Source: Thermodesulfovibrionales bacterium (lineage in GTDB: Bacteria > Nitrospirota > Thermodesulfovibrionia > Thermodesulfovibrionales > Dissulfurispiraceae). Taken from it: 40,840 bases of DNA. A program made the position numbers and the translations under genes. Positions within the stretch are counted from its first letter, which is position 1; every line of letters starts with the position of its first letter. This document shows, piece after piece, positions 1 through 40,840 of this stretch. The stretch covers positions 1 to 40,840 of the forward strand of contig JAGUWD010000041.1 of the NCBI GenBank assembly GCA_020062545.1, read 5' to 3'. The notes under the pieces were generated by a model, which saw only the letters and a program-made list of their open reading frames with translations, had not been told where the DNA came from and ran no database searches.

Positions 1-112
1 AGAGACACGGCCTTTCAGACAAGAGAGACACGGCCTTTCAGACAAGAAGACACGGCCTTTCAGACAAGAAGACACGGCCTTTCAGACAAGAAGACACGGC
101 CTTTCAGACAAA
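1..112. repeat. Five tandem iterons (22-23 bp), probable replication origin
   Basis: Five near-perfect direct copies sharing the core ACACGGCCTTTCAGAC are spaced 23, 22, 22 and 22 bp apart, about two helical turns, with no unique spacer between them. The array begins at the window edge, so more copies may lie upstream. It sits about 115 bp before a replication-initiator gene and is followed by an AT-rich stretch. Direct repeats with helical phasing next to a rep gene are the standard arrangement of iteron plasmids, where Rep binds each copy to open the origin and control copy number. The repeat and its spacing are seen; the origin role is inferred. Confidence 0.85.
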
Positions 113-160
113 TTTTTTCCCGAATCGTCAATACTGGATTGGCGAAAACGGCGCTTAAGA

Positions 161-204
161 AGTAAAGAAAAGAAGTATATAAGAAGGTATATATATATAT
201 AAAG
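161..204. other. AT-rich stretch, candidate origin unwinding region
   Basis: Between the iterons and rep lies a purine-rich then alternating TATATATA segment (about 187-202), the most AT-rich part of the upstream region. In iteron origins the DNA unwinding element usually flanks the iterons. The same stretch could instead supply the -10 region of the rep promoter. No clear DnaA box is visible. Confidence 0.4.
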
Positions 205-226
205 GAACACCCCCACAAAAATTGAA

Positions 227-1834
227 ATGAAAAAAAACGGCAACGGCAAAAACAATTCAGTCTCAAAAATTATTAGACCCTTACGGGTTGAGATGAATTT
301 TTTAAAAAACTTCATCTTTACCTTTAACAGGAAAGAAGTCAATAGACTTGGCAAAGTAGCAGTAATCACGCGCGAACGTGTCTATAGCGATGGAAGCAAA
401 ACAAAGGCAAATCTCTTAATACACACTGATTGGGAATATGGGCTTGGCGGTCCTTTTGATTACAGAGCATTCAGAACAGTTGAAAAAATACTATCCGACA
501 TCTATACAACAAACGGCAATATTCCCTCGGGACCAATATATCTTGGAAAAGAATACTCAATCCTCAAAATGATGGGCTATAAAAATCCCAACGAAGATAA
601 ATACAAACATCTCAAAGCATTTTTCATGAGAATGCACCGGATGCAATTCAGCTCTGAATTTGCCACTTTTAACCCGGCTGCAGGCAAATGGGCAAAAGGA
701 TACGCATCGGTAGAACCGATATACAAAAAAGTCGTATTTACCGGCGAAGAAATGCCGGAGGGCAGTGATATTGAAAAAGCTGACGCCGTATACATCTGGC
801 TTGGCGATTTATACAAGGACGGTTTGAACCATTGTTATGTTGCTCTTATAGATTATAACTTCTACAGCTCAATCAAGAGTCTGCTTTCACGAAGATTTTA
901 TGAAATAATCAGCATTTACGCCCATAAGCACAACTCAGTTTTCTTCTGGTACTCGGATATTTGCGCGAGGATGCGGCTCAAGAGGCACAAATACAGGGCG
1001 GCTGCTCAACGGCAGATTGGCAAGATTACAGATGAACTTGAAAAGAAAGGTTTTTTAAAGGCTGTTGTATGGACAGACAAAAGCAGGCAGGTCAAACTCG
1101 AACCTGAGGAGATAGAGGAACTTAAGGAGCAGAGAAAACATTTTCTCAAGATAGAGTCCCTCATAAAAAACCAAACCGACACGGAGTTTGAACAGAGCGA
1201 CATAGAAGAAGATAGCACTGACCTAACTAATCTGTCTGAATTACCTGATTGGCTTATTAAACTTGAAATAAATACAAAATTCAAGACACAACTATCGGAA
1301 CAGCCTTCTTTACTGTCTTGTGATGAATCTTGTGATGAAGAGTTCTCAAAAGAAGAACTTAATCCTGCCGCTCCTGCCGCATCAGCGTCGGAGGTAATAT
1401 TCGAGAAAGAAGAAATAACTTTTCCTGACCCAAAGGATGAAGAAACGAGGTGGCACGCATTTTTGACCGTTTACATACGTGAGTATAAAAAAGCTACTGG
1501 CCATTTCCCTCCGCTTAATGTTCGGGATCGTGAGAAGATGAAACCGATATTTGAGTCATACACAGACAGTCAAATTATTAAACTTGTAAAGCAGCTTTTT
1601 TCAACCGCTGATAAATACATTCAAAAAAGCAGCAGGACCATATCATTCTTTGTCATACCTGAAGTACTTGGGAAATTAATTACCGAGGTCGCACAAAAAG
1701 AAAACGAAGCCGCAAACAACAATAAGCCGCTTGAAGATCAGAGAAAGATACGCGTTGCCAAGGCATCTCTCACAGACGAAGAAAGGAGCGAAGGCAAGAA
1801 AATTCTTAGAGAAGCATTAAAACAAATTTTATAA
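227..1834 (+). CDS. Plasmid replication initiator protein (RepA-like, winged helix)
   Basis: The product is 535 aa. Residues about 40-290 resemble the plasmid replication initiator A type: a conserved N-terminal block, then the segment around LLSRRFYEIISIYAHKH and DICARMRLKRHKYRAA, which has the spacing of a Rep winged helix, ending in a Leu/Glu-rich helix. The C-terminal half (about 300-535) is acidic, low in complexity (a Pro/Ala-rich stretch near 390) and probably a flexible linker plus a small helical domain. The protein should bind the iterons at 1-112 and recruit replication proteins. ATG 227 lacks a strong ribosome site; an in-frame ATG at 293 is an alternative start. The sigma-like gene follows 16 bp downstream, so the two may be co-transcribed. 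Confidence 0.72.
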   Translation: MKKNGNGKNNSVSKIIRPLRVEMNFLKNFIFTFNRKEVNRLGKVAVITRERVYSDGSKTKANLLIHTDWEYGLGGPFDYRAFRTVEKILSDIYTTNGNIPSGPIYLGKEYSILKMMGYKNPNEDKYKHLKAFFMRMHRMQFSSEFATFNPAAGKWAKGYASVEPIYKKVVFTGEEMPEGSDIEKADAVYIWLGDLYKDGLNHCYVALIDYNFYSSIKSLLSRRFYEIISIYAHKHNSVFFWYSDICARMRLKRHKYRAAAQRQIGKITDELEKKGFLKAVVWTDKSRQVKLEPEEIEELKEQRKHFLKIESLIKNQTDTEFEQSDIEEDSTDLTNLSELPDWLIKLEINTKFKTQLSEQPSLLSCDESCDEEFSKEELNPAAPAASASEVIFEKEEITFPDPKDEETRWHAFLTVYIREYKKATGHFPPLNVRDREKMKPIFESYTDSQIIKLVKQLFSTADKYIQKSSRTISFFVIPEVLGKLITEVAQKENEAANNNKPLEDQRKIRVAKASLTDEERSEGKKILREALKQIL

Positions 1835-1850
1835 AAAAAGGAGGGGCGTT

Positions 1851-3335
1851 ATGATGCAGCCAACAGTTTTAGGAAATTTTGATATTAGGAGTCGGGATGC
1901 AATGCTCCCATCGGCAAGCGAAGTCGTTGAAGTGACGGAGGTCTATGAAAAGCCTGACGCTGAGCATCTCTGGCAGCAAGCCTACGACTTCGTAGAAACA
2001 GAAAAGAAAAAGATCGCCGGCTACGCCAGACGCTTTTTGCCTTATTCCTCATACTCCCTTGATGAATTCATTCAGCAGGCCTACGTCTCAGCCTACAGAG
2101 CCTTTGAAGAGTGTCTTAAAAAAGGGGAATCTGTCAAATACAAAGGCTATTTCTGGAGGCAGTATCTTAAAGACTGCTTCAAAATGGCCAATATCCCCTC
2201 GAATAAAAAAATCCATGAAAAAAGCATAAAAACCTGCATCAAAGACCAATCTCTTGCTGAAGAAATTCTCAAAGGACTGAGCTGCTCTCCGATAGTTCAT
2301 GAAGAATACAGAGAATACAGCGAAGACGATGCTCCTGCTGCCGCAGTCGCATCGTCCTTTCCGGATCCTCTTCAAACAGCGATTCGGAACGAAGAGGCTC
2401 TGGACAATGAGTTGAGATGTCTGATTCAGAATGAGAAGGTTAAAAAGGCGCTGTTCCTATTGACTCCTCGAGAAAGGCAGGTATGGGAGCACCTCATCGG
2501 GCTCAATCCCTCCGGCAGGATATATAGCGTGCAAGAGCTTATTTCTGTTTTGGGATTAAAGAAGTCGAGAATTCTCGCGCTCAGAGACAATGGACTGGAG
2601 TTTATCCAAAAGATATTCTCGGAACAGAATCGTCTCTACACGCTTCAGGAACTCAGCGAAAAATCTGGATACAGTCTGAGCACCCTGCGGGCCATGAAAA
2701 GATATGGCTTTTTAAAAGCCAAAGAAGATTATATCCAGCGCACTAAAAACAGCAGCGCTCTTTTTACAGAAAAAGCGTTAAACAAACTTATAGCTCGCCG
2801 TGAAGGAAAAATACCGGAAGAAACTCTGACTATTGAAGAAATAAAAAAGTCGAAGAGGGTTAAAAGACAAAAACTCTACACGCTTCAGAAACTCAGCGAG
2901 AGGACCGGCTACAGCATCGGCACCCTTCGATCCATGAGATGTTATGGATTTTTTGAAAGCGGCAGAGAGGTCATAAAAATTTCAGGCTCGACAGCAGGGG
3001 TAGCCTTACCCTCGTCTCGGGGCGATTTAGCCGTTTATAGAGCTTCTGGCGAAGCCACAAGGGCAAAAAAAATCACAGGCGCAGACAAGGTTTTCTATCT
3101 GTTTACCGAAAAAGCCGTCAAAAAACTTATTCTCCGTCGGCAGACGGCGCTAAGAGCCACGAAGAACAAGCATATAGAATCCTCTTTGCTTTATCCTAAG
3201 TCGGTATTTTTTAAGTTTGAAGGCATTAACACAGACAGGTTCCTCCCCAAGGCGAAATATGAGACTACAGATGCCTTTATTGTTCCGGCTCATATTTCGC
3301 CGACCCCCAGCATTTCAATGGGGGTACCTGTATGA
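1851..3335 (+). CDS. Sigma-70-like protein with two C-terminal helix-turn-helix modules
   Basis: The product is 494 aa behind a strong AAGGAGGGG site; ATG 1851 or the adjacent ATG 1854 starts it. Residues about 45-110 resemble sigma-70 region 2 (SLDEFIQQAYVSAYRAFEE, aromatic/basic helix following). Residues about 200-260 (LLTPRERQVWEHLIG, then VQELISVLGLKKSRI) resemble a region 4 helix-turn-helix. From about 262 and 341 come two copies of an MerR/excisionase-like module, each starting LYTLQ(E/K)LSE and ending in LFTEKA(L/V). The second copy carries an extra segment of about 30 aa (see 2985-3080). Probable role: plasmid-specific sigma factor or DNA-binding regulator. It overlaps the next gene by 4 bp. 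The family assignment rests on pattern only; it could be a regulator that does not bind RNA polymerase. Confidence 0.55.
   Translation: MMQPTVLGNFDIRSRDAMLPSASEVVEVTEVYEKPDAEHLWQQAYDFVETEKKKIAGYARRFLPYSSYSLDEFIQQAYVSAYRAFEECLKKGESVKYKGYFWRQYLKDCFKMANIPSNKKIHEKSIKTCIKDQSLAEEILKGLSCSPIVHEEYREYSEDDAPAAAVASSFPDPLQTAIRNEEALDNELRCLIQNEKVKKALFLLTPRERQVWEHLIGLNPSGRIYSVQELISVLGLKKSRILALRDNGLEFIQKIFSEQNRLYTLQELSEKSGYSLSTLRAMKRYGFLKAKEDYIQRTKNSSALFTEKALNKLIARREGKIPEETLTIEEIKKSKRVKRQKLYTLQKLSERTGYSIGTLRSMRCYGFFESGREVIKISGSTAGVALPSSRGDLAVYRASGEATRAKKITGADKVFYLFTEKAVKKLILRRQTALRATKNKHIESSLLYPKSVFFKFEGINTDRFLPKAKYETTDAFIVPAHISPTPSISMGVPV
2985..3080. repeat. Hairpin-rich in-frame insertion inside the sigma-like gene
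   Basis: Compared with the first helix-turn-helix module, the second has about 30 additional residues exactly here. The DNA contains compact hairpins: GGGTA/TACCC at 2998-3011 around GCCT, and TGGC/GCCA at 3047-3057 around GAA. Its codon content (Gly, Ala, Ser, Arg) differs from the Lys/Leu-rich flanks. This resembles palindromic elements that insert in frame into bacterial genes. Only one copy was recognised in this window. Confidence 0.45.
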
Positions 3336-4144
3336 GCCTCTTTCTTGAAGATAAAATTCAGGAGGCTATAGACTTCCTCCGGACCCATGAACCACCTGAA
3401 GGTTATGATGTTCGATTTTCAGGCGGAAAGGATTCCATTGTCGTATATGACATAGTGCAAAAAGCAAGCGTCAAACACACAGTTCATTACAACTTCACAA
3501 CCATAGATCCCCCAGAGGTCACCCGGTTTATTCTCCAGCATTACCCGGAAGTGAAATGGATACGGCCAAAAAAGACCTTCTATCAGTACTTGCTGAGGGT
3601 AGGATTACCTACAAAAACAAGGCGGTGGTGTTGCGGAAAACTCAAACATAGAGTTCATCCAAAAGGCTGTTCAAAGCATATCGTTGTTGGCATCCGGGCA
3701 GAAGAAAGTCCCAAAAGGGCCCAGAGAGGCATGCTTTCTTATAATCCTGATGGTAGAACTATGCAGTACTGTCCTATCTACCATTTCAGCGAGGATGAAG
3801 TATGGGAATATATGGAGCTTAACAATCTTCCCTATCCATCCCTTTATGACGAAGGATTTAGCAGACTTGGCTGTGTCGTATGCCCTTTCATCTGCAGATC
3901 AGGAGGGGTATTAGAAAGACATAAAACGAGATGGCCACGGATATATCGGAAATTTGAAGAAACTGTAGCCCAACTTTATGAGATTAAAAAAGAGTGGTAT
4001 CAAGCCCAGGGGGTTTATTCTGCAGAAAGACTGCTTGAAATGTGGTATAAAAGCGAATCGATATTTAAAGAAGAAGACAGCGACACACAGTGCTGTCTGT
4101 TTCCACAAGGATCACTCCCATTGGGAGCCTGTCAGCCAGCATGA
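3332..4144 (+). CDS. PAPS-reductase-family (adenine nucleotide alpha hydrolase-like) protein
   Basis: The product is 270 aa. The ATP/PAPS-binding loop SGGKDS is at residues 30-35. Paired cysteines RWCCGKLK (98-105) and GCVVCPF (180-186) could ligate an iron-sulfur cluster, as in PAPS reductases and the DNA phosphorothioation protein DndC. At 270 aa it is far shorter than DndC, and no other dnd gene is present. Similar stand-alone members are common on phages and plasmids, frequently beside DNA methyltransferases. It overlaps the sigma-like gene by 4 bp and its stop overlaps the start of the methyltransferase (ATGA at 4141-4144), implying translational coupling. Activity: activation or transfer of sulfur or an adenylated intermediate, possibly on DNA or RNA (inference). 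Confidence 0.7.
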   Translation: MSLFLEDKIQEAIDFLRTHEPPEGYDVRFSGGKDSIVVYDIVQKASVKHTVHYNFTTIDPPEVTRFILQHYPEVKWIRPKKTFYQYLLRVGLPTKTRRWCCGKLKHRVHPKGCSKHIVVGIRAEESPKRAQRGMLSYNPDGRTMQYCPIYHFSEDEVWEYMELNNLPYPSLYDEGFSRLGCVVCPFICRSGGVLERHKTRWPRIYRKFEETVAQLYEIKKEWYQAQGVYSAERLLEMWYKSESIFKEEDSDTQCCLFPQGSLPLGACQPA

Positions 4145-5254
4145 AAGTTTTTCATCAATCAACCTTTGACCCATGGCCTTTTGAAGATGGCAGCGTTCAG
4201 GCCATCATCACCAGTCCGCCTTACTGGGCCCTCCGCAAATACGACATTCCTGATGTAATCATCGGCGGCAGCCCGAAATGCAATCATAAGTGGAACGAAA
4301 TCCCCTTACCGAAAGGTAATGGGGATGGCAAAAGCTTTCGGCGTGATGATCTGGGGGGGGGTAAAACGAGGTGAAAAAACTAATTTCTGTATACATTGCG
4401 GCGCATGGAAAGGCCAGCATGGCCTTGAACCCGACTTTAGGCTTTATATTGAGCATATCCGCTTATGGGCTCGTGAAGCATGGCGGGTGCTCAAGGATGA
4501 TGGATTGTTTTTTATGAACCTTGGAGATTCCTTCGGCGGCTCATGGGGTGCTTATGGCGATGGAACCATGAGAGGCAATCAAAAAAGAAAAAGAGTAGCA
4601 GAAAGATGGGAGAGATATGGAACACCAAAAGACATCATCCCTCCCACGGTGAACGCACCGTATAAATGCAAGCTTATGATTCCTGCTCGGGCTGCAATCG
4701 CACTGATAGATGATGGATGGATATTGCGAAACGATATCGTATGGTGGAAGATAAACGCAATGCCTGAGAGTGTAAAAGATAGATTTTCATCTCGGCATGA
4801 GAACATTTTTATGTTCAGTAAGTCGTCAAGATATTATTTTAACCTTGATGCAGTGCGGGAACCACATAAAGAAAAAACACTTACAGTCATTGGCACAAAA
4901 AGAAACGGCTCAAAAGGTACCGACGAATTAGGCAAGGTTAAAAGCCATGGCTTTATGTCCATGCCTGAAAGGACACTGAATCCTGCCGGTGTAAATCCAG
5001 GCGATGTCTGGGAGTATGCAACTCAACCCTCCCAGGAAAAACATTATGCCATGTGGCCGGAAAAGCTTGTCGAGCGCATGATCAGATGTTCAACCCGACC
5101 CAGAGATATTGTTGTCGATCCTTTTGTCGGCTCGGGTAGTACCCTGAGAGTAGCGGACCGTCTCAACAGGATCGGATACGGCATTGACCTTGGATATCAG
5201 GATATTCAGGAAAGAAAACTCAGAGAAATACAGAAAGAGCTTATTTTAGGATAA
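4141..5254 (+). pseudogene. Beta-class DNA methyltransferase (N4-C or N6-A), frameshifted in a 9-G run
   Basis: Two overlapping open frames encode one methyltransferase. The first (ATG 4141, stop at 4374) holds catalytic motif IV TSPPYW at residues 24-29. The second carries CxxC-containing FCIHCGAW, a typical middle region and the AdoMet-binding motif DPFVGSGST near the C-terminus. Motif IV before motif I defines the beta class; SPPY often goes with N4-cytosine methylation, though N6-adenine is possible. The frames join at a run of nine G (4353-4361). With eight G the codons run CTG-GGG-GGG-GTA into the second frame, giving one protein of about 370 aa. So the gene is off as written: phase-variable, decayed, or a homopolymer sequencing error. 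No partner nuclease is adjacent. Confidence 0.8.
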
Positions 5255-5267
5255 AGAGGCATTGTAT

Positions 5268-5714
5268 ATGACAGAAGACAATAAAAACATAAAGTCCATA
5301 GGTTATCTGCCAAGCTTCTCCAAATACGAGGACTTAAGAATGGCCGCAGCAAAGCTTATTCACGGCCTTGGCCATGACATAAGTGAGGGCAAGATCGTGT
5401 TTGAAAACAATCCGAACTATAGGGAAATCGGTACACAATTAACCAGAATGGGACAATTATTATGGCAGTTGGCGGCTCCTGTAAGAACCTGCTCGGACTT
5501 TTCCGAGGAAGAAAAAAATGAATTCTCGGAATTTCGGCCTCTTTTGGAAAAATGCACTGATTTTACTCCGCTGTTTGACCTCTGCGTGTTAATGATAGCA
5601 AAGCAAAAAACTTTATCTGAAATTGAAGAATTATTTAAAGAACGTGCTAATGAAACGAGCCATTTTAACAAGCCGGCTATCCTCTATCTGCAGGGGTGGC
5701 CTATTATCAAATAG
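5268..5714 (+). CDS. Small unknown acidic protein
   Basis: The product is 148 aa from ATG 5268, which has AGAGG about 8 bp upstream; an in-frame TTG at 5262 is less likely. The protein is predicted largely helical and acidic, with an N-terminal segment resembling short plasmid or phage accessory proteins, but I recognise no domain. It follows the methyltransferase frame by 13 bp and is probably co-transcribed. Its last 84 bp overlap the 3' end of the opposing gene at 5631-6470, an unusually long convergent overlap, so one of the two C-termini may be a recent extension. Confidence 0.6.
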   Translation: MTEDNKNIKSIGYLPSFSKYEDLRMAAAKLIHGLGHDISEGKIVFENNPNYREIGTQLTRMGQLLWQLAAPVRTCSDFSEEEKNEFSEFRPLLEKCTDFTPLFDLCVLMIAKQKTLSEIEELFKERANETSHFNKPAILYLQGWPIIK

Positions 5715-6470
5715 ATCCAACCGTTTTTCTTCGCGAAATTTGTTTTCGTAATAGCGACGGTGTTTATTTATATGCACATTAAGTCTAACCCAATCATAAT
5801 CATTCATGGTAGCATGGATATCGCCGGCATAAGCTCCTAAAATTCCTCTCTCATCTGGGTTCAGGATAAGCCATTCATTTTCTTTCAGGCCGAACACGGT
5901 CTTATTGCAAAGAAGCACGTGTTTAATGGGAACATATCTCTTAATTATTGCGCATCCGGAATAGCACGTTCCACAACCGTAACTGTCAATAGTGTCCGTA
6001 TCAACTGGGATTATTTCAGAATCGGATGACGCTTTCTCTTTTGCGATGACATAAGATGCTCCGTATTCGTCTCTTAATCCACGCCACAGTTCTATCATGT
6101 CCCCATGAATAAAATTTTGGGTGCCTTCGACATTTCCATTAAATATCTCCGATTGAGTATGCTTATACAATTTGTTTAATTCATCAACGCTTCTATAAAT
6201 ATCCTCATATGCTATCGAATCAAAAAATTTCTCAACAAGTCCGTTATTCCTTCTCCAATGTAAGGAATCAAAACATCTTTCTCCAAATGTCGGCAGCCTA
6301 TGAAGATTGAAAACGATTCTTGTAATGAAAGTCAGATATATATGCCCTATGCCACATTTGCCATGGTTCCAGCACTCCTGATACGGAATTTCTGGAAGGT
6401 GAGGTAAATTATGAGGTGTTCCGTCTATAGCATTTCGTAGTAACGGATCGTTTATATGAATAATAGCCAT
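5631..6470 (-). CDS. Unknown protein, possible ADP-ribosyltransferase-like
   Basis: The product is 279 aa, without signal peptide or membrane segment. Three features fit an arginine-type ADP-ribosyltransferase layout in the right order: Arg130 in IELWRGL, a Ser/Cys-rich stretch around 163-171 followed by a helix and a hydrophobic strand, and Glu197/Glu199 in KENEWLIL, matching an E-x-E signature. The central S-T-S motif is not convincing, so this is tentative. The gene faces the others and has a TATAAT at 6476-6481 only 5 bp before ATG 6470, with no ribosome site, suggesting a leaderless message. It could be a toxin or a modifier of host or phage proteins; no obvious antitoxin is adjacent other than possibly the convergent 5268-5714 gene. 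Confidence 0.5.
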   Translation of the reverse strand: MAIIHINDPLLRNAIDGTPHNLPHLPEIPYQECWNHGKCGIGHIYLTFITRIVFNLHRLPTFGERCFDSLHWRRNNGLVEKFFDSIAYEDIYRSVDELNKLYKHTQSEIFNGNVEGTQNFIHGDMIELWRGLRDEYGASYVIAKEKASSDSEIIPVDTDTIDSYGCGTCYSGCAIIKRYVPIKHVLLCNKTVFGLKENEWLILNPDERGILGAYAGDIHATMNDYDWVRLNVHINKHRRYYENKFREEKRLDLFDNRPPLQIEDSRLVKMARFISTFFK

Positions 6471-6509
6471 CGCATATTATAATATACAATCACATCTTAG
6501 GAGTTTAGA

Positions 6510-6533
6510 GGTTACCCTTCAACGTATTATAAT
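6510..6533 (+). promoter_or_regulatory. GGTTACC box with TATAAT, leaderless promoter candidate
   Basis: GGTTACC (6510-6516), an 11-bp gap, then a perfect TATAAT (6528-6533). Transcription would start about 6-7 bp later, at 6540, which is the A of the ATG of the next gene. The same box and spacing recur at 7264, 28512 and 28896. No TTGACA-like -35 hexamer is present at the usual distance, so the box may be the recognition element of an alternative sigma factor or an activator. Confidence 0.55.
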
Positions 6534-6539
6534 CTCTAT

Positions 6540-6959
6540 ATGACCCTCTCAGAAGCCTCTCAGACTTTCAAAATCCCCCTTAAGGCACTCAGAGACCTCC
6601 AGAAAGACGGATATATTAAGGGGGAGCCTTTTGCGAAGTCTGACATCCACTTCCTTGCGTGTATCAGGGCGATTTGGTGCAAGGAAAAATACATTCAGCA
6701 TCAGTTAGCCCGCATAAGCGCAAAAAAGCGTTATGCCCTCGCAATTAAGGCGCCCATGAATCGCATCGAGAGGTGGATTTTTGAGCGATATTTTTCGCTC
6801 CCTAAAGGCAAGCGCCTTTCTATCGAAACAGTAGTCCATGAAGTATGTTCAATTTTCAAAACTCCTGATACTCATGGACTTCGAAAGACAATCATCCGCA
6901 TCCGCAAACGGGCGTATAACCTCCGGAGCCGGATGCGGATGCCTTTCAAACAGCCCTAA
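6540..6959 (+). CDS. Small helix-turn-helix DNA-binding protein (MerR/excisionase-like N-terminus)
   Basis: The product is 139 aa and basic. Residues 1-40 (MTLSEASQTFKIPLKALRDL, then a DGYIKG turn) look like the winged helix of MerR or excisionase proteins, resembling the modules of the sigma-like protein at 1851. The C-terminal part is rich in Arg/Lys and ends in a strongly basic tail, consistent with DNA binding. ATG 6540 has no ribosome site and coincides with the predicted transcription start, so translation may be leaderless. It precedes the centromere-like repeats and parM, so a regulator of partition or of copy number is plausible (inference). Confidence 0.6.
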   Translation: MTLSEASQTFKIPLKALRDLQKDGYIKGEPFAKSDIHFLACIRAIWCKEKYIQHQLARISAKKRYALAIKAPMNRIERWIFERYFSLPKGKRLSIETVVHEVCSIFKTPDTHGLRKTIIRIRKRAYNLRSRMRMPFKQP

Positions 6960-7000
6960 ATATTATCATTTTAATCTGCCTTTTCTCTATGCTTAACACT

Positions 7001-7038
7001 AAGAAAGCGCAGATTAAAACGCACTTTCTTGTTTTTTT
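7001..7038 (+). terminator. Imperfect hairpin followed by a T run
   Basis: AAGAAAGCGC (7001-7010) pairs with GCACTTTCTT (7021-7030) with one mismatch and a 10-nt loop, followed by GTTTTTTT (7031-7038). It lies 41 bp after the 6540-6959 gene and could end its transcript. It also carries the GCACTT motif of the neighbouring repeats, so it may be part of the centromere-like array instead. Confidence 0.5.
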
Positions 7039-7314
7039 ATGATGAGGAAGTGCTAATTAATTAGCACTTCCTCATCATAGTCTTTACTTCCTGCTCCCTT
7101 CGGGAGCCTCTCATCCTCTAATTACTCATTGCGGACTATAAATAAACATAGTATTGTTATTACTCAGAATCGAGTAATAACATCAGATTAAACTGCACTT
7201 CCTCGCCTCTATCGGCATCGCAAGTGCAGTTTAAATCACCCTTCCGTGCAATCTTTAATCAGGGGTTACCCCCTCGGGCATTAAACTCATGAAGTGCAAA
7301 TTAATCTGCACTTT
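7038..7314. repeat. Cluster of inverted repeats, candidate parC centromere
   Basis: This gene-free region (6960-7374) holds a dense series of inverted repeats: a perfect 42-bp palindrome at 7038-7079; 11-bp arms at 7155-7165 and 7172-7182 around GTTATTACTC; 13-bp arms at 7188-7200 and 7222-7234; and 7-bp arms at 7292-7298 and 7307-7313. All except the second share the half-site AAGTGC/GCACTT, most often extended as GGAAGTGC or AAGTGCA. The cluster lies directly upstream of parM. Type II plasmid partition loci carry parC, an array of ParR-binding repeats, in this place. The repeats are seen; the centromere role is inferred. Confidence 0.65.
7264..7287 (+). promoter_or_regulatory. GGTTACC box with TAAACT -10-like element upstream of parM
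   Basis: GGTTACC (7264-7270), an 11-bp gap, then TAAACT (7282-7287), the same geometry as the boxes at 6510, 28512 and 28896. It would produce a message with a leader of about 80 nt before parM that contains the last inverted repeat (7292-7313), where a ParR-type protein could repress. Confidence 0.4.
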
Positions 7315-7374
7315 CCTGCTCGTAAGCAGGTAATAAGGTCAAAATAAAAAGCCCTTAAAGGCGAGGAGGGAACA

Positions 7375-8349
7375 TTGAAAGGAAGTTTTGCAGGAGCGGA
7401 TATCGGATTTGGGGATTTCAAAGGAATAATTAATGACACAGAGGGGATAAAAATCAAATTCCCTACTGCCGTGGCATATGCCAGAAAAAGCATAACAGAT
7501 ATCGGTGAGGCCTCCGAGACATACACCTATCTTGGCAGGGAATATCTCGTAGGTCAGGAAGCGATCTTTAACGCCTTTTCTACAAGAAGCCTTGAATTTC
7601 TACTCAAGTATGCCCCGCTTCTTTTATATAAAGCATTTAAAGATATTGAAGGCATCACTCATATTGCAATAGGCCTGCCAGTAGGTTTTTATACGGCAGA
7701 AAACAGGGAAGCTTTTTCAAAGGCGCTGAGGAGTTTTGAAGTTAACGGAGATAAAAAACGGTTTCATGTTGAGGTTTTCCCCCAGGGTGTCGGAATCCTG
7801 ATTGACTATAGATACGATCACAACGGACAGGAAATCAAAGACACGGATACCGACGGCGTTATCGTTGATCTCGGCCACTTCACGATAGATGTTGTGCCTT
7901 TCGAGAGAGGGGTCGCTGTCCGGGACGGCTCTGGAATGCTCGAAGGCGAGGGTATATCTAAAGCATGTGATGAACTCGCAGCCCATATCCAGGCGGAAAC
8001 TAAAGTTCGTCTTAACGAGCAAGAGACAAGGGATGTATTTCTTAAAGGGAAACTTCCCATATATGGCAAGGAAAGGGATTTCTCGACTGTCATAAGAAAT
8101 ATCGTTGAGGGGTATATCGAGGAAGTTCTTCATGCCATATCCTCCCGATGGGAAAGACGCATCCAGAGAGCGAATAAACTGATCATCGCCGGCGGCGGCG
8201 CATATTATCTTAAAGAGTATATTCCTTTACGCTATAAGGACCTTATACATATTCCCGACGATCCTGAATTTGCCAACGCCAGAGGATTTTTGAAAGGTCT
8301 TAAACTCAAGTTCGCAGATGTAAAAATACAGGAAGGGCTTAGCGAATAA
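7375..8349 (+). CDS. parM: ParM-like actin-family plasmid segregation ATPase
   Basis: The product is 324 aa. Actin/Hsp70-fold nucleotide-binding motifs are visible: phosphate-1 GADIGFGDFKG (residues 7-17), phosphate-2 VDLGHFTIDVV (about 164-174) and the adenosine motif IIAGGGAYYL (about 270-279). Length and order fit the ParM/StbA and archaeal-like Alp families. The start is TTG 7375 behind AGGAGG (7364-7369). ParM forms ATP-driven filaments that push apart plasmid copies bound through ParR at the centromere. The palindromic cluster immediately upstream and a small ParR candidate downstream (8608-8865) complete a type II partition locus. The exact Alp subfamily cannot be decided by eye. Confidence 0.85.
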   Translation: MKGSFAGADIGFGDFKGIINDTEGIKIKFPTAVAYARKSITDIGEASETYTYLGREYLVGQEAIFNAFSTRSLEFLLKYAPLLLYKAFKDIEGITHIAIGLPVGFYTAENREAFSKALRSFEVNGDKKRFHVEVFPQGVGILIDYRYDHNGQEIKDTDTDGVIVDLGHFTIDVVPFERGVAVRDGSGMLEGEGISKACDELAAHIQAETKVRLNEQETRDVFLKGKLPIYGKERDFSTVIRNIVEGYIEEVLHAISSRWERRIQRANKLIIAGGGAYYLKEYIPLRYKDLIHIPDDPEFANARGFLKGLKLKFADVKIQEGLSE

Positions 8350-8353
8350 ACCG

Positions 8354-8611
8354 ATGGATCTACAGATAGCAGAAACATTGGCGCATTCAAAATATCCAAT
8401 AGCCGGGAAGTGCCCCAACTCCTGTTTTAAAAACGGCTGGCATCGTTGCGGCATTATTCCAGTGTATTCAGTTTTGGACGGCGGACTTCCCGGAAATTCG
8501 GCACGAGTGATCTGTTTAGAATGCGGCCAAATAATGAAGGACAATGAAGGACGCGACCAGCGGTATTTCATACCGCGAAATCAACCGGCAAAGATTGGTG
8601 TAAGACAATGA
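8354..8611 (+). CDS. Small Cys-rich protein, possible zinc finger
   Basis: The product is 85 aa. Cysteines in CPNSC (about 20-24), HRCG and CLEC could bind zinc. It lies 4 bp after parM and its stop overlaps the start of the ParR candidate by 4 bp, so all three are probably one operon. No known family was recognised. A weak Shine-Dalgarno (lying in the end of parM) supports coupled translation. Confidence 0.55.
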   Translation: MDLQIAETLAHSKYPIAGKCPNSCFKNGWHRCGIIPVYSVLDGGLPGNSARVICLECGQIMKDNEGRDQRYFIPRNQPAKIGVRQ

Positions 8612-8865
8612 AGATCACAGTCCCGGAAATAGACGAATATGCCGATGTGTTAGAAGTACTCGAGGACCTGCCGAAATCGGTAAGAATTAAAATTGTCGCG
8701 CAGGCGATCCGCGAGTATAAAGAAAGCGCTGAGGGAGGAGCTGTTATTACGCTTCTAAGAAAACGCAAAAGAGAGGCCGTTAAATCTAATAAGGAAGTTC
8801 AAGAAAATACAGCTTCTGTGCCTTCTGATCATCTTAAAAAAGTCTTGGGAGGTTTTCTGGAGTAA
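8608..8865 (+). CDS. Small DNA-binding protein candidate (ParR-like)
   Basis: The product is 85 aa with a helical core (VLEVLEDLPKSVRIKIVAQA, residues about 11-30) and a basic stretch LLRKRKREAVKSNK near 48-61, then a short C-terminal hydrophobic motif HLKKVLGGFLE. ParR proteins are small, dimeric ribbon-helix-helix proteins encoded right after parM, with a C-terminal tail that binds ParM. Position and size fit; a clear ribbon-helix-helix signature is not obvious, so this is by context. Confidence 0.5.
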   Translation: MKITVPEIDEYADVLEVLEDLPKSVRIKIVAQAIREYKESAEGGAVITLLRKRKREAVKSNKEVQENTASVPSDHLKKVLGGFLE

Positions 8866-8867
8866 GG

Positions 8868-8902
8868 GGTTACCTATAGGAGCATTCCTCAAGAGGAGAG
8901 AG
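8868..8902 (+). promoter_or_regulatory. GGGGTTACC box before the tra operon
   Basis: GGTTACC (8868-8874) is preceded by two extra G and lies 38 bp before the first gene of the transfer operon, where the ribosome site GGAGGG follows. It shares GGGGTTACC with the box at 7264 but, unlike the other boxes, has no TATA-like hexamer 11 bp downstream. It may be an operator or a weaker promoter of the main tra operon. Confidence 0.35.
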
Positions 8903-8911
8903 GAGGGATAG

Positions 8912-9544
8912 ATGTTATCACTGATACTTGCATTAAGTTTTTTACTTCCCCATGAATTAGAACAGCAAGGAAATGTTTATATGCATTATCCTTCAAATCA
9001 GCGGTATGTTTATACTGACAATCCGGTATTCATTTCCAAAAGACTGCCAGTTCAGGATGGCAATGAAGAAGATGCTTACTTTCAGAGCAAGGCAAAAAAA
9101 GAGACAAAACCCATTATTGCTTTGCCTTTAGATCAAATAATCCAGCAAACCAATGCTCTTAAAGCGGAAAAATTAACAACTGTTTTACCAAAGAAAAAAG
9201 AACATCTAATGACATCTATAGCTGTTTTTGACTTTGATAAATACGATCTTAAGGACAGTGAAAAGAAAGAGATTTCAAATGCCATGGATCGTATTAAGAA
9301 AGCTGAGACGATAGAAATCAAAGGCTACACTGACAAAATAGGCACTGAGGAATATAACGATAAACTGGCTTTAAAGAGGGCGGAATCTGTAAAGCAGTAT
9401 CTTATTTCTCAGGGCATAGAGGAGTCAAAAATCAAGATCGAGGCCAAAGGCAAATGTTGTTATATATCGCCTAAAGACAGCGAAAACAGGAGGGTTGAAA
9501 TATGGATAGAGATAGAAAATGGTGGATTGCACATATCGCAGTAA
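8912..9544 (+). CDS. OmpA-like peptidoglycan-binding domain protein
   Basis: The product is 210 aa. A short hydrophobic N-terminus (MLSLILALSFLLPHELEQQG) is a probable signal peptide. A variable spacer of about 80 aa follows. Residues about 100-205 form an OmpA C-terminal domain: FDFDKYDL, IEIKGYTDKIGTEEYNDKLALKRAESV and an NRRVEI ending, matching the DxxGxxxxNxxLSxxRAxxV pattern (here Lys/Ala replace Ser in part). It should anchor the transfer apparatus to peptidoglycan in the periplasm. It opens the operon, with GGAGGG before ATG 8912, and overlaps the next gene by 43 bp. F plasmid has no OmpA-domain gene at this position. Confidence 0.75.
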   Translation: MLSLILALSFLLPHELEQQGNVYMHYPSNQRYVYTDNPVFISKRLPVQDGNEEDAYFQSKAKKETKPIIALPLDQIIQQTNALKAEKLTTVLPKKKEHLMTSIAVFDFDKYDLKDSEKKEISNAMDRIKKAETIEIKGYTDKIGTEEYNDKLALKRAESVKQYLISQGIEESKIKIEAKGKCCYISPKDSENRRVEIWIEIENGGLHISQ

Positions 9545-9771
9545 TCTTAGCTTTTGTTCTTTTGTTTGCATATCACGGCACTGCAAATGACAAAAATGAG
9601 ACTCTTAATAGAACTCTGTATCATGCTAAAGAGCTGCAGGCTGAAATTGAGCAAAGTAATATTAAAGAACGGGAGGTGATATTAAGGAAGATTAAGTTTA
9701 TCCGCGAGAAAATCAGAGAAGAGATAGTAGGGAATCCTACGAATGTCAAAGACCACAAACAAATCAAGTAA
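9502..9771 (+). CDS. Small single-pass membrane protein with coiled coil
   Basis: The product is 89 aa. One hydrophobic segment (residues about 9-24, HIAVILAFVLLFAYHG) is followed by a charged helical region with heptad spacing (LQAEIEQSNIKEREVILRKI). The start ATG 9502 has AGGAGGG 7 bp upstream inside the preceding gene, so the 43-bp overlap is real. Function unknown; position before the pilin suggests a role in pilus or channel assembly. Confidence 0.6.
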   Translation: MDRDRKWWIAHIAVILAFVLLFAYHGTANDKNETLNRTLYHAKELQAEIEQSNIKEREVILRKIKFIREKIREEIVGNPTNVKDHKQIK

Positions 9772-9785
9772 GGAGGACAAAACAA

Positions 9786-10154
9786 ATGAGTTTTAAAGAC
9801 AAAATGCTTTATAAGGTTTACTCACTTGTAAAAACAATAAGGGAAGAGAACAAAAAGCCCGGTCTGCTGCATATAATGCTTCTTGTCAATCTTATTGTCC
9901 CCATTGTTTTATATTCTTTAGGCTACGCCGATTCATTGCAGCCTATTCTCGACAAGACCAAAACAGAGTGGGAGGGAAGTGGTGCAATATTGGCTACATT
10001 AATAGGCGTTATTATAGGCGCTGTAATGGGTGGATTTGGAAAAGGATGGAGTTGGTTATTTGGGGCACTGTTAGGCGGCTTTATAGGTGGAGGCGCCTTC
10101 GGGATCAGTTCATGCGCTACCACTCAAGGTAAAGGCATTAACTGGACACCTTAG
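9786..10154 (+). CDS. traA: TraA/VirB2-type propilin
   Basis: The product is 122 aa. A long positively charged leader with a hydrophobic stretch (LLHIMLLVNLIVPIVLYSLG) ends in YA-DS near residue 48, giving a mature protein of about 74 aa. This closely parallels F TraA, with a 51-aa leader and 70-aa pilin. The mature part has two glycine-rich membrane helices (AILATLIGVIIGAVMGGF and SWLFGALLGGFIGGGAFGI) separated by the basic turn GKGW, the pattern of conjugative pilins. It lies just before traL, as in F. A ribosome site AAGGAGG precedes ATG 9786. Confidence 0.75.
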   Translation: MSFKDKMLYKVYSLVKTIREENKKPGLLHIMLLVNLIVPIVLYSLGYADSLQPILDKTKTEWEGSGAILATLIGVIIGAVMGGFGKGWSWLFGALLGGFIGGGAFGISSCATTQGKGINWTP

Positions 10155-10166
10155 TCAAAAAAAATT

Positions 10167-10460
10167 ATGGAAAAGAAAGTTAAATATATTCCCAAAACTG
10201 AGTATATAGATGGAATGGCTGAGATAGGCGGCATTATACCTTACGACTCGTTTGCTGTTTTCTTCGGCGGTGTTTTGGTGTCCATTCTTATATTCAGAAA
10301 CACTATGTTAGCTCCGGTATTCGGGATTCTTGCAGGGGTAGGGTATTACTGGTTTAAAAAGAGGTTTAACAGAAACTTCTACCTGACGATCCCATACCAT
10401 CTTGGCATGAGAACTCCCAGAGGAGTGCCGCCTGTTACAGAGAAAGAATTTATAGAGTGA
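10167..10460 (+). CDS. traL: TraL, pilus assembly membrane protein
   Basis: The product is 97 aa, normal for TraL. An N-terminal cytoplasmic segment, two close hydrophobic stretches (about 27-45 and 47-63) and a positively charged end are the VirB3/TraL arrangement. The C-terminal segment RNFYLTIPYHLGMRTPRGVPP is similar in tone to TraL tails. It sits between pilin and TraE, the same gene order as F. TraL works in the inner membrane with the pilin during pilus biogenesis. Confidence 0.8.
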   Translation: MEKKVKYIPKTEYIDGMAEIGGIIPYDSFAVFFGGVLVSILIFRNTMLAPVFGILAGVGYYWFKKRFNRNFYLTIPYHLGMRTPRGVPPVTEKEFIE

Positions 10461-10476
10461 AGATCAGGAGACAACC

Positions 10477-11058
10477 TTGAAAGAACTTAAAGGCGTAAGC
10501 GTATGGAAGCAGCTTGACCAAATCAAAAAGACATTAATTATCGTGTTAATAGTTTCCGGCCTGGTGCATTGGGCAAGTTTTTGGCTAATAGCTAAACTTG
10601 CCTTAAACAGAGATATAACAGTTCGCATTCCTCCTGGGACTTATCAAAACACGGCTATTACAATTGGAAATAACAAGGGCTATATGGAGCTATGGGGTAT
10701 GCATTTCCTTGAGGTTATGTCCGAATTCAGCCCCAGCAACTATGAAGCAAAGGCTAACTATTTACTGAGTTACGCTTCTTCAAAAGGCGAAAAAAATATG
10801 AGGCCGAAATTCCTCGATGGCCTTAAGGAAATTAAAGAAACAAACGCCTACCAGGAGTTTCATCCGAAGATGGGTTCATGGAAAACCACTTGGTTGACGC
10901 GTGAATTATGGAGAATAGAGGTCGAAGGAGAAGCAGTAAGAGAAACCTCTATTTTGAATACAACTACAAGGAACAAAAAGACGAGAAAGTATTACGTTGA
11001 CATTAAATATTCCAAGGACGGAATTCAATTGGAGGACTTTGGTTATGTTGACCAATAA
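10477..11058 (+). CDS. traE: TraE (VirB5/8-like) transfer channel protein
   Basis: The product is 193 aa (F TraE is 188). One N-terminal transmembrane helix (residues about 19-39) and a periplasmic domain containing Tyr/Phe-rich segments such as YMELWGMHFLEVMSEFSP, then a C-terminal strand region, fit the TraE family. Start is TTG 10477 behind CAGGAG (10465-10470). The C-terminus overlaps the start of traK by 14 bp. TraE belongs to the inner-membrane platform of the F-type T4SS. Confidence 0.85.
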   Translation: MKELKGVSVWKQLDQIKKTLIIVLIVSGLVHWASFWLIAKLALNRDITVRIPPGTYQNTAITIGNNKGYMELWGMHFLEVMSEFSPSNYEAKANYLLSYASSKGEKNMRPKFLDGLKEIKETNAYQEFHPKMGSWKTTWLTRELWRIEVEGEAVRETSILNTTTRNKKTRKYYVDIKYSKDGIQLEDFGYVDQ

Positions 11059-12019
11059 AAGATTTTGTTTTGTAATTACAATTGTAGTATTAATGCTATT
11101 GTTAAACGTCAATGCTTACGCTGTTGAATTTTCGACGGACAAAATCTTAGTTGAAGCTCAGCAGGGGAAAAGACAGCAAGAAACGGCAGAGCAACAGCAA
11201 GGGGGTATTATCCAGACTTGTGTCAATTGCAATCATGATAAAGACGGCGAAAAACAGTTGCCGCTGCCGGCTATTAAAGATGTGCAGGAAAATCCTTCAG
11301 GAAAGATAACTGTAACATACAGAGACATTCCAGTTACTGTCCCTGCATCTAAAGTAACAAATGTAATTAAAGTCCCCTATACAATCAAAAACCTCGGATC
11401 TTCAAAATTCTGTCCTGACAAGACGGTATCCCAAAACTGTATAAATCCGGACAATATTGGCAAATCCGAGTATCAGATTTCGGTCGTCCCGGTTGCAGGC
11501 CGTGATACGGATTTTGCCATAGCTACAGAAGGGAAGACATTTCTTGTCACCTTAAGGCCTGTGCTTGACACTCCTGCATATATTGAGATTAAGGATGAGG
11601 GAAGCAATACAAACAATACTGCAAATACCGCTAAGGCTGAGAATTTTGAAAAGTCCTTCCCATATGTGGAAGGGCTCATTGAGATCATTAAAAAAGCAGT
11701 CAGAAACGAGCAAATAGACGGCTATATTACAAAGCATACATCAACCATACATGAGACCCCTGACTTATATTTCATCTTAAAAAAAGAAATGATAGGAGCA
11801 AGGTATAAGGTTGTTTACATAGATATTTTGAATAAGACAAATAGCGTTATTCAATTGAGGGAAGATTCTGAACTACTGCAAAATGTAGTAGCCAAAATAG
11901 CCGGACCTCCATTAGCAAGCAATTTATCGAGAGAGTTTATACAGCCTCGCGCCTCTGAAACCGAACGCAAAGGGGAGCATATGTCAACTTTAATTTCTGT
12001 CGTGCGGAGGGGTGAATAA
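11045..12019 (+). CDS. traK: TraK, secretin-like core protein
   Basis: The product is 324 aa from ATG 11045, chosen because GGAGG lies 9 bp upstream and the first residues form a signal peptide (MLTNKRFCFVITIVVLMLLL, cleaved near NAYA-VEF). A longer frame opens at 10997 but would bury the signal. The mature part has VirB9-like beta-rich sections such as IYKVPYTI-type strands. F TraK is 242 aa, so this one is longer, with a Gln-rich linker near residues 40-55 and a CVNCNHD motif (about 60-66). TraK sits in the outer-membrane core with TraV and TraB. Confidence 0.75.
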   Translation: MLTNKRFCFVITIVVLMLLLNVNAYAVEFSTDKILVEAQQGKRQQETAEQQQGGIIQTCVNCNHDKDGEKQLPLPAIKDVQENPSGKITVTYRDIPVTVPASKVTNVIKVPYTIKNLGSSKFCPDKTVSQNCINPDNIGKSEYQISVVPVAGRDTDFAIATEGKTFLVTLRPVLDTPAYIEIKDEGSNTNNTANTAKAENFEKSFPYVEGLIEIIKKAVRNEQIDGYITKHTSTIHETPDLYFILKKEMIGARYKVVYIDILNKTNSVIQLREDSELLQNVVAKIAGPPLASNLSREFIQPRASETERKGEHMSTLISVVRRGE

Positions 12020-13411
12020 GTGATAGATAAAATTACCAAGTTTTTTAAACGACCTGAAAACGCTCCTGAAAATGCACCGACCCAGGAAGACAGTGGTCAA
12101 AATATTAAACTTCAGACAGTAGATGAGAGGGTTGCGTCAAGAAGAAACAAATCTATTATTTTAATTACAGCAGTTGTTGGCCTTATTCTTGTTGCTATGT
12201 CTGTTAAGGATATGTTGATGCCTTTTATTACCGGCGATGCTGCTCGAAAAAAGCAGGAAGACCAGAGAAAGGCAAAACTTCTTGAACCCCCTAAGGGAGC
12301 AAAACAGGGAGAGGTAGTAGATACTGTCAAACTATCAGAGGATTGGAGAACAGTTATAGAGAAAAAAGTAGATGAGCTTGAAAAGAAATATCAGCAGTCG
12401 GAGAAAGAGAAAGAGGAGTTAAAAGAGACATTAAAAAAAGAAAAGCTAAAGGGCACTGATACAAAGGAAGGATATCCCCAGAAATCGCTTAAAGATATAG
12501 CCCCGATTCCGACTGGAAGTAATAATAAAAATTCACAGGCAAATTCACAGGCAAATCCAGAGCAACAGCAGCCGCAACAGAAAAAAGCGGAGCCGGTTGT
12601 TCAGCCGACATTCAGGAGTATAGAATTCAAGTTCGATAAGCCGGAGGCTAAGAAAACATCTGCATCTGATACCCCAAAAGCTGCTGATAGCAAAGTTGAT
12701 TCCATAGACCTTCCGATTGGTATTGCAGTTGGACTCACTATCAACGGTATGGATGCGCCGACGTTCCAATGGGGACAGCAGGATCCTCAGCCATTGCTCA
12801 CATCTATTGAGGATAAAATGATTACGGCAATGAACGAAGAAATAGATATTAAAGGCTGTATGGTTCTTTCTTCAACGCATGGAGCTGTAAGCGCAGAGAA
12901 AGCTATGCCTCGGCTTGTCAAGATGAATTGTAGGGACAAAAACGGCAATTTATATGCCGGCAGCGTTAAGGGGTGGATTTTGGGAGATGATGGCAAGGTC
13001 GGCATAACAGGCAGGCTGGTGTCGCGGCAGGGGTCTGTTCTTGCTAGAACCTTCTGGGCCGATGTTCTCAGTTTAGGCGGCAGTTACTTGAGACAGTCTG
13101 CTACGTCTACTTCCCTATCGGCGCTCGGCACAGTGGAAACCCTAAAGCAAGATGGCGAGCAGTTGCTTAAATCAGCCGGCGGACAGGCTATCGAGAGAAC
13201 GACAGGCAGGATAGCACAGTTTTTCATAAAAATTGCTGAACAAATATATCCGGTAGTTGAGGTAATGCCCGGACGAAAAGTTACGGTTCTTTTTGAAGGT
13301 GGAAGATTGATAAGGGTCACGAAAGACAATTTTATGGAAGCAGTCAAAATAGCACAAAACGGAACAAAAACCGAAGATATAAAGAAGGAGGATGTAAATG
13401 TTAAAAAATAA
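12020..13411 (+). CDS. traB: TraB (VirB10-like) energy-transducing channel protein
   Basis: The product is 463 aa (F TraB is 475). A short cytoplasmic N-terminus, one membrane helix (about 43-66, SIILITAVVGLILVAMSVKD), a coiled coil (about 110-145, Lys/Glu heptads), a Pro/Gln-rich linker (about 170-195) and a C-terminal VirB10-like beta-barrel with KGCMVLSS and MNCRDKNG. GTG 12020 is used with GGAGGGG upstream; it directly abuts traK. TraB spans inner and outer membrane. A smaller secreted protein at 27526-27930 resembles this C-terminal domain. Confidence 0.85.
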   Translation: MIDKITKFFKRPENAPENAPTQEDSGQNIKLQTVDERVASRRNKSIILITAVVGLILVAMSVKDMLMPFITGDAARKKQEDQRKAKLLEPPKGAKQGEVVDTVKLSEDWRTVIEKKVDELEKKYQQSEKEKEELKETLKKEKLKGTDTKEGYPQKSLKDIAPIPTGSNNKNSQANSQANPEQQQPQQKKAEPVVQPTFRSIEFKFDKPEAKKTSASDTPKAADSKVDSIDLPIGIAVGLTINGMDAPTFQWGQQDPQPLLTSIEDKMITAMNEEIDIKGCMVLSSTHGAVSAEKAMPRLVKMNCRDKNGNLYAGSVKGWILGDDGKVGITGRLVSRQGSVLARTFWADVLSLGGSYLRQSATSTSLSALGTVETLKQDGEQLLKSAGGQAIERTTGRIAQFFIKIAEQIYPVVEVMPGRKVTVLFEGGRLIRVTKDNFMEAVKIAQNGTKTEDIKKEDVNVKK

Positions 13412-14159
13412 TATTAGATGGACAATTATTTTATTAATCGCAACGGTGTGTTTTTTAGCTGCGAATGTCTTTGCAGAGGGAACCATGCCAGTAGACCTCC
13501 CAAAAAGCGAGGCATTGCAGAAGATACTTTCTGCTACGAACAGCAGGCTCAAAGAGGTCAACGATATTGGCAGTGTATATGAAGTTGTTACGGAGCGTAA
13601 TGATCAGAAAAAGGTAAATATCTTCTACCTTACGAAAGACTACAGATATATCATAGGTGGGGCATTATTCGATTCGAACCTGCGGAATATTACAAAGGAG
13701 AGGCTGGACGAACTTAATAAGGTTGATTTTTCAAAGCTTCCTCTTGATGATGCAATTGTTATCAAGAAAGGCAATGGCTCGAAAAAGCTCGTAATGTTTA
13801 CTGATGTTGATTGTGCTTATTGCAGGAAGGCTCATGAAGCGCTTTCGGGCATGAATGATTACACCCTTTATGTCTTTATGTATCCTTTAGATTTTCACCC
13901 TAATGCAAAGGAAAAAAGTATTAGGGTTCTTTGTTCGGAAGATAAGGCAAAGGCGCTGGACGATGCGAAACACGACATGCCTATTAGTGCTGACCGGTGC
14001 AAGCAAGGCGAGGAAATGCTTGCAAGGCATATTCTCGCCGGGACTGTCTTAGAACTTACGGGCACTCCATTATTCGTTTTGGGAGACGGCAGAAAAGTCG
14101 AAGGGTTTAACAAGCCTGTGATAGAAAATTTCCTTTTAAGGGGGAATAATGAAAAATAA
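13398..14159 (+). CDS. dsbC: Periplasmic DsbC-like disulfide isomerase
   Basis: The product is 253 aa. An N-terminal signal peptide (residues 1-28, ending VFA-EG) and a DsbC-like architecture: N-terminal dimerisation-like portion, then a thioredoxin fold with active site CAYC (Cys139-Cys142) and the cis-proline segment GTPLFVLGDG. This enzyme likely corrects disulfides in the many Cys-rich secreted Tra proteins (TraU, TraN, the repeat protein at 21296). It overlaps traB by 14 bp and traV by 11 bp. In F plasmids a DsbC-like TrbB lies elsewhere; here it is between traB and traV. Confidence 0.85.
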   Translation: MLKNNIRWTIILLIATVCFLAANVFAEGTMPVDLPKSEALQKILSATNSRLKEVNDIGSVYEVVTERNDQKKVNIFYLTKDYRYIIGGALFDSNLRNITKERLDELNKVDFSKLPLDDAIVIKKGNGSKKLVMFTDVDCAYCRKAHEALSGMNDYTLYVFMYPLDFHPNAKEKSIRVLCSEDKAKALDDAKHDMPISADRCKQGEEMLARHILAGTVLELTGTPLFVLGDGRKVEGFNKPVIENFLLRGNNEK

Positions 14160-14586
14160 ATTTTTTATTATTGTCATATCGTTATTTTTGCTTTCCGGCT
14201 GTGCGTCGTTTTTCACAATCGGCGAGGAAAAATTTGCTTGCAAAGGAGACCCTGAAGGCGGACAGTGTGGAGACCCTAAAACAATATACAAAAACAGGGA
14301 AAAGATATTGAGCGAATACGGGGATAAAGGGGATAAAAATAAAGAACCGAAAGGCGAAGGCAAAAATATAAAGGTGGAGCTGACTGTTCAGGATAATCAT
14401 AAATTTAAACAAGGCGGTACTCTTATTCCTATGCCTGTCCGTCAAGCAGAAGATATAAGAAGGGTATATATCAATGGATTTAAAGATCATAAAGGCAATC
14501 TCATAGGTAATATCTGGGTGTTTACGGTAGTAAACGATGGAGACTGGCTATTGCCTGACGGGAGGGGCGTTGTTAATGTCGAATAA
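14149..14586 (+). CDS. traV: TraV outer-membrane lipoprotein
   Basis: The product is 145 aa. The lipobox LLSGC (Cys18) follows a hydrophobic signal, so the mature lipoprotein is anchored in the outer membrane. Two cysteines follow (FACKGDPEGGQC), as in TraV, and a Lys/Glu linker precedes a conserved terminal part RRVYINGFKDHKGNL and VWVFTVV-like strand. F TraV is 171 aa. TraV connects TraK to the membrane. It overlaps traC by 11 bp. Confidence 0.75.
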   Translation: MKNKFFIIVISLFLLSGCASFFTIGEEKFACKGDPEGGQCGDPKTIYKNREKILSEYGDKGDKNKEPKGEGKNIKVELTVQDNHKFKQGGTLIPMPVRQAEDIRRVYINGFKDHKGNLIGNIWVFTVVNDGDWLLPDGRGVVNVE

Positions 14587-17311
14587 CGGCAAATACGACC
14601 ATCATCAAATATTAAGGGCGTTTTTCGAGACTACCGCTCTGTCTGACTTCTGCTCGTGGCTTTATTCGGAAGACCATAAGGACTATACTCTTTATGAAAC
14701 CACTGAAGGCATCGGTTTTATATATCAGGTAGCGGTTGCGCCTTTTCTGGGAGAATCTCTTGAATCCGGCTTTACCCAGATATTTAACAGCACATATCCA
14801 AAAGATACACTGATACAGTTTTTCTGTTACGCATCCGAAAACATAAAGCCGTATATAGATGCGTACAGGAATTATCATTCTTATACGCCCAATATTGATA
14901 AACCTCACATTATCAGTGAAATGATCAATAAAAGAGCCGATCTTATAGAAAACGCGGCTATAAACGGATTTTGGGAAGGAATTAAGTTCAGGCCGAGGGT
15001 TTTTAAAAATATCATTTCATTTCTTATTCCTTATTCTTCGTTTAATAACAATGCGGCAGAAACATACAGCAGAGCAAAAGAGATTGCCATAAATGTTAAG
15101 GGCATGCTTAAGGGAATAGACTTGCATCCGCATAATTTAAATGCAACAGGGCTTAAAACAATCCTGCGCGAAGTGTTCAACTGCGGAGTGCAAGGGATAA
15201 TGGAATACGACAACCACAGCGAAATGAGAAGACAGGTTGTAGCTAATAATACGAGCTATTCGATTATTGACGATACTCATTATAGCACCGACTTGCGTAT
15301 CCGCCATGACGGTATGGAAAAATTTGTCAGGACTTTTACAGTGTCCGGCTATCCGAGAAAAATGAACCTGTGGGAGTTCAACAATATTCTTTTCAACTGG
15401 GACAGCCGTGAGGTTGCCCCGCCGATGTATGCTCCTTTCTGCTTGTCGCTATCGGTTAAATATGTGGACTGGAAGATGGCAAAACATAAACTTATGTTGA
15501 AGACCGCGGAAAATATAAGGCAGTCTGAAGGTAATAAACTTGCAAGATTTCTTCCCAAAATAGCGAAAAAGGCCGAGGAATCGAGATATGTCGCCAACCT
15601 TCTTGATGATAACGCAATACCTTTACCATCATATTTCACATTATGGCTTGCTGAAAATACCAAAAGCGGACTTGATTATCTCACGGAAGTGGCGATTAAT
15701 AAGCTCGCTCAGAAAGGCTTTGTTTTTGAAAGAGAAAAAAATCAAAATATGATAGCGGCGTTTCTTGAAAGCCTGCCTCTAAACCACATTAAAGAGAGAG
15801 ATACATATTTAAACAGGCGAACGACTTTGTTCGATGCTAACCTCGCAACGATGGTACCGTTTGTGTCGGATGTATCCGGCTCTGCTACTCCAGATGAAAT
15901 ATTCGTTGGCAGAAAGGGTGGTCTGGCATTTTTCCATAGATACGATTCGGATACGAATTATAACATGTCGATAGTAGCAGAGTCCGGAGGAGGGAAATCG
16001 TTTAACACAGGCAATAGGCATGCTCATGCGCTCGCGGCAGGCAGACAGGTAAGGGTTATTGACGTTGGAAGATCTTATGAATTTCTTTGCCAGGAACTCG
16101 GAGGGGAATATATACATCTCACAGACGAGAGAAACCCTTGCTTTAATTTCTTTACGAATATCCTTGAGACCCCAAGCGGAGATATCCACCCGGACGAGAT
16201 TGACAGTATCGTTCCAATGGTAGGTTTCTTATGCGGACTGGATATTTCCCAGCAGGTCGCAGCTAAGGGCGAGGATAACATATCTGCGAGATATGCCTCG
16301 ATAATCATCAAAGCAATAAATATAGCATATCGGAAAAACGGCAGACAGGCAGGCCTAAAAGATGTTGCTGATGCATTTCTGGAAATAGCGAAAGATTATA
16401 AAGTGCATGATCAGGCGCCTGAAAAATTATACGAAAGCATATGGCCTTATTCACACGGACCGTATGCGAAATATTTCAACGGTGAGAACAATATACATTA
16501 TTCGAAAGATTATATTGTCCTTGAGCTTGAAGAGGTAGCACAAAAAGACACAAGACTGAAGGCTGCTATAATTTTCTCCCTTATTATTCAGATCATGCGT
16601 GAGGTTTTTATACAATGGTCGAAAACCGGAAGGAGGACCGATGTTGATATTGACGAGGCATGGATGTTGTTTACACTTGCAGTAGCATCAGAGTTTATGG
16701 AGTCTGCTGCGAGGCGGTTCAGAAAATACGGTTCATCCCTTTGCGTGATAACCCAGGGGATAGACGACGCTTACAAAAACCCGACGACTAAAGCTATATG
16801 GGAAAACAGCGCCCACAGGATATATCTCAAAATGAAACATTCATCTATAGAACAGGCGCTTAAAGAGAACAGGCTTGTTATGGGAGAGTTCGAGAAGGAA
16901 TGGTTTAAGACACTTGTAACGGACCCCGGCAGATTTTCCGAGCTGTTTGTTGAGACAAAACAGATGTATGGGGTTGCAAGGCTTGTTACTGATAGGTTCA
17001 GTTACGGTTTTTTTACGACAACGGCAGCAGAAAAAACGCAGATTAAAAGTCTTGCGCGTCAATACAATATGGATGTTTACAGTGTTTTAAAAATGCTTAC
17101 TGAAAAAAATCCTATAGGGAAGATTCTTGTAGACATCGGCGGAGTGTCGCCGCTGGCTGTTAAGCTTGCCCTGCGGCATCAAACAGAAGAAGCAAAGGAC
17201 AGAAAAATCGGAGAGATTCTGCTGGAGATGGGATTAAAAGAAGAAATTTTGGAAAGAGCGTTAAAAATACAGGAGGAACAATTGACATGGGAAAAAGTTT
17301 TCGTGAATTAA
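14576..17311 (+). CDS. traC: TraC, VirB4-family T4SS ATPase with extra C-terminal domain
   Basis: The product is 911 aa from ATG 14576, which has GGAGGGG 8 bp upstream; an in-frame GTG/ATG farther up is less likely. The N-terminal domain (about 1-400) matches TraC. The ATPase half has Walker A AESGGGKS (about 468-475) and a Walker B region DVDIDEAWMLF near 687-697. Residues about 845-911 add a segment (KIGEILLEMGLKEEILERA) resembling the small N-terminal domain of type II secretion ATPases (GspE-N), absent from F TraC (875 aa). TraC powers pilus assembly at the inner membrane. It overlaps trbI by 25 bp. Confidence 0.9.
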   Translation: MSNNGKYDHHQILRAFFETTALSDFCSWLYSEDHKDYTLYETTEGIGFIYQVAVAPFLGESLESGFTQIFNSTYPKDTLIQFFCYASENIKPYIDAYRNYHSYTPNIDKPHIISEMINKRADLIENAAINGFWEGIKFRPRVFKNIISFLIPYSSFNNNAAETYSRAKEIAINVKGMLKGIDLHPHNLNATGLKTILREVFNCGVQGIMEYDNHSEMRRQVVANNTSYSIIDDTHYSTDLRIRHDGMEKFVRTFTVSGYPRKMNLWEFNNILFNWDSREVAPPMYAPFCLSLSVKYVDWKMAKHKLMLKTAENIRQSEGNKLARFLPKIAKKAEESRYVANLLDDNAIPLPSYFTLWLAENTKSGLDYLTEVAINKLAQKGFVFEREKNQNMIAAFLESLPLNHIKERDTYLNRRTTLFDANLATMVPFVSDVSGSATPDEIFVGRKGGLAFFHRYDSDTNYNMSIVAESGGGKSFNTGNRHAHALAAGRQVRVIDVGRSYEFLCQELGGEYIHLTDERNPCFNFFTNILETPSGDIHPDEIDSIVPMVGFLCGLDISQQVAAKGEDNISARYASIIIKAINIAYRKNGRQAGLKDVADAFLEIAKDYKVHDQAPEKLYESIWPYSHGPYAKYFNGENNIHYSKDYIVLELEEVAQKDTRLKAAIIFSLIIQIMREVFIQWSKTGRRTDVDIDEAWMLFTLAVASEFMESAARRFRKYGSSLCVITQGIDDAYKNPTTKAIWENSAHRIYLKMKHSSIEQALKENRLVMGEFEKEWFKTLVTDPGRFSELFVETKQMYGVARLVTDRFSYGFFTTTAAEKTQIKSLARQYNMDVYSVLKMLTEKNPIGKILVDIGGVSPLAVKLALRHQTEEAKDRKIGEILLEMGLKEEILERALKIQEEQLTWEKVFVN

Positions 17312-17658
17312 ATTGGATCGTTGTGGCGGTAATATTTGCGTTTGTGCTCAGCTCGATCAACACAATTAACAGCTTTGTGGTCAAAAAGAAACAGGCGACT
17401 TTTTGCACGGTCGATATCTGGCAGATAAGTAACGATATAGCATTGAAGGCGTCCGAACAGAACCAAAATAGCACCTCACCAGATGCAGCGGCAAAAAACG
17501 AGGATATCGCAAAAAAGGTCAATGCTTATATGCAAACAATAAGAGATAGAATATCATCTCCTCGAAAATATGGCTGCGATTATATAGCTGTGAAGGGAAG
17601 CATATTCGGGGAAAATCTAAAAGATATAACCGAACAGGTAATAAAGGATGCTAAGTAG
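17287..17658 (+). CDS. trbI: TrbI (F-type), inner-membrane T4SS protein
   Basis: The product is 123 aa (F TrbI is 128). One N-terminal membrane helix (residues about 10-27, IVVAVIFAFVLSSINTIN) is followed by a periplasmic part with a TFCTVDIWQIS motif, similar to the T-V-D strand of TrbI_Ftype, and a helical tail. It sits between traC and traW, the F order. F TrbI influences pilus outgrowth and retraction. GGAGGA precedes ATG 17287. Confidence 0.75.
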   Translation: MGKSFRELNWIVVAVIFAFVLSSINTINSFVVKKKQATFCTVDIWQISNDIALKASEQNQNSTSPDAAAKNEDIAKKVNAYMQTIRDRISSPRKYGCDYIAVKGSIFGENLKDITEQVIKDAK

Positions 17659-18208
17659 CCTATTTTCATTATTATTGCTTCTTAATCTCGGCGTTCATGG
17701 GCAGACCTACAGCATCGAGGAGCCTGATCTGCAGGCTGAGATTGAGGCAAAGGCCAAAAGCCCTGCAGTACAGCAGGAGGCCGAGGAAAAGCTCAGGAAG
17801 TCGTATATAGCTGATATTTATCTTCCTGATGTTAAGGAGAAATCAAAGAGAGAAAAGACTTTTACATATACGGTTCCCGAAGACCTGATTATCGACGGCA
17901 ATCTTGTTGCAAAAAAAGGTCAGGTTGTAAATATTCTTGAGAAAGTCAAGCTTACGACGAAATATCTTTTTCTGAAAGATTACCAGATGCCGTTATTCGA
18001 GCAACTTTCAAAAAAGGACCGCAATATTGCTGCTGTAGTAATTCTGGGTGATTTGTTGCCAATGATCGAGAAACATCCGAATCACAGAATTTATATGGGT
18101 AGCATGCAGTTGGTAAATAAGTTCGGCATTACAGGTGTCCCTTCAATGGTTTATCAGGAAGGAACGAGTATTATTGTAGAGGAGATGCCTTATGTTACGA
18201 AACACTGA
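17648..18208 (+). CDS. traW: TraW, periplasmic pilus assembly protein
   Basis: The product is 186 aa (F TraW is 210). A signal peptide (about 1-18) precedes YSIEEPDLQAEIEAKA, the Glu-Pro-Asp signature near the mature N-terminus of TraW. The C-terminal domain contains the ILGDLLPMIEKHPNHRIYMG and FGITGVPSMVYQEG stretches, the thioredoxin-like end typical of TraW. TraW works in the periplasm with TrbC and TraU in pilus assembly. It overlaps trbI by 11 bp. Confidence 0.8.
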   Translation: MLSSLFSLLLLLNLGVHGQTYSIEEPDLQAEIEAKAKSPAVQQEAEEKLRKSYIADIYLPDVKEKSKREKTFTYTVPEDLIIDGNLVAKKGQVVNILEKVKLTTKYLFLKDYQMPLFEQLSKKDRNIAAVVILGDLLPMIEKHPNHRIYMGSMQLVNKFGITGVPSMVYQEGTSIIVEEMPYVTKH

Positions 18209-18227
18209 TAGTTGCCAGAGAGGGTTT

Positions 18228-18557
18228 ATGCATATTCATCTGACGGGCATTATAGTCTTTATTTTTGCTCTTATAGGCGTATGGTTTACTTATAAAAGCT
18301 ACCATGAAAATAAGCTGAAAGACAATCTATCTGTTGTTATCAACGACTACAAAGACCTTGTATTGACAGTTGTTAAAGACCCTAATCAGAAACAGCAGGT
18401 AGAGCAGTTGTTTTCAAAGATACAGGCTAATGCAGGCGGCAATGCCAATAGTTATATCGAGCAGATTAAGAGCATTGCCATGCAGTATGGCAATTCGGCT
18501 GAGATACAGAAACAGTTGGAACGCTTAAAGGAGGCGATTAATGCAGACAAGCAGTGA
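18228..18557 (+). CDS. Small unknown membrane protein in the tra operon
   Basis: The product is 109 aa from ATG 18228 (an open frame also reaches 18192 inside traW, with no ribosome site of its own). It has one N-terminal membrane helix (LTGIIVFIFALIGVWFTY, about 5-22) and a soluble helical domain, Gln-rich near the end. I recognise no family. It is the first of three accessory genes inserted between traW and traU; F has no equivalent here. It overlaps the PilZ gene by 17 bp. Confidence 0.6.
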   Translation: MHIHLTGIIVFIFALIGVWFTYKSYHENKLKDNLSVVINDYKDLVLTVVKDPNQKQQVEQLFSKIQANAGGNANSYIEQIKSIAMQYGNSAEIQKQLERLKEAINADKQ

Positions 18558-19188
18558 TAATTTACAACCTGTCAGTCATTACAATCTCCCCCATGAGAGG
18601 TGCGGGATGTATTGCAAAGATATGATTGATTGTCTGTCAAATAATCCTATTTATGTAAAGTGTATAACAGATATAACTATCAACTCTCTTTGCTATGTGG
18701 CAGGCGTTATAAGTCTGATGCTTCAAGAAAACAAAATCAAAACTTATGAACCAATGCTCGTAACTGCCAGCGACCAAATACAAAACATAGCCTTATGGAT
18801 AGAAAAACTACAAAAATACAGCAGTAATCTTCATATTTTAGACAACAGCAGAATTAACGAAGACCGTCGCATATGCCCTCGTTTTCCAACTGCTGATATG
18901 TCAGCAGTAATTAATAACAAGGAATACCTTATCAAAAATATTGGTTTGAAAGGTTGTTTTATTGAAACTCAAGTGCCTTATCCATCCGGGACAACTATAA
19001 ACATGGAAATAGGCATAAACGGTGGAATACCTGTTATCGCAGTAATAAGACACTGCTCAGAGAAAGGTATAGGTGTGGAATTTGTTGAAATGGATAGAGA
19101 TAAAGAGAAAGAGTTTTTATGGCATATGGCAGATTTTTTCTTTAAAGCCAGTAAATCAGAAAGTTGTATTAAAGCTATTGGAGACTAA
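18541..19188 (+). CDS. Cys-bundle plus PilZ domain protein (candidate c-di-GMP effector)
   Basis: The product is 215 aa, cytoplasmic. N-terminal residues 21-51 hold spaced cysteines (21, 25, 31, 41, 51) in helices, resembling DUF326-type four-helix Cys/copper-binding proteins. Residues about 108-200 look like a PilZ domain: RRICPR (109-114) for the RxxxR signature and NIGLKG (133-138) for the D/NxSxxG motif, with Gly replacing Ser, then beta strands. PilZ domains bind cyclic di-GMP and often control motility, surface and secretion machinery. Within a conjugation operon this hints at c-di-GMP control of pilus activity (inference). Gly at the Ser position could weaken binding. The next gene is a stand-alone copy of the N-terminal domain. 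Confidence 0.6.
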   Translation: MQTSSDNLQPVSHYNLPHERCGMYCKDMIDCLSNNPIYVKCITDITINSLCYVAGVISLMLQENKIKTYEPMLVTASDQIQNIALWIEKLQKYSSNLHILDNSRINEDRRICPRFPTADMSAVINNKEYLIKNIGLKGCFIETQVPYPSGTTINMEIGINGGIPVIAVIRHCSEKGIGVEFVEMDRDKEKEFLWHMADFFFKASKSESCIKAIGD

Positions 19189-19190
19189 CC

Positions 19191-19481
19191 ATGCTTGATT
19201 TGCAGAAACAGGTCGACACATTGAAAAAAGAAGCAATTGAGGAACTCAATCATATAGACCGTTGCTTTCGCATCTGCAGACGGAACAACGGGAAGTGTTT
19301 TTCGGATGTCAATCACATTAAGTGCGTATCTGATATGGTTATCAATAAAAGCTGGGCAGCATTAGTAACGATTAATAAGGCAAAACACGAGTGTGACTGC
19401 GAGCATATAGCCTTTTTGCTTGAGCAATCATCGAAAAACCTTGAGGAATTAATAAGGTGGGCAAGAAGAATTCAAAGATAG
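19191..19481 (+). CDS. Stand-alone Cys-bundle protein, paralogue of the PilZ protein's N-terminus
   Basis: The product is 96 aa. Cysteines at 25, 29, 36 and 45 and the KCxxDxxIN core (KCVSDMVIN) align with KCITDITIN in the preceding gene; both end in a Trp-containing helix (LIRWARRIQR versus LWIEKLQK). It therefore looks like a duplicated domain without the PilZ part. A further CDC pair occurs at 68-70. Similar to DUF326-like metal-binding helical bundles (weak). It starts 2 bp after its paralogue and overlaps traU by 25 bp. Confidence 0.6.
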   Translation: MLDLQKQVDTLKKEAIEELNHIDRCFRICRRNNGKCFSDVNHIKCVSDMVINKSWAALVTINKAKHECDCEHIAFLLEQSSKNLEELIRWARRIQR

Positions 19482-20437
19482 CAGCAATTTTCATAGCGGG
19501 TTTTATCTGTTTCTTACTGCTTACAGACGCCTATGCTGATAACCGCCCATGCCTTAATCCTTTCAGCACTGTTGACTGGACTTTTTTTTATGACAAATTG
19601 GAATTTAAAGGCGTCTGTGCCTGCCCTACAGATAATGGCATTAAAATTGGTATGAAATGGACTGTGCCCGAGCCTATAGGTTTTGTGGAAGTGGTGAGAA
19701 AGTCATACTATTATCCCTGTCTTGATATGAAACTGGGAGATACCCTGAAGATGTCAGGTACAAACTATTCTAACCAAGGGGTTAAGAAGAATGTTCATTA
19801 CATCAAATATCCTGTGTTTGGGATTATGAACATTATTTTGGACTATCTGTGTGTTGACAAAAATACAAATTTCGATATAGCTCCACCATCGGAACTTGAC
19901 CCGAGACAGAATGACGACCAACTTTCCTTATTATTTGAACCTGACAAGCTTTTATATGCAAATCCGATAGCTCAGTCCATATGTTTTGCCGACTGTGCAT
20001 CTGCATCCACATGGAAGCCTATCAATTCGTTGTTTTGGTGTGCAGGCTGTTGGGGAACGATAGGAACGGTTGTAACCAATTCGCCAGGTGCCGACCCTGT
20101 GATTGAGTCTGCACTTTTAGTGACAAAACAATTAGACCTTCTTCATGCCGATTTCCAGCTCTGGAAATATTCCGATGCTCCCGATCTTGATTATGTTGCT
20201 CAGGCTGCTCAAGCCGGCAGCGTTTCTGATACTACATGCTCGCCTAAAACCTTTCCGAGGATCATTAAATCACAATATTACATGAATATGTCATATCCGG
20301 TTGTATCCAAAGCAATACCGATAGGTGACTTTGGTATTAAATGGAGTTTTTTCAAACAATACCCGGGCGATGGAGAGGACTTTATATGGACAATATGGAG
20401 GGTTAGAAATTGCTGCACAGGATATCAGTTTCCATAA
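19457..20437 (+). CDS. traU: TraU, mating-channel assembly protein
   Basis: The product is 326 aa (F TraU is 330). A signal peptide ends at about 27 (DAYA-DN). Many cysteines (e.g. CLNPFSTVDW, FKGVCACP, CFADCASAS, CAGCWG) match the TraU pattern, requiring disulfide isomerase. Ends with the KWSFFKQYPGDGEDFIW region. TraU acts in the periplasm in pilus assembly and DNA transfer. GTG 19457 starts it, with GAGGA upstream; it overlaps its neighbours on both sides. Confidence 0.9.
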   Translation: MGKKNSKIAAIFIAGFICFLLLTDAYADNRPCLNPFSTVDWTFFYDKLEFKGVCACPTDNGIKIGMKWTVPEPIGFVEVVRKSYYYPCLDMKLGDTLKMSGTNYSNQGVKKNVHYIKYPVFGIMNIILDYLCVDKNTNFDIAPPSELDPRQNDDQLSLLFEPDKLLYANPIAQSICFADCASASTWKPINSLFWCAGCWGTIGTVVTNSPGADPVIESALLVTKQLDLLHADFQLWKYSDAPDLDYVAQAAQAGSVSDTTCSPKTFPRIIKSQYYMNMSYPVVSKAIPIGDFGIKWSFFKQYPGDGEDFIWTIWRVRNCCTGYQFP

Positions 20438-21306
20438 TAGCGTTATTATTCGCTTATAGCTTTGCCTTCGCAGAAGATACGCATAAGGTATCTATCGAGA
20501 TACCCACGCCCTGTCATAAGGTCGATAAGATTGATGGCAATAAAGTCTATCTCAAGTCTTCTGACAAGCAATGTATACAGGTTATAAGCAGGACCTATAT
20601 AGATATCCATAAAGAAATAACAAGCGTCTATACCTATGTTGACGGCGCAATGTGGAAAGAGCAAAAGGTCATGCCTGTCGAGGATAGCGTTATGGCTGTA
20701 AAAACAGATATTAAAAAGTTCATGCCTAATCCTGAAGACCTCGAAAGAGTAAGGCAATTTGAAAGTTTAAAGAGACAGGAACACATAGAAAATGCCAAAA
20801 AGTATGAACACCTGAAAGACAATGTAAACATAGATAAAGTTCAGGATGTTGCGTTGCCTCAGAATAAGAAGCAGACTACGAAAATAGATATCGCCGCCTT
20901 GCAGAATGAAAAACAGAAGTATATATTTTATCTCTTTTCAAAAAGCATTCCTAATATTGCTGTGGAATCCGTATTTAATCAGTCTAAAAAGCTCGATATT
21001 AACTTTTACGGCGTTTTAAGAGGGATAGATAAAGAGAGGGTTGTCCTTGAGAAAGTTAAGGGCATAAAGGGATTTGAGGAGATTACAGTAAAGGTTAATC
21101 CTCTTATCTTCAAAGCAGTCGGAGCTCAAATGGTTCCGGCTATCGTTTATGCTTACTGCCCTCCACCGGCGATGTTTAGAACAGCCGATTGTGAATGGAA
21201 ATATGTCGTTTACGGCGATATTAGCCTTCTCGGGGCACTTGAGGTCATGGGGAGGCACGACAGCGAGGCACAGAGGCTTTATGAGGAGTTGTTGAATGCG
21301 TTTTAG
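20410..21306 (+). CDS. trbC: TrbC (F-type) with long N-terminal extension
   Basis: The product is 298 aa from TTG 20410 behind GGAGGG. Signal peptide residues 1-21 (YSFAFA-ED). The C-terminal part (about 175-295) matches F-type TrbC: YLFSKSIPNIAVESVF, FYGVLRG, KVNPLIFKAVGAQMVPAIVY and YGDISLLGALEVM. F TrbC is 212 aa, so an N-terminal domain of about 90 aa (20-170), containing a short Lys/Glu helical stretch, is extra. Acts in the periplasm with TraW. Gene order U-TrbC-N equals that of F. Confidence 0.8.
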   Translation: MLHRISVSIIALLFAYSFAFAEDTHKVSIEIPTPCHKVDKIDGNKVYLKSSDKQCIQVISRTYIDIHKEITSVYTYVDGAMWKEQKVMPVEDSVMAVKTDIKKFMPNPEDLERVRQFESLKRQEHIENAKKYEHLKDNVNIDKVQDVALPQNKKQTTKIDIAALQNEKQKYIFYLFSKSIPNIAVESVFNQSKKLDINFYGVLRGIDKERVVLEKVKGIKGFEEITVKVNPLIFKAVGAQMVPAIVYAYCPPPAMFRTADCEWKYVVYGDISLLGALEVMGRHDSEAQRLYEELLNAF

Positions 21307-22639
21307 GCTTATTACAGTGTTAATATACGCTTCTGTGCTTCTGCTCTTCTGCTCTTCTGCTCTATCCTTTGACATCAATTCCTTTTCCTCTGGCATCCAG
21401 CAGAAAAACACCCCTGAGCAATGGATAAAAAAGAATCAGATACCAAATTATGACGAAAGCTATCTGAATCAGGGTAATCTCAGCGGTTATGAAGACCAGC
21501 AAAAGGCTCAGAAGTTTATGGATCTGGCTGCTCAGCTGATACAGTCGCAGTATACTTATACTTGCTCAATGATCAGAAAAGTTGAGGACAAGACTTTCTT
21601 CCAGTGTAATGTTGACGGAAGCATATACCCTTCAATGGGATTATGCACTGCTAATTGCAAAACTATCTATGCTTGTCAGCAAGAGCAATGTTTATATCAG
21701 AATATGTGTTCCGCGTATCAGGTTTGTCCTCTCGGAGACTATCCCTGTGTAAACAACTCCTGCACACAGACCGGAACATGCTCGTCAACTCAGGTCACCA
21801 CAACTCAATACCAGTGCCCCACAAACGGACAGACCTACAGCGACCAGACGACTTGCAATAACGCTTGTCTAAGTTATGCCGCGCCTATATATAATCAGAC
21901 AATCTGCACGCCAACGAGTTGGGCCACTGGATTTGGAATGCCATGCTGTACTTGCTGGAACTTTTGTGGGCCGCAAGGCTACTTTTCACAAGGGTATAAT
22001 CAGTTGTATGTAAATGGCGGTTATCAAGGGCTTATTTCAGGAGTTCCGTCATGCGATACAGGGTGTGATTGGGGGCAGTTTGACGTTCAGTGGGCAAGCG
22101 GTGGATCCAGTTCATATACTTTGGGACGAGCAGAATCATGGGAGTTGTGTAAAACTTATAATGCTTGTAATATTGCTACGGGCTATACTTCAGAAGGTAT
22201 TCAGTACTATTATTGCACTAATTCTAACAGTATAACTTGTCCATCTGGTTATAGCGTAACAACAATTGATGGTAAAAGCGTATGTCAGAAAGGCACATCA
22301 TGCGTGACACAAAACACCACTACCACCAAATACCAGTGCAGTCTTACAGGCACACAGTATGATACGCAGAGCCAATGCACTTCGGCATGTCTGAATACAG
22401 CTACATGCAACACAAATTACAAATGCACCTATGAAAACAGTATCTATTCTGATGCTTCTACCTGTCAGGCCAATTGCTCGTTTTATCAGTGCCCCTCCGA
22501 TGGTGCGTATTATCTAACCGCTCCTGAATGCCAGAACGCCTGTGCCTCGTTTATCTGCCAGAAAGATGGAGTTAAATTCACTTCTATGTATGATTGCCAA
22601 TTGAATTGTAAGGAGGCCGGCTCATGCACCGCACAATAA
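21296..22639 (+). CDS. Secreted Cys-rich protein with six repeats
   Basis: The product is 447 aa. Signal peptide (about 1-24) then a Gln-rich head. The body has about six copies of a ~25-aa unit, (F/Y)xCxxxGxxYxxxxxCxxxC: YQCPTNGQTYSDQTTCNNAC, YQCSLTGTQYDTQSQCTSAC, YKCTYENSIYSDASTCQANC, YQCPSDGAYYLTAPECQNAC are the clearest, with copies at both ends and a Gly/Cys-rich middle (about 200-270). About one residue in ten is Cys, so it must be disulfide-rich and outside the cell membrane, relying on DsbC. Neighbour of TraN with the same 16-bp overlap style. Function unknown; a surface adhesin or TraN accessory is plausible. It overlaps trbC by 11 bp. Confidence 0.65.
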   Translation: MRFRLITVLIYASVLLLFCSSALSFDINSFSSGIQQKNTPEQWIKKNQIPNYDESYLNQGNLSGYEDQQKAQKFMDLAAQLIQSQYTYTCSMIRKVEDKTFFQCNVDGSIYPSMGLCTANCKTIYACQQEQCLYQNMCSAYQVCPLGDYPCVNNSCTQTGTCSSTQVTTTQYQCPTNGQTYSDQTTCNNACLSYAAPIYNQTICTPTSWATGFGMPCCTCWNFCGPQGYFSQGYNQLYVNGGYQGLISGVPSCDTGCDWGQFDVQWASGGSSSYTLGRAESWELCKTYNACNIATGYTSEGIQYYYCTNSNSITCPSGYSVTTIDGKSVCQKGTSCVTQNTTTTKYQCSLTGTQYDTQSQCTSACLNTATCNTNYKCTYENSIYSDASTCQANCSFYQCPSDGAYYLTAPECQNACASFICQKDGVKFTSMYDCQLNCKEAGSCTAQ

Positions 22640-25143
22640 GCATTGTAACACTGATAGCCTTTTTATTCACACCTCATATAAATATTCTTATGCCTTTACA
22701 GATTTTTGAACCGTCTTCAGCCTATGCCGGAATAGTCGAAAACATAGAAAACACCTGTCCTTCAGATCCTACACAGAACGGCAAATGCGCTTTAATCGAA
22801 ACAAAGGTTGATAATCCCTTCTGCAAAGACATAAATGGACAACAGATATGCAAAGACTGGTGGAGAAAGGATTTTAAATACAAATGTTCAGGCGCTTTCG
22901 ACCCCGATACAATCCTTGCCAAAGTAGGCAATCAATACTGCGACTATAAAAATGAATGCACAGAATGGATTGATGTCGAAAAGCACGGAGGAGAGACATC
23001 CTGCCGTATTTATGTGGATACAAACCGCCCTGGATGTAATTCCAATTCGTTCGGTTATAACTGCATAGTCAATGACTGTGGGGACCTTTTTCAGAGATGT
23101 TCTTTAAAACAGTATGTGAAATATTCGGACATACATGATAGGGCAAATATGACTGTAGATATTAATTGCGATCCTTCTTCTGGAAACTGCTCCAGCCAAA
23201 TGCTTGACAGCCAAAAGTCAGGCATAAAGTTAGGTTTATATACTTTTAGCTGTCCATCGGATGTTAGAAAGGTATGTAAAACCTATTCTGGTAAAGTTCA
23301 GTGTCCTGACGGTAGAACTCAAGTCTGCAATAAGGTCAAAACCTGCAAACAGCAGAAAACAGTAAATTCTAAGGCGTACGAACTCAAATCATGTACAGCA
23401 AACAGGAATATGCAGTCATACTCCGAGAAAAAAGTGTGCAACCCTTATGGCTGTCAGAGCAGCACACAGGCGCAGGCATACAAGGCAAACAATCTTTGCA
23501 TAAAGACAGGCGAGACAAATCTGTGTAAAGCAGAAAACGGATGTTCGGATTCAGGCAGTTATGGGTTAGGCGGATTTGTCAGAAACGGCGGGACATTCAA
23601 CTGGCTTGGCGGATGGAATGCCTGTGACTGGGGGTATGCAGAGGTAAGAGGGCAGGGGAATAATACAATCAATGTTCATGCCTTCGCAACAGGTTGCAGC
23701 GGTCAATGCGGAGACCTCAGCGTAAATATCCCCATAGATACTGCACCAGGGACAGTCATAGGCTATGTATATCCACACTGGGAGGGTAGTTGTGTAACAC
23801 TATCTGTCACATATGACGGCTATGATTGCTCAGGTGGTGGCTGTATATATCACATAGGCTTTCATGGCATGGGAGCGCAAGGAGTAAACATTCCTATTGT
23901 GAATGTTGCCGAAAACTTCAACTGCTATCAGGACAGCTATCAGGACTGCTCTTTCGGAGAAGGACTTCAGTGTAATCGTCTTTCCTCTCTGGACATTAAC
24001 AATCTTGAATGCGTGGAATATGATCTTGATGTCGACAATGCAGCCAAAAATCAGTGTAAGAGATACATTGTCAACTACGATTGTCCTAAAGACAAGCAGA
24101 TAACCGAATGTGCGGAGTATGATGAGGTTTTAAGATGTAATGATGGTATCTATCCCATCAGGGATGTAAGGACTGACAGCTACGACTTTTCAGCCGATTT
24201 CTCAAAGGCAATGGCATTAGCACAGGCAACAAATGAGCTCAAGCATGTGTGGAGCGGTGAGCCTTATAGGTGCGAGAGCGGGACATGGTGGATGTTTGAT
24301 AGTATGAGTTTGGGGGATTATTTCACCAGCAAACTTATGTCATTTGCTTTTCAGCAACTTGGAGCGGAAATCATGTCGAAGGTAGGCAATCTGATAGGTG
24401 GTAGCGGAGGGTGTGCCGAAAGTCTAATAAACGCATCTACCGCTGCTGTTAGAAACACTTATGGATCGCTTGATTCATCAAATATACGGTATAGTGGAAG
24501 TTATACCCCGAGCACAGGAGAGTTAAAGATTATGTCTTCAGAAACTCAAGGCGTATGGGATACAAGGGCAACACTAAATACTGGTAGTGCAAATTCTTGT
24601 TTTGCTGCTGCAGGGATGAGCATAGGAAATACTGTTGGACTGACACCGGAGCAGTCTTCGAAAATAATTGCATTTATGGGGAATCCTATTGTGCAATTTG
24701 CTGCAGGATTTGTTATTGATATGGTTACTTCTATCAAAAACTGCTCCACCTGCACCGATGAGAAGTGTGCTACAAAATATAACCAGTATAAGGAATACTC
24801 TCTTATCTCTAATCGTCTTTGCCATCAAGTTGGCAATAAATGTACTTCAAAGCTTAGCCTTGGTTTTACTAAAATCTGCCTTCGGACCGGCTATAAGCAC
24901 TGCTGCTATAACTCTAAATTTGCCCGTATTCTTGTAGAGCAGGCATATGCTCAACTCGGGTATCCATGGGGAGATTATGATAACCCTCAATGCACCAATC
25001 TAACCTTCGATGATTTAAAGAGACTTGATTTCTCAAAAATGGACTTCTCGGAGTTCATCGAGGAAGTAACAGCCAAAATGAAGGGGAAGGTAGATGAGAA
25101 TGCCTTAAAACAGAGGATGCAGGATAGGATTGCAGTACCTTGA
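22624..25143 (+). CDS. traN: TraN, mating-pair stabilisation outer-membrane protein
   Basis: The product is 839 aa (F TraN 602), signal peptide about 1-34. Many cysteines throughout; the C-terminus has the diagnostic KHCCYNSKFARILVEQAYAQ, LGYPWGD, then a Asp/Phe-rich segment (LDFSKMDFSEF). TraN is the donor outer-membrane receptor that stabilises mating pairs and dictates recipient preference. The extra length is mostly in the middle, including a Gly-rich segment (about 315-415) that may be a species-specific recipient-binding tip. It ends the first tra block, 18 bp before an opposing gene. Confidence 0.85.
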   Translation: MHRTISIVTLIAFLFTPHINILMPLQIFEPSSAYAGIVENIENTCPSDPTQNGKCALIETKVDNPFCKDINGQQICKDWWRKDFKYKCSGAFDPDTILAKVGNQYCDYKNECTEWIDVEKHGGETSCRIYVDTNRPGCNSNSFGYNCIVNDCGDLFQRCSLKQYVKYSDIHDRANMTVDINCDPSSGNCSSQMLDSQKSGIKLGLYTFSCPSDVRKVCKTYSGKVQCPDGRTQVCNKVKTCKQQKTVNSKAYELKSCTANRNMQSYSEKKVCNPYGCQSSTQAQAYKANNLCIKTGETNLCKAENGCSDSGSYGLGGFVRNGGTFNWLGGWNACDWGYAEVRGQGNNTINVHAFATGCSGQCGDLSVNIPIDTAPGTVIGYVYPHWEGSCVTLSVTYDGYDCSGGGCIYHIGFHGMGAQGVNIPIVNVAENFNCYQDSYQDCSFGEGLQCNRLSSLDINNLECVEYDLDVDNAAKNQCKRYIVNYDCPKDKQITECAEYDEVLRCNDGIYPIRDVRTDSYDFSADFSKAMALAQATNELKHVWSGEPYRCESGTWWMFDSMSLGDYFTSKLMSFAFQQLGAEIMSKVGNLIGGSGGCAESLINASTAAVRNTYGSLDSSNIRYSGSYTPSTGELKIMSSETQGVWDTRATLNTGSANSCFAAAGMSIGNTVGLTPEQSSKIIAFMGNPIVQFAAGFVIDMVTSIKNCSTCTDEKCATKYNQYKEYSLISNRLCHQVGNKCTSKLSLGFTKICLRTGYKHCCYNSKFARILVEQAYAQLGYPWGDYDNPQCTNLTFDDLKRLDFSKMDFSEFIEEVTAKMKGKVDENALKQRMQDRIAVP

Positions 25144-25161
25144 TAATAAAGAGAATATGCC

Positions 25162-25416
25162 TTATCTTGCCAATGCAGCAACTTTTGCCTCCAATGACGC
25201 GAGCCTTTCTCTTATTTGGATGGCTATATCTATCTTCTCGTCAAGCCTTTTTATTTCAGAAAGCATTTCAGTTCTAATCGAATCTACTTTCCCATCAAGC
25301 CTTGCAACCCCTGAATCGATTTTCTCATCGAGGCGTTTAATCTCAACTTGAATAGCTCTGAGTTCCGGAGCTACTATGTCTTGCAATGCCTGTTTTACTT
25401 CTTCATAGACTCCCAT
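25162..25416 (-). CDS. Small coiled-coil protein with RLDEKID repeats
   Basis: The product is 84 aa, no signal or membrane segment. It is almost wholly heptad-patterned, with RLDEKID repeated at about 29-35 and 57-63 and a related VARLDGKVDS between. Start ATG 25416 follows GGGAGGAG. It is the last gene of the minus-strand block. Coiled-coil proteins of this type occur at 28176, 34706 and 34983, also opposite to tra. Function unknown, possibly oligomerisation or structural. Confidence 0.6.
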   Translation of the reverse strand: MGVYEEVKQALQDIVAPELRAIQVEIKRLDEKIDSGVARLDGKVDSIRTEMLSEIKRLDEKIDIAIQIRERLASLEAKVAALAR

Positions 25417-25473
25417 ATTAATTGCTCCTCCCTTTCTTTTCTTAATTTTATGCCTTTTACTAAAATTTTACAA

Positions 25474-26355
25474 CTATTCTGTTTTTTTCTGATTTTCTGC
25501 TTTCTGTACCACACACTCAGGGATTTTGATTTCGCCTTGAGTGGGCTCACTGTTATCCATGATCTTACTTCCAACTCCACCTGCTATGGTAGCTGTTGCT
25601 TCAGTGGCGGCGCCTATGCCTACATTCGTTAAGGCGGTTGTTACTCCAGTGGTAGCAGGACCGATTACTACACCGGCTATCGGAGCAGCTAATGATACCG
25701 TTCCAAGCACTACACCAACAAACTTTTGTAAGAATGATGGGGATTCTGTTTTAGTTTCTAAAAATGATTCTATTTCGTTTGTTTGTATATCTTTTTTGTT
25801 TATAACTGATTTACAAGCAGTATGGCTATAACCTTTATTATTTGGATTAATATATGTCTTGTTGATAAAAGAGAACACACGGTCAAGTGGCATCTTTTTT
25901 ATGTGAATAGTCTTAAACTCTGAATTTTCATTCTGACATTTTGTAAGTGTTTCTGTTCCTTTTTGTGTGTCAGTGCATACCTTCTCTACTTTAACAATAT
26001 TGCATGTTGTGACATCGTTAATATTCTCACAAGAAAGTGTAGAATCAGTACCAACCGTGTAAGATATAAAAACTATTTTCTCACCTTTTGGTTTTGGAAA
26101 ATCACTTTTATCTATATTATATTGGCTTTCTACAGTCCTTATAACGAACCTTTCCTCATTGTTTTCCTTTTTTAAGTGTGAAATTCTTGTTATAAGCCCT
26201 TCTATTTTATTGTCAGGGCCTTTTTTATAAAACTGTTCTATCGCAACCTTATCCTTCATCTCTGGATTCGTAAACACCTCTGGCATTTCCGCCCCGCTAA
26301 TTGCAGGTAAAAAGATAAAAACAGCAGAAAGAACAACAGCTATAACTTTCCTCAT
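25474..26355 (-). CDS. Secreted protein of unknown function, Gly/Ala-rich C-terminus
   Basis: The product is 293 aa from ATG 26355, chosen because AAGGAGGG precedes it and it begins a signal peptide (MRKVIAVVLSAVFIFLPAIS). A charged, beta-like central region follows with four cysteines (about 110-145), then a hydrophobic glycine/alanine-rich segment (about 205-265) such as VGVVLGTVSLAAPIAGVVIG, which could span or insert in a membrane. It lies just after a ribbon-helix-helix gene in the minus operon. I recognise no family; entry or surface exclusion is one possible role. Confidence 0.55.
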   Translation of the reverse strand: MRKVIAVVLSAVFIFLPAISGAEMPEVFTNPEMKDKVAIEQFYKKGPDNKIEGLITRISHLKKENNEERFVIRTVESQYNIDKSDFPKPKGEKIVFISYTVGTDSTLSCENINDVTTCNIVKVEKVCTDTQKGTETLTKCQNENSEFKTIHIKKMPLDRVFSFINKTYINPNNKGYSHTACKSVINKKDIQTNEIESFLETKTESPSFLQKFVGVVLGTVSLAAPIAGVVIGPATTGVTTALTNVGIGAATEATATIAGGVGSKIMDNSEPTQGEIKIPECVVQKAENQKKTE

Positions 26356-26356
26356 T

Positions 26357-26518
26357 TTATTTCCCTCCTTTTTTACAATCATAATCCTTTATAAGCCTTG
26401 CTATGGCCTCTCTTATCAAATCCGTCATGTTTCTACCCTGCTTGTCGGCAATAGCTTGTAAGGCGTCCTTCTGATCTTTGGGTACAAATAAATCAAGTCT
26501 GACTTTTTTCTGTTCCAT
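26357..26518 (-). CDS. Ribbon-helix-helix protein (CopG/Arc-like), 53 aa
   Basis: The encoded 53 aa are MEQKKVRLDLFVPKDQKDAL, then a helix-helix part, ending in a basic tail KKGGK. The alternating hydrophobic N-terminal strand (VRLDLFVP) and two helices with NMTDLIREAI give a textbook ribbon-helix-helix fold. It overlaps the 3' end of 26493-27032 by 26 bp and ends one base before the start of the next gene, so it is embedded in the operon and likely regulates it. Possible antitoxin or autoregulator. Confidence 0.7.
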   Translation of the reverse strand: MEQKKVRLDLFVPKDQKDALQAIADKQGRNMTDLIREAIARLIKDYDCKKGGK

Positions 26519-27032
26519 AGTTATTTCTCTCTAAATATTCTTTACATGCATAGGCAATAAGTGCAATTCCACTTACCCCTGATATTAAAAATATAGCTCC
26601 GAAGATTATTTTATAAGCATTCCACTGTATAGGGCCGCCTAAAAGAGTAAATATCTCTTTCATTTGAGGTAGTAATGTATAAAGTACTACACCGAATGCT
26701 GCATTTACAGCTATGTTTTTCATGGGTGTCATTATGGTAAATGATAACGATAACAGAAGTAAGGTAATCCCAATGATTACATATAGCCGCTCTTCAGATG
26801 TCCCATAGCGAAGAGTTTTATAGACATAAAAACCACCTTTTAATACGGCAGTAACAAAAACACCAATAATGGCGATTGTCAAGGCTTGAACTGCAAGTAT
26901 CCCAATAAACATTGCTATTTCATAGAAACGCCCCTGGCCGCCTGTAAGCAAAACTATCACAGCACAAAACACCATAATTGATAAAACTACCGAGAAAAAG
27001 TTTATAAATGCAGATTTAATTTTTTCTTTCAT
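26493..27032 (-). CDS. Polytopic membrane protein, unknown
   Basis: The product is 179 aa with about four to five hydrophobic helices (about 10-29, 36-62, 83-103, 108-127, 140-162) and short loops; no known family motif. Ribosome site TTGGAG is present. It follows 27044-27514 by 11 bp. A membrane partner of the adjacent exported proteins is plausible, e.g. immunity or exclusion. Confidence 0.6.
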   Translation of the reverse strand: MKEKIKSAFINFFSVVLSIMVFCAVIVLLTGGQGRFYEIAMFIGILAVQALTIAIIGVFVTAVLKGGFYVYKTLRYGTSEERLYVIIGITLLLLSLSFTIMTPMKNIAVNAAFGVVLYTLLPQMKEIFTLLGGPIQWNAYKIIFGAIFLISGVSGIALIAYACKEYLERNNYGTEKSQT

Positions 27033-27043
27033 ATAACTCCAAT

Positions 27044-27514
27044 CTAATTTGTTTTCAAAGGTGTTACTTCATCCGGCCTGACCTGCAATATGGCATTTGT
27101 CCCATACGGCTTAATAAATAAATAATCGCCGTATGATAACAGACCATCCTTTACTCTTTTTCTCTCTACTATTTCCGCTTCTTTGCCTCGGAATTTAATT
27201 TTCCCGGTGGCAATATTTTGCTCTAAGGCGAGTTTGTATTTATATTTTGCTTGGAGTAGTGTCTTGCCTTCCTCAGTGTTATAAAAAATCATATCATCAT
27301 ACATTCCAACCATCATAGCAATAGGCATTGCCACTGCTACATCAAATGCTCTATTTGCAAAATCCCAAAATCCTATTTTGTTGTTTTTATATAAAGAGAT
27401 GTGTGGCTTCATAAGGACATAGTAATCGTCTGCAAAAATATAGATACCAACAAGAACTAATGTTATTATAGTTATTATAGCTATTATGGCTCTTGTATTC
27501 GTATAATCTTTCAT
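27044..27514 (-). CDS. Single-pass membrane protein, unknown
   Basis: The product is 156 aa with an N-terminal hydrophobic helix (about 10-27), another weak hydrophobic stretch at 57-71 (VAVAMPIAMMVGMYD), then a soluble charged domain rich in beta strands. AGGGG lies before ATG 27514. No family recognised. It sits between the mini-TraB gene and the polytopic protein in the minus block. Confidence 0.6.
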   Translation of the reverse strand: MKDYTNTRAIIAIITIITLVLVGIYIFADDYYVLMKPHISLYKNNKIGFWDFANRAFDVAVAMPIAMMVGMYDDMIFYNTEEGKTLLQAKYKYKLALEQNIATGKIKFRGKEAEIVERKRVKDGLLSYGDYLFIKPYGTNAILQVRPDEVTPLKTN

Positions 27515-27525
27515 GTTTTAGCCCC

Positions 27526-27930
27526 TTACTTATTCATTTTCTCTATTACTATAGTAACATTCTTTCCTGCAGGAAGCGTCCCATCTTTAAGTATAAAAAA
27601 CATACCATTTTCTGGTAATACTTTGCCGGTGATTGTAAATTCATTAAGCAAACCGTTTTCAGTAAGGCATGTCATTTTCATAGGGGAAAGAACAACACCC
27701 AACTCATATTTCTTAGGTCGTATCAATGAAGCAGATGCAAGTACAATACACCCTTTCTCTGAAATTGGCTGAGTTACTGAAATTATTACAGGCACTTTTT
27801 CAGAATGCATTTGTGGCGGCAGAAAAGCTGTGATCATTACCCCTTTGAGTTCTTTTGGAGTATCACCAAGAGATGGGCTTACTACTACAAAACAAATAAG
27901 AATAATTATAAAAGGCAATAGTTTTTTCAT
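27526..27930 (-). CDS. Exported protein resembling the periplasmic domain of TraB
   Basis: The product is 134 aa, with a signal peptide (about 1-22, VVVSPSLG-DT). The mature part has features of the VirB10/TraB C-terminal domain: GVMITAFLPPQ, then EKGCIVLASASL and MKMTCLTENG, echoing KGCMVLSS and MNCRDKNG in the plasmid's own TraB, and ends in LPAGKNVTIVIE similar to TraB's MPGRKVTVLFE. It lacks the cytoplasmic, membrane, linker and outer-membrane antenna parts. So it looks like a stand-alone periplasmic TraB domain. Start ATG 27930 follows AGGAGG. It is the first gene of the minus operon. Confidence 0.6.
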   Translation of the reverse strand: MKKLLPFIIILICFVVVSPSLGDTPKELKGVMITAFLPPQMHSEKVPVIISVTQPISEKGCIVLASASLIRPKKYELGVVLSPMKMTCLTENGLLNEFTITGKVLPENGMFFILKDGTLPAGKNVTIVIEKMNK

Positions 27931-28033
27931 TACTTTTAAACCTCCTGTAAGTCTACCTTAAGGATACCCTCGCCAAAGGCGTTGGGGTTCTTTCTTTGAT
28001 TTTATAGCCTGCACTCTTATCTCCCATAATTCT

Positions 28034-28062
28034 TTTATACGTTATTTTACTGTATTTGTCAA
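28034..28062 (-). promoter_or_regulatory. Sigma-70-type promoter for the minus-strand block
   Basis: On the minus strand TTGACA (28057-28062), a 17-bp spacer and TATAAA (28034-28039) match the consensus closely. Transcription would start near 28027 and run leftward to the mini-TraB gene, leaving a leader of about 97 nt. The leader contains a hairpin at 27971-27981 (CGCC-AAA-GGCG). The gap 27931-28175 holds no other gene. Confidence 0.7.
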
Positions 28063-28175
28063 GAGGAAAATTTTGTTGCAAAATCTTCATTACAACAGAA
28101 AAGTTGCCCTTTTGAATCTACTGGTGACTATATATAGGAGAGACAGACAGAAACTCGGATGTTTTTGCTCAGGAA

Positions 28176-28445
28176 TTATAATATCTTAACCAGTGCTGCT
28201 ATGACTGCAGCCTGGGCTACCAGCATTCCCGCTACCCATTTTATTGTGCTGTTTTTTGCCTTTTCTATTGACAACTGCAATTCCGTTTTTGTTTTTGCCA
28301 AAGATTCTTCGAGATCTTTTTTTGTAACCAATTGCTCATCAACAACCTCTCTGAAAACCTCGGCAATTTCTTTCGCTGCTTGCTCGTTGAGATCTGCGTT
28401 TTTAAGTCTTTCGTAAATCTTTAGGGTGTCTACAATAGCTGTCAT
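28176..28445 (-). CDS. Small coiled-coil protein with C-terminal membrane helix (DUF1640-like)
   Basis: The product is 89 aa. A charged coiled coil (about 25-65, with VTKKDLEESLAKTKTELQLS) is followed by a single C-terminal membrane segment (VAGMLVAQAAVIAALVKIL), a layout seen in DUF1640/CCDC90-like small proteins. Start ATG 28445 follows AAGGAG. An overlapping plus-strand frame at 28159-28416 is its shadow. It lies upstream of, and separate from, the promoter at 28034, so has its own promoter, not recognised. Confidence 0.65.
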   Translation of the reverse strand: MTAIVDTLKIYERLKNADLNEQAAKEIAEVFREVVDEQLVTKKDLEESLAKTKTELQLSIEKAKNSTIKWVAGMLVAQAAVIAALVKIL

Positions 28446-28511
28446 TCTTTAACTTCTCCTTTTATTTATTTTTACCATAATCCCGGCACTTTAGCAAGGC
28501 AAAATTTCAGG

Positions 28512-28535
28512 GGCTACCTGCGAAAGTAATATATA
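28512..28535 (+). promoter_or_regulatory. GGCTACC box with TATATA
   Basis: GGCTACC (28512-28518), an 11-bp gap, then TATATA (28530-28535). The block CTACCTGCGAAAGTAATATA is nearly identical to the one at 28895 before traF and shares box geometry with 6510 and 7264. It drives the small gene at 28565. No -35 consensus hexamer is evident. Confidence 0.55.
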
Positions 28536-28564
28536 CAGAAAGCAGAGGAGAAGAAAAAACAGGA

Positions 28565-28819
28565 TTGAAAAGGAGGCCCTATGAAAATTTTAGTCTTCTT
28601 TTAAGCAGCACCGCTGGTGCTTATTTTGAGAGAGATGGCAAACAACAGTTAACCCCACAAGAGGAAGAGTGCTTAGAGCGATATGTAGCTTTTCTGACAG
28701 CTATGGAAACGCTTTCTCCAAATAATGCTGCCGCCTATGAGGCTATCATGTCCAGCGGCCGATACTCAGCTTGCGAAATAATGAATTTTATTGAAAAGCG
28801 AAGACAGAACCAAAAATAA
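28565..28819 (+). CDS. Small unknown protein before traF
   Basis: The product is 84 aa if TTG 28565 is used; the better ribosome site (AGGAGG, 28571-28576) instead points to ATG 28581 in another frame, which encodes only seven residues (MKILVFF) before a stop. So either a weak TTG start is real, or the seven-codon frame is a leader peptide and the longer gene starts further in. The protein is acidic and helical (LTPQEEECLERYVAFLTAME), family unknown. A strong terminator follows, so it is a separate transcript from traF. Confidence 0.5.
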   Translation: MKRRPYENFSLLLSSTAGAYFERDGKQQLTPQEEECLERYVAFLTAMETLSPNNAAAYEAIMSSGRYSACEIMNFIEKRRQNQK

Positions 28820-28850
28820 TCTGCTCTTATTTTCCTCAATTACCCCTTAA

Positions 28851-28886
28851 TCCCCCCTGACTTTTTCCTGTCAGGGGGGATTTTTT
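28851..28886 (+). terminator. Strong Rho-independent terminator
   Basis: TCCCCCCTGA (28851-28860) pairs perfectly with TCAGGGGGGA (28871-28880), extended by one C-G pair into the loop, followed by TTTTTT (28881-28886). It closes the small gene at 28565 and insulates it from the traF promoter immediately downstream. Confidence 0.93.
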
Positions 28887-28895
28887 GTCTTCATG

Positions 28896-28919
28896 GGTTA
28901 CCTGCCAAAGTAATATATA
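28896..28919 (+). promoter_or_regulatory. GGTTACC box with TATATA, promoter of traF-traH-traG
   Basis: GGTTACC (28896-28902), an 11-bp gap, then TATATA (28914-28919). It follows the terminator directly and precedes traF, whose GGAGG site is at 28941-28945. The AGTAATATATA unit is present twice in tandem (about 28909 and 28926), so a second -10 is available. This gives the second tra block its own promoter. Confidence 0.6.
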
Positions 28920-28952
28920 TACAGAAGTAATATATATATAGGAGGTACCCCT

Positions 28953-29969
28953 ATGTTCGGACAGGATATAGAGAAATATAAACAACAGGCAAAACAGACA
29001 TTGCACGAATGGGCTATACAGCCCAGACCGCCTTTAAAAATGCGTCTCTGTAAAGTTTTCAAGCAAATGTTGTTGATAATACTCGGAACTTTTATACTTA
29101 TTTTGATTTTATTTCTTGCAAAAGTAAAGGTAGCAAAGGCTGAGGCTATTCATGGAGACAAGCCTGTAAGGGGCTGGTTTTGGTATGAAGATCCGGTTGT
29201 AGAGGAGAAAAAAAAGCCGGAACAACCCAAAGAGCCTGAAAAACAGAAAGAACCTGAAAAAACTGTCAAAAAAGAGGAACCTAAAGAAAACATCAAGAAA
29301 GACTTCGATTTTCCTGTTATTGCCGATGCTCCGCCTGTTTTGCGGAAATTTCTCAAAGAGCCAACCGAGGAAAACGCTCAGGAATATCTTGCATGGCAAT
29401 ATCAGTATTTCCAGCATCTTAAAAAGATAGGCTATAACTTAAGAAATGCGTATCTAAGATACGGCGGTCAGTTATATCCTATCAGTGGGTATCCTGAAAG
29501 CGCTCTGGCATCTATATATTTTCTTAAAGATAGAGACAATCTTATTGCTAAGCATATCGCATCGGCAAGAGACAAAATAGGACTTATATACTTCTATTCT
29601 ACCGACTGCGCGACATGTCAGGGGCAAAAACCTTTGCTTTTAAATTTCTTGCAAAAGCACAGCTTATCAGTTAGAGGAGTAGCCATTAGTAGAGAAATGT
29701 CTATTAGTGGTGAAATAGATGCTTCTTTACCCTTTTTATCTGTAAATGATCCTGTTATGGTGCAGCGATTGGTTCAACGATACAATGTTACGACAATACC
29801 GACGATACTGGCTGTTATCGATGTTAACGGACAGCCCAAAATTCAGGCGTTAGGGGTAGGGCTTACGTCTGTGGATTTAATGGAGTCTCAGATTATTAAT
29901 TTCATGATACAGGAAGGGTTTATTAAAGAAAAAGACTTAAATCCTAATTTTTTGATAGAAGGAAATTGA
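28953..29969 (+). CDS. traF: TraF, thioredoxin-like protein with intact CxxC
   Basis: The product is 338 aa (F TraF 247). A cytoplasmic N-terminus (about 1-36), a membrane helix (about 37-58), then GWFWYEDP, the TraF hallmark, a Pro/Lys/Glu repeat linker (about 80-115), and a thioredoxin domain with STDCATCQG (Cys219, Cys222) and VTTIPTILAV (cis-Pro). F TraF has lost the catalytic cysteines; here they are present, so a redox function is possible alongside DsbC. TraF, TraH and TraG form the mating-pair stabilisation complex. Its stop overlaps the traH frame. Confidence 0.85.
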   Translation: MFGQDIEKYKQQAKQTLHEWAIQPRPPLKMRLCKVFKQMLLIILGTFILILILFLAKVKVAKAEAIHGDKPVRGWFWYEDPVVEEKKKPEQPKEPEKQKEPEKTVKKEEPKENIKKDFDFPVIADAPPVLRKFLKEPTEENAQEYLAWQYQYFQHLKKIGYNLRNAYLRYGGQLYPISGYPESALASIYFLKDRDNLIAKHIASARDKIGLIYFYSTDCATCQGQKPLLLNFLQKHSLSVRGVAISREMSISGEIDASLPFLSVNDPVMVQRLVQRYNVTTIPTILAVIDVNGQPKIQALGVGLTSVDLMESQIINFMIQEGFIKEKDLNPNFLIEGN

Positions 29970-29983
29970 AAAGGGTGGCACTT

Positions 29984-31420
29984 ATGCAATATACAAGATT
30001 TTTTATATCGGTTCTTTTAATCGTCATTATTATCGCTTCGCCAGTTATGGCAACCGTAGACTCAATGCTGGACAATGTTGTCAGCGGGGTTTATACGCAA
30101 GACCCCGGCGTGTATCAAAGCCCCTCAACTACAACACTTAGCGGGGGATCGTTTTCGTTCAGGCTTAAAAACGATGTCCTCGGCAGGCCGCTTATAAATT
30201 TCAAGACACCGCAGGCAAGCATCAGTTGTTCCGGCATGGATTTCGATGCCGGAATGATGTCCATATTGAATCTTGACTTATTTGAACAAATGCTTTCTCA
30301 AGGGGGAGCTTCTTTGGCGTGGGGCGTAATGATAGGCTTGGTTTATTCATTGCCGGGAGTCGGGGAGTCGTTTCAGAAGCTAAACGAATGGTCAAGAGAT
30401 ATTCAGAAACTAATGCAGAGCCCCTGCCAGGTAGGAAAATATATAGGCACTCAGGCAGGCGCTCCGATCGGATCGGCGATAAGAGACGCTTTAGGGCTGA
30501 AAAAAAGCGAAGAGAAGGCAAAAGAATCGGGATCGGATATTTCACAAACAATGAAAAAAGTCCTGGATTATATCAAAATAGAAGATTTCTACAAAACCTA
30601 TCCGTATGCCGCTTTAAAGAGGACAAATCTGGATGATGATACTACCGCATTGCTTGCAGGCTTTTTTGGAGTGTTAGATATATACTTGGAATATAACAGG
30701 GCGAAAGTTGTTCCTAATGACCCTAATACAAAATTTTCAGAGGCATGCGGAGGGCAGCCCTGCGGTCCTGATCATGTGAAAATGAAAGTTCTCCGGAAGC
30801 CGGCGACAGCTCTTTTCGATGCCCTCATATATGGGAGCAATGAAGGCGCAAAAGGGTATAAATGTATAGCAAGTAATGTAGGCGATGCATGTTCAGATGT
30901 TGTTGATGTGCAAGTCTCTACAGCCGGATTAGTTAATAAAATTTCGCTTTTGCTGAAAACAGCGATAGATTCTTATGCTGTCGGCGGCGGCGTTTCCAAT
31001 ACCGAAAACATAAAAAACTTCAATTCCATGCTCCCTCAACTGCAGGGGATGCTTAAATATGCCGCGAACTATCAGAAATTCAGACCTACAGAATCAAAAG
31101 ACGCGAGAATTAATAAGGTATTGTCGGAATATCTTTCTATCCTTATTTTGCATCATGTCTTTGAATCCATGTATGCGTATATCTATTCAGCCGTTGGAAG
31201 CAATCCTGCCAATGGAACCCAGCAGGAAATAAAAGATTACCTTGCCTTAATTGAAGGCGGGAAAAACCAGTTTGAAAAATATGTAGATAAGGTTACAAAA
31301 AATTACAGCATACTTGCTCAGTCGTATGAGCAGTATAAAGCAACATACGAGCAAGCTTTATCTCAGGTAGGAAAAAAATTGGGGCAGGGAGCATTTTTGC
31401 AGCTCCATACCTATAGGTAG
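29984..31420 (+). CDS. traH: TraH, periplasmic pilus/mating-pair protein
   Basis: The product is 478 aa (F TraH is 458) if it starts at ATG 29984, preceded by AAGGGTGG; the frame extends to a TTG at 29966. Signal peptide about 1-24 (SPVMA-TV). The mature region has TraH-type features: a Gly-rich segment (GGSFSFRLKNDVL), Cys residues, and a long C-terminal coiled coil (about 395-470). It lies between TraF and TraG, as in F. It acts in the periplasm with TraF and TraG/TrbI. Confidence 0.85.
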   Translation: MQYTRFFISVLLIVIIIASPVMATVDSMLDNVVSGVYTQDPGVYQSPSTTTLSGGSFSFRLKNDVLGRPLINFKTPQASISCSGMDFDAGMMSILNLDLFEQMLSQGGASLAWGVMIGLVYSLPGVGESFQKLNEWSRDIQKLMQSPCQVGKYIGTQAGAPIGSAIRDALGLKKSEEKAKESGSDISQTMKKVLDYIKIEDFYKTYPYAALKRTNLDDDTTALLAGFFGVLDIYLEYNRAKVVPNDPNTKFSEACGGQPCGPDHVKMKVLRKPATALFDALIYGSNEGAKGYKCIASNVGDACSDVVDVQVSTAGLVNKISLLLKTAIDSYAVGGGVSNTENIKNFNSMLPQLQGMLKYAANYQKFRPTESKDARINKVLSEYLSILILHHVFESMYAYIYSAVGSNPANGTQQEIKDYLALIEGGKNQFEKYVDKVTKNYSILAQSYEQYKATYEQALSQVGKKLGQGAFLQLHTYR

Positions 31421-31423
31421 AAT

Positions 31424-34400
31424 ATGAATTTTGACATCTATACAACAGGCGGGATAGAGTTTCTTTCACAGGTCTACAAAGGCGTTATTATGACCTTTGG
31501 AGATTCCTCGTATGAAACTTTATTGCGCTTATTCGGATTGTTTTCTATTATTTTTGCTTCTATTGCTCTTATAGGGAAGCAACAGATTGATTATCTGGCT
31601 AAAAGAGTAGCGATATTGTTTTTGATTTCCGGGTTTTCTTTTGGATTGAGGGCAGATGTTACTATTATAGACACAAAGCACAATCAGACATATGTAGTCA
31701 GCGGAGCGCCTTGGATTCCTGCATATGTTCATAGCCTTTTTTCATCGGCGTCTTATCAGCTTACCAATATCGCGCAGCAGGTTTTTCATACAGGAACGGT
31801 CAATGTTTATGAGGCCGCTGCAACAGGGAAAAACGCATGGGGAAGCGTTAATCTGGACTATAACAAAACAGGCTTCGGAGGCTTTTTCGAATATCTGAAT
31901 TTCTTTAAAAACTACAGGTTCAATACGACCGGAATAACTGATCTCGATAAGATTTACCGTAAATTCCATATAGCATTAACGGAGTGTACTATAAACGAAA
32001 TCCCGCTTTGGCCCGACAATGATTTTCAGAAGAAGGTATTGCTCTCAAGCAACCTTATACAGGACTTAAGACCTACAGTAAACGGATATGTCGAATTTGA
32101 GGGACAACCGACGGATTGTATAGCCTTGTATGACAGTGCGATAGAAGATTGGAATACCATAAAGTCTAAATTCGATACAGCAGGAGATCCGACATTAAAT
32201 CTGCTGGCAAAACTCGGTATAACAGCCATGGATTCGCAGAAAGTTCAGGAGGCAAACGCCGAAATATTACAGCAAGGAACTGTGCAACTATCAGACATGA
32301 TAGGACAGGCCGGAATGACATGGGCATTGTCCGATGCATGGGATTCTTTTCTGGCGGATCAAAGCCCGGAAAGAGCTATGGTTTACAAATATGAGGTAGG
32401 CAGAAACATAGAGGAATCCAAACAGATGGGCAGGTCTCTTGGGTTATACGCTAAAGAGACCGTACCTTTAATGAAAATTGTATTTGAAAGCATGACCATA
32501 GCTTTTATTCCTGTTACCTTCCTGATAATCCTCGTAAGCGGAGGGAATGTTATCAGGAATTCGATATTTTCATTCGCATGGGTGTATGCGTGGGATCCCG
32601 TTCTTGCCACGATCAACGGTATTGTCAATATAGCGGCAATCGCAAAGGTCAAAGCTGCTTTGAATGCAGCGGCGGTATATAACAATGCTCTTAATGGAGA
32701 CTGGATGGGATACAGTATTCAGGCGATGAATATTATGTACAGCACGCTTGATTATATCCCTTCTGTGGCCGGTTATCTTGCGATATCTACTCCGGGAATC
32801 GCCTATATGCTCATAAAAGGCGGAGAAATGACAATGGCCAGTATAGCAAGCATGATGGCAGCTCCTGTGATGTCCACGCCTACACATGTGGAGGCAGCTT
32901 CCTCGTTAGAAACTCAGAAGATTGCAAATCAAACCGGCAAATCATTTGGTCAGGTAGAGATGCAGTATAACGCTGCGGGGCAGGCTAAATTAAATGCGAT
33001 GGTGTTTCAGGGGGGGGTGGACAGACACGGGTATAACAAAATCTTCGGAGCGGAATCCGGGGCTTTCGATCATGGGGTAGCAACGAAGGGCGGATTGGGT
33101 GATGCTTATAATAAATTAGGCGAAACGACAATAAGAGGAGCAACTGCGAATCTCGAGGCCGGAAGGACCGGAAGCGGAAGCGTAGGAAATATGGATACTC
33201 ATTTCGATATGGGTCGGAAAGGGACGGAGATGGATTTTGCGCGAAGAGAAGGAACATGGCAGGGCATAGACGGCAACACGGATATCTTGAGACAGGCTGA
33301 GGCCATAAAAACAAAGTTCGATACTGATTATAGCAGCAAACAGCTTGCTTTAGAGATGCAGACTTATTCGGCAGCACAATGGGCTATTGCAAAGACCACA
33401 ATGACCGCTGAGCGCCTCGGGGCAGTCGAAGGCATGGTAGATAAAGGCAGAAATATATTCGGCATGCAGGGCGATGATTATTCGGTCATTCAGCAGATGT
33501 CAAACTACACCGCCAGAGGCGGTGTAGTTGATTCTACGATGGCACAGAACATCAATGATAAGATGTTCGGCGGAAAAGAAGTGATAAAGGCTGGCATGAG
33601 GGTTGATGCAGGTATAGCCGACGGCAAGATTTATCTTACCGCTGCGGCTCAGGACGGAACCGGTTCTATTGAGATCAGAGACGGCCGCCAGATAGAGAAA
33701 GGCGTCTTGAGAGACGCGGATGTATCCGGGTATAAGTTCAGCGGTTCTTATTCCAAAGAAACGGATCTGACGACAGGGAAAACACTCGGCACATACACCG
33801 GCATAGTCAATGGCAAGGAAGGCCATCTAAGTGTTGATGCCGATGGGAAGGCTGTGTTTGCGGAAGCAAAAGGCGGACATGACCTTAAAAATCTGAAAGT
33901 GGATTCAACAACAGTTGATGATAGCACTTCTATAAAACACGGCACATCCACTGTAACAGATAACAGCACTACTATTAAGCAAGGCACAACTATCAGCGGC
34001 ACTCCGGGCGTTACGACCTACGAAAAAGATGCCGCGCTCATGAGCGCCTTAAAAGGTGATATGTCACTCGCAAAGAAATTAACTACTGGAGACACAGCAA
34101 GCCAAACCCTTAATCAGATTGAGTATGGAAAGGCTTTGGTGTCTGATCTGAGTGATATTCTTGATAGAAAAGGCATAAAATTTTATGAAGTAGAAGCACA
34201 TGGGAATTTTAATTTGAAAGCCTTTGGTTTAAGCGTTGGCACAAGCGCAAAAACTGGAAGCAAAGATCAGACAAACTTCAATGTGCTTTATGGAGCATAT
34301 CAAAGAGGGTTGAGTAATGTTATTGCTGAGGCAAGGCAAAAAGGTATCTCAGAGGCATCGGCAGTATCTCAGTTTAATAAGGATTTTACGTCTACTATTT

Positions 34401-34510
34401 TAAATGATGCTGTTAATACCAAGCCTATTTTGAGTCCTGATAAATATGCTCACCAGAATAAGACTACTACGCCACAATCAGGGAAACGAAAGGTTATTGA
34501 AGGGGATTAA
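31424..34510 (+). CDS. traG: TraG, inner-membrane mating-pair stabilisation protein
   Basis: The product is 1028 aa (F TraG 938). The N-terminal half has several membrane segments (for example about 40-75 and, after a periplasmic loop, 345-480), the TraG-N pattern. The C-terminal half is long, soluble, rich in Gly/Thr/Asp repeats and likely periplasmic, with a Gly-rich stretch near 720-900. TraG carries out pilus assembly with its N-terminus and mating-pair stabilisation and entry exclusion with its C-terminus. It ends 3 bp before an opposing small gene. Confidence 0.85.
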   Translation: MNFDIYTTGGIEFLSQVYKGVIMTFGDSSYETLLRLFGLFSIIFASIALIGKQQIDYLAKRVAILFLISGFSFGLRADVTIIDTKHNQTYVVSGAPWIPAYVHSLFSSASYQLTNIAQQVFHTGTVNVYEAAATGKNAWGSVNLDYNKTGFGGFFEYLNFFKNYRFNTTGITDLDKIYRKFHIALTECTINEIPLWPDNDFQKKVLLSSNLIQDLRPTVNGYVEFEGQPTDCIALYDSAIEDWNTIKSKFDTAGDPTLNLLAKLGITAMDSQKVQEANAEILQQGTVQLSDMIGQAGMTWALSDAWDSFLADQSPERAMVYKYEVGRNIEESKQMGRSLGLYAKETVPLMKIVFESMTIAFIPVTFLIILVSGGNVIRNSIFSFAWVYAWDPVLATINGIVNIAAIAKVKAALNAAAVYNNALNGDWMGYSIQAMNIMYSTLDYIPSVAGYLAISTPGIAYMLIKGGEMTMASIASMMAAPVMSTPTHVEAASSLETQKIANQTGKSFGQVEMQYNAAGQAKLNAMVFQGGVDRHGYNKIFGAESGAFDHGVATKGGLGDAYNKLGETTIRGATANLEAGRTGSGSVGNMDTHFDMGRKGTEMDFARREGTWQGIDGNTDILRQAEAIKTKFDTDYSSKQLALEMQTYSAAQWAIAKTTMTAERLGAVEGMVDKGRNIFGMQGDDYSVIQQMSNYTARGGVVDSTMAQNINDKMFGGKEVIKAGMRVDAGIADGKIYLTAAAQDGTGSIEIRDGRQIEKGVLRDADVSGYKFSGSYSKETDLTTGKTLGTYTGIVNGKEGHLSVDADGKAVFAEAKGGHDLKNLKVDSTTVDDSTSIKHGTSTVTDNSTTIKQGTTISGTPGVTTYEKDAALMSALKGDMSLAKKLTTGDTASQTLNQIEYGKALVSDLSDILDRKGIKFYEVEAHGNFNLKAFGLSVGTSAKTGSKDQTNFNVLYGAYQRGLSNVIAEARQKGISEASAVSQFNKDFTSTILNDAVNTKPILSPDKYAHQNKTTTPQSGKRKVIEGD
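33503..33529. other. 12-bp perfect hairpin inside traG
   Basis: AACTACACCGCC (33503-33514) and GGCGGTGTAGTT (33518-33529) are perfect inverted repeats around AGA. It codes for part of the C-terminal half (NYTARGGVV), not a terminator since no T run follows. It may slow translation or bind a protein. Confidence 0.6.
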
Positions 34511-34513
34511 ATT

Positions 34514-34696
34514 TCATTCACCAGGATTTGGTCCGTTCCAGCCGCCTATATCTCCTGTGTATGGAGTTGACTCATCCTCAGGCGCCTCAAAAAATCTCTT
34601 ATCATTAAAGTCATACCCTGTCTTTTCGGAAATAAATCTAAGAATAAGCCCAAGAATAAGCTCTATTCCGCCTACTATCCAAATCATCCCATCCAT
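34514..34696 (-). CDS. Small membrane protein, unknown
   Basis: The product is 60 aa with an N-terminal hydrophobic segment (MIWIVGGIELILGLILRFI) and an acidic, Pro/Gly-rich tail. GAGGTGAG precedes ATG 34696. Together with the next two genes it forms a tiny minus-strand operon facing traG (3-bp gap between the stops). No family recognised; small membrane exclusion-type protein is a possibility. Confidence 0.5.
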   Translation of the reverse strand: MDGMIWIVGGIELILGLILRFISEKTGYDFNDKRFFEAPEDESTPYTGDIGGWNGPNPGE

Positions 34697-34705
34697 CTTC
34701 TCACC

Positions 34706-34972
34706 TCACCTATTTCTAATATCAACCAGCATCTGCATGATCTGGTCAAGTCTTATATGTATCTGGTCAATCCGTCCATTAACAGTTTTGAAATCTTCTT
34801 TAGTCTCTTGTTTAAACTGATCAATTCGTCCATTAATGGCTTTGAATTCTTCTTTAGTCTCTTGCTTAAATTCTTTTAATTCCTCTTTCAGTTCCTTTGT
34901 CCGTTCATCTACCACATCGTAGATTAGTTCAAGGGTTACTTTCTTTACTATATGTTTGACTGCGCTCTGCAT
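34706..34972 (-). CDS. Small coiled-coil protein with tandem 18-residue repeats
   Basis: The product is 88 aa from ATG 34972 (GAGGTG 8 bp upstream), or 91 aa from GTG 34981. A FKQETKE(E/D)FK(A/T)(I/V)NGRIDQ unit of 18 residues is repeated in tandem, with DNA copies of 54 bp (34764-34817 and 34818-34871), followed by a partial third (IHIRLDQIM). It is a long amphipathic helix, without a signal. Similar in style to the RLDEKID coiled coil at 25162. Function unknown. Confidence 0.6.
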   Translation of the reverse strand: MQSAVKHIVKKVTLELIYDVVDERTKELKEELKEFKQETKEEFKAINGRIDQFKQETKEDFKTVNGRIDQIHIRLDQIMQMLVDIRNR

Positions 34973-34982
34973 TCTTTTCACC

Positions 34983-35120
34983 TCACTTCGGCAATGCCGA
35001 AAGCACTTTAATCAGCATAAGGATGATGCCGATATTCATGGTTATAAGGGTTTCCATCATCCACTTTACTAATTTCACATCTCCTTCAAGCTTTGCTAAC
35101 CGATCCTCTATCTTACTCAT
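34983..35120 (-). CDS. Very small coiled-coil/membrane protein, 45 aa
   Basis: A short frame, MSKIEDRLAKLEGDVKLVKW, then a hydrophobic helix (TLITMNIGIILMLIKVL), ends in TGA 34983. It has a coiled-coil start and a single membrane segment, which resembles the DUF1640-like protein at 28176. The stop is ten bases before the start of 34706-34972. A weak ribosome site is seen. Real gene by coding style and operon position, function unknown. Confidence 0.5.
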   Translation of the reverse strand: MSKIEDRLAKLEGDVKLVKWMMETLITMNIGIILMLIKVLSALPK

Positions 35121-35174
35121 ACTATATTTATAGGTTCCCATAAAAAAGGGAATTTGTCAAGTGTATAGGGGCTA

Positions 35175-35346
35175 CTGGTAGTGTCAAGATTTTTGTGTAA
35201 ATTCCTTTAAGGGCTTCTTTCCCCATTGCTCGTTCAGGTGATTCAGCACTGCATATACAATTCTCTCGATACTCTGGTCATGATTGAAACAACTCATGGG
35301 CCTTGTTCTTCTTCTCACCTCCCTGAAGGCCCTCTCTATGACATAG
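35175..35346 (-). pseudogene. IS256-family transposase remnant (C-terminal end)
   Basis: The minus strand encodes YVIERAFREVRRRTRPMSCF, then an RIVYAVLNHLNEQWG-like end, the C-terminus of mutator/IS256-type transposases, with its stop at 35184. Only about 55 residues match; the remaining N-terminal part is missing, the frame entering foreign sequence beyond about 35346. The element's terminal repeat is likely near 35175-35200 (GTAGTGTCAAGATTTTTGTG). So this is a transposon left with one end, probably after a deletion that removed the rest together with the start of the next gene. Confidence 0.75.
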
Positions 35347-37533
35347 TGGAAAGCTAAGGGGTATAAAAGAGTTTTTAAGGAATTCTTTTCGGACTTGAAC
35401 AAATGGGCATACCTTTATTACGACACCGAGCTTTTCAAGGATGATACTTTTGCCCTAATTGAGCAAAGTGATGCTAATCTGGCGAATCTGCAGGAAGCTG
35501 TGGAGAGAATTCTTGGGTTGAGTGCTTGGTCAAGAACATTCGGTATGGGATTGATACATTATAACTACAGGGCCATAGACGAAGATATTTTTGGCAAGAC
35601 CTATGAGATATTTCTTGCAGAACAAAGAGAGGAAAGAGGTATTCACTATACACCGTCTGTAATTACAGAATCTATGGGGCTGTCTTTAATAAACGAGTTG
35701 TTTTTACCGCATGCGGACGAATTGTTGAAATCTATCGAAGAACAAAATTTCGATGATGCCGAGAAAATAGTTAAGAAAATCTTAGCTATTAAAATAATAG
35801 ACCCATCATGTGGGTCAGGAAGTTTTCTGGTTAAACTGTTGAGGCATATATGGAACATATATCAAAACTTAAAAAAAGAAACTGAATGGGCAGTACAGAA
35901 AACAGAGCTTTTAGAACCACAGGACATAGCAGATAGAAAGCAGAAAATACGCAAAATCAGACAAATGCTTACCCTTGATTCAAATAGAAAGCTCATTCCC
36001 TTGATAATCTTGAGGCATCTACATGGTATAGACCTTGATGAAAAAGCTCTTGATGTAGCAAAAGTTAACATTTGGAAAGAGGCTATTAAACTGTGCCCTA
36101 ATGATTATAGGTACACTTCTCTTTCTTCTAATATTGACCACATTCTGCCAAATTTAGAGCTTAACTTTATACATGCAAATTCCCTTGTTGATTTTTACGA
36201 TATGGAGTGTGTAAAACACCTTGAACCTTATAAAGAAGATATTAAACAACTGCATAAGCTAAGAAACACATACATAGATAATCCCTTCGATCCTACTCCA
36301 ATAGATAAATGCAAAGCAATTATAGAAAAGTTGCGAGTTGTGCTGTTTGACGCCTTCAAATCTACCTATGGTGAATTTGAACCCTTGCCTCTTTTTGCAC
36401 CCCTGAACTTTTTTTATTGCTTTTTTGACAATAATGGCAAGCCACTATATAATACTGTTGCAGGTTTTGATGGAGTAATAGGAAACCCTCCCTATAACAT
36501 CTTCACGGAAACGGCATATTTTAAGCAGTCAGTTGCGGCTGGAACGGGTAATTTATTCGGGCACTTTATCGTTAAAGGGGTCTATCTTAATAAGGCAGAA
36601 GGCGCATTTAGTTTTATAGTTCCACTGTCATTCACATGTGGCAGCGATTATGAAAAAGTTAGGCAACTTGTTTATAAAAATTATGGCCATCTAAAAACAT
36701 CCCATTATTCAATCAGGCCGGCAAAATTATTTCCGGGAGTTGATCAGAGGATGACAATTTTCATCGCAACAAAGAAGGGGAGTTCTCCGTGTATTGTGGA
36801 GTCCTCGCGTCTTTACAGATTCACTAATGATGAAAGAGACCAGATTGTGAAAAATCCCGTTACGGGAGAAGTAGGACCGGTATCTAAAGGGTTTATTCCA
36901 AGAATAGCAGACTCTGTTGGAGCTTCTATATATAAGAAATTAAATATGATTGATAAGACAATTGGTTGCTATCAGGTAAAAAATGGGATAAAAAAAACCA
37001 ATATAGATGATAATTTTGCTTGGTGGTATCACAGTGTTGCAAGATATTGGATAAAGGCATATAATTTTTTACCATATTTTACTAGGAATGAAGTAGCTGG
37101 TATTTCATCAAAAATAAATAAATTTTATGCTTTTACGGAAGATATAGCAAAAGTTTGTGTCGGATTAGTCAACTCAAATTTATTTTATTTCTGGTGGATA
37201 ATTCAATCTGACGAATTTGACGTATTACCGTCAGAAATATTATCTATGCCAATGCCAGAAAGCCTTTTAAAGGATGCAAAAATCCCCGTATTAGTAGATA
37301 ATCTTATGACTGATTACAAAGAAAAGGCATTAAGAAAAACACTGAATATAAACGGTGTAAAAATACAGATGGATGAAATACATCCTCGAAAATCAACGAA
37401 GATAATATTTGAACTCGATAGGGCAATAGCACCGCATTATGGCTTGACGGAAAAAGAGATTATGTTTCTGCAGGAGTATGACAAGCGTTTCCGATTAAGT
37501 GATGAAGAGGATATAACAATCAAAAACGAATAA
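35347..37533 (+). pseudogene. Eco57I-like N6-adenine methyltransferase, 5' truncated
   Basis: The frame is open from 35347 (after a TAG at 35344) and reads through the IS junction; a TTG at 35395 gives a 712-aa reading. AdoMet motif I DPSCGSGSF (about residue 152 from 35347) and catalytic motif IV GNPPYN (about 379) are typical of the Eco57I/type IIG group, with a C-terminal target-recognition region (about 560-690). The endonuclease or helical N-terminal part expected upstream is absent, cut off at the transposase remnant. It may still produce a stand-alone methylase from the TTG, but no ribosome site is seen, hence pseudogene. Confidence 0.75.
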
Positions 37534-37762
37534 AAAACCTGTTTACAAAATATACTATAGTGTAAAGTTTTCACCTCTTAAAACTGCTAAAAAGAGTTTT
37601 TATCTATTAAAAATCGCATTGGAATTTAACATTACATAGAAATAAAGTTAAATTATCCTTGACAGCAAATATTGGACAGGTAAGTTTATTGTGATAAAGA
37701 CAGAGAAGATTCTAAAGCGGAAAATACTATCAAAGTCTTAATGGTTGTTGATACATTAATTA

Positions 37763-38089
37763 TTACTGAAAACTATCCAGAAAGTTGAGGATTGCTTTTT
37801 TTCTCTTTGTATCAAGATTGATAACCTTATTAAGTATTTTATTATTTAAACTTTGTTTGCCATAAATTTCCGGGATAATCATTTCCCCCTTACCAGTAAT
37901 AAGCCAATGCATGTTAATTCTTTTCCCCTTTTCCTCTAATCTGCTAAGTTCTATTAAGACTTCGATAGAAGGGAAATTTTTACCGTTTTCTATATTGCAA
38001 ACATGTGACTGTGTTTTTCCTATCTTAGATGCAAATTCATTTTGATTTTGCCGAAAGAATTTCCTGACTTGCTGGATTCTTTCTCCCAT
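37763..38089 (-). CDS. XRE-family repressor-like regulator
   Basis: The product is 108 aa from ATG 38089 with GAAGGGG just upstream; the frame opens further at 38209, but the extension is AT-rich and unlike protein. Residues 1-60 form a Cro/CI-type helix-turn-helix (RQNQNEFASKIGKTQSHVC then IENGKNFPS), and HWLITGKGEMI follows, as in phage repressors. It lies divergent from the methyltransferase at 38357 and so could control it, like the C-proteins of restriction-modification systems. Confidence 0.75.
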   Translation of the reverse strand: MGERIQQVRKFFRQNQNEFASKIGKTQSHVCNIENGKNFPSIEVLIELSRLEEKGKRINMHWLITGKGEMIIPEIYGKQSLNNKILNKVINLDTKRKKAILNFLDSFQ

Positions 38090-38203
38090 CCCCTTCGCCT
38101 CTTTTTCGAGATTTTTGTACGATTTTTTCACTTGACTTTTATTTTTTAAATAAATATTATATTTATATAATAAATAAAAAGCTGAATGTTTTTCAACACA
38201 AAA

Positions 38204-38219
38204 TGTCATACTTTTGACA
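38204..38219. promoter_or_regulatory. TGTCA-N6-TGACA palindrome, possible operator
   Basis: TGTCA (38204-38208) and TGACA (38215-38219) form an inverted repeat in the AT-rich divergent gap (38090-38356) between the XRE gene and the methyltransferase. TTGACA (38214-38219) could be a -35. Its place fits binding by the XRE protein (inference). Confidence 0.4.
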
Positions 38220-38356
38220 ACGGCTTTAAAAGTAAAATTGCTTTTTTATTAATTTTCAAATAGTTATTTTGTATTTAACAGGTGAATGGGAAATGGCACA
38301 AAAGTTGATAAGTAATATTGTAAAGATGAATAAATTGTAAAAAGGAATAATCGGTT

Positions 38357-38962
38357 ATGGAGAATTTAAAGAGAGCACAATCTATTGTCGGTTTCAGTAA
38401 TACAAGGGAACCGATGGATCATTATCCTACTCCAGATATTGCCGTAACAGAGCTTTTAAAGAGAGAACGGTTTGATGGTGTTGTGTGGGAGCCTGCATGT
38501 GGAAATGGCAATATTGCAAAGTTTTTTCCAGCATGTATTGCAAGTGACATTCGGACAGACAATATTTACGGAGAACCTGGCGTAGATTTTCTTAAAGAAT
38601 TTAGGAAAGTTGATCATATTATTACAAATCCCCCATATAATTTAGCGCAGAAATTTGCAGAACACTCTTTAGAGTGTGCCCGGGGGAAAGTAGCCTTGCT
38701 TTTAAAGCTTGCCTTTTTGGAAGGAGCATCGAGATATCACTTCTTTCAAAAATTTCCCATGCGGACAGTTTATGTTTTCTCAAAACGATTACCATTGACT
38801 AAATATAGCGATGAAAGAAAGCAAAGCAGCATGATTCCATTTGCGTGGTTTGTATGGGAACAGGGGTTTAAGGGAAAACCAACAGTGGAATGGATAATGG
38901 TTGAGGATTGCAATAAAACAGGGATACCAAAAAGAAAAAAGCCTGTTTTACGGATTGTGTAA
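38357..38962 (+). CDS. N6-adenine DNA methyltransferase (class with EPACGNG/NPPY)
   Basis: The product is 201 aa. Motif I EPACGNG (45-51) binds AdoMet and catalytic motif IV TNPPYN (90-95) marks an N6-adenine methylase of the short phage/plasmid kind. The C-terminal half has conserved Trp/Phe strands (IPFAWFVWEQGF). It precedes an endonuclease-like gene by 20 bp and may protect the same site, giving a type II restriction-modification pair. The AGGAAT before ATG 38357 is a weak ribosome site. Confidence 0.8.
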   Translation: MENLKRAQSIVGFSNTREPMDHYPTPDIAVTELLKRERFDGVVWEPACGNGNIAKFFPACIASDIRTDNIYGEPGVDFLKEFRKVDHIITNPPYNLAQKFAEHSLECARGKVALLLKLAFLEGASRYHFFQKFPMRTVYVFSKRLPLTKYSDERKQSSMIPFAWFVWEQGFKGKPTVEWIMVEDCNKTGIPKRKKPVLRIV

Positions 38963-38982
38963 TTTGGAAACCGAGTGAGATA

Positions 38983-39645
38983 ATGTTATTTTGCCATATA
39001 AAAGACCTGAAGACTGTAAATTATGAATGCGGGGACTGCAATGCTTGTAATCCAAAATCTAAACTTGTCTATCCATTTGGAAAAGACCTGATAACCTCAA
39101 AAGACTTTGTGAACAAGCTATCGGCTTTTATAGAAAAACACACCCCTTATCGATGCGAAGAAACAACAGTTTTAAAAAATCCAGATATTTGCGTGCTTGA
39201 TATAAGAAATGGGAACAAATTAATTTGTAGAGCCGAAGCCAAATATTTAGAGGGGAAGGCTTTTATGAAGTCAGAAAAGCGGTTGGAAGACCCTTTAAAA
39301 CCAAAAGAAACCCTTGTGGTTGATGAGCCTAAGTTGATCAGCTATTTTGAGTGTTATAAAAAAGATTTTGAGAGATATGGATATTATATCCCGATTTTTA
39401 TTGTATGGAAATTTGACCGGCCATGTCCTGATATAGGCAGTATAGCTATTTACCAAAGTATAAATGTCCTACAGAATATATATCAGCAGAAAGGTAATAA
39501 AAGAACTTTTAAGAGACAATCAGGAGATGGCGATATTATAGGCGAAAAACATCTCGGAATAGTTGATAAATATCACTTTTCAATTAAAGAATGTAAGCCT
39601 ATTGAAGAATTGCCAAATGAGATTATGGGCATAAAACAACTTTAA
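38983..39645 (+). CDS. Putative PD-(D/E)xK endonuclease, candidate type II restriction enzyme
   Basis: The product is 220 aa. It contains PDICV (Pro67-Asp68) then 16 residues to EAK (Glu85-Ala-Lys87), matching the PD-(D/E)xK nuclease core, with Glu60 as an upstream acidic residue. An N-terminal CGDCNAC (16-22) may bind metal. No other nuclease family fits. It follows the methyltransferase by 20 bp. Restriction enzymes are very diverse, so the role rests on the motif and the neighbour. Confidence 0.55.
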   Translation: MLFCHIKDLKTVNYECGDCNACNPKSKLVYPFGKDLITSKDFVNKLSAFIEKHTPYRCEETTVLKNPDICVLDIRNGNKLICRAEAKYLEGKAFMKSEKRLEDPLKPKETLVVDEPKLISYFECYKKDFERYGYYIPIFIVWKFDRPCPDIGSIAIYQSINVLQNIYQQKGNKRTFKRQSGDGDIIGEKHLGIVDKYHFSIKECKPIEELPNEIMGIKQL

Positions 39646-39673
39646 GGATAATTAAGATAGTTTTGGAGAAATT

Positions 39674-40258
39674 ATGTTGCCTGCAGTTAGAAACAAAAGG
39701 GATGTAGCTGTAGTTTTTACGAAAGATCTGCCTCGATACTTCAATAAACAAGAAATAGAGGCTATTCTGGATGCTGTTAAGAATGAACCTAAAAAATATC
39801 TTTTGATTTCACTTCTCTGGCAGACAGGGGCAAGAGTATCAGAAATTCTTAACATCAAGGTGAAAGATATAGACTTTCACAACAGATCGCTCCGCATAAC
39901 CACCTTGAAACAAAAAACACGGTTGCAAAGAGTAATACCTATACAGGGTAGCCTTTTAGGTCTTTTAGGGGCTTATATAGCCTCTAATGAACTCAAGAGA
40001 GAGGACTTTATCATCGATATAACAAGACAAAGGGCTTTTCAGATTATTAGAGAGGCGGTGTTAAAAGCAGGTTTTGATTCGGAACGGGCGCATCCTCATA
40101 CTTTCAGACATTCATTTGCCGTGTTTGCAGTGCTCTCAGGAGTGCCTATATTGGTGATTAAAAACTGGCTCGGGCACAGCAATATTCAGAATACGCTTAT
40201 TTATATGCAGGTGTTGGGGAATGATACAAGAAAATTTTATGAAGAGTTAAGGTTTTAA
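39674..40258 (+). CDS. Minimal tyrosine recombinase (catalytic domain only)
   Basis: The product is 194 aa. All catalytic residues are present: Arg54 (TGARVSE), Lys79 or Lys81, His142-x-x-Arg145 (HTFRH), His168 (LGH) and Tyr177 (LIYMQV). The usual N-terminal arm-binding and core-binding domains of Xer/integrase proteins are missing: only about 25 residues precede the catalytic domain. Short forms exist, or the gene was truncated at its 5' end. It could act as a resolvase of plasmid dimers or mobilise the accessory block. No att site was identified. Confidence 0.85.
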   Translation: MLPAVRNKRDVAVVFTKDLPRYFNKQEIEAILDAVKNEPKKYLLISLLWQTGARVSEILNIKVKDIDFHNRSLRITTLKQKTRLQRVIPIQGSLLGLLGAYIASNELKREDFIIDITRQRAFQIIREAVLKAGFDSERAHPHTFRHSFAVFAVLSGVPILVIKNWLGHSNIQNTLIYMQVLGNDTRKFYEELRF

Positions 40259-40301
40259 TGCATACTTCTTTATTAGGAAAATACATAGTATATTATTTAG
40301 A

Positions 40302-40457
40302 ATGCCAAAGGTTATGTTAGAGGGAAATCAATGTTTACGCTGTAATCATCAATGGTTTCCAAGGAAGAAAGAGGTATCAAGGGTATGTCCTAACTGTAAA
40401 AGTCCATACTGGGATGTTCCTCGGAAAAAGAAAATTCTACATAAAAACAGTAAATAA
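40302..40457 (+). CDS. Small zinc-ribbon protein, 51 aa
   Basis: The peptide has two CxxC knuckles, QCLRCNHQW and VCPNCKSPYW, in the spacing of a rubredoxin-like zinc ribbon, then a basic tail RKKKILHKNSK. It lies 43 bp after the recombinase and 19 bp before the last gene. ATG 40302 has no good ribosome site, so the start could be an inner ATG at 40314. Such small proteins often bind DNA or RNA; function unknown. Confidence 0.6.
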   Translation: MPKVMLEGNQCLRCNHQWFPRKKEVSRVCPNCKSPYWDVPRKKKILHKNSK

Positions 40458-40476
40458 AACTGTATAGAAGGAGATA

Positions 40477-40776
40477 ATGGTAAGCGATTCTATATTCAAT
40501 AATATTGAGGATGCGTTTACAAAAATAGGGTATAAACATAATCATATCCAAAAGGACTATAGATATGCTGATTTATTTTCAGTTGATGTCCCTGTTCGCA
40601 CTGTAAGACGAGCTATTTTTGGTTACGAGCCTTTTGATTATCGCTCCGCTTGTTTCGGTATTCAGATTGCAGAATCGACTAAATCATCATTTGTTTTAGC
40701 TAATGAATTAAGAGCTTTTGGCTCTCCACAAATACTAATTGGAGGTTTTGTCAATAAGTGTGTAAAAAGCATTTAG
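40477..40776 (+). CDS. Unknown protein, possibly truncated
   Basis: The product is 99 aa behind AAGGAG. A mixed helical/beta protein with TVRRAIFGYEPFDYRSACFG; no domain recognised. The C-terminal end (GGFVNKCVKSI) stops inside a segment that also reads as a different gene on the minus strand (40773-40840), suggesting that the reading frame was cut by that neighbouring DNA. Near the window edge. Confidence 0.45.
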   Translation: MVSDSIFNNIEDAFTKIGYKHNHIQKDYRYADLFSVDVPVRTVRRAIFGYEPFDYRSACFGIQIAESTKSSFVLANELRAFGSPQILIGGFVNKCVKSI

Positions 40777-40840
40777 GCGGCCATCCTTTCAAGTGCCTTT
40801 GATTCATCCTTCATAACGCCATCGACAAACTTCTTCCCTG
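40773..40840 (-). CDS. C-terminal end of a gene running off the window
   Basis: On the minus strand the last 21 codons end MKDESKALERMAA then TAA (40773-40775). The frame continues past the window edge, so only the tail is visible. Basic/acidic helical end; no family can be assigned. It overlaps the stop of the preceding plus-strand gene by 4 bp. Confidence 0.35.
   Translation of the reverse strand, partial: GKKFVDGVMKDESKALERMAA

Follow-up and report, generated by a model that had tools for sequence, protein, structure and literature searches.

The window analysed here is a whole contig of 40,840 bp that carries an F-type conjugation system, whose TraL, TraE, TraB, TraV, TraC, TraU, TrbC, TraN, TraF, TraH, and TraG proteins are recognized by Pfam. 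Between traN (22624-25143, plus strand; PF06986, E 7e-10) and traF (28953-29969, plus strand; PF13728, E 1e-31), which forms the far boundary of the insertion, six tightly packed genes occupy positions 25162-27930 of the minus strand. Neighboring genes are separated by 11-12 bases or overlap slightly, with the single exception of a 57-base gap preceding the last gene. Because the genes are packed so closely, the set is one operon, which is convergent with traN. The first-pass annotation had placed six opposite-strand genes between TraN and TraF, and the open reading frames and the Pfam assignments of the flanking genes bear out both its coordinates and its description.

In the direction of transcription, the operon encodes an exported protein of 134 amino acids (P0003, 27526-27930), a protein of 156 amino acids with a single N-terminal transmembrane helix (P0004, 27044-27514), a polytopic membrane protein of 179 amino acids with four hydrophobic segments (P0001, 26493-27032), a ribbon-helix-helix (RHH, CopG-type) protein of 53 amino acids (26357-26518), an exported protein annotated with 302 amino acids (P0002, 25474-26382), and, at the 3' end between P0002 and traN, a coiled-coil protein of 84 amino acids (25162-25416). 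Apart from a ribbon-helix-helix regulator, the products had all been described as small and as exported, membrane, or coiled-coil proteins. Export or membrane features are indeed present in the 134-, 156-, 179-, and 302-residue proteins; P0002, at ~290 residues, is the one operon gene that is not small. GC3 is 0.25-0.33 in the four larger genes, lower than in most tra genes, where it generally falls within 0.39-0.46 (traF, 0.35).

The promoter previously noted for the operon (28034-28062, minus strand) is a perfect sigma-70-type TTGACA-N17-TATAAA sequence. It was missed by a general promoter scan because its final base is A. Only two exact matches to TTGACA-N17-TATAAW are present in 40.8 kb, and 0.9 matches with at most one mismatch are expected by chance; judged by its sequence, the promoter is real. 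The RHH assignment likewise holds (Pfam RHH_1, E 4.8e-7, above the cut-off). This protein also resembles the ORF56 copy-control family of NCBIfam below the cut-off (2.7e-6) and shows weak RelB-type similarity (1.4e-4). We infer that it is probably an autoregulator of the operon. As a candidate operator, a 6+6 palindrome found by eye at 28070-28084 was rejected, as a rough estimate places it within chance expectation at the local AT content.

Two features upstream of the operon promoter were missing from the first-pass annotation. One is a minus-strand gene (28176-28445) for a protein of 89 amino acids with a coiled coil and a C-terminal transmembrane segment. Its product matches a CCDC90-like Pfam family just below the cut-off (3.6e-7) and phrog_17872 (2.6e-12). 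Members of its family occur in 18 of 60 genomes searched, frequently in multiple copies and at unrelated locations, as lone small genes, and the gene here is probably a separate, independent insertion. The other is a plus-strand open reading frame of 84 codons (28565-28819), for which one distant homologue was found, in genome G203. It lies together with a strong intrinsic terminator (28849-28882, plus strand; 13-bp stem followed by a T run) in a 384-bp unit enclosed by 30-nt direct repeats (28506-28535 and 28890-28919, 90% identical). The terminator would insulate traF from plus-strand transcription upstream. A similar repeat core (TTCAGGGGTTACC) is found once before traF in a related element (G116, below). 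An Rfam scan of the window yielded no RNA at gathering score, and its weak matches reflect chance or the terminator hairpin.

The true start of P0002 is likely an internal ATG at 26355, which would give a protein of 293 amino acids. This codon is preceded by AAAGGAGGGA and lies one base past the stop codon of the RHH gene. The protein begins with a type I signal peptide, followed by a conserved mature N-terminus (AEMPEVFTNPEMKDK), a variable, cysteine-containing middle domain, and a Gly/Ala-rich hydrophobic hairpin that precedes a terminal IPEC. The cleavage region (AISGA/EMPEV) contains no cysteine, and P0002 therefore has no lipobox. Neither P0002 nor P0001 matched an exclusion family in Pfam or NCBIfam, and Pfam TraT matched neither P0002 nor its homologues at E values up to 1. 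Comparisons of P0002 and P0003 with solved structures found nothing, and an AlphaFold model of P0002 built with three alignment rows (pLDDT 32) was too poor for use.

Homologues of P0002 are found at the same place in related elements. An orthologous element in GWB2_47_37 (G116, locus L032, contig MHDU01000074), whose tra genes are mostly 40-90% identical to those of the window, carries a single gene between traN and traF, and this minus-strand gene is a P0002 homologue. Because P0002 is the only gene there, it is likely the ancestral resident of the traN-traF boundary. A second element with a homologue at this place is present in SKS1.bin28 (L034, apparently G251). In addition, a complete genome of the same genus (G014) retains a decayed P0002 copy within a few bases of the remains of traN; by eye, a vapBC-like pair (RHH-like and PIN-like) lies directly upstream of it. 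Thus, the P0002 gene is convergent to traN in each of the four elements in which the region survives (the window, G116, G251, and G014, where the copy is broken). The stop codons of the homologue and of traN are ~4-94 bases apart in G116, G251, and G014; in the window, the 84-residue coiled-coil gene intervenes, and it is absent from this place in the other elements.

All P0002 copies carry a signal-peptidase-I-type signal, and each is accompanied by an outward promoter of the sigma-70 type. The promoters recognized by eye upstream of the homologues read TTGTAA-17-TATAAA in L032 and TTGACA-17-TATATA in L034, and the vapBC-P0002 set in L026 has TTGACA-17-TACATT. P0002 diverges faster than the neighboring transfer proteins: its identity between the window and G116 is 38%, against 60% for TraN and 62-65% for TraF, and its identity to the G251 protein is 28-33%, against 58% for TraN. 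Conservation is lowest in the middle domain (18-32%) and higher in the hydrophobic C-terminus (37-62%). In the two other elements, GC3 of the P0002 homologue is below that of its own traN (0.32 versus 0.41 and 0.46 versus 0.62). Three intact copies are known, which is too small a number to test for co-variation with TraN. By eye, the TraN tips of the window and of L034 are similar, but the P0002 middles are not, and the little available for comparison does not support co-variation. A profile of the three sequences detected no further convincing member among 230 genomes of the class.

The remaining operon genes show a different distribution. For P0001, P0003, and P0004, searches of 100 related genomes, 72,556 plasmids, and viral contigs turned up no convincing relatives, and for P0003 a search of 386 genomes from the phylum was equally negative. 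Scans of viral contigs with P0002 also returned no relatives, and plasmid and phage searches gave no match. The operon's 84-residue coiled-coil gene has weak matches only in relatives, and the short length of this gene and of the RHH gene precludes firm conclusions about where they occur. The proposal that the gene set is conserved as a unit at this position must therefore be abandoned, since only the 302-codon gene has homologues there and no other element found carries the whole set. The operon genes other than P0002 are probably hotspot cargo.

The boundary itself is empty in some systems and filled in others. traN and traF abut on one strand in Aquificales elements of the same T4SS family and in Rickettsiales-type and sphingomonad F-type systems. 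In contrast to these, the boundary has been filled independently by unrelated genes in a Nitrospira MAG, a betaproteobacterium, Magnetococcales, and a deltaproteobacterium; in locus L050, it holds a toxin-antitoxin-like pair. SXT/R391 elements, which also encode an F-type system, have two of their five hotspots (hotspots 3 and 4) between traN and traF (PMC2791158). These hotspots flank a block of conserved genes, whereas here only one gene is constant, which lies on the reverse strand and encodes an exported protein from a different family. Given the filled boundaries elsewhere and the SXT/R391 precedent, insertion at this place is ordinary, but a lasting resident is not.

The interval might accordingly be nothing other than a cargo hotspot, a tolerated gap in the tra operon that collects unrelated envelope and regulatory genes, which would benefit the host or the element in roles outside mating, such as stress responses, phage adsorption, or surface changes. 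Occupation of the same boundary by unrelated genes in other elements, including the SXT/R391 hotspots (PMC2791158), agrees with this explanation and means that position alone does not imply exclusion. Low GC3 and the fact that three of the six proteins are known only from the window point the same way, and the 384-bp direct-repeat unit and the lone CCDC90-type gene would be further layers of insertion. Nevertheless, we consider this account less likely, as it leaves unexplained that P0002, and no other gene, persists in one place and one orientation in all four elements retaining the region while being absent from the rest of the class.

A second alternative concerns P0003, whose sequence is suggestive of a TraB barrel without its antenna. 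Blastp aligns P0003 with TraB at 28% identity over 72 amino acids (pairwise E 5e-5), and hhalign ranks the pair at the top of all comparisons between insert and window profiles (E 5e-4; ~300 profile pairs); the other insert proteins gave nothing above chance in the profile comparison with window proteins. TraB proteins rank first and second for P0003 among 2289 open reading frames. The match covers two stretches of the C-terminal beta-barrel domain of TraB/TrbI/VirB10 in colinear order. Unlike those proteins, P0003 has no inner-membrane anchor, linker, or antenna insertion, and Pfam does not recognize it, with TrbI giving no match at E values up to 1. In a shuffle test, the best single-domain score was equalled by 3 of 20,000 shuffles and the colinear score by none of 20,000, although the colinear score was devised after the match had been seen. 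An AF2 model of P0003 alone places strands where they are expected, at low confidence (pLDDT 41). We regard the resemblance as a lead.

If the lead is sound, the operon could tune the donor machine, with P0003 as an antenna-less mimic of the TraB barrel and P0001 and P0004 as its membrane partners. Together they would modify the outer-membrane core complex or compete with it, and thereby cause fertility inhibition or block a rival element present in the same cell. The alignment, ranking, and shuffle scores and the modeled strands are consistent with such a role. However, the missing TrbI match, the three shuffles that reach the single-domain score, the post hoc nature of the colinear score, and the poor model all count against it. 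Also, with no second copy of P0003 known, it gains no evolutionary support, and we judge it improbable.

A toxin-antitoxin or addiction module, with the RHH protein as antitoxin and the overlapping 179-residue membrane protein as toxin, would fit the 26-base overlap of the two genes, the RHH-like and PIN-like pair in G014, and the RelB-type similarity, but it is very improbable because the RHH protein ends ~8 residues past its domain and has no toxin-binding tail, its neighbors match no toxin family and nothing in PADLOC, and three additional exported or membrane genes would be superfluous for such a pair.

P0002 itself finds its closest parallel in Sfx of IncC and IncA plasmids. Experiments established Sfx of IncC as an exclusion factor of the outer membrane that is expressed constitutively and whose specificity is set by the TraN protein of the donor (PMC11493245). 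In the IncC plasmid pAR060302, a gene of 286 codons is convergent to traN and lies 39 bases from it; by size and place, this gene corresponds to sfx. Like Sfx, P0002 is an exported protein of ~290 amino acids encoded convergently beside the 3' end of traN, directly adjacent in all copies except for the small gene that intervenes in the window. It is also confined to one family of F-type elements. A sigma-70-type sequence in each element predicts a promoter of its own, and expression may therefore be independent of transfer control. Differences are also evident. Sfx is a lipoprotein, whereas P0002 combines a signal of the signal-peptidase-I type with a hydrophobic hairpin at its C-terminus. In the window, unlike in the case of Sfx, P0002 is also separated from the promoter by other operon genes. 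Direct homology between the two was tested and rejected for want of sequence similarity (blastp E 4.5; hhalign probability of 0.1% with a three-row profile); P0002 also has no lipobox and is not a member of the Sfx family.

The exclusion genes of the F plasmid, traS and traT, are located past traG on the transfer strand rather than in the traN-traF interval. P0001, which we take to be TraS-like in size and topology only, is polytopic as are TraS and Eex, but it matches no exclusion family in Pfam or NCBIfam and does not lie beside traG. No Pfam relation to TraS or TraT was found. The exported P0002 with its hydrophobic helical hairpin is nonetheless reminiscent of TraS/TraT of F (PMC12658005; PMC12624023), because the surface-exclusion protein TraT likewise has transmembrane alpha-helices in the outer membrane (PMC12658005). 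TraT, however, is a lipoprotein.

Our preferred reading is that the traN-traF interval is an insertion hotspot with a constant resident of the surface-exclusion type, P0002, surrounded by variable cargo; we put its probability at roughly 45%. P0002 represents a new family of traN-convergent exported proteins, most likely for surface exclusion. That it works like Sfx without belonging to the Sfx family is a tentative proposal, made because the two share place, orientation, size, export, and, as predicted, an independent promoter, and because P0002 diverges faster and has a variable middle. The first-pass suggestion of an independently regulated exclusion module of the envelope thus fails for the six-gene set, but it fits P0002, which is traN-convergent, exported, restricted to these elements, fast evolving, and preceded by a promoter of its own.

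Under the surface-exclusion reading, P0002 would be expressed constitutively, with its own promoter making it independent of the transfer genes. It would be exported via Sec and anchored in the envelope through the C-terminal hydrophobic hairpin. In a cell already harboring the element, the variable middle domain of P0002 might mask or occupy the receptor needed by TraN, the adhesin of an incoming donor and the proposed target partner. Mating pairs would then be unstable, and redundant transfer would fail. In the window, element-specific cargo would have been placed between P0002 and its promoter. The RHH protein is probably a repressor of the promoter from which it is expressed, and P0001, P0003, and P0004 would be element-specific extras, possibly forming an additional inner-membrane or periplasmic barrier. 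A more elaborate version would be a two-layer exclusion system of a novel type under a dedicated RHH repressor. In it, P0002 would block the TraN receptor at the surface, and P0003, as an exported TraB barrel lacking anchor and antenna, would plug or poison the core complex of the outer membrane, with P0001 and P0004 as membrane partners; this version appears highly doubtful.

If P0002 is Sfx-like, the position next to traN has come to be occupied by unrelated proteins both in gammaproteobacterial plasmids and in elements of a distant lineage, apparently Nitrospirota. A gene convergent to traN could then be a positional marker for surface-exclusion genes that diverge too fast for sequence searches. 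TraN-directed exclusion would, in that case, extend well past the groups studied so far.

Upstream of traF, the window carries a repeated element, GGNTACCTGCNAAAGTAATATATA (28506-28540 and 28890-28924), whose copies stand ahead of an 84-aa ORF and ahead of traF. At the equivalent place in L034, an element of SKS1.bin28, is a near-palindrome, CCAAAAGTAATATA..TATATTACCTTTGG (L034 8210-8260). The repeat or near-palindrome ahead of traF is perhaps an operator of the traF operon.

The gene ahead of traN (window 21296-22639) encodes a 447-aa protein with 42 cysteines that found no match in a Pfam search. This Cys-rich gene is kept in sister elements. It is also present in L033, a decayed second copy of the element in the SKS1.bin28 MAG, where a traH fragment follows it almost directly and no match to traN or traF was detected.

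A remnant of a related element is located in genome G014 (L026 9100-13400). It contains the end of traN, with an in-frame stop, a broken homologue of P0002 (the proposed surface-exclusion-type protein), a vapBC-like pair and transposase-like ORFs. The remnant additionally encodes an intact, distant P0002 paralogue of 311 aa. No intact traN was seen near this paralogue, which could be an orphan exclusion gene.

Small CCDC90-like proteins (phrog_17872) that combine a coiled coil with a transmembrane segment are encoded at window 28176-28445 and at loci L077-L080. In this lineage, such genes are solitary, number at most 10 per genome, and are scattered over unrelated chromosomal places. These small genes behave like a dispersing gene.

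At the contig end, a Type IIG restriction-methyltransferase-like gene (window 35395-37533; PADLOC, 4.5e-36) lies near an Xre-type regulator gene and an integrase-like gene.

Immediately ahead of traU, the tra operon includes two further genes (window 18541-19481). One has a PilZ domain (E = 3.9e-6) and the other encodes a Cys-rich protein of 96 aa; on visual inspection the two have a Cys-rich motif in common. In G116, the orthologous element gave no match to either gene. This gene pair possibly places mating under c-di-GMP-linked control.
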